NCBI RefSeq assembly: GCF_003287935.1
Contig: NZ_CP030287.1
Coordinates: 6,289,227 to 6,353,226 of the forward strand
Length of the DNA stretch: 64,000 bases
Direction: 5' to 3'
Source: Streptomyces sp. ICC1
GTDB taxonomy: Bacteria > Actinomycetota > Actinomycetes > Streptomycetales > Streptomycetaceae
Part shown: one piece after another, positions 1-64,000 of the stretch
How positions within the stretch are numbered: position 1 is the stretch's first letter
How the letters are laid out: each line of letters starts with the position of its first letter
Position numbers and translations under genes: made by a program
The notes under the pieces: model-generated
What the model saw: only the letters and a program-made list of their open reading frames with translations
Databases searched by the model: none
Told to the model about the DNA's origin: nothing

Positions 1-19
1 AGATGTGTAGAAGAGGCAG
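1..19. other. Residual sequencing adapter (Nextera mosaic end-like)
   Basis: The first 19 bases match the Tn5/Nextera mosaic end at 17 of 19 positions, differing only at bases 10 and 16. I infer library adapter left on a contig end, so the sequence left of base 20 is not genomic and the first gene is cut. Confidence 0.6.
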
Positions 20-25
20 GGCGGG

Positions 26-682
26 GTGTACACGGGGCCGGCGGCGGGTGTCGCGGTGCCGTCCCGGTCCGGCGGAGGCATCAGGGCGAAGACGGCGGCC
101 GGGGGGTCTGTGACGATCGGTCTGCCGGGCGGTGGTGACGTGGCGGGCACGAAGGCGGGCAAGGGCACGACCGTGTACCCCGGTGCCGCACCTTCCACGG
201 ATCTGGCCGTACAGGCCACACCCGGGGGCGGAGTGCGGGCTCTGGCGGTGTTGGAGGACAAGAGTGCCCCGCGTCAGCAGCGATACCTCATCGGGCTCCC
301 GACCGGTGCCGGTCTGGTGAAGACCAGCACCGGCATGGTTGCCGCGGTCGGCCCGGATGGTCAGGTTCTCGGCGCCTTCGCCACACCCTGGGCCAAGGAT
401 GCCAACGGTAAGAGCGTGCCCACCAGCTACCAGGTGGAGGGGAACACTCTCGTACAGTCGGTACAGACCACGGGCGCGACCGCCTTCCCCGTCGTCGCCG
501 ACCCCTGGTACGACCCCTCTTCGTGGGAGAACTGGGACACGATCAAGTGCGTCGCCAGCCAAAGCCAGGACGGCGCTATCTACGCGGGTGCGGGTGCGGC
601 CCTGGCCGGGCCTGAGGCCATCGGCCCCGGGGCCGTAGGCGGAGCCTTGGCCGGCACCTTCGTCGGGCTGAAGAACTGCTAG
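26..682 (+). CDS. Secreted actinobacterial protein with Gly/Ala-rich bacteriocin-like tail (5' partial)
   Basis: I do not know an assigned function. The reading frame is open to the adapter remnant and no signal peptide is seen, so the true start lies off the window; GTG at 26 is only the first available codon. Residues about 30-150 form a region rich in short Gly turns that ends in TAFPVVADP (about 154-162). After it comes a short variable tail with Cys, then a GxxxG-type Ala/Gly helix ending in Cys. This layout, a constant part, a TAFPVVADP joint and a short amphipathic tail, recalls bacteriocin-like effectors. A small two-helix membrane protein follows 53 bases downstream, as an immunity protein would. 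A paralogue starts at 976. Confidence 0.5.
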   Translation: MYTGPAAGVAVPSRSGGGIRAKTAAGGSVTIGLPGGGDVAGTKAGKGTTVYPGAAPSTDLAVQATPGGGVRALAVLEDKSAPRQQRYLIGLPTGAGLVKTSTGMVAAVGPDGQVLGAFATPWAKDANGKSVPTSYQVEGNTLVQSVQTTGATAFPVVADPWYDPSSWENWDTIKCVASQSQDGAIYAGAGAALAGPEAIGPGAVGGALAGTFVGLKNC

Positions 683-735
683 ACGCAGATGTCGCCGGCG
701 CGTTGAAAGTCAATGAGTTGAAAGGAGAAGGGCGA

Positions 736-960
736 GTGGGACCTCAGGCGGCTCCGGACGGAAAGCCTGCCGTGTGGCTCGTAGTTGTGGCTGCTGTAGT
801 GCCGTGGGGTGCGATGTCTTTGGTTAACATCCACCCTACGTGGCTGAGTATTGCCATCACAGGGTCAGTCGTGGCAGTAGGCGTTCTTGGCGTCCTTTTG
901 TACTTCCGGCTGCGAATGCTGAAATTCTTCCGTGAGTACCCGAATAACCCCGTGGAGTGA
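736..960 (+). CDS. Small two-helix membrane protein, possible immunity partner
   Basis: A 74-residue protein with two hydrophobic segments (about residues 12-30 and 38-57) followed by a basic, aromatic C-terminus. I chose GTG at 736 because AAAGGAG at 721-727 sits at normal spacing; an upstream TTG at 703 has no such site. It lies directly after the secreted Gly-tail protein, and the same pairing recurs at 1480-1917. I therefore infer, without homology evidence, that it could protect the producer from that protein. Confidence 0.55.
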   Translation: MGPQAAPDGKPAVWLVVVAAVVPWGAMSLVNIHPTWLSIAITGSVVAVGVLGVLLYFRLRMLKFFREYPNNPVE

Positions 961-975
961 GGGCGCTGGCCCGCT

Positions 976-1101
976 GATCGGTCTGCCGGGCGGCGGTGAC
1001 GTGGCGGGCACGAAGGCGGGCAAGGGCACGATCGTGTACCCCGGTGCTGCACCTTCCACGGATCTGGCGGTACAGGCGACCACGGACGGGGGCGTGCGCG
1101 C
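976..1101 (+). repeat. Second copy of a 126-bp coding segment (first copy 115-240)
   Basis: Bases 976-1101 repeat 115-240 of the first secreted-protein gene, nearly identical over about the first 100 bases and drifting at the 3' end. The two lie 861 bases apart in the same orientation. This shows a tandem duplication of the gene. Confidence 0.85.
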
Positions 1102-1103
1102 GC

Positions 1104-1470
1104 TAGGTGGGCCAGGCGCGCGAAGACCGCCCAGTACTTGGCGCTTCGCGTGAGGATAGTGCTGCGTTGCGCGGAAGGCGGGACGAACAAGCAGGCCGCG
1201 GCCGAGCTTGGTGTCGACACCTCGACCGTGGATCGCTGGCGCGGTCGTTTCATCGCTGGCCGTTTGGACGGTCTGGCCGATGAGCCCAGGCCGGGCCGGC
1301 CGTCCTCGATTCTCCTCGACCAGGTCGAGGACGTGATCGTGGCGACGCTGGAGTCCACTCCGGGCCGGGATACCCACTGGCCACGGGCCTCGATGGCCGC
1401 TCGCACGGGGCTGTCGAGATCGACGGTCGGCCGGATCTGGAAGCGGTTCGATCTCAAGCCTCACCTGCAG
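1104..1470 (+). mobile_element. IS630-family transposase internal fragment
   Basis: Reading from 1108 gives W-A-R-R-A-K-T-A-Q, then a helix-turn-helix (AAAELGVDTSTVDRWRGRF) and a second one ending LKPHL, the usual N-terminal half of IS630/Tc1-type transposases. The start codon, both inverted-repeat ends and the whole DDE domain are absent. It is a captured internal piece rather than a simple insertion. Confidence 0.75.
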
Positions 1471-1697
1471 GATTCCTCGACCGCCTTTCCTGTGGTCGCG
1501 GACCCCAAGTGGCTGGACGAGGCTGCCAAGGGAGCCACCGGCGGAATGATCGGTGGATGTGTCGGAGGAGCTCTCGCCGGAGGAGCTGGGTGCGTCCCGG
1601 CGGCCGTGGCCGGCGGTGTGGCCGGCGGTGTCGCCGGAGCGATCACGGGCCTCTTCAGCTGATGGGTCCTCTTCAACCGGTAGTGAGGTGATCAACC

Positions 1698-1917
1698 ATG
1701 CTCAAGATCGACTTGTGGTTCGGGAACTCCCCTGCAGCGCACGGTGTCGCTGGCCGTGCTGTGTGGGCTGGGGGTGGTGCTGGGAATATCCCTGCAGGAC
1801 CGCTCTCTCCTTGCCGCCGTGGTGTGGGGTCTCGTCGGAGGAATCGCGGCGGTTCCTCTCCTTCTCGTGGCGGCGAAGGCGGTCCGCTACGTCGAGAGCC
1901 GTCGCGGTTCCCTGTGA
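1698..1917 (+). pseudogene. Frameshifted small two-helix membrane protein
   Basis: ATG at 1698 opens with MLKIDLWFGNS, but the hydrophobic part is in another frame from 1732 (LQRTVSLAVLCGLGVV, then a second helix, then RYVESRRGSL and a stop at 1915-1917). That second frame has no start codon after its last upstream stop. Removing one base from the CCCC run at about 1729-1732 joins the two parts into one protein of about 70 residues. It occupies the same place after the mosaic gene as the 736-960 gene does after the first. It is either a pseudogene or a homopolymer sequencing error. Confidence 0.55.
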
Positions 1918-1941
1918 GAGCCCGCGCACCGGGAGGCGGGG

Positions 1942-2625
1942 TTATCGGGGCGTAGGCCTGTCGGGTCGGTGGTGAGGGTGTCCGGCTTCGTAGGCGATGC
2001 GCGCGGCCTGAACGCGGTTGGTGGCTCCGAGTTTGGCCATCATGCGGCTGACGTGGCCTTTGACGGTGCCTTCGCTCATGTGGAGGGTCGCGGCGATCTC
2101 CGCGTTGGGCATGCCGTAGGCGAGCAGGTCCAGGATCTGCTGTTCGCGGCCGGTCAGCCGTGCAAGTTCCTTCGCGTGCTGCGGGGGATGCTCGGCGGCG
2201 GGCTCGGTCCCGTGCCGGGAGTCGATGACGAAGCGGGTGACGGCGGGAGAGAGGATCGCGTGGCCGCGGGCGACGGCGCGGATGCCTTCGACGAGGTCTT
2301 TGGGCGGGGTGTCCTTGAGGAGGAAACCGGCCGCGCCGGCGCGCAGTGCCTCGTCGATGTAGTCGTCGGCGGTGAACGTGGTCAGGATGATGACGGCGGG
2401 GGGCGAGGGCAGCGCGGTGATCGCGGCGGTGGCGGCGAGGCCGTCGGTGCCGGGCATCCGGATGTCGAGGAGCACCACGTCGGGTGCGTGCTCGCGTGCC
2501 GAGGCCAGGGCCGCGGCTCCGTCCTCGACGGCGCCGACGACGTCCATGTCGTCCTGGAGGCCGAGGATGAGTTCCAGGCCGCTCCGGATGAGGGCTTCGT
2601 CGTCGGCGATCAGTACGCGGATCAT
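1942..2625 (-). CDS. NarL/FixJ-family response regulator
   Basis: A 227-residue two-domain regulator. The receiver domain has the acidic pair near residues 8-9, phosphoacceptor Asp54 in LLDIRMPG and Lys104 in FLLKD. The LuxR-type helix-turn-helix is at about 155-215 (LTGREQQILDLLAYG, then MSEGTVKGHVSRMMAKL). It overlaps the kinase gene by 4 bases, so the two are co-translated and form a cognate pair. The target promoters are not evident. Confidence 0.95.
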   Translation of the reverse strand: MIRVLIADDEALIRSGLELILGLQDDMDVVGAVEDGAAALASAREHAPDVVLLDIRMPGTDGLAATAAITALPSPPAVIILTTFTADDYIDEALRAGAAGFLLKDTPPKDLVEGIRAVARGHAILSPAVTRFVIDSRHGTEPAAEHPPQHAKELARLTGREQQILDLLAYGMPNAEIAATLHMSEGTVKGHVSRMMAKLGATNRVQAARIAYEAGHPHHRPDRPTPR

Positions 2626-3836
2626 TCGACCTCCGTGCCGGTGCCGGGCCGCGGTGGCCTGGCGCGGGCGGGCTGATGTCGTGGGGTCAGGGGGATGATG
2701 GCCTCCACGCGGAACCCGCCGTCGCCGGTCGGGCCCGTTGTCAGGGTTCCGCCGAGGAGGGTGACGCGCTCGCGCATGCCAAGGAGTCCCTGGCCGCCTT
2801 CGGGCAGGGACCCGTCGGCCGGGCGGGCCGTGCCCTGCGGCTGCGAGGGCGGGCCGTTGAGAATGCGGACCGTGAGCGACTGCGGCCCGTAGGCGACGTC
2901 CACCTGCGCGCGGGCGCCGCAGGCGTGCTTGGAGACGTTGGTCAGTGCCTCCTGGACGATCCGGTACAGCGTCCGCCCGTACACCGGTTCCAGCGAATCC
3001 AGGTCGTGGTTCTGCCGCAGGGTGACCGCGACGCCGCCCTCCCGCGTCCGCTCCAGCAGGGCGGGCAGCCCGGCGGCCGTGGGCAGCGGAGCCCGGTCAC
3101 CGTGGTTTCCTCCGCCGACCAGTCCGAGCGCGGTACGCAGCTCGCCGAGAACGCCCCGCCCGAGCGACTGCAGCGTTACGGCCTCTTCGGCCACCCAGTC
3201 GGCCTGCCGGCTCTCCGCCGCCATCTGCAGCGCACCCGCCCGGAACACCATGTGGGTCACTCCGTGCGCGACCACGTCGTGCATCTCCCGCCCGATCTCG
3301 CGCCGCTCCTGCGCGCGCGCCCGCTCCTCCAGGAGTACGCGCTCGAGTTCCATGGACCGGATCTGCTCCTCCTGGCTGACGCGCAGGCGCTGGCGGGCGG
3401 CGACGTAGAGGCCCAGGAGCATGGGGGTGACGGAGAAGATGATGTAGTGCGGGGCCAGCTGGGGCATGGTCACGTCGGGGTCGTACCAGAAGGCCAGGGT
3501 GTGGCCGAGGGCCGAAGCGGCGAGCAGGCCGGCCTGCAGGCGGCGCGAGAGGGTGTGCGCGCCGACGGTAAACAGGGCGACGGCTTCGGCTGCGGGGTAG
3601 AAACTCGCCAGGTCGGCCGCGATCGCGACGGCGGCGATCGGGCCGGGCCAGCGCCGCCGCAGCAGCAGCAGGGCGCTCATCGCGGCCCAGACGATGATGC
3701 CCGGCCACCAGGCCTCGCCATAGCGCCGGTCTCCGGAGCCGCGCAGGAGGACATCGCGTACCTCGTAAACGGCGGCGCCGACGGCCAGGGCGACGTCCCA
3801 GCGGCACAACCGCCAGCCGGAGGTGTGCTCGCTCAT
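2622..3836 (-). CDS. Sensor histidine kinase, HisKA_3 type
   Basis: A 404-residue kinase. Several hydrophobic segments in the first 145 residues form the membrane sensor, with no large extracellular domain. The dimerisation helix carries REMHDVVAHG with phospho-acceptor His186, and a HATPase domain follows at about 270-385 with an N box (EALTNVSKHA) and a G box (GGQGLLGMRERV). It phosphorylates the NarL-type regulator encoded directly downstream. The signal is unknown. An anti-sigma-like gene is divergent on the other side of the promoter region. Confidence 0.95.
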   Translation of the reverse strand: MSEHTSGWRLCRWDVALAVGAAVYEVRDVLLRGSGDRRYGEAWWPGIIVWAAMSALLLLRRRWPGPIAAVAIAADLASFYPAAEAVALFTVGAHTLSRRLQAGLLAASALGHTLAFWYDPDVTMPQLAPHYIIFSVTPMLLGLYVAARQRLRVSQEEQIRSMELERVLLEERARAQERREIGREMHDVVAHGVTHMVFRAGALQMAAESRQADWVAEEAVTLQSLGRGVLGELRTALGLVGGGNHGDRAPLPTAAGLPALLERTREGGVAVTLRQNHDLDSLEPVYGRTLYRIVQEALTNVSKHACGARAQVDVAYGPQSLTVRILNGPPSQPQGTARPADGSLPEGGQGLLGMRERVTLLGGTLTTGPTGDGGFRVEAIIPLTPRHQPARARPPRPGTGTEVE

Positions 3837-4030
3837 GGATCCCCTTGCCTTCCTCTGCCTGCGAGTAGACCGCCTCCGGCTGCGGTGCGCATGTGGCGAA
3901 GGTTGTGAACTTTCGATACAGCCCCATCGGAAGACCTAGAGCATATATGGACATAAGGGTCAGGTTTTGGGAGTGGGCGGTCTGTAGCGTCGCAGACGAC
4001 CCCACACCCCCCACCGGACAAGGAGCCTCA

Positions 4031-4438
4031 TTGGTCACCGCCCGCTTCGACCTCCCGGCCACCGCCTCCCAGGTCGCCCCGGCCCGCCACCGGGTGAGAC
4101 AGCAGCTGGACACCTGGGGGCAGCCACTGGACGAGGCGACGACCACCACCGTGGAACTGATCGTCTCCGAACTCGTCACCAACGCCATCGTCCACGCGCA
4201 AGGCAGCCGGATCGGCCTCGCTCTCCAGATCGCAAGCCGGCCCGGACGGCGCCGCCTGCGCGTCGAGGTCTCCGACGGCGGCCACCACCTTCCCGGCCGG
4301 GCGCGCCCCGCGACGGACGACGTGGAGTCCGGCAGAGGCCTCGCCCTGGTGGAGGCCCTCTCCGTCCGCAGCGGAGCCATCCCCGAAGCACACGGAAAAA
4401 CCTGCTGGGCCGAAGTCGACCTGCCCGAGGCAAGTTGA
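4031..4438 (+). CDS. RsbW-like ATP-binding anti-sigma regulatory protein
   Basis: About 135 residues of HATPase_c_2 fold: an N box (IVSELVTNAIVHAQG), a DGG turn, and a GRGLALVEALS lid. This family binds sigma factors or anti-anti-sigma proteins in Streptomyces. TTG at 4031 is preferred, with AAGGAG ending 5 bases upstream; GTG at 4034 is equally possible. The frame runs open back to 3893, but that stretch has no ribosome site. No antagonist gene is adjacent. Confidence 0.85.
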   Translation: MVTARFDLPATASQVAPARHRVRQQLDTWGQPLDEATTTTVELIVSELVTNAIVHAQGSRIGLALQIASRPGRRRLRVEVSDGGHHLPGRARPATDDVESGRGLALVEALSVRSGAIPEAHGKTCWAEVDLPEAS

Positions 4439-4469
4439 CGATCAAGGGGCGCGCGGTGCCCACCACCTT

Positions 4470-6470
4470 CTGAGCGAGGACCAACGCAGTCGCTTCGGCC
4501 GGTTCGCGGGAGGACCCGGACGAGGGACAGCTCGCCGGATCCTTCCTGCTCGACCAGACCACCCGGCGCCGGGCGATGGCGGCCAAGGGCGCGCGGAACC
4601 GGATCGGCTGGGCGGTCCAGCTCGGGACCGCCCGATAGCTGGGGACGTTCCTGGACAACCCCGAACAGGTACCCGGAGTTGTGGTCGACTACGTCGCCGA
4701 GCAACTGGACTTGTCGCCAGCGGAGTTCGCCGGCTACGACATGAAAGAGACTCGCTGTGACCACCAGGAGCAGATGCGCGAGGGGTACGGGTACACGAAG
4801 TTCGAGTTCGACCAGTGGTTCGCACTGGCCCGCTGGATGTACCAGCGGGCGCGGATCGGCTCCGAGCGCCCGACCCTGCTGTTCGACCTCGCCACCAAAC
4901 GCCTGGTGGAGAAGAAGGTGGTGCTGCCCGGGGTGGCCGTCCTGGAACGGCTGCTCTCCGGCTCGCGCGAGCGCGCCGAGAAACGCCTGTGGGCCACGCT
5001 GGCCGCCGCCCCGACCCAGGAGCAGGCCGCCGCGTTGCAGCGCCTGGTCGTCGTCCCTGCAGGCAAGCGTCTGTCCGAGCTGGGCCGGCTGCGGCGCTCA
5101 CCCCGGGACATCACCGCGCGCGGGGTGGGCAAGGTCATGGAGCGGTACGAGGCGCTGAACACCTTCGGCGGGACGGCGTGGGACCTGCCTGCAATACCCC
5201 CGGACGGCTCCAGACACTGGTTGGTCCACTTCGCGCGGGCCGCCCGCGCCCAGGCCGTCTCCGACCTCGCCGGGGACCGGCGCCTGGCCACCCTGGTGGC
5301 GTTCGCCGCGGTGATGCCGCAGGTTGCCGCGGACGAGGCGATCGAGGTGCTTCGACCTGGTGATGGGCGACCTGATCCGCTCCTCCAGCACCAAGATGAC
5401 CAAGCAGCGGCTGCGGACCCTCAAAGACCTGGACGCCGCCGCGATCCTGCTGCGCGAGATGTGGATCGCGGTGTCCTCGGCCGCCGCCGACCCTTCAAGC
5501 GACATCCGCGCGACGCTCGACGCCATGGACGTCGGCCCGTTCCACGCGGCGGCCGAGACGGCCAAGCTCCTCGCCCAGGAGCCCGACGACGGCGTCGAGC
5601 AGATGCTCGCCGCCCGCTACAACACCACCGCCTGCTTCCTGCCCGACCTGCTCAAGACCTTCGAGTTCGAGTCGAGCCCGGCGGGCGACCCGGTGCTGGA
5701 CGCGCTGGCGTTCGTGAAATCCCTCAAGGGACGGCGCCGCCCCATCCAGGGGTGGAGGTCCCGGCCAGGTTCCTGACCTCCGCCTGGCGGCGCCTGGTCT
5801 TCCCGCCCCCCGCCGATGCCCGTGGCCAGCGTCGAGAAGCGCGCCCTGATCGTCGCCTCCACCGAGGCCTCGCGCACCGCCCTGCACCGGCACGAGGTGT
5901 ACGTGCCGGGCCTGCGCAAATGGGGCGACCCCAACGCCCGGCTGCGGGGCGACACCGCGTGGGGGGCAACCCGCTCCCGCGTCTGCTGGGAACTCGACCT
6001 CGACCTGAACCCCGACAAGATCCTGGCGGGCTGGACCCGCCGCCTGGACGCTGCCCACCGTGAGTTCGCCGACCGCCTGGCCGCCAACCCCGCCGTACGG
6101 ATCGAACAGCAAAACGGTCGCGACCGCATCATCCTCACCGGCCTGGACCGCCTGGACGAACCCGCCTCCCTGCGTGAGCTCCCCAAAGAGGTCGAGGCCC
6201 GCCTGCCCGCCGTCGGCCTACCCGAAATGGTGTTGGAGGTGAACTCGTGGGTGCCCTACCTCGGCGACTTCACCCACGTCTCGGAAGGCAACTCCCGCAT
6301 GGACGACCTCGAACTGTCCGTGGACGCCGTGCTCACCACGGAGGCCACCAACGTCGGCGTCGACCGATCGTCCACGACGGCGTCGACGCGCTCAGTCACG
6401 ACCGGCTGTTCTGGGTCGAACAGAACTACCTGCGCGCGGCCACTCGTTTGACAGACCCGACCGAAGCGGT
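4470..6470 (+). pseudogene. Decayed Tn3-family transposase (TnpA), N-terminal two-thirds
   Basis: The DUF4158-type N-terminus starts near 4470 (LSEDQ). A frameshift lies near 4510, and TAG at 4636-4638 stands where this family usually has Tyr in RYLGTFL. The long frame from 4681 (VDYVAEQLDLSP) shifts near 5340, again near 5770-5816, and again near 6360. The last recognisable part is RLFWVEQNYLRAAT at about 6410-6440. The catalytic DDE domain, resolvase and terminal repeats are not visible. It is dead. Confidence 0.85.
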
Positions 6471-6555
6471 TTCGATGGCGACGTCGAAATCCCGCTCGGT
6501 AATTGGAGCCACAGGCCCCCCACTGGGCGAGATATTGGCCACGAAGATCGGAAGA

Positions 6556-7998
6556 TTACCTCCGGCCAGCACGAATAGCGCAGCGCCGCTGAGGAGCTGA
6601 AACGGTGCAGTTTGACGTGATCGCGATGCCATTGGGTACGAGCCGCTCGAGGCCGCCAGCGAGATGGTTGCGCACGCGGAGGTGTCCTGAGGCGGAGTCC
6701 CGGGTCACCAAGGTCGCCGATGCGCCGCCGTCAAGGTTTACACCGTCGGAGCAGTTCAGCTGAGCGAGGAGCCGTGCGAGTTCGTCCACCGTCAGTCCGC
6801 TGGATCGGCCTTCCCGCCCATCCGTGGACAACAGCCGCAGAGTGCGGCCCCCATCGGCGATGCCGGCAGCGCTGCGGGGCTGTGCGGTGACACTGTCCAG
6901 GCCGACCGCAGCCCGGTGGTCCCGCAGCAGCACTTGGCCGCCCAGCGCAAAATCGAAAGCGCCGCCGCTGCCGAGCGGGGCGAGACGGTAATCGATCGTC
7001 ACCGGGGTTCCGGGGACAAGGTTGCGCAGCAGACGGGCGCCCGCTTCTCGGCCGACGAGAACACGCTCGCCTGGAGCAATGCTTCCGGTACCGGGTGTGG
7101 GCGACCCCGACCGGACGAAGCCGTCTCGGACGGTCACTTCGTAGGTGTCCTGCGAACAGGGCGCCCCACGCCTTTCGTCCGTACCGCAGACAGCGCGGGC
7201 TCGGGAAACCCGGCCCCACTGTGAGGTGAACATGCCAACCGAACCCACCGGAAGTGCATACTGGTTGAGGCCGCGCAGCGGCATCCGACCGTGCGGACTC
7301 TGCACGTGCCCCTCCAGCGTGAGCCTTCCGGTTCGGGCCACCCCGTCCTGTCCGACACCGATGACGTCCTCCGTCGTGCTCCCGCGGGGAGGTGACAAGC
7401 CGAATCTCTGCCCCTCAGGCACAGCGGCTTTGATGGGCTGCCCTGAGGCAACAGCCGGACCTGAGGCGGCATAGGTCACCTCGACGCCATGATGCTGCGC
7501 TTCGCTGATGTTGAAGAAGTCCCCGTTGATGGCGGCAACCGCACCCCGCTCCCTGGCCATCCGGGACACGGTGTCCCTCTTGGAGACCGCGCCCGGGTGG
7601 AGCAGGCCGGCTCGCACGCCGGGCCAGCCCAAATCGATCGTCAGCAGGTGCACTCGTGTATCCCCGTGAGAGGTCGACACCGTGAACGTCCGGTAGTCGA
7701 CGCCGGGTACAACCTTCTCCACTGCGGCAAGAGCGCCCGAAGCCGCGGAATAGCGTACCTGTCGGCTTCCGCCGACCCTGCGGGAGAGTGACTCACTGTG
7801 GGGCGCCGAGCTCGAAGTAATACCGGGAGCCGCGCGATACGGGCCGGGGACTCCAGGCACCCTCCTGTCCGACGAGATGGCCGGAGCGCGTACATGTGAG
7901 ACCGCAGAGTTGGCGACAGCGGGTTGGGGATTCGAAGCCGCTGCTGCAAGTGCGGAAATCACGGCTCCAGCGATGTACAACTTCGAGTGCTTGTTCAC
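6556..7998 (-). CDS. Secreted phosphodiester glycosidase (NAGPA) family protein
   Basis: A 480-residue exported protein: an N-terminal signal peptide to about residue 30, a poorly conserved stretch, then a phosphodiester glycosidase domain from about 100 with AAINGDFFN and DGVNLDGGASATLV, the hallmark motifs of this fold. Family members split sugar-phosphodiester bonds in glycoconjugates or wall polymers; the substrate here is unknown. GTG at 7998 gives the signal peptide directly. The gene is isolated between transposon remains, with a Tn3 pseudogene tail-to-tail and an IS3 fragment just upstream, which suggests acquired DNA. Confidence 0.8.
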   Translation of the reverse strand: MNKHSKLYIAGAVISALAAAASNPQPAVANSAVSHVRAPAISSDRRVPGVPGPYRAAPGITSSSAPHSESLSRRVGGSRQVRYSAASGALAAVEKVVPGVDYRTFTVSTSHGDTRVHLLTIDLGWPGVRAGLLHPGAVSKRDTVSRMARERGAVAAINGDFFNISEAQHHGVEVTYAASGPAVASGQPIKAAVPEGQRFGLSPPRGSTTEDVIGVGQDGVARTGRLTLEGHVQSPHGRMPLRGLNQYALPVGSVGMFTSQWGRVSRARAVCGTDERRGAPCSQDTYEVTVRDGFVRSGSPTPGTGSIAPGERVLVGREAGARLLRNLVPGTPVTIDYRLAPLGSGGAFDFALGGQVLLRDHRAAVGLDSVTAQPRSAAGIADGGRTLRLLSTDGREGRSSGLTVDELARLLAQLNCSDGVNLDGGASATLVTRDSASGHLRVRNHLAGGLERLVPNGIAITSNCTVSAPQRRCAIRAGRR

Positions 7999-8046
7999 CC
8001 GAGAACACCATCATGCAGAAACGTTCACCACCAACGAACATCGCAG

Positions 8047-8338
8047 CGTGTTGGACAACCTGTCGAGGCAGGATCTCCCGTTCGAGCTGCCATTCCTTCT
8101 CCGCCTTGGCCAGCCGGGCATTCTCCGCCCGCAGCCGGGGCAGCTCGGCCTCGGTGTCCTGCGACGCGCCGGAGGCGGCCGGACGGACGTCGGCATCACG
8201 CACCCAGGTCCGCAGCGTCTCGGGGTTGACGTTCAGATCGGCCGCGACGTCCCAAAACGTCCGCCTGCCGACCGAAGTCCGCCACAACGCGATCGCGTCA
8301 GACCGGAACTCCGCACTGTACTTCGAGGACCTTGCCAC
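8047..8338 (-). pseudogene. IS3-family OrfA fragment
   Basis: From GTG at 8338 the frame reads SKYSAEFRSDAIALW, then a helix-turn-helix (VAADLNVNPETLRTWVRDA) and a coiled coil (LRAENARLAKAEKEW), the standard OrfA order. Similarity fades after about residue 93 (EREIL), and no OrfB follows on this strand. It ends just before the start of the glycosidase gene. Confidence 0.8.
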
Positions 8339-8346
8339 GTGGATCT

Positions 8347-8381
8347 ACACCTTCCAGGATCAACAAGATCCTGGAAGGTGT
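8347..8381. repeat. 15-bp perfect inverted repeat upstream of the IS3 OrfA start
   Basis: Arms at 8347-8361 and 8367-8381 (ACACCTTCCAGGATC and its complement) flank AACAA. On the minus strand the 3' arm contains GGAAGG, the likely ribosome site of OrfA. A transcript entering from outside would fold this site away, a known way for insertion sequences to mute read-through expression. CCACGTGG occurs on both sides. Confidence 0.7.
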
Positions 8382-8552
8382 GTCCACACCACGTGGATCA
8401 CCTCAGCTCAGCGTTACTACCGAATGTGAGACAGAGCCGTTCGATGGACAGACCCTTCGGTTCCGGTCGGGCGCCCGACCCGCCCGGCGGTATCGAAAGT
8501 TGTCAACCAAAGGAGGTAGTGAATGGATTCCGGTGTCGGTCACAGTGGGACC

Positions 8553-8824
8553 ACGCCAACATCCGCCTCGGGACACCGGTTCTGGCCGACCTCGGCTACG
8601 TCGGGGCCGGTGGAACGTTCGCGGTTCCCCGCCGACGACCGCCCCGCCCGGACCTCACCACCGGGCAACGCTCACTCAACCGGGCCCACGCCCGACTCCG
8701 CTACCCCGTCGAACGCGGCATCGCACGACTCAAGACCTGGAAAATCTTCCTCCGCGCCCGCTGCAGCCCCAACTGGCTCACCCAAGCCGCCAAAGCCATC
8801 CTCACCCTGGAGAGCTACCGCTGA
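8553..8824 (+). pseudogene. IS5-type DDE transposase C-terminal fragment
   Basis: The frame ending at 8824 reads PVLADLGYVGAGG, then NRAHARLRYPVERGIARLKTW and a final LTLESYR. This is the typical C-terminus, with the catalytic Glu in PVERG, of Streptomyces IS5-like transposases. The N-terminal two-thirds are missing. A strong ribosome site (AAAGGAGG, 8511-8518) followed by ATG at 8523 belongs to another frame and is probably the start of an unrelated gene cut by this insertion. Confidence 0.75.
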
Positions 8825-9008
8825 AGATCCTCACTCACTGGTTCGGCTGGCATGAATGGTGGGGAATCCGACGTATCCAAATCCGGTCGGATCTGTACAT
8901 GATTTCAGCGGTAGAAACCCTGGATGTCAAGCGATGGTTCACTTGTTTCATCGGACGTCGGATCCCTGTCCACCCATGAAACTTCCAGTCAATTTTGGAG
9001 AATTTAGA

Positions 9009-9200
9009 ATGAGCCTTACCCAGCTTCGGTCCATGAATTTCCCTGCCCTCGAGGCCGAGGTGGCGGATGCGACATTCGCCGAGGGGATGAGCGCTGCGCA
9101 GTGCGCCTACATCAAGACGCTCAGCTTCACGAGTGCCGTTTATTCCTGCGGTGGCACGCCGAAAAACTACTCGGACATCTACAACCGCGAGTGCCGATAG
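9009..9200 (+). CDS. Glycocin-like precursor peptide (sublancin-type core)
   Basis: A 63-residue ribosomal precursor. GGAG at 8996-8999 precedes ATG at 9009. Residues 1 to about 26 are an acidic leader; the rest contains only three Cys, at 32, 47 and 62. The core aligns with sublancin from memory: AQC at 30-32, CGG at 47-49, NY at 53-54, CR at 62-63. The C32-C47 spacing equals sublancin Cys7-Cys22, where Cys22 carries the glucose. The positions of the sublancin 14-29 disulfide are Ser39 and Tyr54, so one disulfide pair is absent. The leader end is not a clean GG; Gly26 (EGMS) is the best candidate region. The next genes encode a C39 exporter and a glycosyltransferase, which supports the call. 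Confidence 0.75.
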   Translation: MSLTQLRSMNFPALEAEVADATFAEGMSAAQCAYIKTLSFTSAVYSCGGTPKNYSDIYNRECR

Positions 9201-9209
9201 ATCCACACT

Positions 9210-9244
9210 GTTGCGCCCAGCCTGCACCGCAGGCTGGGCGCAAC
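9210..9244 (+). terminator. Intercistronic hairpin after the precursor gene
   Basis: A perfect 16-bp stem (GTTGCGCCCAGCCTGC at 9210-9225, complement at 9229-9244) with loop ACC, starting 10 bases after the precursor stop and ending just before the exporter ribosome site. No T-run follows. It probably acts as an attenuator or 3' mRNA shield, giving more precursor than exporter message. Confidence 0.8.
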
Positions 9245-9264
9245 GGCCGCAGGAGAGATATACG

Positions 9265-11409
9265 ATGCGCTTCCGGAAGTTTCATACCCATCAAACAGGA
9301 GAGACGGACTGCGGGCCGGCATGCGTACGCACAATTCTCCGCCGGCACGGGGTTGCGGTGGACACGGCCCTCCTGAGAGAGTCCGTCGGCCTCGGCAACC
9401 GTGGCGCGAGCATGCTGCGCCTGAGCCAGGTGCTGTCCGGGTACGGATTGGACAGCGAGCTCCTGCGCCTCGATGTGAGCCAGTTGCGGACCGCGCTCGA
9501 TGTAGCCGGCCCGGCCATCATCAGAGTGCATATCGACAGCCGTCCGCACTTCATCGTCGTGCACGCTGCGGACGAAGGCCGCTTCACCGTCAGCGATCCT
9601 CTCTTTTCAAGGCCGTCGCGCATGAGCGCGGATGACCTCGCGGAGGTGTTCACCGGGGACACCTTGATCACACCACGCCCGGCCAGGCGGCCCGGCGTCC
9701 GTGTCAGAGTTGCCGGCTCCGGCACGCAGCAGGTCGTCTGGCCCCTCGTCCGCGCCTCCTGGCCGGTGCTCCTGGCCATACTCGGGCTCACCGCTGTGGC
9801 TGCGGCGGTCACCGTGGTCGTCGGCATCTTCATGCAGGTGGCCATCGACCGCGTCGTTCCCGGCGGATCGCCGGGTCCGGTGGACACGTTGGCCGCCCTG
9901 ACCGGCGGAGCGATCCTCGCCGCCGCTGGCGCCAACTACCTGCGAGGCCGCATGAGTGTGACGCTGGCGCAATCGATGCAGCGCCGCCTCTCCCTGCACT
10001 TCACCCGCAAGTTGCTGGGCCTCCCCAGTTCCTTTCATCAAGGCCGGCGCACCGGCGACCTGGTGAGCCGGCTGGACGACATCCAGCAGATCCAGACGGT
10101 GGCCGCCTCGACCACCGTCTACGCCGCCGTCGACACAGGCGTCATCATTGGTGTCGGGGCGTACCTACTCCAGGGCAACACGTACGTCGCCTTGGCACTC
10201 ACCGCGTCGCTCGTGGGCAGTGTCCTGATCTCTCTGTGGCACTACCCACAGATCCGGGCACTGGCCGAAGAGGCGTTGCAACGTGATGCCACGCTCAAGG
10301 CCGAATTCACCAACACCCTCCAGCACCACGAGCAGATAGCCGCCTTGGAGGCCCGGGGGTTCACCGAGCAACGCGTCAACGAACGGCTCGCGCGAAGGAT
10401 CGCAGCGGAACAGCGCCTGGGATTCCTCGGCACCCGCCACTCCGCCATCAAGACCGCCAACCTCGGCCTCACCACCGTCTTCGTCATGTGGCTCTCCCTC
10501 CGCCAGGCCATGGCGGGAGTCGTCAGCCTCGGAGAGGTCTTCTCCTCAGTCGCCCTGGCCGGATACTTCCTGGCCGCGGTGGATGCCCTCACCACCCTTC
10601 AGATCACCCTCCAGCGGCTTCAGGCTGCCCTGGGGCGCTATCGGGACGTCATGAATCAGAAAGGTGCCATGAACCCGAATCCAGACCGGATCCCATGTTC
10701 CGTGTCGGCCCCGAATTCGGCACCGGCGCGTACCGACATCGTGGTCAAGGAGCTCTGCGTCACATACCCCGGTGCGGCCCGCCCGGCGCTCGACGGTTTC
10801 ACACTCACCGCCGAGCAAGGCAGCTCCGTGCTCCTCACCGGCCCCAACGGATCAGGCAAAAGCACAGCGCTGAGGACCATGGCCGGCCTCCTCGCCCCCA
10901 CCGGAGGGTCCATTCAGGTCGGCTCAACCATGGCCGTCCAGATGGGAGGGCGCACGCCGGATCGACAGATTCTGTACCTGAGCGAGGTCCCGTTCCTCGT
11001 GGCCGCTGACGTACGGGAGAACCTCACGCTTGGTGTGGCCGGCACAGATACTGACATCGCCCGCGCTTGCCGACTCGCCTGCTTCGACGAGGTTCTGGAG
11101 ACTCTCCCCGGCCGACTGAGCTGGCTCGTGAGCGAAGACGGCACTGGCATGTCCCGCGGGCAGGCGCAGCGACTTGCCCTGGCCCGTGCCATTCTCCGCA
11201 ACCCCGACGTCTACCTTCTCGACGAGGCCTTCAGCGGGATCGATCACACTACCGTTCACCGGATCTGGGCCAACTTCGCGGCCCTACCCGCAACAAAGAT
11301 CGTCGTCTCGCACACCAGCGCAGTGGACCTCGCCTTCGATCAAATCGTCGCTCTGGACGCCCGGCCCTCCCTCCAGCCGGCGCCAACTGCCCCCACACGC
11401 GAGCTCTGA
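9265..11409 (+). CDS. C39 peptidase-containing ABC exporter (SunT-like)
   Basis: A 714-residue bacteriocin exporter-protease. The N-terminal C39 domain has Gln10, catalytic Cys16 in TDCGPAC, His95 in PHFIVV and Asp111 in SDPLF. The membrane domain runs from about 150 to 450. The ATPase has Walker A GPNGSGKST, signature MSRGQAQR and Walker B VYLLDEAFSG. It would cleave the leader and export the core. ATG at 9265 has AGGAG at 9251-9255; the frame stays open upstream through the precursor gene, but only this start gives the C39 domain its normal N-terminus. The glycosyltransferase gene starts one base after its stop. Confidence 0.95.
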   Translation: MRFRKFHTHQTGETDCGPACVRTILRRHGVAVDTALLRESVGLGNRGASMLRLSQVLSGYGLDSELLRLDVSQLRTALDVAGPAIIRVHIDSRPHFIVVHAADEGRFTVSDPLFSRPSRMSADDLAEVFTGDTLITPRPARRPGVRVRVAGSGTQQVVWPLVRASWPVLLAILGLTAVAAAVTVVVGIFMQVAIDRVVPGGSPGPVDTLAALTGGAILAAAGANYLRGRMSVTLAQSMQRRLSLHFTRKLLGLPSSFHQGRRTGDLVSRLDDIQQIQTVAASTTVYAAVDTGVIIGVGAYLLQGNTYVALALTASLVGSVLISLWHYPQIRALAEEALQRDATLKAEFTNTLQHHEQIAALEARGFTEQRVNERLARRIAAEQRLGFLGTRHSAIKTANLGLTTVFVMWLSLRQAMAGVVSLGEVFSSVALAGYFLAAVDALTTLQITLQRLQAALGRYRDVMNQKGAMNPNPDRIPCSVSAPNSAPARTDIVVKELCVTYPGAARPALDGFTLTAEQGSSVLLTGPNGSGKSTALRTMAGLLAPTGGSIQVGSTMAVQMGGRTPDRQILYLSEVPFLVAADVRENLTLGVAGTDTDIARACRLACFDEVLETLPGRLSWLVSEDGTGMSRGQAQRLALARAILRNPDVYLLDEAFSGIDHTTVHRIWANFAALPATKIVVSHTSAVDLAFDQIVALDARPSLQPAPTAPTREL

Positions 11410-11410
11410 C

Positions 11411-12598
11411 ATGTCCTCCGAGCTCCCGAACCCGCAGGTCACCGCAGTGGTTCTGACCTACAACGAAGAGAAGAGGCTCGGTGCATGCCTACGTGCTCTG
11501 AGCGCAGACGTTGATGAAGTGTTGTTGATCGACTCGGGGTCCACGGACGGAACGCTTGCCATCGCCGCCAGCCAGCCTCTGCCCGTCCGCGTGGTCCACG
11601 CACCCTGGCGCTCGGATTTCGCGCACCAGAGGAACCTGGCGTTCTCCCACATCCACCGAGGATGGATCCTCATGGTCGACGCCGATGAGGTCCTCGCCCC
11701 TACCTCGGGGACGACGACCGTTCGGCAGGTTCTGGCACAGCTCGACCACCGCCAATCCCACCCCGACCTCGTCGGCTGTCCAGAGATTCAGGACGTGCAC
11801 GACAGGGCCGGACACTCCACCGACCTGCCACGGATACTGCGGGCGCAGACGACGCTGCGCTATCGCGGCCGCATCCACGAACGACCCTACGACGCGGCGG
11901 GAAACCAGCCTGCCACGGTCGCCTTGCCTATCCGCCTTACGCACTACGGATACCTTCCCGAGGTGATCGCGGAACAGAGCAAAGAGGAACGTCACACCAG
12001 CCTGCTCAGACTCTGTCGCGTCGAGGAGCCGGACAATCCGAAATGGGTCTTCTATCAGGTAAGAGCCGAACTGGCGGCGCTCTCCGACTCAACCCAGGCC
12101 CAGGAACTCTTCTCCTGCCTGGCCACGGCCATGGCGCACTGCCCCGACGATGCTCCTGACTACCTCACGGAACGGGTTGAGGACAGCTGGAGCTTGATGT
12201 GTGAGCTCGCTCTTCACTTTGGTGGCGCGGAGCAGATCGCCTCATACTCAGCGCGCCTCGAGGACACCGGGCGTCACGCTGAAGCCGTGTACTACCGGAC
12301 GGTAGTGGCGATGAGTGCAACCCTGACCCGCCTGTCCCACCTGACCGAGCAAGTCCTCGGCCCCCTTGCCCGGGGCACACGTGGCACGGCACGTGACATC
12401 GGCCGTCTTCACGAACTGCAAGGGCTACTCGCGCTGGCGTGCGGCCGCACCGATATGGTCCCGCGAGCCCTGGAACAGGCAGTGGCTCACGGAGCCGGTT
12501 CGGTGCTCATATCCGAACTCGCACGGTTGCAGAAACTTCTCAGTGCCACCCCTTCAGACCACCAAACCGTCCACCACTCACAGGAGAAATCATCATGA
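11411..12598 (+). CDS. Family 2 glycosyltransferase, likely peptide S-glycosyltransferase (SunS-like)
   Basis: A 395-residue cytoplasmic enzyme. The GT-A domain shows TAVVLTYNEE at about 11-20, DSGSTDGT from Asp41 and a metal-binding DAD at 90-92, followed by IHERPYD and a helical, TPR-like C-terminal half with repeated Ala/Leu helices. Sublancin-type S-glycosyltransferases share this GT2-plus-helical layout. Given its place between a C39 exporter and a Cys-Gly-Gly precursor, I infer that it sugars Cys47 of the precursor. The sugar donor cannot be read from sequence, and a role on lipid or wall glycans is not excluded. Confidence 0.8.
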   Translation: MSSELPNPQVTAVVLTYNEEKRLGACLRALSADVDEVLLIDSGSTDGTLAIAASQPLPVRVVHAPWRSDFAHQRNLAFSHIHRGWILMVDADEVLAPTSGTTTVRQVLAQLDHRQSHPDLVGCPEIQDVHDRAGHSTDLPRILRAQTTLRYRGRIHERPYDAAGNQPATVALPIRLTHYGYLPEVIAEQSKEERHTSLLRLCRVEEPDNPKWVFYQVRAELAALSDSTQAQELFSCLATAMAHCPDDAPDYLTERVEDSWSLMCELALHFGGAEQIASYSARLEDTGRHAEAVYYRTVVAMSATLTRLSHLTEQVLGPLARGTRGTARDIGRLHELQGLLALACGRTDMVPRALEQAVAHGAGSVLISELARLQKLLSATPSDHQTVHHSQEKSS

Positions 12599-12804
12599 TG
12601 CTGGGACCTGGACTCGCGGCAATGCCCATGCCCGAATGGAAGGTGCGCACAGCGAAAGGAAAGGAGTACGTGGCAGACAGTGAAGCAGAAGCAAGGGAGA
12701 TGGCCGGCGAGTACGGCCCGGGGTCTTCGGTCTGGGAAAGGCAGGCTTACCGGGGCATCGCCCTGACCACCATCTCCTCGACAGGCTGGTACCAGGTGGC
12801 CTGA
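12595..12804 (+). CDS. 69-residue soluble protein ending the glycocin operon
   Basis: ATG at 12595 overlaps the glycosyltransferase stop (ATGA), and AGGAG at 12582-12586 is well placed, so it is translationally coupled. The product has no membrane helix and no Cys. It begins with a Gly/Met-rich stretch, then a charged stretch (WKVRTAKGKEYVADSEAEA) and an aromatic C-terminus. No family was recognised. By position it may be an immunity or accessory factor. SunI of sublancin is membrane-bound, so it is not the same solution. Confidence 0.7.
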   Translation: MMLGPGLAAMPMPEWKVRTAKGKEYVADSEAEAREMAGEYGPGSSVWERQAYRGIALTTISSTGWYQVA

Positions 12805-13324
12805 CGACGCAGCCTCCGCCGGGCGACTTGCGTCCAGGAATCCGCCATCTTCCCGTGCGCCAGTGGCCGGGTTTCGGGCCGGTGGCGTCGGGAATCTGTT
12901 CCAGTCCGGCCCCGAAAATGATTGTCTCGGAAAGTAACGATCTCGGGGCCTTACCCGCCTGCACCAGCTACCGCGCCCAGCCGATCCCCAGCTCGGCGAG
13001 CGCGGCGAGCTGCGCAGCAAGGTTCGGCGCCTACACGGACGCGCTGGCCCTAACCGCAGGGGTCGCCACGGAGCTTCGTCGTTCCGTACAGCCCGCACCG
13101 ACCAACCCCACAACCCCACAGTCAGGTTGGAAAGGCTCAGTAACTACCCGGCCTTGGGGAAACTTCACTTGTGAGGTCACCCCGTCAACCGGAGATGCTT
13201 CGTTGCGTACACGACAGCCTCCAGGGGATCACCAGCCGTCGTGGCCGATGACGCCGGTGATCACCCTGACCTTGAGTCAGCCCTGTGTGCCGTGGCGACT
13301 CAGGCGATGCGAGGGGCCGATCGT
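12805..13324. other. 520-bp intergenic stretch with possible helicase-associated remnant
   Basis: No convincing gene is present. On the minus strand 13024-12968 reads QLAALAELGIGWAR and a stop, resembling the end of helicase-associated-domain proteins of Streptomyces, but a stop lies close upstream, so it is at best a relic. GGCCCCGA at 12908-12915 and its complement at 12943-12950 form a weak inverted repeat. Confidence 0.3.
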
Positions 13325-13792
13325 TCAGGCGCGGCTGACTGCGAAGTCGACTCGGTTGTCGACTCCGGCGACCTTCACCGTGCCGAAGATCTTGACGACA
13401 CGGGTCGGGAAGAGTGAAGCCGGGTTACAGACGACCTCGGTGCTGTCGCCCTGCCCTGCGTAGGTACGGAAGCTGATGACGCCCTGTCCGCTGGCGTTGA
13501 CGGCGAGGGAGAAGCTGCTGCTCTTGGCTCGGGCGTCGTCACCGGTCCCGAGCTCGACCCGGAGGACATTGCTCAGGAAGACGGGCGTCATGGTCATCGC
13601 GCGGGATTCACCCGGCACCTTGGCCGTGCCCACGAACGGGGTGTCGAGAGCGAGAAGGCCGACGTAGTCGCTCAGGGCACCACCGCATGTATTGGGCACG
13701 GCGGAGGCGGTACTTCCCGTGATCGTGCCGCCGGCGAGTACGGCGGCCAGGGTGAGGGCGCCTACGGTGGCAGTCCGGGTACGACGGAGCAT
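13325..13792 (-). CDS. Small secreted protein of unknown function
   Basis: A 155-residue exported protein: basic N-terminus (MLRRTRTATVG), hydrophobic segment and Ala-x-Ala-type cleavage near residue 30. The mature part is Ser/Val-rich beta-type sequence with two Cys (about residues 34 and 120) that could form a disulfide. I chose ATG at 13792 because it alone gives a clean signal peptide; the upstream extension is arginine-rich shadow. No family was recognised and there is no clear operon partner. Confidence 0.65.
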   Translation of the reverse strand: MLRRTRTATVGALTLAAVLAGGTITGSTASAVPNTCGGALSDYVGLLALDTPFVGTAKVPGESRAMTMTPVFLSNVLRVELGTGDDARAKSSSFSLAVNASGQGVISFRTYAGQGDSTEVVCNPASLFPTRVVKIFGTVKVAGVDNRVDFAVSRA

Positions 13793-14240
13793 GAGAGAAC
13801 CTATCCATTGTCTGCCGCGCGCCGCGATACTGCGGCTGGCGGCATGGGTGTGGCCTCGACCAGGTGGCGGGGCCGTTCCTGCTCCCGCGGCCCAACACAC
13901 CCCAGACAGTGTGGTATTCACACTGCCGGCCCTTGGCCCTCCACTTCGCGCAGTGCGGGAAACGGTGAGCCGGTACCTGTGAGGTTCGCGTTGGCTGATG
14001 CGGTACGCAGTCAGTACTACCCCGGCATACGGAAGGCGAGACGATGAGCACTCGCACAGGTGAACGTCGTTCGAGCACCCGAATTAGCGGGCAGGCGCTT
14101 CGGCCTCAAGGGCACGGAGAATTCTTGTCGGCGCCACTCACAGCACTCGGGTGGAGATACGGCCGATTGCGCAGCACATGGCAGAGGCTTCAAGCCGGTT
14201 CGGCAGGAGTGAGGTGTCCCCCGGAGTGTGGACACGGGGG
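13793..14240. other. Gap between secreted-protein gene and IS3 remnant
   Basis: A 448-bp stretch with no supportable gene. A short frame from ATG at 14044 and an overlapping stretch in another frame (reading IRPIAQHMAEASSRFG near 14150-14200) look like broken coding sequence, but I cannot name them. Confidence 0.4.
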
Positions 14241-14371
14241 TCATGCTGCGAGTGTGAGTTTACGTCCTCGCTGGTGTTGCCGTTCGAATTCGGCGGGTGA
14301 GAGGTAGCCGAGGGCGCTATGGCGCCGGCGGGTGTTCCGCACTCGGTAACAGAAGGCCGTCCCCTCGAAGA
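14241..14371 (-). pseudogene. IS3-family OrfB 3' end fragment
   Basis: The minus strand reads NTRRRHSALGYLSPAEFE and stops at 14241-14243; this is the invariant C-terminal motif of IS3 OrfB. Only about 40 codons remain. Its broken edge coincides with the start of the TerD-type gene fragment, marking the border of accessory and core DNA. Confidence 0.85.
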
Positions 14372-15714
14372 TGGCACCCGCGTACCTGCTGCCACTCTCC
14401 GCCGTCGCCGCTTCCCCGTTCGCGGCCCCGGTCCCGGCCGCCGCGACGCCCTACGCGGGCCCGCCCGACGACACCGCGGGCGGCCCGCCCACCATCAGCT
14501 ACGCCCACCCGCGCCGCCGCACCAGCACCGAACCGCCCGAGCCCGCGCCGCGCCCGGCGGCGCCGCCCGCGCCCGGCGAGCGGCCGCGCCCCGTCGCCGG
14601 GGACGCGAGCGGCTGGTCCATGGAGGAGCGGTTCTACAACCAGGTCTGGGGCATGTTCGAGGACCTGGCGCGCTCGGTCGCCGCCTACCGGGGCGCCGTC
14701 GAGTTCGCCGACTCCCGGATGGACCGCGAGCTCGACGAGGCGCTGTCCGACCCCCGCCACCGCCTCGGCGGCTCCGGCAACGCCGCCCGGGACGCCGCCC
14801 GGGCCCGCCGCGAGGAGCTGGTCGCCCAGGCGCAGGCCGTCCTCGACCGGGACCTCGTCCAGCTCACCGCCGAGACCGAGGTGGTCGAGCCCGCGCTGCC
14901 GGCCGCGTACGCCCGCTGGGACAACCCGGTCTGGCACGCCCACGCCGTGCCCTCCGAGAGCCCGCTGGCCCTGCGCCTCGGCGACCTCCACCTGCCCGAG
15001 CGGCCCGACCTGCGCATTCCCATGCTGGTCCGGGTCCCGCTGGAGCGCGGCCTGTGGATCGACAACGGGCGCACCGGCTCCGAGGCCGCCATGACCATGG
15101 ACACCGACCGGCTGCGCCGGGCCGCCATGGACATGGCCGTCGCGCACGCGGCGCGGCTGCTCGCCGCCCATCCCGCCGACCGGTTCGCCGTCCACGTCAT
15201 CGACGCGGCCGGGGCCGGAGCGGCCTCGCTGGCTCCGCTGGTGCGCGCCGGGGTGCTGGCCGGCCCGCCGGCCGCCGGGGCCGCCGGGGTCACCGAGACC
15301 CTGGAGCGGCTGACCCGGCGCGTGGACCTCGTACAGATGGCGGTGCGGGCCGGGGCTCCGGAGGACCTGCCGCCCGATGTGGACACGTCCGACCAGCTGC
15401 TGGTCGTGCACGACTTCCCGCACGGGTTCGACGACCGGGCCGTCACCCGTTTGCGCTACCTTGCCGATGAGGGTCCGGCGGTCGGCGTGCACCTGCTGAT
15501 GGTCGCGGACCGTGACGAGGCCTCGGCCTACGGGCCGCTGCTCGATCCGCTGTGGCGCTCGCTGATGCGGCTGTCGCCGGTGCCGGACAACCACCTCGCC
15601 GATCCGTGGGTCCACCACGCCTGGACCTTCGAGCCGGACCTGCCCCCGCAGGGCAGCAGGGTCCTTGACCAGGCACTGGAGCGGGTCGCGGCGGCCAGGC
15701 GGGCCGCCCGGTAG
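14371..15714 (+). CDS. C-terminal part of a TerD-type stress protein (5' truncated)
   Basis: 447 residues from the first ATG, with no ribosome site before it; the frame is open only back to 14350, where the IS3 remnant begins. A Pro-rich linker (to about residue 80) leads into a helical region and then an alpha/beta domain with SDQLLVVHDFPHGFDDRAV and VHLLMVADRDE. In Streptomyces such sequence often follows an N-terminal TerD domain. That domain is missing here, so I infer the gene was beheaded by the insertion. It stands before a terC gene, which fits the tellurium/stress theme. Confidence 0.55.
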   Translation: MAPAYLLPLSAVAASPFAAPVPAAATPYAGPPDDTAGGPPTISYAHPRRRTSTEPPEPAPRPAAPPAPGERPRPVAGDASGWSMEERFYNQVWGMFEDLARSVAAYRGAVEFADSRMDRELDEALSDPRHRLGGSGNAARDAARARREELVAQAQAVLDRDLVQLTAETEVVEPALPAAYARWDNPVWHAHAVPSESPLALRLGDLHLPERPDLRIPMLVRVPLERGLWIDNGRTGSEAAMTMDTDRLRRAAMDMAVAHAARLLAAHPADRFAVHVIDAAGAGAASLAPLVRAGVLAGPPAAGAAGVTETLERLTRRVDLVQMAVRAGAPEDLPPDVDTSDQLLVVHDFPHGFDDRAVTRLRYLADEGPAVGVHLLMVADRDEASAYGPLLDPLWRSLMRLSPVPDNHLADPWVHHAWTFEPDLPPQGSRVLDQALERVAAARRAAR

Positions 15715-15826
15715 CGGCCGGGGAGGCCGTGCGGCGGCCCGCCGCACGGCCCCGGATGACCGGCAGCTGACCAGTTCTTGGCGTTCCCTTTACCTTGTGG
15801 GTCCATCCCGGGTACCCTGGTGACTG

Positions 15827-15943
15827 CGGAGGGGAGTATTCCTGCTTTCCTGCTACGGCGTGCCCGTCAATACGGACAGCAATCAGTCCCGGGGCGCCGG
15901 CCCGTGGCCTCCTGGCCGTCCGGGTGGAAGAGACCTCCGGCAG
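15827..15943 (+). promoter_or_regulatory. yybP-ykoY-type manganese riboswitch
   Basis: The leader of the TerC gene has the hallmarks of this class: GGGGAGTA at 15831-15838, GTCAATACGG at 15866-15875 (family GUCAACAUAC), GAGACCTCCGG at 15930-15940, and a closing stem CGGAGG (15827-15832) with CCTCCG (15934-15939). The 3' strand CCTCCGGCAG (15934-15943) is also fully complementary to CTGCCGGAGG (15972-15981), which holds the terC ribosome site. The two pairings exclude each other, so metal binding would free translation. The class is known upstream of TerC and Mn exporters. Confidence 0.75.
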
Positions 15944-15991
15944 CGATGACGCTGACAAAGTGCTGAGCCATCTGCCGGAGGCGTGTAAGTA

Positions 15992-16975
15992 GTGGATGTT
16001 TCGTTGAACCTCTGGGTGCTGACCATTCTCGGTCTGTGCATCCTCATCGGCGCCGATTTCTTCATCGGCCGCAAGCCCCACGACGTTTCCATGAAGGAAG
16101 CCGGCATCTGGACGGTCGTCTGGATCGCCCTCGCCGGACTCTTCGGTCTCGGCCTGCTCTTCTTCGGTCACGGCCAGGCCTCTCAGGAGTTCTTCGCCGG
16201 CTTCATCACCGAGAAGTCCCTGAGCGTGGACAACCTGTTCGTCTTCGTCCTGATCATGGCGAAGTTCGCGGTCCCCTCGCAGCTCCAGCAGCGCGTTCTG
16301 CTGGTGGGCGTACTGATCGCCCTCGTCCTGCGCGCGATCTTCATCGCCGCCGGCGCCGCGATCATCACCAACTTCTCGTGGGTCTTCTACATCTTCGGCG
16401 CGTTCCTCATCTACACCGCGTGGAAGCTGATCCAGGAAGCCCGCAAGGACGAGGAGGAGGAAGAGTTCGAGGAGAACCGCCTCCTCAAGTCGATCGAGAA
16501 GAAGTTCGGCGTCGCCGACCGCTACCACGGCACGAAGCTCTTCATCCGGAACAACGGCAAGCGCATCCTGACCCCGCTGATGGTCGTCATGCTCGCCATC
16601 GGCACGACCGACGTGCTGTTCGCCCTGGACTCGATCCCCGCGATCTTCGGCCTCACCCAGGACCCGTACATCGTCTTCACCGCCAACGCCTTCGCCCTGA
16701 TGGGTCTGCGCCAGCTGTACTTCCTCATCGGCGGCCTGCTCAAGAAGCTGGTCCACCTCAGCTACGGCCTGTCCGTCATCCTCGGCTTCATCGGCATCAA
16801 GCTCGTGCTGCACGCCCTGCACGAGTCGGGCCTGCACGTCCCGCAGATCTCCATCCCGGTCTCCCTGGGCGTCATCTGCGGAGTGCTGGTGATCACCACG
16901 ATCACCAGCCTGATCGCCTCGAAGAAGCAGGCGGCGGCCGAGGCCGCCGCCGACTCGCAGAGCATCGACGCCTAA
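15992..16975 (+). CDS. TerC-family integral membrane metal transporter
   Basis: 327 residues with eight or nine membrane helices and the TerC signatures: SLSVDNLFVFVLI near residue 70 and TTDVLFALDSIPAIF near 205, whose paired acidic residues lie in the membrane. Between them is an acidic cytoplasmic loop (KDEEEEEFEEN). Relatives export Mn2+ to metalate secreted proteins or prevent overload, consistent with the Mn riboswitch in the leader. GTG at 15992 follows GGAGG at 15977-15981. Confidence 0.93.
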   Translation: MDVSLNLWVLTILGLCILIGADFFIGRKPHDVSMKEAGIWTVVWIALAGLFGLGLLFFGHGQASQEFFAGFITEKSLSVDNLFVFVLIMAKFAVPSQLQQRVLLVGVLIALVLRAIFIAAGAAIITNFSWVFYIFGAFLIYTAWKLIQEARKDEEEEEFEENRLLKSIEKKFGVADRYHGTKLFIRNNGKRILTPLMVVMLAIGTTDVLFALDSIPAIFGLTQDPYIVFTANAFALMGLRQLYFLIGGLLKKLVHLSYGLSVILGFIGIKLVLHALHESGLHVPQISIPVSLGVICGVLVITTITSLIASKKQAAAEAAADSQSIDA

Positions 16976-16997
16976 GGGCGCCGGAAGGGCCCGAGGG

Positions 16998-18344
16998 CTA
17001 CACGGGGGCGGCCGCTTCGGCCGCCCCCGCTGGTGTTTTCGCGCCCGCCCGCCGGCGCACGACCAAGGGGTTCGTCTCCGGCAGCAGCGCGAAGCAGACC
17101 AGCGAGACCGAGGCGATCGCCGTCAGGTACACCGCGACGGCCCACGGCGGGCCCGAGCCGTCCGCCAGGGCCGTCGCCGCGATCGGGGTCAGCGCGCCGC
17201 CCAGGACCCCGCCCAGGTTGTAGCCGACGGCCGCGCCCGTGCAGCGGATCCGCGGGGGGTACAGCTCCGGCAGGTACGCGCCCACCACGGCGAACATCGT
17301 CACCATGCCGAGCAGGGCGCCGAGCAGCCCCAGCGTCATCAGCAGCGGGTCCGCCGTGCGCAGCAGCGCCACGAACGGGAACATCCACAGCACGCAGGCC
17401 GTGCAGCCCGCCAGGCACAGGGGCCGCCGGCCGTAGCGGTCGCCGAGCAGCGCCACCGCCGGGGTGGCCAGGCCCTTGACCGCGACGGCCGCCATGATGC
17501 AGGCCAGCATCACCGTGCGGTGCACCCCGAGGTGCTCGGTGGCGTAGGCGAGGGACCAGGTGGTGACCGCGTAGAAGACGGCGTACCCCACGGCCAGCGC
17601 CCCGCCGGTCAGCAGGAGCAGCCGCCAGTGGCCCCGTACGACCTCGGCCAGCGGGGCGTCCGCCCGGTGGCCGGTCTCGGCGAGGGCGCGGAACTGCGGG
17701 GTCTCCTCCACCGAGCGGCGCAGCCACAGCCCGGCCAGCGCCAGCACCCCCGCGCCCCAGAAGGGCACCCGCCAGCCCCAGGCGGCGAACTGCGCGTCGC
17801 TCAGCGTGCCCGACAGGGTCAGCATCAGGCCGTTGGCCAGCAGGAACCCCACCGCCGGGCCCATCTGCGGGAAGCTCGACCACAGCCCGCGCCGCCCCTC
17901 GGGGGCGTGCTCGGCGGTCAGCAGGACCGCGCCTCCCCACTCGCCGCCGAGGCCGAAGCCCTGGAGGAAGCGCAGGACGACCAGCAGGATCGGTGCGGCC
18001 ACCCCGATCGAGGCGTACGAGGGCACGCAGCCCACCGCCACCGTGGCGAGGCCGGTCAGCAGCAGGGAGCCGAGCAGCACCGGGCGGCGGCCGTGGCGGT
18101 CGCCGATGTGGCCGAAGACGGCGGATCCCAGGGGGCGGGCGAGGAAGCCGACGCCGAAGGTGCCGAAGGCGGCGAGGGTGGCGGCGAGCGGCGAGAAGGA
18201 CGGGAAGAAGAGCGGGCCGAGCACCAGGGCGGCGGCGGTGCCGTAGACGAAGAAGTCGTAGAACTCGATGGCGGTGCCGGCCAGGGAGGCCGAGGCGAGC
18301 CGGAGCATCGAGGGGCGCGGGGGCGGGGAGGGGTCCTGTTGCAT
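16998..18344 (-). CDS. MFS transporter, metabolite:H+ symporter type
   Basis: A 448-residue, 12-helix transporter. The TAIEFYDFFVYG start, the GxLaDrxGRRP-like loop (GHIGDRHGRRPVLLG) and LGGEWGGAVLL are typical of the MHS family (ShiA, ProP, KgtP). The substrate is probably an organic acid or osmolyte and cannot be chosen from sequence. It is convergent with the TerC gene and stands alone. Confidence 0.9.
   Translation of the reverse strand: MQQDPSPPPRPSMLRLASASLAGTAIEFYDFFVYGTAAALVLGPLFFPSFSPLAATLAAFGTFGVGFLARPLGSAVFGHIGDRHGRRPVLLGSLLLTGLATVAVGCVPSYASIGVAAPILLVVLRFLQGFGLGGEWGGAVLLTAEHAPEGRRGLWSSFPQMGPAVGFLLANGLMLTLSGTLSDAQFAAWGWRVPFWGAGVLALAGLWLRRSVEETPQFRALAETGHRADAPLAEVVRGHWRLLLLTGGALAVGYAVFYAVTTWSLAYATEHLGVHRTVMLACIMAAVAVKGLATPAVALLGDRYGRRPLCLAGCTACVLWMFPFVALLRTADPLLMTLGLLGALLGMVTMFAVVGAYLPELYPPRIRCTGAAVGYNLGGVLGGALTPIAATALADGSGPPWAVAVYLTAIASVSLVCFALLPETNPLVVRRRAGAKTPAGAAEAAAPV
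17003..17029. terminator. Bidirectional hairpin between terC and MFS genes
   Basis: A 12-bp stem CGGGGGCGGCCG at 17003-17014, complement at 17018-17029, loop CTT, with TGTTTTC following on the plus strand. It lies inside the last codons of the MFS gene and serves the terC transcript. Confidence 0.7.
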
Positions 18345-18472
18345 GGTGCAGCAATTACCCCGCCCCGCGACCTCAGGACGTACGTTCGGCCATCATCGAC
18401 CGGAAGGAGTGCCGTGCGGCGTGAGGTTGACGGATTTGGCGCTGGCCGCCGGATCTCCGCCGGGCGCCCGTG

Positions 18473-19129
18473 CTACCAGCCGCGCTCGCGCCATTCGGCG
18501 AGGTGCGGCCGCTCCGCGCCGATCGTGGTGTCGTTCCCGTGGCCCGGGTAGACCCACGCCTCGTCCGGCAGCTCAGCGAAGAGCTTGTGCTCCACGTCGT
18601 CGACGAGCTGGACGAAGGCCTTCGGGTCGCCCCAGGTGTTGCCGACACCGCCCGGGAAGAGGCAGTCGCCGGTGAACACGTGCGGGTGCCCGTGCGGGTC
18701 GTCGTAGACCAGCGCGATCGATCCGGGAGTGTGGCCGACCAGGTGGCGGGCGGTCAGCGTGACCCGTCCGACCGTGATCGTGTCCCCGTCGGCGACGAGC
18801 ACGTCGGTCGCCACCGGGATGCCCTCCGCGTCGAGGGCGCCCGCGTACGTCCGCGCGCCGGTCGCCCCGACCACCTCCGCGAGCGCGCCCCAGTGGTCGC
18901 CGTGCTGGTGCGTGGTGACCACGGAGGCGATGCCGCCGTCGCCGATCAGGCTGAGCAGGGTCTGCGGCTCCGCGGCCGCGTCGATCAGCAGCTGCTCGTC
19001 CGTGGCCCGGCAGCGCAGCAGGTAGGCGTTGTTGCTCATGCCGCCCACCGCGACTTTGGAAATCATCAGGTCCGAGAGTTCGTGCACGTCGGCCGGACCG
19101 CCGACCTTGACCGCTCCGCTGTACGTCAT
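18473..19129 (-). CDS. MBL-fold metallo-hydrolase
   Basis: 218 residues with the metal-binding THQHGDHWG motif near residue 79, a further His in HLVGHTPGS, Asp in FTGDCLF and a final His in YPGHGND, the complete glyoxalase II-like set. It probably hydrolyses a thioester or lactone. The MDMPI-type thiol enzyme encoded just upstream on the same strand (10 bases apart) suggests a shared role in mycothiol-linked detoxification; this is inference from position. Confidence 0.9.
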   Translation of the reverse strand: MTYSGAVKVGGPADVHELSDLMISKVAVGGMSNNAYLLRCRATDEQLLIDAAAEPQTLLSLIGDGGIASVVTTHQHGDHWGALAEVVGATGARTYAGALDAEGIPVATDVLVADGDTITVGRVTLTARHLVGHTPGSIALVYDDPHGHPHVFTGDCLFPGGVGNTWGDPKAFVQLVDDVEHKLFAELPDEAWVYPGHGNDTTIGAERPHLAEWRERGW

Positions 19130-19139
19130 GCAGGCAATC

Positions 19140-19841
19140 CTAGAGCGGAGGGAGTTCGGGCAGGCCGTCGCCGGCCAGGACGGCGAGGTGGGCGCCCTGC
19201 AGGCCGCGCCCGGCGAGCCAGCCGAGCAGTTCGGCGCGGGGGCCGGCCAGGGTGACGGGCGAGCCCTCGGTGCCGCCGGTGTGCCAGACGGGTCCCGTGC
19301 CCTCGTACCCGAGCCACAGGGTGACCGGCGGGACGTCCGGGCGTCCCGACCAGCGGTCGGCGAGGAAGGCGATCTCGCGCTCGGCGAACTCGTCCGGAAG
19401 ATCGTGCAGCTCGTAGCCGATGTTCAGGTCCACGTGGTGCAGCTCGACCTCGATCAGGCGGCGGAAGGGGACGCGGGCCGCGGTGTCGGTGACGCCGTTG
19501 CGCAGCTCCACCGTGCGGGTCCAGTCCTGCGGGAGCTCGGCGACGGCCTCCCAGGCGGCGGCGGAATTCCGGACGTCCTCGAGCTGTTCAAGGAGGGGCC
19601 GGCCGAAGTCGCGCTCGATGTCGGCCTCGCGGCTCTCGGCGCTCTCGTACATCGGGCGGCCCTCGAAGACGTTCACCAGGGCGTCGGCGTTGCGGGCGAG
19701 GTGGGCCAGGATGTGGCCGCGGGTCCAGCCGGGGAGATGTGACTCTTCGGCCAGGGCGGCGTTGTCCAGCTTCGCGGCCGCGGTCAGCAGCCGGTCCGTG
19801 GCCTCACGTACAGATCGCAGGTCGTGCACATGATCAATCAT
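19140..19841 (-). CDS. Maleylpyruvate isomerase-family mycothiol-dependent protein
   Basis: A 233-residue protein with the MDMPI N-terminal four-helix domain: LPGWTRGHILAHLARNAD near residue 38 and ELHHVDLNIG near 145 provide the His/Glu metal ligands. A small C-terminal domain ends in a Leu-rich segment. Family members use mycothiol as cofactor for isomerisation or conjugation. It is first in a two-gene operon with the MBL hydrolase and divergent from uvrA. Confidence 0.88.
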   Translation of the reverse strand: MIDHVHDLRSVREATDRLLTAAAKLDNAALAEESHLPGWTRGHILAHLARNADALVNVFEGRPMYESAESREADIERDFGRPLLEQLEDVRNSAAAWEAVAELPQDWTRTVELRNGVTDTAARVPFRRLIEVELHHVDLNIGYELHDLPDEFAEREIAFLADRWSGRPDVPPVTLWLGYEGTGPVWHTGGTEGSPVTLAGPRAELLGWLAGRGLQGAHLAVLAGDGLPELPPL

Positions 19842-20029
19842 GCGGACGAGCCTAGTCCTTCGAGGGTCTCAGCCACACGATCGGGTGAAGCGGTTGGCGG
19901 AGTGCCGGAAATCGAATGCACGTGCTATACGCTCGGAGTCCAGTCTCCAAGTCCATCGCAGAGGCGCCCCCCAATACCCTGGGACGGGGGCCCCGTGCCC
20001 CCGCTCTCTCAAGAAAGGTGCGGACCGGC

Positions 20030-23023
<2,994 letters not shown>

Positions 23024-23026
23024 ACC

Positions 23027-23057
23027 CCGGCGGGGCTGGGAGATCCAGCCCCGCCGG
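23027..23057. terminator. uvrA terminator hairpin
   Basis: A 13-bp perfect stem CCGGCGGGGCTGG at 23027-23039 with its complement at 23045-23057, loop GAGAT, just after the uvrA stop. Nearly the same hairpin recurs at 40459-40486. Confidence 0.8.
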
Positions 23058-23102
23058 CGTGCGGGGGAGCGGGAGGCTCCGCGCGGCGCTCCGGCCCCGG
23101 GA

Positions 23103-23750
23103 CTACGCGGCCACGCCGATGGCGTGGTGGGACGTGGAGGGGTCCGACAGCGTCGTGAGGAGCGCGTCCGCGACGTCCGCGCGGGCGATGACCTTCCCGC
23201 CCGGGACGTTGGCGTCCACCGCCCGCCGGTACGTCCCCGTCCGCGGCCTGTTCAGCAGCCGCGGCGGCCGGATCACCGTCCACCGCGTGCCGCTGGCGGC
23301 GATCGCCGCCTCCATGACCGTGAGGTCCGCGTACAGGTCCCGCAGGAACCGTCGCAGCAGCGGGTAGACCAGCATCCGGGTGAGTGCCCCCTCCGCCCCG
23401 ACCGGCCCCAGCGGGGCGGCGGAGACCGCCGACAGGCGGCTGACCCCCGCCCGGTCCATCGCGGAGACGATCGACCGCAGGGCCGGGCCCGCGACCGGGG
23501 CGAGCCGCGCCTGCTTGTTGTTCGCGGGGCCCAGTGCCGAAACCACCGCGTCCTGGCCCGCCAGCAGCGGGACCAGTGCGTCCTCGTCCGTGAGGTCCCG
23601 GACCACCGTCACCCGCAGCCGCTCGCGGTCCGCCACCGCCAGCCGCGCCGGGTCGCGGACGACCGCCGACACCTCGTGTCCCGCTTCGAGGGCTTGTCGG
23701 ACGACCTCGTGGCCGATCCCGCCCGTGGCTCCGAACACCGTGATTCTCAT
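23103..23750 (-). CDS. NAD(P)-binding atypical SDR reductase
   Basis: 215 residues with the N-terminal Rossmann motif TVFGATGGIGHEVV, then VVRD and SALGP. The atypical SDR family (NmrA/BVR-B-like) includes flavin reductases and redox sensors. ATG at 23750 has GGAG six bases upstream and gives the Rossmann fold at the very N-terminus. It is divergent from a TetR regulator across a palindromic operator, so it is probably that regulator's target. Confidence 0.85.
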   Translation of the reverse strand: MRITVFGATGGIGHEVVRQALEAGHEVSAVVRDPARLAVADRERLRVTVVRDLTDEDALVPLLAGQDAVVSALGPANNKQARLAPVAGPALRSIVSAMDRAGVSRLSAVSAAPLGPVGAEGALTRMLVYPLLRRFLRDLYADLTVMEAAIAASGTRWTVIRPPRLLNRPRTGTYRRAVDANVPGGKVIARADVADALLTTLSDPSTSHHAIGVAA

Positions 23751-23779
23751 CCTGGCTCCCGCATGGCTGAGAGAGGGTG

Positions 23780-23797
23780 GGTGAGTATTCACTCACC
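23780..23797. promoter_or_regulatory. TetR-type operator
   Basis: GGTGAGT at 23780-23786 and ACTCACC at 23791-23797 form an inverted repeat around ATTC in the divergent promoter; a further half-site GGTGAGTGA lies at 23812-23820, next to the regulator start. Probable autoregulation. Confidence 0.55.
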
Positions 23798-23820
23798 TCT
23801 GCTTCCGTTAGGGTGAGTGA

Positions 23821-24426
23821 ATGCCCACCCCAAAGTCAAGCCGGCCCACCCCCGAGCGCCTGCTGGACGCCGCCGAGACCCTGATGCGCACCAGTGGGCT
23901 GGCCAACGCCACCACCAAGGCGATCGCCCGGGAGGCCGGCTGTTCGGAGGCCGCGCTCTACAAGTACTTCGCGAACAAGGAAGAGCTGTTCGTGCGCGTG
24001 CTGATGGAGCGCCGCACCAGCGCCGGGCCGATGATGGCCGCGCTCACCACCGATCCGGGGGAGCAGCCGGTCGAGGAGCGGCTGGCCGAGATCGCCCGGC
24101 ACGCCTCGCTCTTCTACGCCGACGCCATGCCCATGGCGGCCTCGCTCTTCGCGGACCCGGTCCTGCTCACCCGCCACCGCGAGGGCGTACGGAGCATCGG
24201 CGCGGGCCCGCACATCGTGCTGGAGGCCCTGGTCGGCCACCTGCTGCGCGAACACGAACGGGGCCGGCTGCGCCCCGACGCCGATCCGCGGGCCGCCGCC
24301 GCGCTGCTGCTCGGCGCCTGCTTCCAGCGGGCCTTCTTCCTGCACTTCTCCGGCCCCGACACCGTCGACCCCGTCGAGGACTTCGCCCCCGCCCTGGCGC
24401 GGACGGTGTGGGCCGCTATCCGCTGA
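23821..24426 (+). CDS. TetR-family transcriptional regulator
   Basis: 201 residues: N-terminal helix-turn-helix (TKAIAREAGCSEAALYKYFANKEELF, residues about 33-60) and a variable helical ligand-binding domain. Probably represses the divergent SDR gene and itself through the GGTGAGT palindrome. Its last 11 bases overlap the convergent sugar-kinase gene. Confidence 0.9.
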   Translation: MPTPKSSRPTPERLLDAAETLMRTSGLANATTKAIAREAGCSEAALYKYFANKEELFVRVLMERRTSAGPMMAALTTDPGEQPVEERLAEIARHASLFYADAMPMAASLFADPVLLTRHREGVRSIGAGPHIVLEALVGHLLREHERGRLRPDADPRAAAALLLGACFQRAFFLHFSGPDTVDPVEDFAPALARTVWAAIR

Positions 24427-25324
24427 GGTCGGACGCGTACGGGGGCTCCGCGCCCGCCCGGGAGCAGGTCAGCGCGGCCGCCCGGGCGGCGTAGGCCAGC
24501 ACCTCGGGCCAGTCCGCCGCGCCGGGACCGGTCGCACCGGGACCGGCCGCGCCGCTCGCGCCGCCCGAAAGCCGGTGCAGCAGCGCCGCGTTCACGGTGT
24601 CGCCCGCGCCGATCGTGTCCACCACCGCGACCCGGTGCGCGGGCGCCGAGTACTCCCGGCCCTCCCGGGTCCACACCGTCAGGCCCCCCGCACCCCGGGT
24701 GAGCACCACCGCCGAGGGGCCCGCCGCCAGCCAGTCGCCGACCCGGCCGCCCAGCCACGCCGCGTCCTCCTCCGACAGCTTCAGCACGCCCACGTACGGC
24801 AGCCAGGACAGGAAGCGGGCCCGGTAGGCCGCCGGATCGGCGATCAGCGCGGGCCGGATGTTGGGGTCGAGCAGGGTCAGCAGCCCGCGCCCGGACTCCC
24901 GGCGCAGCAGGGCCTCGTAGGCGCTCGCCCCCGGCTCCAGCACCAGCGAGCAGGTGCCGAGCGCGAGGGCCCGTACCCCCGCCGGCAGCGCGGGCGGCAG
25001 GCGGAACAGCCGGTCGGCCGTGCCCTCGACGTAGAAGCGGTACGCCGCCGAGCCGTCCGGGGCCAGCGAGGGAACCGCCAGCGTGGTCGGCTCCGGCCCG
25101 CGCTGGACCAGCGAGAGGTCCACGCCGGCCGCGTCCAGCCCCGCGAGCAGCGAGGCGCCGAAGCCGTCCGTCGAGACCCGGGAGCAGAAGGCGACCTCCG
25201 CGCCGAGCCGGCCCAGCGCGAGCGCGGTGTTGTACGGTCCGCCGCCCGGCCGGGGCAGCAGGGCGCCCGGCGGCTCCGCCGTGGGCACCAGGTCGATCAG
25301 GGCTTCTCCACCTACGACGATCAC
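24416..25324 (-). CDS. PfkB-family sugar kinase (fructokinase-like)
   Basis: 302 residues. The first PfkB signature RPGGGPYNTALALGRLG is near residue 25, and the second, DTIGAGDTVNAALL, near 245, carries the catalytic Asp and anion hole. The short N-terminal VIVVGGEALIDLVP is typical of fructokinases. GTG at 25324 fits the family start; the longer open frame is Rieske-gene shadow. A Gly/Ala/Pro insert near 262-275 is low complexity. Confidence 0.9.
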   Translation of the reverse strand: MIVVGGEALIDLVPTAEPPGALLPRPGGGPYNTALALGRLGAEVAFCSRVSTDGFGASLLAGLDAAGVDLSLVQRGPEPTTLAVPSLAPDGSAAYRFYVEGTADRLFRLPPALPAGVRALALGTCSLVLEPGASAYEALLRRESGRGLLTLLDPNIRPALIADPAAYRARFLSWLPYVGVLKLSEEDAAWLGGRVGDWLAAGPSAVVLTRGAGGLTVWTREGREYSAPAHRVAVVDTIGAGDTVNAALLHRLSGGASGAAGPGATGPGAADWPEVLAYAARAAALTCSRAGAEPPYASDLSG

Positions 25325-25399
25325 GCGGGGGAAGGTATCCCATCGGGCGCCGGTATCGTCGGGTGGACCCAGCCGAACCAGCACCCCCGGGAGCACCGC

Positions 25400-25834
25400 A
25401 TGTCCGCCGCCTCGTCGCCCGCCGCCCGCCGTACCGTCCTCAAGGGCGCCGCAGCGATCGTCGGGGCCGCCGGTGCGGGTGCGGCGCTCACGGCCTGCTC
25501 CACCGAGTCCAACAGCGGCGGCGGTTCCCCCGCGGTCCCGGCCGAGGCCGTCGAGCTGGGCGCGGCGGCCGATGTGCCGGTCGGCGGCGCGAAGCTGTTC
25601 CGGGAGAAGAAGATCCTGGTCAGCTGCGCGGAAGCGGGACAGTACAAGGCCTTCAGCGCCCAGTGCACCCACGCGGGCTGCGTGCTGGACAAGATCGTCG
25701 AGGGTCAGGGGAACTGCCCCTGCCACGGCAGCCGCTTCGACGCGGCCACGGGCAAGGTGCTGCGCGGCCCGGCGACCGACCCGCTGCCGGAGGTCCCGGT
25801 GAAGTCCGAGGGCGGCAAGCTCATCGCGGGCTGA
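25400..25834 (+). CDS. Tat-exported Rieske [2Fe-2S] lipoprotein
   Basis: 144 residues. The Tat signal RRTVLKG is followed by a hydrophobic stretch and lipobox LTAC, so the protein is anchored outside the membrane. The Rieske ligands are CTHAGC and CPCHGS, which also supply the disulfide Cys pair. It is a small stand-alone electron carrier, not a cytochrome bc subunit. GGGAG precedes ATG at 25400. Its stop codon is inside the first unit of a tandem repeat. Confidence 0.92.
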   Translation: MSAASSPAARRTVLKGAAAIVGAAGAGAALTACSTESNSGGGSPAVPAEAVELGAAADVPVGGAKLFREKKILVSCAEAGQYKAFSAQCTHAGCVLDKIVEGQGNCPCHGSRFDAATGKVLRGPATDPLPEVPVKSEGGKLIAG

Positions 25835-25920
25835 CCCGGGCTGACCCGGGCTGACCCGGGCTGACCCGGGCTGACCCGGGCTGACCCGGGCTGACCCGGG
25901 CGGGCCCGGGCGGGCCCGGC
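25831..25920. repeat. 10-bp tandem repeat at the 3' end of the Rieske gene
   Basis: Seven exact copies of CTGACCCGGG (25831-25900) are followed by two variants (CGGGCCCGGG, CGGGCCCGGC). The first copy supplies the TGA stop. Because the unit is not a multiple of three, stops recur in all frames. CCCGGG palindromes may help termination. Confidence 0.95.
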
Positions 25921-25933
25921 GGCGGGCTCAGGC

Positions 25934-26887
25934 TCACTCCCAGTCCCAGGCGATGCCCAGGACTCCGCGGTGGACTCCCTGTTCCACCAGGTGCACGGCC
26001 CGGTGCGGGCCGCTCGGGTTCAGGTCCGCGAGCCTCCCGCGCGGCGCGTTCGGCCCGCTGCGGGTGAAGCGCCGGCAGCGCACCGGCAGCGCGGCCTCGT
26101 CGAAGCGGACCTGGAGCACGTACTGCCCGCCCGTGTAGCTGAAGCCCCGCACGTACTCGGCGCTGCGCCCGCCCGTGCCGTCCTCGAAGCCGTAGCCGAA
26201 GACGTAGGTGTCCCCGGCGCGCAGCCGGGCGTCGAAGAGCAGCTCGGCGACGACCACCCCGCCTTCGGGATGGCGTCTGATCCGCCCGGTCCGGCAGTTC
26301 TCGTCGGCCCGCACCCTGATCCGCGCCGGATCGCAGCCCGGGTCGCCGTGGTGGACGGCCACGTAGCGGTCGACCCCGTCGCGGTGGGCCCGTACGACGT
26401 GCTGCGACTCGCGGCCCAGCAGCTCCCCGGCGGGCCCGATCCGCACCCGCTCGTGGTGGCCGACGGTGTGCAGGCCGCCGTCGGCGGGCAGCTCCATGCC
26501 GGCCAGCATCGCCTCCACGGCCGCGCCCACGCTGAACAGCGCCCGGTACGAACGCGCCGGCGGCCGGGTGGTCTCGGGGGCGGCGGGGTCCGGCGCGGCC
26601 AGCAGCCGCAGCAGGGTCCCCCCGGGCAGTTCGAGGATCTGCTCCAGGGCCCGTACGGCCTTGAGGGACTCGGCGCGGCGCGGCCGCCGGGCGCCCTGCT
26701 GCCAGTAACTGAGGCTGGTGACCCCGAGCTTGATGCCGCGGGCGGCGAGCCGTTGCTGCACCCGGTGCAGGGGCAGCCCGCGGGCGGTGAGGGCGGCGCG
26801 GAGCGCGAGGTGGAAGGGCCCGGTGCGCAGCAGGCGCGGCAGGTCGAGGGCGCTGTCTGAGAACGTGCTGTCCGCGCTCGACCGCAT
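25934..26887 (-). CDS. Helix-turn-helix regulator with unknown C-terminal domain
   Basis: 317 residues. Residues about 30-85 form an XRE-like DNA-binding domain (KLGVTSLSYWQQGARRP). The C-terminal 200 residues are beta-rich with HTVGHHERVRIG, YVAVHHGDPGC and GYGFEDGTGG; I do not recognise this domain. ATG at 26887 has AGGAGG seven bases upstream. The promoter contains GTGAACATTCAC at 26901-26912, a palindrome that may be its own operator. Confidence 0.75.
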   Translation of the reverse strand: MRSSADSTFSDSALDLPRLLRTGPFHLALRAALTARGLPLHRVQQRLAARGIKLGVTSLSYWQQGARRPRRAESLKAVRALEQILELPGGTLLRLLAAPDPAAPETTRPPARSYRALFSVGAAVEAMLAGMELPADGGLHTVGHHERVRIGPAGELLGRESQHVVRAHRDGVDRYVAVHHGDPGCDPARIRVRADENCRTGRIRRHPEGGVVVAELLFDARLRAGDTYVFGYGFEDGTGGRSAEYVRGFSYTGGQYVLQVRFDEAALPVRCRRFTRSGPNAPRGRLADLNPSGPHRAVHLVEQGVHRGVLGIAWDWE

Positions 26888-26900
26888 GGCGGTTCCTCCT

Positions 26901-26912
26901 GTGAACATTCAC
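26901..26912. promoter_or_regulatory. GTGAACATTCAC palindrome in divergent promoter
   Basis: A GTGAA-CA-TTCAC palindrome just upstream of the helix-turn-helix gene ribosome site. GTTCACAC recurs twice between 26980 and 27012, toward the protease gene. Candidate autoregulatory operator shared with the divergent protease operon. Confidence 0.4.
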
Positions 26913-27126
26913 GCGACGAGGTGCGGGCGGCCTCGCGGGCGATGTCCGGGGCCGGGGTGCGTCCAGGTCGACCGACAGCGGACGTTCACACTTCGGCCCC
27001 ACCGTTCACACCGCGATGTCACGCCGTATTGAAGCGTGTTGACCTGTTCCCGACAACACCCTGATGCTCCTCCTCAGCGTCCGGACGCGCTCCTCCACCC
27101 CCACTCCCCACCTCGGGAGGAACGCG

Positions 27127-27792
27127 ATGCGCAACCGAAACCGGCGGCTTTCCCTCGCCGCCTTCGTCACCGCCCTGCTCCTCGCCCTGTCCACCGGCAC
27201 CGCCACCGCCGTCGTTGCCGCCACCGGTACGGGCTCCGCCACCACCACCACCACCGCGACCGCCACCACCCGGGCGGCCGCCGCCGACGTGACCGCCGAG
27301 AACGCGGCCCTGGCGAACAAGCGGCTCAACATCACCATGCAGGCACAGCAGAAGACCAACTGGTGCTGGGCCGCCGCCGGCAACACCATCGCCACCTGGT
27401 TCGGCCGCACCTACACCCAGAACCAGTTCTGCAACGCCGCCTTCAACCGCCAGCAGGGCTACGACTGCCCCAACAACCAGGCCAACCTCGCCAACGTGCA
27501 GACCGCCCTGCGCTGGGCCGGCATCAACTCCGGCTCCTACGTCAACGGCTGGCTGCAGTACTCCACCGTGCAGAGCGAGATCAACGCCAACCGCCCGGTG
27601 GAGACCCGCATCCAGTGGTCCAACGGCGGCGGCCACATGCACGTCGTCTACGGCTACGACACCGCGAACAGTTGGGTCTACTGGGGCGACCCGTGGCCTT
27701 CCAGCGACCGCTACAACTGGGCCTCGCACGCCTGGTACGTGGACAACAGCACCTTCTCCTGGACCCACTCGCTCTACCGGATCGGGGCGTGA
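27127..27792 (+). CDS. Secreted papain-like cysteine protease
   Basis: 221 residues. A signal peptide to about residue 32, a Thr/Ala-rich propeptide, then a papain-fold domain: Gln74, catalytic Cys80 in NWCWAAAGN, His170 or His172 in GGHMHVVYGYD and Asp188 in YWGDPW. It is small, like the C70/C39-like bacterial papains. GGAGG lies upstream of ATG at 27127. The next gene starts 4 bases after its stop and encodes a membrane-anchored secreted protein, possibly its chaperone or inhibitor. Confidence 0.85.
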   Translation: MRNRNRRLSLAAFVTALLLALSTGTATAVVAATGTGSATTTTTATATTRAAAADVTAENAALANKRLNITMQAQQKTNWCWAAAGNTIATWFGRTYTQNQFCNAAFNRQQGYDCPNNQANLANVQTALRWAGINSGSYVNGWLQYSTVQSEINANRPVETRIQWSNGGGHMHVVYGYDTANSWVYWGDPWPSSDRYNWASHAWYVDNSTFSWTHSLYRIGA

Positions 27793-27796
27793 CCTC

Positions 27797-28600
27797 ATGA
27801 ATCCTCGCCTCGCTGCCGCGGTCGTCGTCTCGACCGCCCTGCTCGCCCTGGCCCCCACCCAGGCGGGCGCCACCCCCGTGCCGCAGCCCCAGAGCGCCAC
27901 GGCCGAGAACCGGGCCGCCGCCGCACGGGCGGCCGCGGCCCCCGACACGCTCGCCACCCTGTCCCGCTTCTTCGCCCGTGAGGGCAAGGTGTCGCTGACG
28001 GCCGCGCAGCCCCGCATCGAGGGCGAGGCCATGGCCGTCCACCACCTCTCCCCGGAATTCGTCGCCGGGAGGCCGGGCGCGGGCGTGGCCCGGCTGGAGT
28101 TCCTCGCCAGCAGGGCCGTCTCCTCCGACGGCCAGCAGGCCGCCCTGTGGACCGCGAAGACCGAGGCGGGCTGGCAGGTGGTGAACATCGCCACCGGCGA
28201 CGACGAGTTCCGCTATGCCGGGCTCGGCGCGGCGAAACTGCCCGGCGGGACCGTGTTCCGGGAACCCCAGATCGACGCCTGGTACGTGGCCGGCGGCGAG
28301 CGCGTGCTGCCGCTGGACGAGGACGCGGTGGCCGCGGTCGGCGCCGGGGGCACGAGCCTGGCCGCCTACCGGGCCCGGGTCGTCAAGGCGTACGGGGACA
28401 AGCTCCCCGGGTCCGCCTACGCCAAGTCCGGGAAGGCCGGCGGCTTCGCCCCCACGGAAGCCGCGGCCGGGTCCGGCGGGACGCGAGGACCACTGCCGGC
28501 CGGGGCCGGGGCCGGAGCCGTGGCTCTGGCGATGGCGCTGGGCGCGGGCGGCCTGCTGGCCGTCCGCCGCTCCCGGCGGCAGCGGGTGGTGCGGGCGTAG
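27797..28600 (+). CDS. Secreted, C-terminally anchored partner protein
   Basis: 267 residues: a signal peptide to about 26, an Ala-rich helical stretch, a mid domain with LTAAQPRIEGEAMAVHHLSPEFV, and a C-terminal membrane helix followed by RRSRRQR. It has the general form of a wall or membrane surface protein without an LPXTG motif. It is encoded 4 bases after the protease, so the two are co-translated. Function unknown; protease folding, tethering or inhibition are options. Confidence 0.75.
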   Translation: MNPRLAAAVVVSTALLALAPTQAGATPVPQPQSATAENRAAAARAAAAPDTLATLSRFFAREGKVSLTAAQPRIEGEAMAVHHLSPEFVAGRPGAGVARLEFLASRAVSSDGQQAALWTAKTEAGWQVVNIATGDDEFRYAGLGAAKLPGGTVFREPQIDAWYVAGGERVLPLDEDAVAAVGAGGTSLAAYRARVVKAYGDKLPGSAYAKSGKAGGFAPTEAAAGSGGTRGPLPAGAGAGAVALAMALGAGGLLAVRRSRRQRVVRA

Positions 28601-28610
28601 CCACCCGAGG

Positions 28611-28640
28611 GGCCCCGGCCGCTGCCAGGCGGCCGGGGCC
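28611..28640. terminator. Terminator of protease operon
   Basis: A 12-bp perfect stem GGCCCCGGCCGC at 28611-28622 with complement at 28629-28640, 11 bases after the stop. Confidence 0.75.
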
Positions 28641-28808
28641 TGCGGCCGGCGCCTCCACACATCTGACCCCTCCCACTGACCACCCCGCCGGGGAGCGGGC
28701 GGGGAAAGGGGCGCCGGCCCCCCGGCGGACCCGGGCGGACCCCCGGCGGACCCCCGGACGGGGCCGCCCGGGTACCGGCAGCGAGTCCGAGATGGCAGGC
28801 TTGTGCCC

Positions 28809-29174
28809 GTGACCGAGATTGACGCAAAGATCGATGCCCTTGTTCCCGCCTGGCTGTACCTCCCCGACATCGCGGAGATGCTCGACATCGAAGTGACCAA
28901 GGTTCGCCAGCTGGTCAAGGAAGGTCAGCTGCTCGCGGTGCGCCGCGGCGAGAACCGCTCCCTCCAGGTACCCGCCGCCTTCATCGACGGGGACAAGATC
29001 GTCAAGGGCCTGGTCGGCCTGCTGACCGTGCTCCGCGACGACCGGTTCACCGACACGGAGATCCTGGAGTGGCTGTTCACCGTCGACGACACCCTGCCCG
29101 GCACCCCGGTGCAGGCGCTGAGCGAGAATCGCGGCACGGAGGTGAAGCGTCGCGCTCAGGCGCTCGCCATCTGA
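28809..29174 (+). CDS. Rv2175c-family DNA-binding protein
   Basis: 121 residues from GTG at 28809 (GTG at 28803 also possible). The N-terminal winged helix-turn-helix reads LPDIAEMLDIEVTKVRQLVKEG; the C-terminal domain has ILEWLFTVDDTLPG. The mycobacterial relative binds DNA and is a substrate of kinase PknL. It stands before thiE, facing the same way. Confidence 0.85.
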   Translation: MTEIDAKIDALVPAWLYLPDIAEMLDIEVTKVRQLVKEGQLLAVRRGENRSLQVPAAFIDGDKIVKGLVGLLTVLRDDRFTDTEILEWLFTVDDTLPGTPVQALSENRGTEVKRRAQALAI

Positions 29175-29287
29175 CCTGATTCCGCAGCAACCAGCAGCCG
29201 TACACGCGGCACGACGCCACGCGCGGTGCGCGGGCCCCCACCGGGTCCGCGCACCGCGTTCGTACGACACACCACCCGGGGGTACCC

Positions 29288-29938
29288 ATGTCCGCCATCG
29301 CCGCCCAGTTGTCCGATGCCCGGCTCTACCTGTGCACGGACGCCCGCAAGCGGCAGGGCGACCTCCCCCAGTTCCTCGACGCCGTGCTCGCCGGCGGCGT
29401 CGACATCGTCCAGCTCCGCGACAAGGGCATGGAGGCGGGCGAGGAGCTGGAGCACCTCCAGGTCTTCGCCGACGCGGCCCGCCGCCACGGCAGGCTGCTC
29501 GCCGTCAACGACCGCGCCGACGTCGCGCACGCCATCGGCTCCGACGTGCTGCACCTCGGGCAGGGCGACATCCCCGTGCCCGCCGCCCGCGCCATCCTCG
29601 GCGGCGAGGTCCTCATCGGCCGCTCCTGCCACTCCGAGGCCGAGGTCGACGCGGCCGCCGCCGAGCCCGGCGTCGACTACTTCTGCACCGGCCCCTGCTG
29701 GCCCACCCCCACGAAGCCCGGCCGCCACGCCCCCGGACTCGGCCTCGTGCGCCACGCGGCCTCGCTCGCGCAGGCCCGGCCGTGGTTCGCCATCGGCGGG
29801 ATCGACGCGGCGAACCTGGACGAGGTGCTCGACGCCGGAGCCTCCCGCGTCGTGGTCGTACGCGCCCTGACCGAGGCCTCCGACCCCGGCGGCGCCGCCG
29901 CCGACCTGGCCAAGCGGGTCCGCGCCCGGCTCGCCTAG
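29288..29938 (+). CDS. thiE: Thiamine-phosphate synthase
   Basis: 216 residues, TIM barrel. Joins HMP diphosphate and THZ phosphate to thiamine phosphate. Visible motifs: [40 protein letters not shown] and [18 protein letters not shown]. The [12 protein letters not shown] loop binds phosphate. No thiamine riboswitch was seen in the 110-base leader. Confidence 0.93.
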
Positions 29939-30060
29939 GTCCCCCTCCAGGTCCCCCTCAAGACGTCACTCCGGCCACTTCACCGAGCGGCCGTCTCATT
30001 TTCGTGTCCAAAGCGTGGACACCGCTTCGGCGTCCACATGACCGCGTCTAACCTGCCGGT

Positions 30061-30975
30061 ATGGCCCTTGGTACCGCTTCCAGCTGGTCGGATCGTGCGC
30101 ACACGGTCCGAGACCTCCTCGCGTCCGGGCGCTCGTACTCCTTCGAGTTCTGGGCCCCCAAGACGGAGAAGGGCGAGCGCAACCTCTGGAACGCGCTGCG
30201 CCGGGTCGAGGCGGTGGCCCCGAGCTTCGTCTCCGTCACCTACGGGGCCGGCGGGTCCACCCGCGGCGGCACCGTCCGGGCCACCGAGCAGATCGCCGCG
30301 GACACCACCCTGACCCCGGTCGCGCACCTCACCGCCGTCGACCACTCGATCGCCGAGCTGCGCAACGTCATCGGGCAGTTCGCCGACGCGGGCATCCGGA
30401 ACATGCTCGTCGTGCGCGGAGACCCGCCGGGCAACCCCATGGGCGAGTGGGTGGCGCACCCGGAAGGGGTGCACTACGCGGCCGACCTGGTCCGGCTGGT
30501 CAAGGAGTCCGGCGACTTCTGCGTCGGCGTCGCGGCCTTTCCCGAGATGCACCCCCGCTCCACGGACTGGGACACGGACATCCGGCACTTCGTGGACAAG
30601 TGCCGCGCGGGCGCCGACTACGCGATCACCCAGATGTTCTTCCACCCGGAGAATTATCTGCGGCTGCGCGACAGCGTCGAGAAGGCGGGCTGCGAGACCC
30701 CGATCATCCCCGAGGTCATGCCTGTTGTGGGCATCAAGCAGCTCGACCGGCTTCCGCAACTCAGTACCGCGGTCTTCCCCGCAGCCGTGAAAGAGCGCAT
30801 GCTCGCCGTCAAGGACGATCCGGCCGCTGTACGCTCCATTGGCATCGAGTTCGCCACGGAGTTCTGCGCGCGGCTGCTGTCCGAGGGTGTCCCGGGGCTG
30901 CACTTCATCACGCTGAACAACTCCACGGCGACTCTCGAGATCTACGAGAACCTGGGCCTGCACCAGCGGGCCTGA
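30061..30975 (+). CDS. metF: Methylenetetrahydrofolate reductase
   Basis: 304 residues. Reduces methylene-THF to methyl-THF for methionine synthesis. [17 protein letters not shown] carries the early catalytic Glu; [21 protein letters not shown] and [13 protein letters not shown] line the FAD and folate site. ATG at 30061. The 120-base leader shows GTGGAC/GTCCAC inverted segments but no S-box. Confidence 0.95.
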
Positions 30976-31024
30976 TCGGCCGACCCCGTTCCTGGGTGGT
31001 CGGCCGCACCGAGAGGGGCCCCGC

Positions 31025-31948
31025 GTGGGAATGACGGTCCTCTACATCGCGTTCGGTTTCGTCGCGCTGTGGCTGCTTGCCGAGGTCCTGATGCAGTACA
31101 AGGCCCGACTGCGCTGGCGCCTGCTCGCCTTCGCCGGCTTCGTCTGCGTCGTGGCCGGCGTCGTCCTGCCGTCCGTGCTCGTCATCGGCGCCGGCGCGGT
31201 CGCGTTCGCGATCGGCCAGACCCTGGTGACCCTCTCCTTCCGCAAGGGCTTCGTCGCCGGCTGGGCACTGCGCCGGGACAAGCCCGCGGCCGCCGCGCCG
31301 CAGAACCGGCGCCGGCGGGCCGCGGGCGGACCGCGCAAGGAGCCCGCGCTCCAGGTGACCGCGCTGGAGTACGGCCCCGAGACGGCGGCCGACGGGGACG
31401 GCGACCCCGAGCGGTACGCGGAGTTCGCCGAGTCCGCCGCCGCGTCCGGCGCCGGTTCCGAAGGCGCCGGGGCCCAGGAGTTCTACGCCACGCAGCCGGT
31501 GCCCGAGGAGACCGGCTCGTACGGGATCCAGAGCGTCCAGAGCACCGCCGCCTTCGCCTCGCCGTTCACCACGGCCGAGCAGGACGCCCACCAGTACGCG
31601 GCCTACTACGACCCGCAGGGCCAGGGCGGCTACGACTACACCACCGGCTATCCGGCCCCCGGCGAGCAGCAGGTCTACGCCGCCTACTCGGACCCGTACA
31701 TCGGCACCGGCGGGGCCGTCGCCCCCCAGCCGCCGTACGGCGACCAGACCCCGTACGGCGGCTACGCCCCGGACCCGTACGCGGCCTCCCAGCAGCAGGA
31801 TCAGCAGTACTCCATGGACACCCCGCCCGGCGGGGTCTGGGTCCCGCAGCAGCGCTCCACCGACGGGGCCGGCCAGCCCTACCCGCAGGACGAGCAGCAG
31901 CAGTACCCGTACCAGGGCACCGGCGAGTACGAGCAGTACCGCTACTAG
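31025..31948 (+). CDS. Membrane protein with long Tyr/Gln/Pro-rich tail
   Basis: 307 residues: two or three N-terminal helices to about residue 72, a basic patch (RRRRAAGGPRK), then more than 200 residues of low-complexity sequence rich in Tyr, Gln, Pro and Gly. GTG at 31025 follows GAGAGGGG. No domain was recognised. The disordered tail may mediate protein contacts at the membrane. Confidence 0.75.
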   Translation: MGMTVLYIAFGFVALWLLAEVLMQYKARLRWRLLAFAGFVCVVAGVVLPSVLVIGAGAVAFAIGQTLVTLSFRKGFVAGWALRRDKPAAAAPQNRRRRAAGGPRKEPALQVTALEYGPETAADGDGDPERYAEFAESAAASGAGSEGAGAQEFYATQPVPEETGSYGIQSVQSTAAFASPFTTAEQDAHQYAAYYDPQGQGGYDYTTGYPAPGEQQVYAAYSDPYIGTGGAVAPQPPYGDQTPYGGYAPDPYAASQQQDQQYSMDTPPGGVWVPQQRSTDGAGQPYPQDEQQQYPYQGTGEYEQYRY

Positions 31949-31957
31949 ACCCCGCAA

Positions 31958-31975
31958 GGGCCCCTGCCGGGGCCC
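31958..31975. terminator. Short convergent hairpin
   Basis: GGGCCCC at 31958-31964 and complement at 31969-31975 around TGCC, between convergent genes. Confidence 0.45.
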
Positions 31976-31986
31976 CCGTCACAGCA

Positions 31987-33405
31987 TTAGCGGGAGCCGC
32001 GGAACTCCGCGCCCTCCACGATCAGTCCGGCCACCAGGGCCCCCGTCATGCCCGCGTGCGCCAGCCCGCCGCCGGGGTGCGCCCAGCCGCCGGCGAGGTA
32101 GAGCCCCGGCACGGCGGTGGTGTTCGCGGGGTGGAGCAGCCGGCCCCCGGCCCCGGCCAGGGAAGGGGCGGGTACGGCGCCCGCCGCGGCCCCGGTGGCC
32201 GCCTCGATGTCGGCCGGGGTGCGCAGCTCGTGCCACAGCAGCCGCTCCCGCAGCCCGGGGACGGCGCGGGCGGCCGCGTCCAGCAGCTCCTCGGCGGACG
32301 GGGCGGGCCCCCCGCCGGTCACCACGGCGTGCACGGTGACCGCCTCGTGGTCCGCGTCGGGCCGGGTGGCGGGGTCGTCGGGGCGCAGCACGGTCACCGT
32401 CCGGTCGGGCTGCGGACCGGCCGGCATCGTCCGGTGCGCGGCCCCGTCCTCGCGGGCCCCGCGCAGCCCGGCGAACAGGGTGTACCAGCGGGCGGATCCG
32501 GCCGGACGGCCGGGCGCGGCGCCCGGGCCGAGGGGGATCCGCAGCGGCCCCGGGTCGACCGCGCAGACCACGCGGTCGGCTTCCACCGCGCCGCCGTCGG
32601 CGAGCAGCAGCCCGGCCGCGCGGTCCTCGCGTACGAGCACCTCCCGGACCTCGGCGCCGAAGACGAAGCCGACCTTGCGCTCCAGGCACCGCTCGTACAC
32701 GGCGGTGGCCAGCTCCCGCATCCCGCCGCGCACGTACCAGCTGCCGAAGGTCTGCTCCATGTAGGGCAGCACCGCCGCGGAGGCGGGCGCGGTCCGCGGG
32801 TCGATCCCGTACGCGCGCACCCGCTCGGCGAGCAGTCCGCCGAGGCCGTCACCGCCGAGCTCGCGCGCGGCGACCTCGGCCAGGGTGGGAGGCCGGCGGC
32901 GCAGCAGCCCGCTGCCGCGGAGCGCGGGATAGGGGTCGCGGCCCAGTGCCCGCGGGTCGGGGAGCAGCGGCTCCTCCAGCAGCGGGCGGCGGGTGGCGTC
33001 CCAGGCGTCCCGGGCCCGGCCCAGGACCGCGCTCCAGCGCTCGCCCGCGCCCGGGCCGAAGGCCTCGTCGAGGACGGCCGCGGCGCCGCCGTGCGAGGCG
33101 CCCGGAAGGGTGACGGTACGGCCGTCCGGGAGCACGTGCCGGACGGCCGGGTCGACCTGGACCAGCTCGGCGCACTCCTCCAGCGGCCGCTTGCCGGTCT
33201 TGACGAACAGATCCCGGTAGACGGCGGGCAGGTGCAGCAGCCCGGGGCCGGTGTCGAAGACGAAGCCGTCGCGCTCGTGGCGTCCGACGGCGCCGCCGTA
33301 GGTCGCCCCGCGCTCGTACACCGTCACCTGATGCCCCGCCACGGCCAGCCGGGCCGCCGTAGCCATCGCGCCCATCCCGGCGCCGATCACCGCAATTCCT
33401 GCCAT
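31987..33405 (-). CDS. CrtI-like FAD-dependent amine oxidase/phytoene desaturase family protein
   Basis: 472 residues. The N-terminal dinucleotide motif IAVIGAGMGAMATAARLAVAGHQVTVYE and a C-terminal FAD motif GLYLAGGWAHPGGGLAHAG are those of carotenoid desaturase-type oxidoreductases. No crt genes are nearby, so the carotenoid link is unproven and the substrate open. The DUF4126 gene lies 10 bases upstream on the same strand. Confidence 0.85.
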   Translation of the reverse strand: MAGIAVIGAGMGAMATAARLAVAGHQVTVYERGATYGGAVGRHERDGFVFDTGPGLLHLPAVYRDLFVKTGKRPLEECAELVQVDPAVRHVLPDGRTVTLPGASHGGAAAVLDEAFGPGAGERWSAVLGRARDAWDATRRPLLEEPLLPDPRALGRDPYPALRGSGLLRRRPPTLAEVAARELGGDGLGGLLAERVRAYGIDPRTAPASAAVLPYMEQTFGSWYVRGGMRELATAVYERCLERKVGFVFGAEVREVLVREDRAAGLLLADGGAVEADRVVCAVDPGPLRIPLGPGAAPGRPAGSARWYTLFAGLRGAREDGAAHRTMPAGPQPDRTVTVLRPDDPATRPDADHEAVTVHAVVTGGGPAPSAEELLDAAARAVPGLRERLLWHELRTPADIEAATGAAAGAVPAPSLAGAGGRLLHPANTTAVPGLYLAGGWAHPGGGLAHAGMTGALVAGLIVEGAEFRGSR

Positions 33406-33415
33406 GCGGGTGAGC

Positions 33416-34030
33416 CTATCGAGCGACGCGGGCCACTTCGGAAGCGAGTCGCTTCTCCTCGCGGCGCTGGGCCCGGCGGCGCAGGAAGCGGCGGATCCGG
33501 GCCCAGAGGTAGATCAGCAGGGCGAGTCCGGTGACCAGCAGGACGGCGCAGATGATCGCGGCGGCCTGCGGATTGAACATCGCGAAGGTGATGATCCCGC
33601 CCACGCCGAGGTCCTCGGCGGTGCTCATGACGACGTTGCTGAACGGCTCGGGCGAGGTGTTGATCGCCATGCGGGTGCCGGCTTTGACGAAATGGCTGGC
33701 CAGCGCGGTGGTGCCGCCGACCGCGCCGGCGGTGATGTCGGAGAGCGAGCCGCTCTGCCCGGCCAGCAGGGCGCCGACCACCGCTCCGGCCACCGGGCGG
33801 ATCACGGTGTGGACCGCGTCCCAGACGGAGTCCACGTACGGGATCTTGTCGGCCACCGCCTCACAGAGGAAGAGCACCGCCGCGACGATCAGCACGTCGG
33901 TGCGCTGCAGGGAGGCGGGGACCTCGTCGGTCAGGCCGGTCGCGCCGAAGATGCCGAGCAGGAGGACCACCGCGTAGGCGTTGACCCCGCTGGCCCAGCC
34001 GCTGGTGAAGACCAGGGGGAGGACACTCAC
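33416..34030 (-). CDS. DUF4126 membrane protein
   Basis: 204 residues with about five hydrophobic helices and the family N-terminus SVLPLVFTSGWASGVNAY. The C-terminus is strongly basic. GTG at 34030 gives the family start; an upstream GTG at 34048 adds six residues. Function unknown. Confidence 0.8.
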   Translation of the reverse strand: MSVLPLVFTSGWASGVNAYAVVLLLGIFGATGLTDEVPASLQRTDVLIVAAVLFLCEAVADKIPYVDSVWDAVHTVIRPVAGAVVGALLAGQSGSLSDITAGAVGGTTALASHFVKAGTRMAINTSPEPFSNVVMSTAEDLGVGGIITFAMFNPQAAAIICAVLLVTGLALLIYLWARIRRFLRRRAQRREEKRLASEVARVAR

Positions 34031-34112
34031 CCGGTCATCATGCCGCACGGGGGCGCCCGGCGGCCGGAAGCAGGAGGAGGGCCGGGGCGCGGTGCGGGGC
34101 GGCGCGGACAGC

Positions 34113-34152
34113 GGTGAGGGGACGGCCGCCTTCCGGCGGCCGTCCCCTCACC
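34113..34152. terminator. 18-bp hairpin terminator after DUF3040 gene
   Basis: Perfect arms at 34113-34130 and 34135-34152 (GGTGAGGGGACGGCCGCC and complement) with loop TTCC. It ends the DUF3040 transcript on the minus strand. Confidence 0.85.
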
Positions 34153-34171
34153 CGAGTCTGTTCACCGGGGC

Positions 34172-34573
34172 CTACTGCCCCTGTTCGTCACGGCGGCGCT
34201 GCCACCGTTCCTCGATCCGGGTCATCATCGACCGACGCTGCCGGTTCTGGCCTTGGGCCGAACCGCCTGCACTACCGGAGGCGGGCTGCTCACCAGGCCT
34301 GGGTGCCTTGCGCCAACCGGTGACCACGAGAACCGTACAGCCCAGCATGACGAGGAACCCCACCACGCTGATCCAGAGCACGTTCGGCACGATCACACCG
34401 GTCATGAGGAGCGCGATACCCACCACGATGCCTGCGACTGCCTGGTAGACCCGTCGCCGGGTGTACGTGCGCAGTCCGCTTCCCTCAAGCGCTGTAGCGA
34501 ATTTGGGATCTTCGGCGTACAGCGCTCGCTCCATCTGCTCGAGCATTCGCTGCTCGTGCTCCGAGAGCGGCAC
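34172..34573 (-). CDS. DUF3040 membrane protein
   Basis: 133 residues. PLSEHEQRMLEQMERALYAEDPKFA at the N-terminus is the family signature; two membrane helices follow (about 48-90), then a Gly/Gln/Arg-rich tail. GTG at 34573 with AGGAGG six bases upstream. Widespread in Actinobacteria; function unknown. Confidence 0.88.
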   Translation of the reverse strand: MPLSEHEQRMLEQMERALYAEDPKFATALEGSGLRTYTRRRVYQAVAGIVVGIALLMTGVIVPNVLWISVVGFLVMLGCTVLVVTGWRKAPRPGEQPASGSAGGSAQGQNRQRRSMMTRIEERWQRRRDEQGQ

Positions 34574-34889
34574 GGGAGTCCTCCTCATCCGTCGGTCGCG
34601 GGGGGTAGCGACCAGGGGTCCCCTTCAGGATAGGCGGGGAATCGCCCCCGTGATACCCGCCCTCTACGCCACGTTCTAAAAACACTGCCCTTAAAAAGTA
34701 CTGCCTGAGGAAAGCGCAGTGCCCTCTTGAAGCCTGTGTTGCGCGAAGCCGTACCGCCCTGCGAGCGGTCCTTGAGGGCGTTATTCCCCGGAGGTCCGCT
34801 CGGCATGCCGGTCGCTGACCCCGATCATACGGGTCACGGCGCCGATTCGTAGGGTGAGTGGCGCACCGCGTTCACGGAAGGTTCGCAGA
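34574..34889. other. 316-bp intergenic region
   Basis: It contains the DUF3040 promoter side and some AT-richer sequence around 34675-34705. I see no gene, hairpin or RNA in it. Confidence 0.6.
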
Positions 34890-35648
34890 TCAGGCGGGCT
34901 TCTCACCCAGGACGTGCAGCTGGGTGGCCACCGCGTGGAAGGCGGGCAGCTCGGCGGCGGCCTCTTCGAGGCGCAGCAGGGCCTCGACGGCGCCGGGCTC
35001 GGTGTCCACCAGAACGCCCGGGACCAGGTCCGCGAAGATCCGGACGCCGTGGACCGCGCCGACCGTCAGACCGGCGTCGCCCACGAGTGCGGAGAGCTGC
35101 TCGGCGGTGAAGCGGCGCGGCACCGGGTCGCCCGCTCCCCACCGGCCGGCCGGGTCGGTGAGGGCCGTACGGGCCTCGGTGAAGTGCCCGGCGAGCGCGC
35201 GGGCCAGGACGGCCCCGCCGAGCCCGGCGCCCAGGAGGCTGAGGATGCCGCCGGGGCGCAGGGCCGCCACCGCGTTGGCCACGCCTTCGGCCGGATCGTC
35301 CACGTACTCCAGTACGCCGTGGCAGACCACCACGTCGTACGCGCCCGGATCGACGACATCGAGCAGGCCCTGGGCGTCGCCCTGCACACCGCGGACCAGG
35401 TCGGCCACGCCGGCTTCGGCGACCCGGCGCTCCAGCCCGAACAGTGCGTTCGGGCTGGGGTCGACCACGGTGACCCGGTGGCCGAGGCGGGCCACCGGCA
35501 CGGCGAACTTGCCGGTGCCGCCGCCCGTGTCCAGCACGTCCAGCACGTCCCGCCCGGTCGCCTTCACCCGGCGGTCGAGCGCCTCCTTGAGGACCTCCCA
35601 CACCACGGCGGTGCGGAGGGAGGCGCGGGGGCGGGAAGTGTCCGACAC
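34890..35648 (-). CDS. SAM-dependent class I methyltransferase
   Basis: 252 residues. SAM-binding motif I is VLDTGGGTGKFAVPVARLG, followed by VTVVDPSPNAL and the motif IV region DVVVCHGVLEYVDDP. The small, single-domain form points to a small-molecule or quinone-type substrate, not assignable. GTG at 35648 has GAGGAG upstream. Followed on the same strand by no partner. Confidence 0.88.
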   Translation of the reverse strand: MSDTSRPRASLRTAVVWEVLKEALDRRVKATGRDVLDVLDTGGGTGKFAVPVARLGHRVTVVDPSPNALFGLERRVAEAGVADLVRGVQGDAQGLLDVVDPGAYDVVVCHGVLEYVDDPAEGVANAVAALRPGGILSLLGAGLGGAVLARALAGHFTEARTALTDPAGRWGAGDPVPRRFTAEQLSALVGDAGLTVGAVHGVRIFADLVPGVLVDTEPGAVEALLRLEEAAAELPAFHAVATQLHVLGEKPA

Positions 35649-35746
35649 GGCTGATGGCTCCTCGGCGTAGGGGGGCACCTCCCGGCGGCAGCCGGGGGAG
35701 GGTGAGCGGTCCGTGCCCACCCTATGGCCTCCGGCTGCCGGGCAGG

Positions 35747-36244
35747 TCATCCCGCGTCAGGACGCTCCGTGCGCGGCAGCGGCAGGCCCTGCGGGGGGCC
35801 CGCGGGCGAGACCGGCCGGAGCGAGAGCATCCGCTCCACCAGGCGCAGGAACATCTCCACCGCACGCACCAGATCATCCGCGTCCCGGCCGGTGGCCGCG
35901 CCCGCTATCCCCGCCTCGGCCCGCGCGCGGCGGGCCGCGCCGGAGGCGAAGAGGGCGCTCCACTCGGTCAGTTCGGGCGCTATCTCCGGGAGCACCTCCC
36001 ACGCGCTGCGGATCCGGGGCCTGCGCCGCGGGTTCACCGGCTCGGGCCGCCCGCGCGCGGCGAGCACGGCCGCGGCGGCGCGCAGCGCGGCGAGATGGGC
36101 GGTGGCGTACCGCTCGTTGGACCGGGTCAGCCGGGCGGCTTCGGCCAGGCCCTCGTGGGCCTTGACGAGCAGATCGAGAGCGGCGGGGGGTGCCGCCGAC
36201 TTCCGCGGGACGGGGTGGACAGGGGACGGGGACGGTGTGGCCAT
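35747..36244 (-). CDS. SAV_6107-family HEPN protein
   Basis: 165 residues, all-helical: NERYATAHLAALRAAAAVLAARG, then WSALFASGAARRARAEAG. The HEPN fold often marks RNases or antitoxin partners, but the catalytic RxxxxH is not seen here. AGGAGG lies six bases before ATG at 36244. A Streptomyces core gene of unknown role. Confidence 0.8.
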   Translation of the reverse strand: MATPSPSPVHPVPRKSAAPPAALDLLVKAHEGLAEAARLTRSNERYATAHLAALRAAAAVLAARGRPEPVNPRRRPRIRSAWEVLPEIAPELTEWSALFASGAARRARAEAGIAGAATGRDADDLVRAVEMFLRLVERMLSLRPVSPAGPPQGLPLPRTERPDAG

Positions 36245-36444
36245 GACGAACCTCCTGTCGTTGCGTGCGCTTTTGCGCTGCCTGGTGTGGCTCCGTGCGG
36301 TCTGTGCCGTCTTGCCTCTGTACGTGTCCCCATCGTGACGGCAGCCACTGACAATCGCTCTGACCTGGGCTTTCGCCCCCGTATCCGGGGGTCGGGCGGG
36401 CAACTGCCCCCCACCGCACACCGGATGTCACCGAAGATGCTAGT

Positions 36445-36470
36445 TTTTGAACTGACTGGTCAGTTCAAAA
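36445..36470. promoter_or_regulatory. 26-bp TetR operator palindrome
   Basis: Perfect arms TTTTGAACTGAC (36445-36456) and GTCAGTTCAAAA (36459-36470) around TG, ending just upstream of the ribosome site (AGGAGG, 36473-36478). It lies where the promoter of the ABC-YhgE/Pip-TetR operon must be; the TetR encoded at 39383 is the natural ligand-responsive repressor. Confidence 0.75.
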
Positions 36471-36483
36471 GAAGGAGGACGGT

Positions 36484-37290
36484 GTGGACAGCCCGCACGG
36501 CGCGGCCGTCAAAGCCGAGGACTTCGGACTCAAGGGCCCGCGCGGCTGGGTGTTCCGGGGCATCGGGATCGACGCGGCGCCCGGCTCGCTCATCGCGGTC
36601 CAAGGCCCCTCCGGAAGCGGCCGCACCTGTCTGCTCCTCGCCCTCACCGGCCGGATGAAGGCCACCGAGGGCCACGCCGAGATCGGCCGCCACCGGCTGC
36701 CGAAGAGGATGGCCGCGGTCCGCCGCGTCGCCGCCCTCGGCCCGGTGCCCGGGGTCAACGACCTCGACCAGGCCCTCACCGTCGCCGAGCAGCTGCGCGA
36801 GGGCGCGCTCCTCCAGCGCCGCTACGAGGGCCCCGTCCGCGCCCTGCTCCGCCCGCGCGGCGAGCGCCGCGCCTCCGCCGCGGCCCGGATCGAGGGCGCC
36901 CTGGCCGCCGCCGGACTGGACGTCGCGACCCTGCCCAAGGGCCCGCGCACCTCCGTGCGCGACCTGGAACGGCTGGAGTCCGTACGGCTGTCGGTGGCCC
37001 TCGCGCTGCTCGGCTCGCCGCGCCTGCTGGCCGTGGACGACCTCGACCTCAAGCTCTCGGGCGCCGAGCGCGCCGAGGCCTGGGACCTGCTCCGTTCCCT
37101 CGCCGCCCGCGGGACCACCGTCCTCGCCGTGTGCGGCGAGGCACCCGCCGACGCGACGGTCCTGCGGACCGTCCCGGCCACCGCCGATCCGGCGGCGGAG
37201 CCCGTCACCGTGCCCCGGCCCCACGACGAAGAGAAGAACGACCACACGAAGGGGGACGACGATGCGCTCGCCGAAGCTGGCCGCGCTTGA
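36484..37290 (+). CDS. ABC transporter ATP-binding protein
   Basis: 268 residues. Walker A is QGPSGSGRTCLL, with Arg in place of the usual Lys; the expected LSGGQ is degenerate (VRDLERLESVRLS) and Walker B reads RLLAVDDLDL without the usual Glu. It may bind ATP poorly. It overlaps the YhgE/Pip gene by 29 bases. GTG at 36484. Confidence 0.8.
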   Translation: MDSPHGAAVKAEDFGLKGPRGWVFRGIGIDAAPGSLIAVQGPSGSGRTCLLLALTGRMKATEGHAEIGRHRLPKRMAAVRRVAALGPVPGVNDLDQALTVAEQLREGALLQRRYEGPVRALLRPRGERRASAAARIEGALAAAGLDVATLPKGPRTSVRDLERLESVRLSVALALLGSPRLLAVDDLDLKLSGAERAEAWDLLRSLAARGTTVLAVCGEAPADATVLRTVPATADPAAEPVTVPRPHDEEKNDHTKGDDDALAEAGRA

Positions 37291-39346
37291 GCTGAAGCGG
37301 TTCGGGCGGGGGAAGCTGCCCCGGGCCGCCCTCGTCGCGCTGCTGCTCCTGCCGCTGCTCTACGGGGCGCTGTACCTGTGGTCCTTCTGGGACCCCTACA
37401 GCCGCCTCGACAAGGTGCCCGTCGCCCTCGTCAACTCCGACCAGGGCGCGACCGTCGACGGCAAGCGGGTGGAGGCGGGCGACGAGATCACCCGCAAACT
37501 GCACGACAGCAAGACCTTCGACTGGCGCGAGGTGAGCGCCGAGGAAGCGGCGAAGGGGCTGGAGAACGGCACCTACTACCTCTCCCTCACCATGCCCGCC
37601 GACTTCAGCACGAAGATCGCCTCCAGCGGCGGCGAGGACCCCGCCACCGGAGCCCTCCAGGTCCGCACGAACGACGCGAACAACTACATCGTCGGCTCGA
37701 TCTCGCGCACCGTGTTCTCCGAGGTCCGCTCGGCGGCGTCCACCAACGCCTCCCGCGGGTTCCTCGACAAGATCTTCGTCAACTTCTCCGACCTCCACGA
37801 CAAGACCGCCGAGGCGGCCGACGGCGCCGACAAGCTCACCGACGGCGCCGGCAAGGCACAGCAGGGCGCCAAGGACCTCGCCGACGGCCTGGACACGGCG
37901 AAGGAGAAGAACGGCGAGATCACCGGCGGCCTGAAGAAGCTGAACGGCGCCGCCGGACAGCTCGAGACCGGTACGAAGGACATCGCGTCGGGCACCCAGC
38001 GGCTCGCCGACAAGGTGGGCGGCGTCGCCGACACGGCCCGCCCCTTCCTCAAGGACCCCAAGCAGCTCGCGGACAGCGCCGAACTCGTCGCCGACACCGC
38101 CAAGGTCGTCGGCAACCACCTCGACACCTTCGCCAAGGCGGCCCCCGCCGCCGCCACCGTCACCCAGCGCGTCTCCACCGGAGCCGCCGACGTCTACGCG
38201 AAGACCTGCACCCCCGGCGCCACGCCGGTGCCCGCCACCTGCCCTCAGCTCAAGAAGCTCAAGGACGACGCCGCCGAGGCAGCCGAGCTCGCGGGCGACG
38301 TCAACACGCTCGTCAAGGACACCGGCGGCGACCTCGGCACGCTCCGCAAGCAGCTCGCCGACCTCGAGCGCGAGGCCCGCAAGGTCGCCGCCAAGGCCCC
38401 TGCCCTCTCCGCCGACCTCGAAGCGGCCGTCACCCAGGTCAACGCCCTCAACGACGGCGCCCACAAGGTCGCCACCGGCATGGCCAAGCTGCACACCGGC
38501 ATCGGCACCGCCACGGACGGCTCCGGCGCCCTCGGTGAGGGCGTCGGCAAGCTCGGCGACGGCGCCCACAGCCTCGACGGCGGCCTGGTCAAGCTCGTGG
38601 ACGGCAACGGCGAGCTCGCCGGCGGCCTGCACGACGGCGCCGGCCGGATCCCCGACTACGACCAGCAGCAGCGCGACACCCGCACCGAGGTGATGGCCGA
38701 CCCGGTCCGCCTCGCCAACCAGTCCCTGCACAAGGCACCCAACTACGGCACCGGCTTCGCCCCGTACTTCATCCCGCTCTCCCTGTGGGTCGGCGCGATG
38801 GTCGCCTACATGCTGATCGCCCCGCTGAACCGGCGGGCGCTCGCCGCGGGCGCCTCCCCCTGGCGGATCGCCCTCGCCGGCTGGCTGCCCGTGGCCGGGC
38901 TCGGCGCCGCGCAGGTGGCCGCGCTGATGTCCGTACTCCACTGGGGGCTCGGCCTGGAGATGGCCCGCCCGGCGCTCACCGTGGCCTTCCTGATGCTGGT
39001 CACCGGCTGCTTCGCCGCGATCGTCCAGTGGCTCAACGCCAAGTTCGGCGCCGCCGGGCGGATCCTGGTGCTGGCCGTCCTGATGCTCCAGCTGACCTCG
39101 GCCGGCGGCACCTACCCCGTCCAGACCAGCCCGGAGTTCTTCAACGCCATCCACCCCTACCTGCCGATGTCGTACGTGGTCGAGAGCCTGCGCCGGCTCA
39201 TCACCGGCGGCGACCTCGCCCCGGTCTGGCAGGGCTGCGCCGTCCTGACGGCCTTCACGGTCGGCGCCCTCGCCCTCACCGCGCTCGCCGCCCGCGGCAA
39301 GCAGGTGTGGACGATGGACCGGCTGCATCCGGAACTGAGCCTGTAG
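37262..39346 (+). CDS. YhgE/Pip-family membrane protein
   Basis: 694 residues: one N-terminal helix, the YhgE N-domain (VALVNSDQGATVDGKRVEAGDEI), a long extracytoplasmic region with repeated ADGADKLTDGAGKAQ-type heptads, and about five C-terminal ABC-2-like helices. Relatives include phage infection protein Pip and type VII-linked exporters. Pairing with the overlapping ATPase and a TetR operator suggests an inducible exporter, by inference. Confidence 0.9.
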   Translation: MRSPKLAALELKRFGRGKLPRAALVALLLLPLLYGALYLWSFWDPYSRLDKVPVALVNSDQGATVDGKRVEAGDEITRKLHDSKTFDWREVSAEEAAKGLENGTYYLSLTMPADFSTKIASSGGEDPATGALQVRTNDANNYIVGSISRTVFSEVRSAASTNASRGFLDKIFVNFSDLHDKTAEAADGADKLTDGAGKAQQGAKDLADGLDTAKEKNGEITGGLKKLNGAAGQLETGTKDIASGTQRLADKVGGVADTARPFLKDPKQLADSAELVADTAKVVGNHLDTFAKAAPAAATVTQRVSTGAADVYAKTCTPGATPVPATCPQLKKLKDDAAEAAELAGDVNTLVKDTGGDLGTLRKQLADLEREARKVAAKAPALSADLEAAVTQVNALNDGAHKVATGMAKLHTGIGTATDGSGALGEGVGKLGDGAHSLDGGLVKLVDGNGELAGGLHDGAGRIPDYDQQQRDTRTEVMADPVRLANQSLHKAPNYGTGFAPYFIPLSLWVGAMVAYMLIAPLNRRALAAGASPWRIALAGWLPVAGLGAAQVAALMSVLHWGLGLEMARPALTVAFLMLVTGCFAAIVQWLNAKFGAAGRILVLAVLMLQLTSAGGTYPVQTSPEFFNAIHPYLPMSYVVESLRRLITGGDLAPVWQGCAVLTAFTVGALALTALAARGKQVWTMDRLHPELSL

Positions 39347-39382
39347 CCGGTGAAGAGCGGCCGACCTGTGAGAATCAGCGCC

Positions 39383-40015
39383 ATGGAAAGCAGCAACACC
39401 GGTACGGCCGCGGGCGGCGGCCGCCGCCAGGCCACACGGCAGAAGCTCTACGAAGCAGCCGTCACCCTCATCGCGGAGCAGGGGTTCTCGGCGACCACGG
39501 TCGACGAGATCGCCGAACGGGCGGGCGTGGCGAAGGGCACCGTCTACTACAACTTCGCCAGCAAGAACGACCTCTTCGAGGAGCTGCTGCGGCACGGGGT
39601 CGGGCTGCTCACCGAGTCCCTGCGGACCGCGGCGGAATCCACCGAGGAGCGGGGCGGGACCCGGGTCGAGGCGCTCGACGCGATGATCCGGGCCGGACTG
39701 GTGTTCATCGACCGGTACCCCGCCTTCACCCAGCTCTACGTCGCCGAGCTGTGGCGGACCAACCGCACCTGGCAGTCCACCCTGATGGTCGTCCGGCGCG
39801 AGGCGGTCGCCGTCGTGGAGACGGTGCTGCGCGAAGGCGTGGAGCGGGGCGAGCTGAGCGCGGAGATCGACGTCCCGCTGACCGCCGCCGCCCTGGTGGG
39901 CATGGTGCTGGTCGCGGCGCTGGACTGGCAGTCGTTCCAGAGCGAGCGGTCGCTGGACGACGTGCACTCGGCGCTGTCGCTGCTGCTGCGGGGGCGGGTG
40001 AGCGGGAACCGCTGA
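39383..40015 (+). CDS. TetR-family regulator of the YhgE/Pip operon
   Basis: 210 residues with the helix-turn-helix FSATTVDEIAERAGVAKGTVYYNFASKNDLFEEL near residue 35 and a helical effector domain. It lies 36 bases after the YhgE/Pip gene, in the operon behind the perfect GAACTGAC palindrome, so autoregulation of the whole unit is likely. ATG at 39383 is preferred; GTG at 39350 adds 11 residues. Confidence 0.9.
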   Translation: MESSNTGTAAGGGRRQATRQKLYEAAVTLIAEQGFSATTVDEIAERAGVAKGTVYYNFASKNDLFEELLRHGVGLLTESLRTAAESTEERGGTRVEALDAMIRAGLVFIDRYPAFTQLYVAELWRTNRTWQSTLMVVRREAVAVVETVLREGVERGELSAEIDVPLTAAALVGMVLVAALDWQSFQSERSLDDVHSALSLLLRGRVSGNR

Positions 40016-40067
40016 CGGGTGAGACCCGATCGGCGGTGCCGCCGGGACGCGGCGGCCGCGTAGAAAG

Positions 40068-40145
40068 GGTGGTGCGAAAGGGTGGGGCGAACCGGTGGGG
40101 CGAACCGGTGGGGCGAACCGGTGCGGCGAACCGGTGCGGCGAACC
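40068..40145. repeat. 13-bp tandem repeat GGTGGGGCGAACC
   Basis: One degenerate unit (40068-40080), three exact copies (40081-40119) and two copies with G to C at position 5 (40120-40145), then a partial unit. The copy number is probably variable between strains. Confidence 0.95.
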
Positions 40146-40319
40146 GGTGGGCCGGCTGAGTATCCGTACCTAGGCGCGGAAATGAGTACGCGCGCGGATG
40201 GGCCCCGACCTGCGGGACGACAGACTGGGGGCGACGGACAGGGACCCGGTTCGCACCGCCGGCACGGGGCGGCAGGTGCGGACCGGGTCTCTCTGACCGG
40301 TGGGGTGGGAACACGGCGG

Positions 40320-40352
40320 GCGCCGGGGCTCGGGGGGATCGAGCCCCGGCGC
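40320..40352. terminator. 13-bp stem hairpin
   Basis: GCGCCGGGGCTCG at 40320-40332 pairs with 40340-40352, loop GGGGGAT. Likely a terminator in the gap between the convergent TetR and transglutaminase genes. Confidence 0.65.
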
Positions 40353-40458
40353 TGGCCGCTTCTTCGTTCGGGGTACGAGGCCCGGCCTGCCATGCCGTCG
40401 TTACCGTGTGCGGCGCCGTTGCCGGGGGCCGGCCCCCGGACCCCCGCGCCTCCATCGC

Positions 40459-40486
40459 CGGCGGGGCTGAAAATCCAGCCCCGCCG
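40459..40486. terminator. Terminator of the transglutaminase gene
   Basis: CGGCGGGGCTG at 40459-40469 pairs with 40476-40486; the hairpin abuts the stop codon of the minus-strand gene and matches the uvrA hairpin at 23027. Confidence 0.75.
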
Positions 40487-42919
40487 TCAGCCTCGGTCCC
40501 GCAGGGGAAGGCGGGCCCTGGTCCGGGTCGCCCAGGATGCGGCCCGCCCCGTCAAGGACGTCCAGCGGGCCGAGGCGGCCCAGCGCACACGGGCTCCCGA
40601 GCGGGGGAGGAACAGCGCCCGCAGCCGGGTCGTGCGGGAGACGCCGGCGAGCAGGCCCGCCCGCGCCAGCAGCACGTCCGGCCCCGCGGCCCCGTACGAG
40701 GGCTCCGCGCCCGGCGGGGCGTACAGCGCGTGCTCCACCGCGCCCGCGAGGCGGCGTACGGCAGCGGCCGCCTCCGGCTCCAGCCGGCCCAGCTCCACCA
40801 GCCGGTCCGCCGCACCCCGCGGGGACAGCGCCTCGTCCGGCGGGATCCCCACGTCCCAGGCCGCGTCCCCGAGCTCGTGCCAGGCGGCCAGGACGTCGCC
40901 CGCGCCGAGCCGCCGCGCCCGCAGCCGCCCCCGCCACACGAACGGGAGCAGCGGTAGCGCCAGGACGAGCAGACCGGCGGCGGTCCAGCCCAGGACGGTG
41001 CCCGCGGACGGGCCGTCGCCGCCCGCGCCCGCGTTCTGGCCCGGCGCGGCCGGACCGCACTCGCCCAGCTTCTTCTGGTCCGGCGGGCAGTCCTCCTCCT
41101 TCGACGGCCCGGCCGAGGGCTGCGCCGCACTCGCGGACGGCGCCGGCGCCGGCGCCGACGGCTCGTTCTGCGGGGCCTCGGGCCGGCTGTAGTCCGGCAC
41201 CGTGATGCCCGAGCGGGGCGTCGGCTCGAAGCGGGTCCAGCCCACGCCCTCGAAGTACAGCTCCGGCCAGGCGTGCGCGTCCCGCATGGAGACGTTGATG
41301 CTGCCGTCCGACTGCTTCTCGCCGGGCGTGAACCCGACCGCGACCCGCGCCGGGATGCCGACCGAGCGCGCCATCGAGGCCATCGAGAAGGCGAAGTGGA
41401 CGCAGAAGCCCTCCTTGTCGGCGAGGAACCGCGCGATGGCCTGCGAACCCGTGCCCGAGGACACCTTCGTGTCGTAGCGGAAGCCGCCGGAGACCGCGAA
41501 GTAGTCCTGGAGCTTGACCGCCGCCGTGTAGTCGTCCGGCGCGCCCCGCGTGACCTCGCGGGCCGTCTTGACGACGATCTCCGGCAGGTTGTCCGGCAGC
41601 TTCGTGTACTCGGCCTTGATCGCCGGGTTCGGTGCGGGCGCCTTGCGCAGCTGGTCCGAAGTCGGCTTCAGCAGCAGGCTCCGCACGGTGTACTGCGCGC
41701 CCTGGGCGTTTTGGAAGTTGTCCTTGCCCAGCTGGTCCCCGACGAGCGTCCGCCCGACCGGCTCGAACCGCCACTTGCCGCCGATGTCCACCTGCGTCGC
41801 CGGGTACGGCATCGGCAGGTAGCGCTGCGCGTACGTCTGCGCCGAGGAGACGCTGGTGACCACCTCGGTCGCGTCCGCCAGCACCGGGCCGCTCACCCCC
41901 GGCGGGTTCGGCATCCGCTTCGGAACGTCCGTCAGGGCCCGCCCCGAGGCCTCCCACTTGACGCCGTTGAACTCGTCGAGCGCAAGGATCCGCAGGTACT
42001 GCTCGCTCAGCTGCGGGCTGTTCGTGCGGTACTTCAGCACCACCCGGTTGTCCTGGGCGTTCAGGCTGGACTGCAGCGAGACCAGCGGATTGACCGCCTG
42101 GATCGAGGGACCGACCCCCGTCCCCTCGCCCTCGCCCGTACCGCCCGTGCCCAGCACGCCCCCGCCCAGCGCGGGCAGCACCGCCGGCACCGCCAGCGCC
42201 AGACCCAGCGCGAGCGCGCCGATCCGGCGCCCGGTGCGCACGGGCGCGAGCGCCTGCCCGCCGCTCGAGTAACCCGCCGCGACCTTGCCGCGTGACGACG
42301 GCGCAGCCGCGCCGAAGACCCGGCCCCACTGCGCGAGCCGGTCGCGGCCCTCGGCCAGCAACAGCAGCAGGTAGCCGCAGCCCGCCAGCAGGAACGTGAA
42401 CCAGGAGGCGCCCCCGGAGGCCGAGGCCGCGCCCGACAGGCCCGCCGCCACCGAGTACAGGGCGAGCAGCGGCAGCCCGGCCGCCGCGGCCATCCGCAGC
42501 GTCACCGCCAGCAGGTCCACGAGCAGCCCGATCAGCAGCACCCCGCACACCAGCAGCAGCCGGATCCCGTCCGTCAGCGGCGCCGGGATCGCGAACTCGT
42601 TCACGTCCCGGAAGCCCTGCTCGAACAGGGCTCCGAAGTCCGTCACCAGGTAGGACAGCAGCCCGTCGCCGGACGAGGTCCGCGCCTTCCCGCCGAACAG
42701 CAGCATGAGCGCCAGCAGCGATACGAGCAGCTGCGCCGCCACGGTCAGCGACCGGGCCAGCGGCACCCGCCGCGCCCCGGCGCCCACGCCGCTCTGCAGC
42801 GCCAGCAGCGCCGCCGACTGCGGCAGCCAGCTGCCCGCCTCCACCAGCGGATTCAGCGACCAGGCGGTGAACAGCGTCGCCAGAGCCGCGAAGACCGTCA
42901 GTCTCGCCCGCCCGCTCAT
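40487..42919 (-). CDS. TgpA-type membrane transglutaminase-like protein (DUF3488)
   Basis: 810 residues: about seven N-terminal helices, an extracytoplasmic transglutaminase core with [19 protein letters not shown] (catalytic Cys) and [10 protein letters not shown] (catalytic His, then the Asp region), a Pro/Ala linker, one more helix and a cytoplasmic C-terminal domain. The product looks complete. Its usual upstream partners, MoxR ATPase and DUF58 genes on the same strand, are not there: directly upstream lies a truncated MinD-like gene on the other strand. Confidence 0.9.
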
Positions 42920-42920
42920 C

Positions 42921-44177
42921 CCCAGCCCCGCCCAGCCCCAGCCTCCTCAGGTCCCGCAGGCCCCGCAGGCCCCGTACAACGATCCCCGCGCCGCCGGCCA
43001 GTGGCCCCAGGGCCCCCAGCCGGGCGCCGGCGCCCCGCTCGGCTACACCGCCGCCGTCGAGCTGTCGTCCGACCGCCTGCTGCGCGGCAAGCAGAAGCCC
43101 AAGAGCGGCAACAGCGCTTCCGGCGGCAGCCTCTTCCGCTTCGGCGGCAAGGCGGCCGAAGCGGAACGCCAGCGCAAGCTGGAGCTGATCCGCACCCCGG
43201 TCATGTCCTGCTACCGCATCGCCGTGATCAGCCTCAAGGGCGGCGTCGGCAAGACCACGACCACCACCGCCCTCGGCGCCACCCTCGCGACCGAGCGCCA
43301 GGACAAGATCCTGGCCATCGACGCGAACCCCGACGCCGGCACCCTCGGCCGCCGCGTGCGCCGCGAGACCGGGGCCACCATCCGGGACCTGGTCCAGGCG
43401 ATCCCGTACCTCAACTCGTACATGGACATCCGGCGGTTCACCTCCCAGGCCCCCTCCGGCCTGGAGATCATCGCGAACGACGTGGACCCGGCGGTCTCGA
43501 CGACCTTCAACGACGAGGACTACCGCCGCGTCATAGAGACGCTCGGCCGCCAGTACCCGATCATCCTCACCGACTCGGGCACGGGCCTCCTCTACTCCGC
43601 GATGCGCGGGGTCCTGGACCTGGCCGACCAGCTGATCATCATCTCCACGCCGTCCGTGGACGGTGCGAGCAGCGCGAGCACCACGCTCGACTGGCTGACG
43701 GCCAACGGGTACGCCGATCTCGTCTCGCGCTCCCTCACCGTGATCTCCGGGGTCCGCGAGACCGCCAAGATGATCAAGGTCGAGGACATCGTGCGGCACT
43801 TCGAGACCCGCTGCCGCGGGGTCGTCGTGGTGCCGTTCGACGACCACCTCGCGGCCGGCGCCGAGGTCGACCTCGACCAGATGAAGCCCAAGACGCGCGA
43901 GGCCTACTTCAACCTCTCCGCCCTGGTCGCCGAGGACTTCCTGCGCGCGCAGCAGCAGGCGGCACCGAACCACTGGGGCCAGCAGCCGCAGCAGCAGCAC
44001 CCCCAGCCCGGCCAGCCGTACCCCCAGGCGCACCAGGCGCCTCAGGCCCCGCAGCCGTACGGCCAGCCCCCGCAGCCCTACCCGACGCCCGGCCAGCCCT
44101 GGCAGCCGCAGCAGCCCCAGCCTCAGCCCCACCCCCAGCAGCCGGGCCAGCCGCCGCGCGACCCGCGCCTGGGCTGA
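42921..44177 (+). CDS. MinD/ParA-like ATPase (5' truncated)
   Basis: About 418 residues without a start codon of their own. The frame begins in Pro/Gln-rich linker ([17 protein letters not shown]), then the deviant Walker [29 protein letters not shown], the switch region [15 protein letters not shown], and a Gln/Pro-rich tail. Streptomyces relatives are orphan MinD-like proteins with a long disordered N-terminus and sit near ribF, as here. The upstream frame enters the antisense of the transglutaminase gene, so the 5' part has been lost at about 42,930. Confidence 0.8.
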
Positions 44178-44193
44178 CGCGGCCCCGAACGCA

Positions 44194-44238
44194 CGAGGGC
44201 CCGTACCGGCCTGGATTCCAGACCGGTACGGGCCCTCG
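44194..44238. terminator. Bidirectional terminator, minD-like gene / ribF
   Basis: A 16-bp stem (CGAGGGCCCGTACCGG at 44194-44209, complement 44223-44238), with a small CTGGA/TCCAG hairpin in the loop, between two convergent genes. Confidence 0.85.
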
Positions 44239-44259
44239 CCCGTACCCCGTACCGCGCGC

Positions 44260-45228
44260 TCAGAGTGCTCCGCGCGGCTCCGCGTCGTACGCATCGATCA
44301 GCACGCGCGAGCGCTTCACATCGTCCGCGATCGCCTCCAGCAGCCCGTCCAGCGACTCGAACTTGGCCATCCCCCGCACGTAGGCGAGGAAGTCGACGGT
44401 CACGTGCATGCCGTACAGGTCCAGTCCGACGCGGTCGATCGCGTACGCCTCCACGGTCCGCTCGGTGGCGTCGAACTGCAGGTTCGTTCCCACCGAGATC
44501 GCCGCCGGCATCCGCTCGCCGTCCGCCGTCAGCCAGCCCGCGTACACCCCGTCCGCCGGGATCGCGGTGTGCGGCTGCGTCTCGACGTTCGCCGTCGGGT
44601 AGCCGAGCTCCCGCCCGCGCTGCGCACCGCGCACCACGACGCCCTCGACCCGGTGCGGCCGGCCCAGGATCTCGGCCGCGCCCTCCATGTCGCCCTGCCC
44701 CACCAGCGCCCGCGCGAGCGTCGAGGAGAACGGCACGCCGCCGCCCGCCTCGCCGCGCTCCACCAGGTCGACGACCTCGACCTCGTAGTCGTAGGTGGCA
44801 CCGAGCTCGCGCAGAAAGTCCACGTTGCCGGCGGCCCTGTGACCGAAGCGGAAGTTCGGCCCCTCGATGACCGCGCACGCGTGCAGCTTGTCGGCGAGCA
44901 CCTTGACGATGAATTCGGCCGGGGAAAGCTGCGAGAACTCCGCCGTGAAGGGCAGGATCAGCATCGCGTCCACGCCCAGTCCGGCCATCAGTTCGGCGCG
45001 CCGGTCGTACGGGGCCAGGATGGGCGGGTGGCTGCCGGGGCGGACGACCTCGCTCGGGTGCGGACTGAAGGTGACGACGACGGAGGGTACGCCCAGCTCG
45101 CGCGCCTTGGCGACGGCCCGCCCGATGATCAGCTGATGACCCCGGTGGACGCCGTCGTAGGAGCCGATGGTGACGACGCTGCGTCCCCAGTCCTGGGGGA
45201 TGTCCTCCAAGCCACGCCAGCGCTGCAC
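44260..45228 (-). CDS. ribF: Bifunctional riboflavin kinase / FAD synthetase
   Basis: 322 residues. The adenylyltransferase domain has TIGSYDGVHRGHQLII and GPNFRFGHRAAG; the riboflavin kinase domain has RGRELGYPTANVE and DGVYAGWL, then YGMHVTVDFLAYVRGMAKF. It makes FMN and FAD. GTG at 45228 gives the usual VQRWRGLEDIP start. Last gene of the translation block on this strand; no FMN riboswitch was seen. Confidence 0.96.
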   Translation of the reverse strand: MQRWRGLEDIPQDWGRSVVTIGSYDGVHRGHQLIIGRAVAKARELGVPSVVVTFSPHPSEVVRPGSHPPILAPYDRRAELMAGLGVDAMLILPFTAEFSQLSPAEFIVKVLADKLHACAVIEGPNFRFGHRAAGNVDFLRELGATYDYEVEVVDLVERGEAGGGVPFSSTLARALVGQGDMEGAAEILGRPHRVEGVVVRGAQRGRELGYPTANVETQPHTAIPADGVYAGWLTADGERMPAAISVGTNLQFDATERTVEAYAIDRVGLDLYGMHVTVDFLAYVRGMAKFESLDGLLEAIADDVKRSRVLIDAYDAEPRGAL

Positions 45229-45286
45229 TGTGACCGCTCTCCTCGCCCGAACCGTGTAGGCCCTGTACTGGTTGCCGATTGCAGGT

Positions 45287-48200
45287 CTAAGACTGCCATG
45301 CCGGTGGCCGGTGCCCATCATCGGCGTCGGCCCGGCGGGAGACGCCGTGACCGAGCGTCTCCACCGTCCGGCGCGCGCTCGGCCCCAGCAGCGCCGCCGC
45401 CTCTTCCGGTGCCCGCGCCAGCCAGTGGGCGACGAGCGCTCCGAAGGCCGGTTCGGCCCGCGCCAGCTCGACCGTGCGCCGCTCGAACACCTCCGGTCCG
45501 CCCGGCACCCGCAGCAGTTGCCGGCCGGTGCGGCGCAGCAACTGCCGCGTACGTTCCTCCGGGCGCGCGGCGGCCCCCGCCGCGAGCGCGCGCAGGAAGG
45601 CGTCGAGCACCTCGGGATCGGGCTCCTCGCGCAGCAGTACGTCGGCCAGTTCGCCCCGGAGCGTGTGCGAGGCCTCCGTGCCCGGCGCGGCCAGTACGGC
45701 GGCCAGCGCGGCCCGTACCCGCGGCGGGCCGGAGCGCAGCAGGTCCAGCACGAGCGGGCGGAGCACGGGCGCGGCGGCCAGCCCCTGTTCGAGCCTGCGG
45801 TCCACGAACCCGGCGGCGTGCGCGGCGTCCTGCGGGTGGCCCGCCAGGTGCTCCCGTACGAGCTCCGCGGCGCGCCGCGCCAGCCCCGGCGTGGTCAGCG
45901 CGGCCAGTGCGCGCACCACTTCCCCGTCGGCCCGGTCCCGCAGGGCGGCGAACACCGCGTCGGGGTCGGGCAGCACGGGCAGCGCCGCGACCAGTGCGGA
46001 GGCGGGCAGCCGCGTGGTGCGCCCGGGGTCGCGGAAGCAGGCGAGCGCGTCGGGCAGGTAGCGGGCGCGGACCTGGGGGTCTCGGAGCAGGATGCCCAGC
46101 GCGCTGCCGTGCAGGGGGGCGTCGTCGGGGCGGGCGAGCAGGGCCTGCGCGGCGTAGCGCAGCAGCTCGCGGTCGGCGGGGGTCCGCACGTGCGGGGCGG
46201 TGGCCGGCCCGTAGGCGGCCGCGGCGACCCGCCGGCCGGGCCGCGGGTCGTGGGCCCAGCGGTCCACGGCCCGGCTGAGCGCGGAGGGCTCGTCCTCGGC
46301 GAGTACGGCGAGCAGTTCGTCGGCGCGGGGGTGCGCGGCGGTGACGAGCGCCTCGGCGAGGTCGTCGACGGCGAGCCGCCGGTGGGTGTGGAGCAGGGCC
46401 TGCGCGGCGGTGGCGACGGTGGCCCCGGGCCGTCCGAGCAGCCGCCGCTCGTCCGGGAACCAGGCGCAGAGCAGCGGCTGCACGAGGCGGGGGGCCCGGG
46501 CGAGCCGCCGGGCGGCGGCCTCGAGGTAGCGGTGGTCGTGGGGCACGAGCAGCCGCAGCAGGTCGAAGCGGTCCGCCTCGGCCAGCCGCAGCCGGTTCCA
46601 GAACCATCCGCCGAACTCGTCCGGGCCCGGATGCGCGGCCGGATGCGAGGCCGGATGCGAGGCCTCGCCCGCCGAAGGCTCGCGGTCGGTGCGCGCCACG
46701 TGTGCGGCCAGTGCGTGCAGGACGGGCAGGTGGGGGGTGGCGTCGGGGGCGCGCAGCAGGGTCTCGCGCAGGAGCCGGGCGGCCCACCAGAGGGCCTCCG
46801 GTTCGGCGGCTTCGCCGAGCACCGCGAGGAGCCGTGTCTGCGCCGCGGAGCTCTCGCCGGGCGGGAGGCGCAGCAGGGCCTCGAGCACCGGCCCGACGCG
46901 GTGGCGGGGGACGCCGCGGCCCAGGCCTTCGAGGGCGGCGGGGAGGTCCAGGTGCACGGCTTGGAGCCAGTCGGAGAGTTCCTCGTGTTCGAAGCGGTAG
47001 CCGTCGCCCGCGGGCACCAGCAGCCCCTCGGCGAGCGCGGCGGAGGCCCAGCCGGTGCGCCAGGGGAACAGTTCCTCGAAGGAGGCCCGGTCGAGCCGGC
47101 CCTGTCCCGGCCCGAGGCACCGCCGCGCGGCCTCGTGGGCCCGCCCGGCGACGCGCGCGGCCAGCCTCGCCGCCCCAGGTCCGTGCACCCCGTCCTGGTC
47201 CGCCGGCCCGGCCCCGGCCCCGTCGCCGCCGGTGTCCGCGGCCGTGTCCACACCACCGGCGGGGTCCCCGTCGACGCCCGCGCCCACACCCCCGGCGGGG
47301 TCCCCGTCGACGCCCGCGCCCACGCGGCCGGCCGGTCCGCGGGGCTGCGGCAGTACCGCGCAGACGCGGACGGCCACCCGCAGGCACAGCAGGTCCAGGT
47401 ATGCGGCGAAGACCTCGTCACGGGACGGCCGCCCGGCGGTGACCCCGGCCGCGCGGACCTGCGCGAGGAGCCGCAGCGTGAGCGGGTGGCGGGCGTCGGC
47501 CTCCCCGACCGCGCCGGCCGGGATCCCCAGGCGGGTCCGGGCCGGCTCCGCCTCCTCCGGGGTGAAGTCGCCGACCGGGAGTGCGGGCGGCAGCCGCCGG
47601 GCCGGCCGGGCCGGGGTGTGCAGGAGCTCCGGCGGGTAGAGCGCCCCGGCCGGCTCCCAGTGCTCGGGCCGGGCGGCGAGCACCAGCCGGGTCCCGGTGG
47701 CCCGCAGCCAGGCGGCGGTGGCCGCGGTCCACGGGCCCAGCACGTGCGCGAGCCCGGGCGGCATCTCCTCGGGCGCGTCCAGGACCACGAGCAGGGGCCG
47801 CCCGGCCGAGGCCACCAGCGAGGCCGCGGCCGAGGCCGTCGTCGCGGGGCCCGGCACGGCCAGGATCCGCGAGGCGCCGGCCAGCGCGCGCGTCGCGGCG
47901 TCGGCCAGCGAGGTGTCCCCGGCCCGCAGGTCGGCGCCCCGGAGCCAGAGGGTCGGGGCGGGGTCCGGGCCGTGGGCGCGGCGTACGGCCAGGGCCGCGA
48001 GGGCCGTGGTGCGGCCGGTGCCGGGAAGGCCCACGAGGGCGAGGACGGGGCGGTCCCCGGCGGTGAAGGCGTCCAGCTCGGCCGCGATCGCGGGGCGGTC
48101 CACCAGTTCCGGTCCCAGCGCGGCGAAGGCCGCGCCGAGGGTGGTCCCGGTGAGCTGGAGGGCTCCGGCGAGGTTCAGGTCGGTGCCGTGGCCGGGCACG

Positions 48201-48808
48201 GTGGAAGCGTTGGCGCGCAGCAGTGCGGCGAGGGGCCCGCCGGGATCGGCGGCGGCGGCCGCCGCGAGCGGCACGGCGAAGCCGCCGCGGCGCCGGCCGG
48301 AGGCGCGCAGGTCGGTGCCCAGTACCGCGAGCACCGCTCCGGTGCGGGCGTCCAGCACCGGTCCCCCGCGGATCTCCCCGCCCAGGGTCAGCGCGTCGCG
48401 TCCGTCGGTCCCGATCGCCAGTTCCAGCGCGGCCGGCAGTACGTGGGAGCGGTCCGACGCCTGGTGGGTGACCTCGGCCCCGCCGAGCACCCGCGCCTGC
48501 CGCCAGCCCCGCGCGGCCAGCCGTACGTACGTCCCGGGAGTGATGTCCTCCCGCGGAGCGATCGGCAGGGGCCGCACGCCGAGCCCGTCACTGCGGACGA
48601 GCGCGAGTCCGAGCTCCGGCAGGGCCGTCACGTCCGAGCTGCCCGCCGGGCAGGTCCGCTCCCCCGGGGCCGGGCCGTGCAGGACCATGCGGGCCATGCC
48701 GTCCACGGTCTCGTGGCCGGTCACCACCGTCCCGCGGTCGTCGGCGACGAAGCCGCTGCCCCGCGGCCGCCCGGTGAGATCGCAGATCCTGACCAGTTCC
48801 GCCGTCAC
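45287..48808 (-). CDS. Degenerate trypsin fused to P-loop NTPase (STAND-like), 1173 residues
   Basis: The N-terminal 185 residues have the trypsin fold order: SGFVADDRGTVVTGH with His32, then GGEIRGGPVLDARTG, where Arg147 replaces the catalytic Ser of GDSGGP, so it cannot be an active serine protease. Next is an NTPase with Walker A GLPGTGRTT (260-268) and LLVVLDAPEE as Walker B, a Gly/Asp linker with a duplicated GAGVDGDPAGGV, and a helical repeat region to the end. Such protease-STAND proteins are sensors in signalling or defence. It stands between truB and ribF, possibly in their transcript. Confidence 0.75.
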   Translation of the reverse strand: MTAELVRICDLTGRPRGSGFVADDRGTVVTGHETVDGMARMVLHGPAPGERTCPAGSSDVTALPELGLALVRSDGLGVRPLPIAPREDITPGTYVRLAARGWRQARVLGGAEVTHQASDRSHVLPAALELAIGTDGRDALTLGGEIRGGPVLDARTGAVLAVLGTDLRASGRRRGGFAVPLAAAAAADPGGPLAALLRANASTVPGHGTDLNLAGALQLTGTTLGAAFAALGPELVDRPAIAAELDAFTAGDRPVLALVGLPGTGRTTALAALAVRRAHGPDPAPTLWLRGADLRAGDTSLADAATRALAGASRILAVPGPATTASAAASLVASAGRPLLVVLDAPEEMPPGLAHVLGPWTAATAAWLRATGTRLVLAARPEHWEPAGALYPPELLHTPARPARRLPPALPVGDFTPEEAEPARTRLGIPAGAVGEADARHPLTLRLLAQVRAAGVTAGRPSRDEVFAAYLDLLCLRVAVRVCAVLPQPRGPAGRVGAGVDGDPAGGVGAGVDGDPAGGVDTAADTGGDGAGAGPADQDGVHGPGAARLAARVAGRAHEAARRCLGPGQGRLDRASFEELFPWRTGWASAALAEGLLVPAGDGYRFEHEELSDWLQAVHLDLPAALEGLGRGVPRHRVGPVLEALLRLPPGESSAAQTRLLAVLGEAAEPEALWWAARLLRETLLRAPDATPHLPVLHALAAHVARTDREPSAGEASHPASHPAAHPGPDEFGGWFWNRLRLAEADRFDLLRLLVPHDHRYLEAAARRLARAPRLVQPLLCAWFPDERRLLGRPGATVATAAQALLHTHRRLAVDDLAEALVTAAHPRADELLAVLAEDEPSALSRAVDRWAHDPRPGRRVAAAAYGPATAPHVRTPADRELLRYAAQALLARPDDAPLHGSALGILLRDPQVRARYLPDALACFRDPGRTTRLPASALVAALPVLPDPDAVFAALRDRADGEVVRALAALTTPGLARRAAELVREHLAGHPQDAAHAAGFVDRRLEQGLAAAPVLRPLVLDLLRSGPPRVRAALAAVLAAPGTEASHTLRGELADVLLREEPDPEVLDAFLRALAAGAAARPEERTRQLLRRTGRQLLRVPGGPEVFERRTVELARAEPAFGALVAHWLARAPEEAAALLGPSARRTVETLGHGVSRRADADDGHRPPAWQS

Positions 48809-48982
48809 CGCACCACTCCCCGCCGCGCGCGCCCCGTATGCACGACGGTAGGCAGATGAAGATCAGCGGGAAAAGCACGCGAGGCGAAAGCGCCCCCTTA
48901 CGCTCCCTCCATTCACTCCGAGCGCCTGCTCGGACGGGTGAATATCGAAGTCCGGGTGGATAGAGACCTACCCGAGGGGGGT

Positions 48983-49026
48983 CGTGGAGCGGTGAGCGGC
49001 AGTCCATGTGCGCTCACCGCTCCACG
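48983..49026. terminator. truB terminator
   Basis: A 16-bp perfect stem CGTGGAGCGGTGAGCG (48983-48998) with complement 49011-49026; ends the rimP-to-truB transcript on the minus strand and separates it from the trypsin-NTPase gene. Confidence 0.8.
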
Positions 49027-49062
49027 TCAAAATGCGGTCCGGCCGGGCCGGCCGGAGCCGGT

Positions 49063-49971
49063 TCAGACGAAGACCGCCAGCGACTTCGCCTTGCCGCCCT
49101 TGCTCTCCACGAGACCGAGCAGCTGCCCGTCCGGCCCGTAGACGGCGATCGCCCTGCCGGATTCGTACTCCTCCGGCATGTCGATGCGCACGCCGTTCGC
49201 CAGCAGGGACGCCCGCCGGGCGTCCAGGTCCCAGCGCGGGAACGCGGCGGCGGCCGCGTCACCGATCGGCATGACGGTCAGCTCCTCCTGGAGCTGGTCG
49301 AGGGTGCGCGCCCGGTCGATCTTGTAGGGGCCCACCCGGGTGCGGCGCAGTGCCGTGAGGTGGCCGCCGACGCCGAGGTCGGCGCCCAGGTCGCGGGCGA
49401 TCGCGCGGATGTACGTACCGCTGGAGCAGACGACGGAGACGATGAGGTCGACGACCTTGGTGCCGTCCTCGGCCTGCGCCTCGCGCATGTCGTACACCTG
49501 GAACGAGGAGACGGTCACCGGTCGGGCCGGGATCTCGAACTCCTCGCCGTCGCGGGCGCGCTTGTAGGAGCGCACGCCCTTGATCTTGATGGCGCTGACC
49601 TTGGACGGGACCTGCATGATCGCGCCGGTCAGCTTGGCGACGCCCTCGTCCACGGCCTCGCGGGTGACGCCGGCGGCGTCGGTCGACGAGGTGATCTCGC
49701 CCTCGGCGTCGTCCGTCAGGGTGTTCTGGCCCAGCCGGATGGTGCCGAGGTACTCCTTCTCCGTGAGCGCGAGGTGGCCGAGGAGCTTGGTGGCCTTCTC
49801 GACGCCCAGGACCAGCACGCCCGTCGCCATCGGGTCGAGCGTGCCGGCGTGGCCGACGCGGCGGGTCTTGGCGATCCCGCGCATCTTGGCGACCACGTCG
49901 TGCGAAGTGAAGCCGGACGGCTTGTCGACGATGACCAGGCCGTCCGGAGTCTTCCCTGCGTTGGTGCTCAT
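49063..49971 (-). CDS. truB: tRNA pseudouridine-55 synthase
   Basis: 302 residues. Catalytic Asp lies in HAGTLDPMATGVL near residue 46; DKPSGFTSHDVV and a C-terminal PUA-like domain complete the family. Isomerises U55 in the T loop of tRNA. ATG at 49971 overlaps the rbfA stop by 4 bases. Confidence 0.96.
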   Translation of the reverse strand: MSTNAGKTPDGLVIVDKPSGFTSHDVVAKMRGIAKTRRVGHAGTLDPMATGVLVLGVEKATKLLGHLALTEKEYLGTIRLGQNTLTDDAEGEITSSTDAAGVTREAVDEGVAKLTGAIMQVPSKVSAIKIKGVRSYKRARDGEEFEIPARPVTVSSFQVYDMREAQAEDGTKVVDLIVSVVCSSGTYIRAIARDLGADLGVGGHLTALRRTRVGPYKIDRARTLDQLQEELTVMPIGDAAAAAFPRWDLDARRASLLANGVRIDMPEEYESGRAIAVYGPDGQLLGLVESKGGKAKSLAVFV

Positions 49972-50432
49972 TCCGCGGTTGCGCCCTCGTCTGAGTCGTC
50001 GGCGTCCTCGTCGTCCGGCTTCTTGTACGGGTCGGCGTCGCCGGCGTACTGGGCGCCGGAGGACACCTCGCGCACCTGGGCGTCGGAGGTGCGCGCCTTC
50101 TCGAGGAGGTCCTCGATGCTCTTGGCGGTCTCCGGGAGGGCGTCCGCCACGAACGTCAGGGTCGGCGTGAACTTGGTCTGCGCCGCCCGGCCGACCGCGG
50201 AGCGCAGTACGCCCTTGGCGCTCTCCAGGCCCGCTGCCGCACTGACCCGTGCCTCGTCGTCGCCGTACACCGTGTAGAAGACCGTGGCCTCCCGCAGGTC
50301 GCCGGTGACCCTGGTGTCCGTGATGGTCACGTGCGTACCGAGGCGGGGGTCCTTGACACCGCGCTGCAGCTTCTCGGCCACCACCTCCCGGATGAGGTCC
50401 GCCAGCTTCTTCGCCCGCGCATTGTCGGCCAC
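49968..50432 (-). CDS. rbfA: 30S ribosome-binding factor A
   Basis: 154 residues: KH-type fold with AKKLADLIREVVAEKLQRGVKDPRLG and FTPTLTFVADALPE, then an acidic tail (DDEDADDSDEG) common in actinobacterial RbfA. Needed for 16S maturation in the cold. GTG at 50432. Confidence 0.95.
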   Translation of the reverse strand: MADNARAKKLADLIREVVAEKLQRGVKDPRLGTHVTITDTRVTGDLREATVFYTVYGDDEARVSAAAGLESAKGVLRSAVGRAAQTKFTPTLTFVADALPETAKSIEDLLEKARTSDAQVREVSSGAQYAGDADPYKKPDDEDADDSDEGATAE

Positions 50433-50460
50433 TGGTCCGTCTCCTTCTTAAGTCTTGCGG

Positions 50461-50754
50461 TCAGTCTTCATCACCGTGGAGGCGCCGTCGTACCGACAGC
50501 AGCTCCACTTCCGGACGTGCCGCGACCAGCCGCTCGCAGCGGTCCAGTACATCCGAGAGGAACCCCGTGTCCCCACTCACCAGAGCGACCCCTATACGGG
50601 CCCTGCGGTGCAGGTCCTGGTCGCCCACTTCGGCCGCGCTCACAGAGAACTTGCGCTGGAGCTCGGCCACGATGGGCCGGACGACGGAGCGTTTCTCCTT
50701 CAGCGAGTGAACGTCGCCGAGGAGCAGATCGAAGGACAGAGTCCCCACGTACAT
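50461..50754 (-). CDS. DUF503 (YlxP-like) protein
   Basis: 97 residues. MYVGTLSFDLLLGDVHSLKEKRSVVRPI is the family signature. Conserved between infB and rbfA in many Gram-positive genomes; suspected ribosome-assembly helper. Confidence 0.92.
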   Translation of the reverse strand: MYVGTLSFDLLLGDVHSLKEKRSVVRPIVAELQRKFSVSAAEVGDQDLHRRARIGVALVSGDTGFLSDVLDRCERLVAARPEVELLSVRRRLHGDED

Positions 50755-50838
50755 GCAGTTCCGGATATCCCGCCGGTGCGGGTTCGGTGGCCTGCCGGCC
50801 GTCGCGCGGCAGGGTCACCAGAACCGTACACGCAACGG

Positions 50839-50877
50839 CCGGGGCCGATCGACGGATATTCCGCCGACCGGCCCCGG
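50839..50877. terminator. Hairpin between infB and DUF503 gene
   Basis: Arms CCGGGGCCGATCGACGG (50839-50855) and 50861-50877 pair over 17 positions with two A-C mismatches, loop ATATT. It may attenuate transcription after infB. Confidence 0.6.
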
Positions 50878-50914
50878 TGTTACGCGTTACGACACGGTGC
50901 GAACCGCCTGGCGC

Positions 50915-54073
<3,159 letters not shown>

Positions 54074-54224
54074 TTCGCTCCTTTTAGGTCCGGGTTACGC
54101 CGGACCGTGTCTACTTCATGCTCGTACTCATCGCGTACTCATCGAGGGGTGCTCATCGCAATCTCGACCTACTTCCAACTCGCGAGGTACCTGACCGCAC
54201 GGTGATCCGTGCCGTACTACTGGC

Positions 54225-54512
54225 TTACGGTGTCGCCCCGGCCTCATCGGCCAGGGCATTGCGCAGGCCCGCCGTTTCGAGCGGTCCGGTGGACTTGAAG
54301 GCCCTGGGGAACGCCCGGCGGCGGACCGCCTGGTCGAGGCAGACCACGGCGGGGTGCACGTAGGCACCCCGGCCGGGCAGCGTACCGCGAGGATCGGAGA
54401 CGCATTCGTCACCGATCGCCACGATGCGCAGCAGATCGCTCTTGGCCGCTCGCTCCCGACACCCCACACAGGTGCGTTCGGGGCATGCGCGGGCTTGCGT
54501 CCGGCCAGACAC
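54225..54512 (-). CDS. YlxR-family RNA-binding protein (DUF448)
   Basis: 95 residues with RTCVGCRERAAKSDLLRIV and GRGAYVHP. Conserved partner of nusA and infB; binds nucleic acid and in some bacteria RNase P. GTG at 54512. Confidence 0.92.
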   Translation of the reverse strand: MSGRTQARACPERTCVGCRERAAKSDLLRIVAIGDECVSDPRGTLPGRGAYVHPAVVCLDQAVRRRAFPRAFKSTGPLETAGLRNALADEAGATP

Positions 54513-54706
54513 GCTTAAGTCTACCTCCCCGCACCGACCTCACCCCTTCGGGCGAAAAATCGAACGGATGTTGTCGTGATCCTTCGGGCCGGGCCCCGCC
54601 GCCCCTCGGAGGCGGGCCGCCGCATGCCGGGACCATGTCTTCTGGTGGGCCCCGGGTCGCCCCAGGTTCCTGTCTACCGTCCGGTCAGCCCCGGGCGGTA
54701 CCGGAT

Positions 54707-55747
54707 TTATTCCCCGCGGCGCTCGTCGCGCCGGTCGTCCCGGCGCTCGCCCCGGTCGCCCTCGTCCGAGGGCTGCTCGGTGTCGGGGCGGATGTCGATG
54801 CGCCAGCCGGTGAGGCGGGCGGCGAGGCGGGCGTTCTGGCCCTCCTTGCCGATGGCCAGCGACAGCTGGTAGTCGGGCACGATCACCCGGGCGGAGCGGG
54901 TGTCCCAGTCGACGACGTCGACCGCGTTCACCCGGGCGGGCGACAGCGCGTTCGCGACCATCTCCGCCGGGTCGTCCGACCAGTCGACGATGTCGATCTT
55001 CTCGCCGTGCAGCTCGGCCATCACGTTGCGCACGCGGCTGCCCATCGGGCCGATGCAGGCGCCCTTCGGGTTGAGGCCCGAGCGGGTGGACCGTACGGCG
55101 ATCTTGCTGCGGTGACCGGCCTCACGGGCGATCGCGCAGATCTCGACGCTGCCGTCGGCGATCTCCGGGACCTCCAGGGCGAACAGCTTCTTCACCAGGT
55201 TCGGGTGGGTGCGCGACAGGGTCACGGACGGACCGCGGACGCCCTTCGCCACCCGCACGACGTACGCCTTGAGGCGCAGTCCGTGCGTGTACTCCTCACC
55301 GGGCACCTGCTCCTGCACCGGCAGGATGGCTTCCAGCTTGCCGATGTCGATGAGGACGTTCTTCGGGTCCTTGCCCTGCTGGACCACGCCGGTGATGACA
55401 TCACCCTCGCGGCCCAGGAACTCGCCGAAGGTCAGGTCGTCCTCGGCGTCGCGCAGACGCTGCAGGATCACCTGCTTGGCGGTCGTCGCGGCGATGCGGC
55501 CGAAGTCCGACGGGGTGTCGTCGAACTCCTTGGCCTCCTGGCCCTCTTCCAGGTCCCTCGGGTCCTCGGTCGCCCACACGATCACGTGACCGTTGGTGCG
55601 GTCGAGGACCACGCGTGCGCGCCGGAAGCTTCCCTCGGTGCGGTGGTACGCGATGAGGAGGGCCGACTCGATCGCCTCGACGAGGAGGTCGAAGGAAATC
55701 TCCTTCTCCCGGACCAGACCCCGCAGGGCACTCATGTCGATGTCCAC
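54707..55747 (-). CDS. nusA: Transcription termination/antitermination factor NusA
   Basis: 346 residues: N-terminal RNAP-binding domain ([18 protein letters not shown]), S1 domain near 140 and two KH domains ([39 protein letters not shown]). The C-terminal tail is all Arg/Asp/Glu. No acidic repeats, as usual in Actinobacteria. Two bases after rimP. Confidence 0.96.
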
Positions 55748-55749
55748 GG

Positions 55750-56247
55750 CTACGCCTCCTCTTCCTTCTTGTCCTTGCGGTTGAACTCGATCTCGACACG
55801 CGCCTTGGCGATGTCGGTGAATGCGATGCGCCGGGCGGTCGCCTTGCGGCCCTTCACGCCCGGGACTTCGAGGTCCATGCCCTCGTCGTCCACTTCGAGA
55901 ATGCGGGCGATCAGTTCCCCGCCGTCCGAGGTCTGGAACTTCACGAGACGGCCGGTCGCCCGGATGTAGTGACGGGGCTCGGTCAGCGGGCGGTCAGCGC
56001 CCGGCGAGCTCACCTCGAGGACGTACTCGTCCTCGCCCATCGCGTCGGTCTCGTCCAGCAGGTCCGAGACCTCGCGGCTCAGCTCGGCACACGCGTCCAG
56101 CTCCACGCCTTCGTCGGAGTCCACGATGATGCGCAGCATCCGGCGCTTGCCGGCCTTGGACGTCTCGATCTCCTCGAGGTCCAGGCCCTTGGCGGCGACG
56201 AGGGGCTCCAGCAATCCGCGCAGCCTGTCGCTCTGGGTGGTGCTCAT
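55750..56247 (-). CDS. rimP: Ribosome maturation factor RimP
   Basis: 165 residues: N-terminal alpha/beta domain with [13 protein letters not shown] and [12 protein letters not shown], then an Sm-like domain and a basic/acidic tail. Needed for 30S assembly. First gene of the block; promoter in the 167 bases before the divergent lipoprotein. Confidence 0.95.
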
Positions 56248-56414
56248 CCGGGTGACTCCTCGGCCGCGTGTGCTGTTGTGGTTTCCGTCGTGCGTCAGGT
56301 CAAAGGGTATCCGGTCGCGGAGGGTGTTGCCGTCCGCCCTGTGGACGGGGCCCCGGGTACCGTGATCACACCCTGCCCCGCCATCAGCCCAGCCAGCACC
56401 CGGAGGACGTCGCC

Positions 56415-56968
56415 GTGCCCTCGATCCTGCCGTCGCGAAGAAGCCTGTTCGGCGCTGCCGCGGGCTTCGCCGGCGCCGCGCTGCTCAGCGGTTGCTCCGA
56501 CGGGGACGCGCCCGGCGCGGAGCCCGAGATTCCACTCGAACGGCGGATGCGCGAGAGCGCCGTTCGTGAAAGTGAGCGACTGCTGGAACGTTACGACGCG
56601 ACGGCCGCCACGCATCCGGCCCTGGCCCAGCGGCTGGCTCCGCTGCGCGCCTCGGTCGCGGCGCACACCGCGGCCCTGGCCGAGACCCGGTCCCCGGCCC
56701 CCTCCCGGTCCGCCCCGCCTTCCCCGTCCTCCGCAACCGCCTCCGCAACCGCCTCCGCATCCGCTCCGGCGGCCGCCGGGGCCCCGGGGGCCGGCGCCGA
56801 GCCGGTGCCGCCGAAGCCCGCCGAGGCGCTGGCCGCCCTCTCGGACAGCGAGCGGAGCCTGGCCGAGGCGCGGACGATCTCGCTGGCCGGCGCCCCCGGG
56901 GAGCTGGCCCGGATGCTGGCCTCGCTGGCCGCCTGCGGCCACGTACACGCCCATCTGCTGACCGCGCC
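56415..56968 (+). pseudogene. Tat lipoprotein of the ferritin-like type, 3' end lost
   Basis: GTG at 56415 gives RRSLFGAAAGFAGAALLSGCS: a twin-arginine signal and lipobox. About 185 residues of helical, Ala-rich sequence follow, with a Pro/Ser linker, up to GELARMLASLAACGHVHAHLL. After about 56,968 the frame runs without a stop into sequence that is antisense to other genes, so the natural C-terminus is missing. Divergent from rimP, its usual Streptomyces neighbour. Confidence 0.65.
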
Positions 56969-56974
56969 CCCGGT

Positions 56975-57095
56975 TGCCCGACTCGACCGCACGGAACAGC
57001 GTCCAGCCCCGCAGCCGGTCCCGGTCCACCTCCAGCGCGTCGGCCAGCTTGTTCACCCGGCGCCGCGCGCCCGCGGCCCCCGCGGAGGAGGCCAC
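56975..57095 (-). pseudogene. Aminoglycoside phosphotransferase-like C-terminal fragment
   Basis: The minus strand reads RRVNKLADALEVDRDRLRGW then TLFRAVESG, which resembles the end of APH-type kinases of Streptomyces. Only about 40 codons lie between the broken lipoprotein and the foldback repeat. Confidence 0.4.
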
Positions 57096-57193
57096 ACCAC
57101 GGCGCGTCGAACGCCAACAAGATCGCCCGCCGTCCCGGTGTGGCGGTACGACCAGGCGGCGGGCGATCTTGTTGGCGTTCGACGCGCCGTGGT
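57096..57193. repeat. 37-bp perfect inverted repeat (foldback)
   Basis: Arms at 57096-57132 and 57157-57193 are exact complements around a 24-base spacer. The right arm is genuine GlxA coding sequence (GASNANKIARR); the left arm is its inverted copy. A duplication-inversion or chimeric read joint. Confidence 0.95.
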
Positions 57194-57701
57194 CGAGGCG
57201 GACGAGGTGCAGGCACAGGTCCATGGCGGCAGCCTTGCCGGCGGAGGTGAGCACGTCGCCGTTGTCGACGTAGAGGACGTCCGGATCCACCGTGATGTCC
57301 GGATGGCGGCCGGCCAGTACCCCGGTGTGCGCCCAGTGGGTGGTGGCGCGTTTGCCGTCGAGCAGGCCGGCGGCGGCCAGGACGAAGGCTCCCGTGCACA
57401 GGGAGGCGATGCGCGCGCCCGCCGCGTGGGCCGCGCGCACCGCGTCGACGAGCTCCGCCGGGGGGTCCGTGTCGGTGTCGGCCCAGCCGGGGACGATCAC
57501 GGTGTCGGCGTGCGCGAGGTGGTCGAGCCCGTGGTCGGGCTCCAGGCGGAAGCGGCCGACCTGTACGGCGCCCGATCCGCAGAGCGAGAACTCGTACCAG
57601 GGATCCACGATGTGGGTCAGGTCCGAGCCGAAGACCTCGATCGCCATGGACAGCTCGAAGTGCAGCATGCCCTCGGTGACGGCCAGCGCGACAGTATGCA
57701 T
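57133..57701 (-). pseudogene. GlxA-type AraC regulator truncated after its DJ-1/PfpI domain
   Basis: From ATG at 57701 (MHTVALAVTEGMLHFELSMAIEVFG) the DJ-1/PfpI domain is intact, with nucleophile elbow ASLCTGAFVLAAAGLLDGK. After RRLVVPPHRDGG at about residue 190, where the AraC DNA-binding domain should begin, the sequence turns back on itself at the foldback. The DNA-binding half is absent, so it cannot act as a regulator. Confidence 0.75.
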
Positions 57702-57778
57702 GTCCGAAAGTGTAGGACGCATGCCGTTCCAGACCGTCGTGCGTGGTCGTACGTGGTCGTAAGGCCGACGGGGGCCGG

Positions 57779-58210
57779 TCAGTCCGTGTCGACGACCTTC
57801 ACCGCGACCGGGGTTCCGGCCTCCACCGTGCGGCTGACCGTGCAGAGCTTGTCGTGGGAGGTCTTCACGGCACGCGGCAGGATCGCACGGGCCCGGTCGC
57901 CGGCCTCGCCTGCGGGGAAGCGGACGGTGAAGGCGGCCTCGAGGTCCGTCATGAGGTTGCCGCCCGCGTCCTCGGTCTTGTGCCCGGTGACGGCGACGGA
58001 GAACTCGGCGGGTTCCGCGTGCCGGGTGGTGGCGACGTCCACATCGGCCGCGGAGCAGCCGCCGATCGCGGCGAGGAAGAGCTCGACGGGGGTGAAGCCC
58101 CCGCCGGATCCGGTACCGAAGGCGACCGTGTCACCACGGGAGTTGGTCGCGGTGAACATGCCCGGGCCGGTCCGCTCGACGGTGACGGAGCGCAGGGAAT
58201 CAGCAGTCAT
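57779..58210 (-). CDS. OsmC-family peroxide reductase
   Basis: 143 residues. The two redox Cys are in AAIGGCSAADV and SHDKLCTVSRT, the usual OsmC/Ohr arrangement. ATG at 58210 overlaps the stop of the terpene synthase gene (ATGA), so the two are translationally coupled. Confidence 0.9.
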   Translation of the reverse strand: MTADSLRSVTVERTGPGMFTATNSRGDTVAFGTGSGGGFTPVELFLAAIGGCSAADVDVATTRHAEPAEFSVAVTGHKTEDAGGNLMTDLEAAFTVRFPAGEAGDRARAILPRAVKTSHDKLCTVSRTVEAGTPVAVKVVDTD

Positions 58211-59325
58211 GGCATCGACGGTAACCCCGCGTCCCCGCCACCACGCACGCACCGCGCCACTCGGCCGAGTCGGCGCGGCAGTTCCGCGGCGGCCATGCCG
58301 AGGCCCTCCAGGGGTGGCAGTGCGGCGCGGCGGCCGGGCCTGTGCTGCCAGGTCTGGGGACGGTAGCGGGTGGTGGCCTGGTGCCAGGCGAAATCGCCCG
58401 CGATCCAGTCCTTCAGACCCTGGAGGTAGCGGCGTGTGTCACACGGGCCGGGCGAGTCGGCGGTCGCCTCGGCGACGAGGCGTTCGAACAGGTGCAGTCG
58501 CTCCAGCATCAGCTTGTGGGTGAGGGTGGCGGCGTTGCCCACGTGAGTGGTGAGGAAGTGCGCCGTCACGACGACGTTGTTGCTGACGTCCTGCTCGTAC
58601 TCGGTCTCCCTCAGGTAGGAGACGAGGTCGTTGTGGAGGTCGACTACATCGGCGAACGCCTCGTGCAGGCGGACCAGGACCGGATCGCCGCGTACGGCCG
58701 CGGGAAGCTCGAGGTGAAGGGAGCGTTCGACGAGCTGCGCGGCCCAGCCCGCGCCACCGGCCCTGCGCCGCATGGTGATGTAGTCGACCGGGTCGGGGAT
58801 CCGCCCGAAGGCGAGGTTGTCGATCTCCCACAGGGCGTCGTCGAAGACGTTCGGCAGCTGCCCGGTCAGTCTGTCCCGCCAGGCCTGATCCCTGCCGGCG
58901 CAGGTGCGGCGGACGAGGTCCGCCAGTCCGAACTCGGCCGGGTTGCCGGCGTCCGCGCGGTCGGGGTCGGCCGCGACACCTGCCAGGCGGTCGAGGAAGA
59001 GGCGCGCGCCCGCGCTGTCACGGGAACGCTTGAACCGCTCCACGATCAGGTCGTCGAGGTACCAGCTCCACACATAGGAGTCCGCGAAGAGGTCGAGTTC
59101 CGTTCCCCGGGCGTCGGGGTGGGTCAGTGCCGCGAACAGGGCCAGGTCCGTACCCGAGAACTCGGTCGCGTCCCAGACCTGCCACTGAGATGCGGCGTTC
59201 CCGAGGATGCCCACCTCGACAGCCCACTCACGGCTGTGCCGACGTGCGCGGTCGACGTCGGGACTGCGGCGGGGCGGGTAGGGCGGCGCAGGGGTCTCGG
59301 CATCCACCTCCCCACCGTGCTGCAT
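58207..59325 (-). CDS. Class I terpene synthase
   Basis: 372 residues. Aspartate-rich motif WYLDDLIVE near residue 92, effector Arg in ITMRRRAGG, NSE triad HNDLVSYLRETE near 235 and the C-terminal RY pair (TTRYRPQ) are all present, so it should be active. Length and N-terminus (SPDVDRARRHSREWAVEVG) recall germacradienol/geosmin-type sesquiterpene cyclases. The product is unknown. ATG at 59325 has AAGGGG upstream; ATG at 59343 is an alternative. No P450 or prenyl transferase is adjacent. Confidence 0.9.
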   Translation of the reverse strand: MQHGGEVDAETPAPPYPPRRSPDVDRARRHSREWAVEVGILGNAASQWQVWDATEFSGTDLALFAALTHPDARGTELDLFADSYVWSWYLDDLIVERFKRSRDSAGARLFLDRLAGVAADPDRADAGNPAEFGLADLVRRTCAGRDQAWRDRLTGQLPNVFDDALWEIDNLAFGRIPDPVDYITMRRRAGGAGWAAQLVERSLHLELPAAVRGDPVLVRLHEAFADVVDLHNDLVSYLRETEYEQDVSNNVVVTAHFLTTHVGNAATLTHKLMLERLHLFERLVAEATADSPGPCDTRRYLQGLKDWIAGDFAWHQATTRYRPQTWQHRPGRRAALPPLEGLGMAAAELPRRLGRVARCVRGGGDAGLPSMP

Positions 59326-59524
59326 GCCCTGCCCCTTCGCCATCGCTCCAACGAGTGGTTCCCGAGCGTCCTTCGGACTTCAGGCGCCCGGTGGTGACTG
59401 GACGGAGCGGGGAGGCGCCCCGGTGCGCAGTCCGCGTCCGTCCAGGCACATGATCGGATCGGATCGCGGCGGTCGGGTGCGGCCCGGGTCGCGCAGGGCA
59501 GGGTTGACATGGAAAGGAGGCCTC

Positions 59525-60394
59525 GTGCTCTCGGCACTCAACCACCTCGTCGATCTCGTCGAGGAGCACCTCGCTGAGGAGCTCGACGTCAACGGATTGG
59601 CCAGGGAGCTCGGCACGACCGAGTACCACCTGCGCCGGATGTTCTCGTCGCTGGCCGGCATGCCGCTGTCGGAGTACGTGCGTCGGCGTCGCATGACCGT
59701 CGCCGCCGCCGACGTCGTCCGCGGCGAGGACGATCTGCTGGGCATCGCCGTCCGGTACGGATACGGCTCGACCGAGGCGTTCGGACGTGCGTTCCGCGCG
59801 GTTCACGGCTCCGGCCCCCGTGACGTACGCCGAGACGGAGGCCCCTTGCGCACACAGCCACGGCTCAGGATCCGCCTGACCGTCGAAGGGAGCATCCCCA
59901 TGGACACCCGCCTCGTCGGCCGCCCCGCGTTCCGGTTGGTCGGACACGCGGCCCGGGTTCCGCTCATCCACCAGGGCGTGAACCCGCACATCCAGCGGCA
60001 CATCACCGCACTGCCGCAGGAGGAGCATCTCCGGCTGAAGGCCCTCAGCGACACCGAACCGGGGGGCCTGCTGCAGGTTTCCGGCGATCTCGACCCCGAC
60101 GGCACGGAGGGGAGCGAGCTGACCTACCTGCACGGAGTCGCCGTCTCCCGGGACACGCCGGCCCCCGACGACCTCGACGCCATCGAGGTGCCGGCCGGCA
60201 GGTGGGCGGTCTTCCGCACCACCGGACCGCATCCGCAGGCCCTGCAGACGACCTGGAGCGCGACCGCGACGGAGTGGTTCCCCTCCAACCCCTGGCGTCT
60301 GCGGCCAGGTCCCTCGATCGTCGCGGTCCTCGAGCGCGCGGACGACTTCAGCACCGCGACCTGCGAACTGTGGCTGCCCGTCGAACCGGGATGA
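59525..60394 (+). CDS. AraC-family regulator with GyrI-like effector domain
   Basis: 289 residues. Two helix-turn-helix motifs in the first 100 residues (DVNGLARELGTTEYHLRRMF; GIAVRYGYGSTEAFGRAF), then a GyrI-like small-molecule domain from about 125 (LVGRPAFRLVGHAARVPL). GTG at 59525 follows AAAGGAGG. Divergent from the terpene synthase, so possibly its regulator. Confidence 0.92.
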   Translation: MLSALNHLVDLVEEHLAEELDVNGLARELGTTEYHLRRMFSSLAGMPLSEYVRRRRMTVAAADVVRGEDDLLGIAVRYGYGSTEAFGRAFRAVHGSGPRDVRRDGGPLRTQPRLRIRLTVEGSIPMDTRLVGRPAFRLVGHAARVPLIHQGVNPHIQRHITALPQEEHLRLKALSDTEPGGLLQVSGDLDPDGTEGSELTYLHGVAVSRDTPAPDDLDAIEVPAGRWAVFRTTGPHPQALQTTWSATATEWFPSNPWRLRPGPSIVAVLERADDFSTATCELWLPVEPG

Positions 60395-60424
60395 CGGACC
60401 GGTCCTCGTCCTCGTTCGCGGCCG

Positions 60425-60478
60425 CCGCCTGCCCCGGGAGCACGGAGCGGATCCGCCCCGTGCTCCCGGGGCAGGCGG
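60425..60478. terminator. 21-bp stem bidirectional terminator
   Basis: Perfect arms at 60425-60445 and 60458-60478, each beginning or ending with CCGCCTGCCCCGGGAG or its complement, 12-base loop, between the convergent AraC and RidA genes. Confidence 0.85.
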
Positions 60479-60486
60479 TCACAGCA

Positions 60487-60894
60487 CTAGGGGAGGACCG
60501 CGGTGGCTTCGACCTCGACGAGGAGGTCCGGTTCCCCCAGCGCCGCAACGCCCAGCAGGGTGATCGGCTTGACCGGATCGATGCCGAGCTTCGCTGCCGC
60601 CCGGCCCACGCCCTCGCCCAGCAGGGGCATCTTCTCGGGACTCCAGTCGACGACGTAGACGGTCAGCTTCGCCACGTCGTCGAAGGAGCCGCCGATCCCG
60701 GCCAGAGCGGTGGCGATGTTGAGGTAGCACTGCTCGACCTGGGCGGCGAAGTCGCCCTCGCCCACGGGCCGGCCGTCGGCATCGCGGGCGACCTGCCCCG
60801 CGAGGAACACCAGCTTCGATCCGGTGGCCACCGACAACTGCCGGTAGACCTCGGGCTTAGGCAACCCCTCGGGATTGACCAGTGTCACGGGCAT
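60487..60894 (-). CDS. RidA-family (YjgF/UK114) protein
   Basis: 135 residues. VFLAGQVARDADG, QCYLNIATALAGIGGSFDDVAKLTVYVVD and LLVEVEATAVLP are family motifs. The catalytic Arg of true RidA imine deaminases (ARxA/V near the end) is not seen, so it may be a divergent subgroup. Divergent from a TetR gene. Confidence 0.88.
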   Translation of the reverse strand: MPVTLVNPEGLPKPEVYRQLSVATGSKLVFLAGQVARDADGRPVGEGDFAAQVEQCYLNIATALAGIGGSFDDVAKLTVYVVDWSPEKMPLLGEGVGRAAAKLGIDPVKPITLLGVAALGEPDLLVEVEATAVLP

Positions 60895-60948
60895 GTACGG
60901 CCTCTTCCTCTTGACGTACGGGACCACAAGATCAGCACCCCATGAAAG

Positions 60949-60963
60949 CATAGCGATGCTATG
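60949..60963. promoter_or_regulatory. CATAGC-GAT-GCTATG operator
   Basis: A perfect 6-bp-arm palindrome in the RidA/TetR divergent promoter, 13 bases before the regulator start. Probable operator for the TetR. Confidence 0.5.
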
Positions 60964-60975
60964 TATTGTGGGCCC

Positions 60976-61617
60976 ATGGCGAGAACGAAGGATCCAGCGG
61001 TCCGCTCCCTGCTGCTCGACCGGGCGGCGCAGATGCTGCGGACGAGGCAACCGGTCACACTCCGCACCCTGGTCGCGGGAACCGGCGTGTCGACGATGGC
61101 CGTCTACACCTACTTCGGCGGCATGGACGGGCTGTGGAAGGCGCTGAGACAGGAGGGCTTCACCCGCCTGGCCACCCGGCTCGCGGCCGTCAAGATGTCC
61201 GCGGACCCGGTACGGGACCTCGCCGCACTGGGGGCCGCGTACCAGGCCAATGCCGTGGAGAACCCCGATCTCTACCGCGTCATGTTCGATGCGGGATTCG
61301 ACCTCGAAGACGCCGGCGCGGCGGACGAGACCCTGCACCGCCTGGTCCGCGCCATCGACCGCGCCAAGGCGGCCGACCGCTTCCGTGAGGAGGTCGATCC
61401 GCTGGAACTGGCGACGCAGAGCTGGACCATCGGGCACGGACTCGCCTCGCTCGTCGCCACGGGCCCTCTGCCGCACCAGGCACTCCAGTACGGCGCACCC
61501 CTGCTGACGGCACTGTTCACCAGCGCGGGAGACGAGCCCGACCGATGCCGCCGGTCGGTCGAGCGCGGCTGGGGAACGGGTCCGGGTGCGACGCAAGGCG
61601 CGGTGCCGGGCGAGTAG
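60976..61617 (+). CDS. TetR-family regulator
   Basis: 213 residues: helix-turn-helix LRTLVAGTGVSTMAVYTYFGGMDGLWKAL near residue 30, with a WHG-like C-terminal domain. ATG at 60976. Likely controls the divergent RidA gene through the CATAGC palindrome. Confidence 0.9.
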   Translation: MARTKDPAVRSLLLDRAAQMLRTRQPVTLRTLVAGTGVSTMAVYTYFGGMDGLWKALRQEGFTRLATRLAAVKMSADPVRDLAALGAAYQANAVENPDLYRVMFDAGFDLEDAGAADETLHRLVRAIDRAKAADRFREEVDPLELATQSWTIGHGLASLVATGPLPHQALQYGAPLLTALFTSAGDEPDRCRRSVERGWGTGPGATQGAVPGE

Positions 61618-61683
61618 AAAAGATCTCGGGTCCGTCGGATGGGAGACGTACGCTGATCCCCGTCGGCACTGCCTGGGAGAGTT

Positions 61684-62079
61684 GTGACAAGCAGGTTCAC
61701 CGAGTTGACCGTTGACTGCCCCGATCCGGAGAGGCTCGCGGCGTTCTGGTGCGAGGTCCTGGACTTCAAGGTGATCGACCGGAGCGAGGGCCTGGTCGAG
61801 ATCGGTTCCTGGGTGCCGACCGTGGAGGACGTTCGGGCCCGCCAGATGCCGCCCACCCTGGTGTTCATCCGGGTGCCCGAGGGCAAGGCCGTGAAGAACC
61901 GGCTCCACCTCGATGTCAGCCCGATCGACGGCAGTACCGCGGACGAGGTGGCCAGGTTGATCGGCCTCGGCGCCACCACGACGGATGTGGGCCAGGGCGC
62001 GGACCGAAGCTGGGTGGTCATGGCGGACCCCGAGGGCAACGAGTTCGACGTCCTGCGCACCCTGGCACCGCAGAAGTAG
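61684..62079 (+). CDS. VOC/glyoxalase-family protein
   Basis: 131 residues of paired beta-alpha-beta units: LTVDCPDPERLAAFWCEVLDF and LHLDVSPID, ending VMADPEGNEFDVL. Substrate unknown. GTG at 61684 after GGGAGA. Confidence 0.88.
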   Translation: MTSRFTELTVDCPDPERLAAFWCEVLDFKVIDRSEGLVEIGSWVPTVEDVRARQMPPTLVFIRVPEGKAVKNRLHLDVSPIDGSTADEVARLIGLGATTTDVGQGADRSWVVMADPEGNEFDVLRTLAPQK

Positions 62080-62129
62080 GCCCGGTACGGCACTTCGCCG
62101 TGTTGTCCCTTCGGCGGTGAGGAGTCCGC

Positions 62130-62528
62130 ATGTCCATCGAGCTCGACTACCCGGAGTTTCCCTACGAGGATTCCCCCGGCTGGATCACATGGGCGCAGAA
62201 GCCCTGGAACGGCGTCCTCGTCATGGTGGACGGGATACCGTTCAAGGCCGGCGACAAGGTCACCTTCGACGTCTCGGTCTACGGCGATTCCACCGGACAG
62301 ACCCTGGCCGCTTGGACCCGGGGAGTCGTGGACGTCCCCGCCGACATTACCTCGGTCGGCTACACCATCCCCTGGGACGGCGTCCTGGACGCCATCACCG
62401 AAGGCTTCATCTCGGCCTTCTACACCCTCGACCCTGTCGGCGGCGGCGAGCCGACGACCTCGCAGGAGGGCATGGTCTGGTACTCCCTCCGGCGGCCCGA
62501 CGGCACCGTCTGCGGTCCGGACGACTGA
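62130..62528 (+). CDS. Hypothetical 132-residue protein
   Basis: Acidic, soluble, aromatic-rich beta-type sequence (LDYPEFPYEDSPGWITWAQKPW) without signal peptide. GAGGAG precedes ATG at 62130. No family recognised. Confidence 0.75.
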   Translation: MSIELDYPEFPYEDSPGWITWAQKPWNGVLVMVDGIPFKAGDKVTFDVSVYGDSTGQTLAAWTRGVVDVPADITSVGYTIPWDGVLDAITEGFISAFYTLDPVGGGEPTTSQEGMVWYSLRRPDGTVCGPDD

Positions 62529-62736
62529 GCCGCGGCAGCGGCTCGGACGCTCGTCCCCGAGCGGGGCGTCCAGGGGCTGACGAGCCCCACCGGACCGCGG
62601 GGCCGCGCGGGCGGCAACCCGGAAAGCGGAACGCCTGGGCACAGTTGTTGTCCTGACGTCCCCCGGAAGCGGTCTTGCTGCCATCGGTGAAGAGGGTCGG
62701 CTTCACATGACCGCCGGGCGCCGGGAGGGGTGGGAT

Positions 62737-63036
62737 GTGACACGAGCTTGGAAGATCGCGATCGCGATCGTGGTGGTGGTGGTGGTGGCGGTGGCCGGCA
62801 TCGTCTCGACACCTTTGGTCTGGCTGTTGGACAGTCCGGACACCGGACAGATGATCGGGGCCTCGGTCCAGGCGGCCGTGGCGATCGCCGCTCTGCTCCG
62901 GACGCTCTTTCAGCACCCGGCCACCGGCCAGGCGCGGGGGCCGGCGGACACGGCCGCCGATACGGGCGAGGCCGAGGCCCCCGGAGGCGCCGGCGCCGGG
63001 GTGGTGCGCCCCGGCAACGGCGGCGCGGACCGGTGA
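62737..63036 (+). CDS. Small membrane protein with disordered tail
   Basis: 99 residues from GTG at 62737 (ATG at 62707 adds 10): one Val-rich helix, a second hydrophobic segment, then a Gly/Ala/Glu tail. Lies 173 bases before a STAND ATPase; could be its membrane partner. Confidence 0.55.
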   Translation: MTRAWKIAIAIVVVVVVAVAGIVSTPLVWLLDSPDTGQMIGASVQAAVAIAALLRTLFQHPATGQARGPADTAADTGEAEAPGGAGAGVVRPGNGGADR

Positions 63037-63209
63037 CGCGACCCGGTGACGCGACCGTGGACGGCACCGGCAGCAGGGCGAGCACGGGTGTCGACTACAG
63101 CTGACCGCCCCGAGCCCGCGGCGGACTGGGGCCCGGCCGAGGGCGGTCCGGCGGTCACCAAGACCGGGCGATCGGACCCGGTGCGACCGCGGTCAGCGGG
63201 AGCCTGACC

Positions 63210-63752
63210 GTGCTCCAGCGCGGACCGCAGGAACCGGCCGGCTGGCCGTACCTGGTCAGGCCGATCCCGCCACTGGCGGAGTGCTTCCAGTACCGCGCCG
63301 AAGCGGACCGGTTGCGTACGGCCGTGCACGGCGGCGGAACCGCGGTCCTGTCCCAGGTGCTGACCGGGATGGGCGGGGTCGGCAAGACGCAGCTCGCGGC
63401 CGACTACGCCCACACCGCGCGGCGGGACGGCACGGTGGACGTTCTGGTGTGGGTCAGCGCCGCGACGCGTTCGGCCGTGGTGAACGCGTACGCGCAGGCC
63501 GGCGTCGAGCTGTGCCGGGCCGACCCCCATGACCCCGACCGCGCCGCCATCTCGTTCCTTGCCTGGCTCGAACCCAAGCCGGGCAAGAGACCGTGCCGGT
63601 GGCTGGTGGTGCTGGACGACGTGGACGACCCGGCCGACGTACGCGGCCTGTGGCCGCCGGACGGCCACCTGGGACGGACCCTGGTCACCACCCGCCGCCG
63701 CGACGCCGCCCTCACCGGCGCCGGGCGCCGCCTCGTCGAGGTGGCATCGTGC
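63210..63752 (+). pseudogene. STAND (NB-ARC-type) ATPase, truncated
   Basis: GTG at 63210 follows GGGAG. The protein has Walker A GMGGVGKTQLAADYAHTA, Walker B RWLVVLDDVDDP and the sensor LVTTRRRDAAL, then ends after RRLVEVASCLVL where relatives continue for hundreds of residues into TPR repeats. The break coincides with unrelated non-coding sequence from about 63,752. Confidence 0.7.
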
Positions 63753-64000
63753 CTAGTGCTGTGACCGGGAAGGTCCACCGGGTCGCGGCGCCCGGCACGG
63801 CACCTCGCCGCGTTGTCGGACCACCGAAGTACGTCCAGTACAAGCGGCGGCCCTCCGCCCGGGGGGCCCCTCCCAGCGGTAGCTGGGGGAGATGCACCGC
63901 ACCGGACACCGCGACCCGGCACACCTTCCCCGGCGCTGACGTCCGGTTCCACCTCGGAGCCGTGACATGCGTCACGGACCGCACGGTGGCCCGTCGGCCC
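63752..64000. other. Possible insertion-element end
   Basis: Non-coding sequence starting CCTAGTGCTGTGACCGG, with a CTCCCAGC/GCTGGGGGAG hairpin near 63,868-63,890. It interrupts the STAND gene; I take it as the edge of an element continuing off the window, without a visible transposase. Confidence 0.35.

Follow-up and report, generated by a model that had tools for sequence, protein, structure and literature searches.

A putative sublancin-related glycocin operon in Streptomyces sp. ICC1 and its relatives with three-cysteine core peptides

The closest described counterpart of the operon analysed here is the sublancin 168 system (SunA/SunT/SunS) of Bacillus subtilis SPbeta, which likewise combines a precursor, a C39-peptidase ABC exporter and a SunS-family enzyme. 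Actinobacterial glycocin work on the same type of system, and by its titles in the same phylum, has reportedly been presented by Singh & Rao in 2021 and by Sharma et al. in 2021. The first-pass annotation of this DNA had placed the known glycocins in Firmicutes and regarded an actinobacterial one as an extension. With such work already cited, this novelty did not stand; what did stand is that no characterised Streptomyces product appears among the literature matches listed, where no title or abstract start concerns a Streptomyces glycocin. Glycocins as a kind are thus already known, and the three-cysteine pattern, the Ser variant and the PTS-gene linkage described below may or may not figure in the earlier actinobacterial work. 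Sublancin carries its glucose on Cys22 (PMC10373908). Glycocin F, likewise a glycosylated bacteriocin and likened here by description rather than by sequence, contains a nested pair of disulfides and two GlcNAc groups (PMC12457901; PMC5890784), and its likely target is a GlcNAc-specific PTS transporter (PMC5890784). Ten glycocins have been shown experimentally in Bacillota (PMC9576775). The std cluster of S. thermodiastaticus (PMC13174530) is another RiPP; in the available portion of that source, the word 'glycocin' occurs only in the reference list.

The stretch of DNA under study (64,000 nucleotides, hereafter the window) corresponds to 6.29–6.35 Mb of the 9.03-Mb single-contig genome. Four genes on its forward strand form the operon, and all four were confirmed with unchanged boundaries: a glycocin precursor of 63 aa (9009..9200), a SunT-type C39-peptidase ABC exporter of 714 aa (9265..11409), a SunS/ThuS-family peptide glycosyltransferase of 395 aa (11411..12598), and a small protein of 69 aa (12595..12804), which is an immunity or accessory candidate. 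The tight spacing reported at first pass was borne out as well, with a single base between the exporter stop and the glycosyltransferase start and a 4-base overlap between the glycosyltransferase and small genes. All four frames are open, and purine-rich, GGAG-type ribosome sites precede three of the four genes (precursor, exporter, and small gene). The exporter adjoins the precursor, at a gap of 64 nt in the window and 59–114 nt in the 20 relative loci with a precursor, and contains Peptidase_C39 (PF03412; 5.8e-21), ABC_membrane (PF00664; 3.1e-27) and ABC_tran (PF00005; 8.6e-23) domains. In agreement with the first-pass annotation, a scan of the four operon proteins and six flanking ORFs revealed no lanthionine, radical-SAM or cyclodehydratase domains. 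Unlike in sublancin 168, the same scan also found no thiol-disulfide oxidoreductase gene in or beside the operon.

The G+C content of the operon region is 61–69% (positions 8000–13500), rising through intermediate values of 65–68% (6000–8000 and 13500–14500) to 72–73% (5000–6000) and 70–79% (14500–16000) in the flanks. Just upstream of the operon lie two insertion sequence remnants, which together span positions 7793–8824: an IS3-type orfA fragment (7793–8338, minus strand; HTH_Tnp_1, 9.5e-10) and a DDE transposase fragment (about 8567–8797, plus strand; DDE_Tnp_4, 2.1e-9). Given these upstream fragments, the operon might belong to a stretch of acquired DNA. A phosphodiester glycosidase (NAGPA) domain protein (6556–7998, minus strand; 7e-26) adjoins the remnants. 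A plasmid origin was considered and rejected: 151 plasmid records hold relatives of the enzyme, every one below 60% identity. Enterococcus accounts for 105 of these 151 records, and Streptomyces is absent both among the ten named genera of 15 and among the 20 plasmid records listed. The window genome holds no second SunS-like enzyme, the next match reaching only 7.7e-7.

We consider the precursor ORF to be real on comparative grounds, because 20 of the 22 relative loci have a homologue, each time 59–114 nt ahead of the exporter; the exceptions are L104, which is IS-disrupted, and L117, which lacks the exporter. Searched alone, the window precursor matches a single Pfam family at E ≤ 1, namely Sublancin (E 0.011; 16.3 bits, cut-off 26.9), and finds no sublancin in the PDB. 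Across 13 family members, the Sublancin model matches four at E ≤ 1 (best 1.5e-5), and the relatives P0133, P0139, and P0142 carry PF19151. P0133, a protein of Streptomyces sp. NRRL B-1347 named 'sublancin family glycopeptide' by NCBI, shares 65% identity with the window precursor. The comparison with SunA proposed at first pass was made with a profile of the 13 sequences, which retrieved sublancin-168 (2mij) as the first match (E 0.0064) among 177,635 PDB sequences, followed by an unrelated domain at 0.12. Profile position 26 pairs with residue 1 of mature sublancin, the alignment extends to the end of sublancin, and the outer cysteines and central CGG of the two coincide. Core homology to a known glycocin is therefore seen through the family profile and not through the window sequence alone.

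From this alignment, the core peptide is predicted to comprise residues 26–63 (9084..9197, plus strand), preceded by a leader of residues 1–25 or 1–26. Family leaders feature a common MSLxxLR motif and end in GG in some members and in GE, GA or GS in others. The window leader ends in A24-E25-G26, departing from the canonical GG/GA/GS and thereby also from sublancin 168. The two ways of placing the cut differ by one residue, since an ungapped alignment to relatives with GG points to residue 25, and the constant glycine to residue 26, as the last of the leader; we accordingly predict cleavage after residue 25 or 26.

The window precursor has three cysteines, Cys32, Cys47, and Cys62, which would be core C7, C22, and C37 with a cut after residue 25. 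Sublancin has five core cysteines, and the places of its C14 and C29 are not cysteines here, so that one of its two disulfides has apparently been lost. We examined this pattern in 34 precursor entries (24 from the protein database, the window precursor, and nine from loci), two pairs of which are the same peptide or core. With counting started three residues ahead of the first core cysteine, this leaves 32 distinct cores; because a Streptomyces precursor profile was used to gather them, they are uninformative on five-cysteine relatives elsewhere. The outer cysteine pair is kept in all 32 cores. At the central position, 25 cores have Cys and the other 7 have Ser, with no third residue observed, and none of the 32 contains a fourth cysteine, as two nested disulfides beside a glycosylated Cys would need. 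Ser-type precursors (P0130, P0136, P0137, P0143, P0144, P0145, and P0147, as well as the L115 precursor) have cores that form one subgroup and end in KGKGPKL or nearly so. Their serine sits where the Cys relatives P0129 and L118 have cysteine (position 20); the central cysteine of the other subgroups is found at positions 16–19, which sets the central position of the Ser subgroup 1–4 residues further from the first cysteine.

Judging from these sequences, the inner cysteine pair of sublancin is missing throughout the set and the central position tolerates serine. The combination of a central Cys or Ser with one outer disulfide fits S- or O-glycosylation at the central position, and Ser-type precursors are expected to be O-glycocins. 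Peptide S-glycosylation is rare, and the natural Cys-to-Ser exchanges at one site make S- versus O-transfer by SunS-type enzymes testable with natural pairs. In addition, the family provides a minimal sublancin scaffold with a predicted single disulfide.

The 395-aa enzyme contains a Glycos_transf_2 domain (Pfam, 7.2e-18). In the comparison with SunS that had been proposed together with that of the precursor, a profile search returned ThuS (2.8e-66) and SunS (1.7e-64), both over nearly the full length, with GmaR third at 7.5e-31. The predicted structure (pLDDT 92.4) has the SunS-family architecture of a GT-A fold and a C-terminal helical domain, and fold comparison also places the enzyme with ThuS and SunS. 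ThuS (thurandacin; PDB 7msk) is its best match by sequence and fold, at 22–23% identity over the fold alignments. The window enzyme has nothing corresponding to the residues of ThuS before position 50; similarly, the first ~45 residues of SunS are missing from it and from its relatives P0005 and P0053. With 131.8 bits, the window enzyme stays below the NCBIfam equivalog cut-off of TIGR04195 (350 bits), which is exceeded in none of 396 Actinomycetota genomes and in one of 14 controls, presumably B. subtilis, the home of SunS. At 1e-12, TIGR04195 matches 42 of the 396 Actinomycetota genomes, the two best being Streptomyces.

Enzyme relatives are sparse, occurring in 12 of 392 sampled Streptomyces genomes and, at E 1e-15, in 11 of 394 genomes of the family (2 of 17 genera), including a weak match in G524 (7e-16). 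The precursor profile likewise matches 12 of 377 sampled Streptomyces genomes, and these are the same 12 as for the enzyme, a linkage that supports the glycocin reading. In a midpoint-rooted tree of 54 enzyme rows, 52 form one clade apart from two outgroup rows, and the named rows of this clade are Streptomyces, Kitasatospora or Streptantibioticus. Within this tree, the window enzyme branches beside a 41-row clade that includes enzymes of the second subgroup.

We collected 22 relative loci, 19 of which are distinct once L109, L110, and L116 are dropped as repeats of L007, L009, and L008, respectively. Group A consists of the window, L103, L104, and L105, which lie in unrelated genomic places and each include a homologue of the small gene. 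Group B comprises 16 distinct loci, 15 of which have one or two EIIC PTS permease genes adjoining the operon (L006–L009, L011, L106–L108, L111–L115, L117, and L118, with L117 represented by the enzyme alone); the remaining locus, L010, begins too near the precursor to reveal EIIC genes. L009 comes from the S. thermodiastaticus strain that carries the std cluster.

The operon is thus very probably a glycocin locus for the production, glycosylation and export of a sublancin-related antibacterial peptide. The basis of this reading is the gene content, the families of the enzyme and the exporter, the core homology to sublancin, and the conserved central Cys/Ser. Of the sunA/sunT/sunS logic put forward at first pass, the enzyme family, the exporter and the core homology held; the three-cysteine core, the leader end and the equivalog cut-off depart from it. 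Further points against the glycocin reading are the precursor score below its own family cut-off, the shortened enzyme, the confinement of the Ser-type cores to one subgroup with its shifted central position, and the lack of an oxidoreductase gene and of a proven immunity gene in the operon. For the window peptide, we infer glycosylation, the sugar, the disulfide, export and activity as follows. The SunS-like enzyme would bind the 63-residue precursor in the cytosol and move one sugar from a nucleotide sugar onto the central cysteine, Cys47 (core Cys22). Cleavage after residue 25 or 26 by the C39 domain of the exporter would then remove the leader, and the ABC part would carry the core out of the cell. 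Outside, the outer cysteines Cys32 and Cys62 would form a single disulfide, yielding a one-disulfide S-glycosylated bacteriocin that would act on related bacteria.

In a further difference from sublancin 168, the operon contains no immunity gene known to Pfam, with an unrelated small gene (12595–12804) instead. A self-immunity role for its product is a tentative assignment that we place somewhat short of an even chance. It is favoured by the overlap with the enzyme gene and by close homologues (59–67% identical) at the loci of the three nearest relatives in group A; that of L103 is encoded on the other strand, some 1.1 kb upstream of the precursor. Weaker relatives speak against such a role: a profile search at 1e-6 found small-gene relatives in 13 of 392 genomes, two of which hold the operon and 11 of which do not. 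In eight stretches from seven of those 11 genomes, no C39 exporter was found; two of the eight are contig ends that cover one side only, and the ORF caller missed the homologue in two. The protein has no Pfam or NCBIfam match, and no Pfam family was matched by the three members scanned (window, L103, and L105). Its AF2 model predicts a beta-beta-alpha-beta-beta-beta order (pLDDT 73) and has no Foldseek match at E 0.001; a search of a large protein database, which needs shared exact words, found only the protein itself. For enterocin F4-9, the demonstrated immunity protein EnfI has 98 residues and is described as possibly a membrane protein; the small protein is unlike it as far as its sequence shows. 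The Streptomyces stretches with small-gene relatives and without a C39 exporter are those of L181–L190 and L191–L198.

It is improbable, if conceivable, that the locus is degenerate, with glycocin-derived genes in an operon past making an active peptide. The missing SunS N-terminus in the window enzyme, P0005, and P0053 would fit such decay, as would the AEG leader end and the IS fragments just upstream. Moreover, other loci are broken: L104 has transposase genes in place of the precursor and the N-terminal part of the exporter, and L117 has the enzyme but neither precursor nor exporter. Against decay of the window operon, its four frames are open, most of its genes keep a ribosome site, the precursor motifs are kept, leader ends other than GG (GE, GA, and GS) are common in the family, and the enzyme model is of high confidence. 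Very unlikely indeed is an enzyme that glycosylates another target, such as a cell-wall glycan, beside an unmodified class II-type bacteriocin leaving through the C39 transporter: GT2 domains are general and three of 13 precursors touch the Lactococcin model (best 0.0052) and one Bacteriocin_IIc (0.086), but ThuS and SunS rank far above TarS by sequence and fold, so that the structure nearer to wall-glycan transferases named at first pass as counter-evidence did not emerge, and the enzyme and precursor share their 12 genomes and the cores their restriction to Cys or Ser.

Returning to the glycocin reading, the EIIC genes of group B show three arrangements. In 11 of the 15 loci, the operon lies on the same strand downstream of the last EIIC gene, as does the lone enzyme of L117; in L114 and L118 it is inverted downstream of the last EIIC gene, and in L115 it is inverted between the two EIIC genes. 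In the window genome this core locus lacks the operon and consists of an EIIB-like gene and two EIIC genes followed by MBL and CysM. We provisionally take the group B EIIC genes to be the GlcNAc permeases nagE1 and nagE2, by synteny with S. coelicolor and by their operator sites. The linkage might also stem from a single ancient insertion that was later rearranged, or from a hot spot for insertions. A special glycocin-linked EIIC permease conferring immunity was considered, as the EIIC next to the operon seemed to differ from the core copy of the window genome; it was rejected, given 86–91% identical copies in operon-free genomes such as G003, G015, G066, G009, and G005.

The DasR consensus is A(G/C)TGGTCTAGACCA(G/C)T, and nagE1 and nagE2 are among the listed targets (PMC4398421). 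Operator sites near the group B EIIC genes resemble those listed for nagE1 and nagE2. DasR-like sites with at most two mismatches to the 12-base core TGGTCTAGACCA also occur within 130 bases upstream of the precursor in 8 of 15 group B loci (L006, L007, L008, L011, L108, L114, L115, and L118); the best site has three mismatches in L010, L107, and L111–L113, four in L009, five in L106, and five to six in the three group A loci. Mismatches summed over group B amount to 34, compared with 72.7 (sd 2.9) for shuffled sequences, a value as low as 34 occurring in none of 500 shuffles, and over the ten less similar loci to 23, compared with 48.2 (sd 2.3); as the test was post hoc, following the PTS linkage, and the loci are related, these figures are not a probability. 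Assigned to the nearest gene, the 59 sites with at most two mismatches in 18 loci comprise 46 at EIIC/EIIB genes, eight before precursors, and five elsewhere. Upstream of the precursor start, the eight sites occupy roughly four positions (31, 51–52, 58, and 71 bases), and that of L115 is common to the precursor and the divergent EIIC gene. An earlier, weaker scan (16-base consensus, 350 bases upstream) singled out no locus, with control fractions of 0.04–0.50 in group B and 0.27–1.0 in group A; its control stretches were drawn at random from the same loci, which themselves contain EIIC operators.

The PTS linkage and DasR-type sites of group B suggest a PTS target or GlcNAc control in Streptomyces, the genus best known for antibiotics. 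The window operon has neither, so this lead stays with group B. A broader proposal, which we hold to be rather unlikely, is that Streptomyces glycocins form a separate one-disulfide class with a Cys or Ser acceptor, tied to N-acetylglucosamine. One subgroup would lie beside GlcNAc PTS permease genes, often with its own DasR-type operator, and a GlcNAc signal would trigger production of its peptide, whose target or route of resistance would be the GlcNAc PTS permease; the window operon would represent the dispersed branch of this class. The permease and DasR linkage in the relatives offers a testable answer on the peptide target and the timing of production. As a separate observation on the permeases, EIIC copies at 1e-60 number two in 33 of 37 genomes compared and four in the window genome, where two extra EIIC genes lie outside the core locus (G000:C1:8803258-8804505 and 5650745-5651959).
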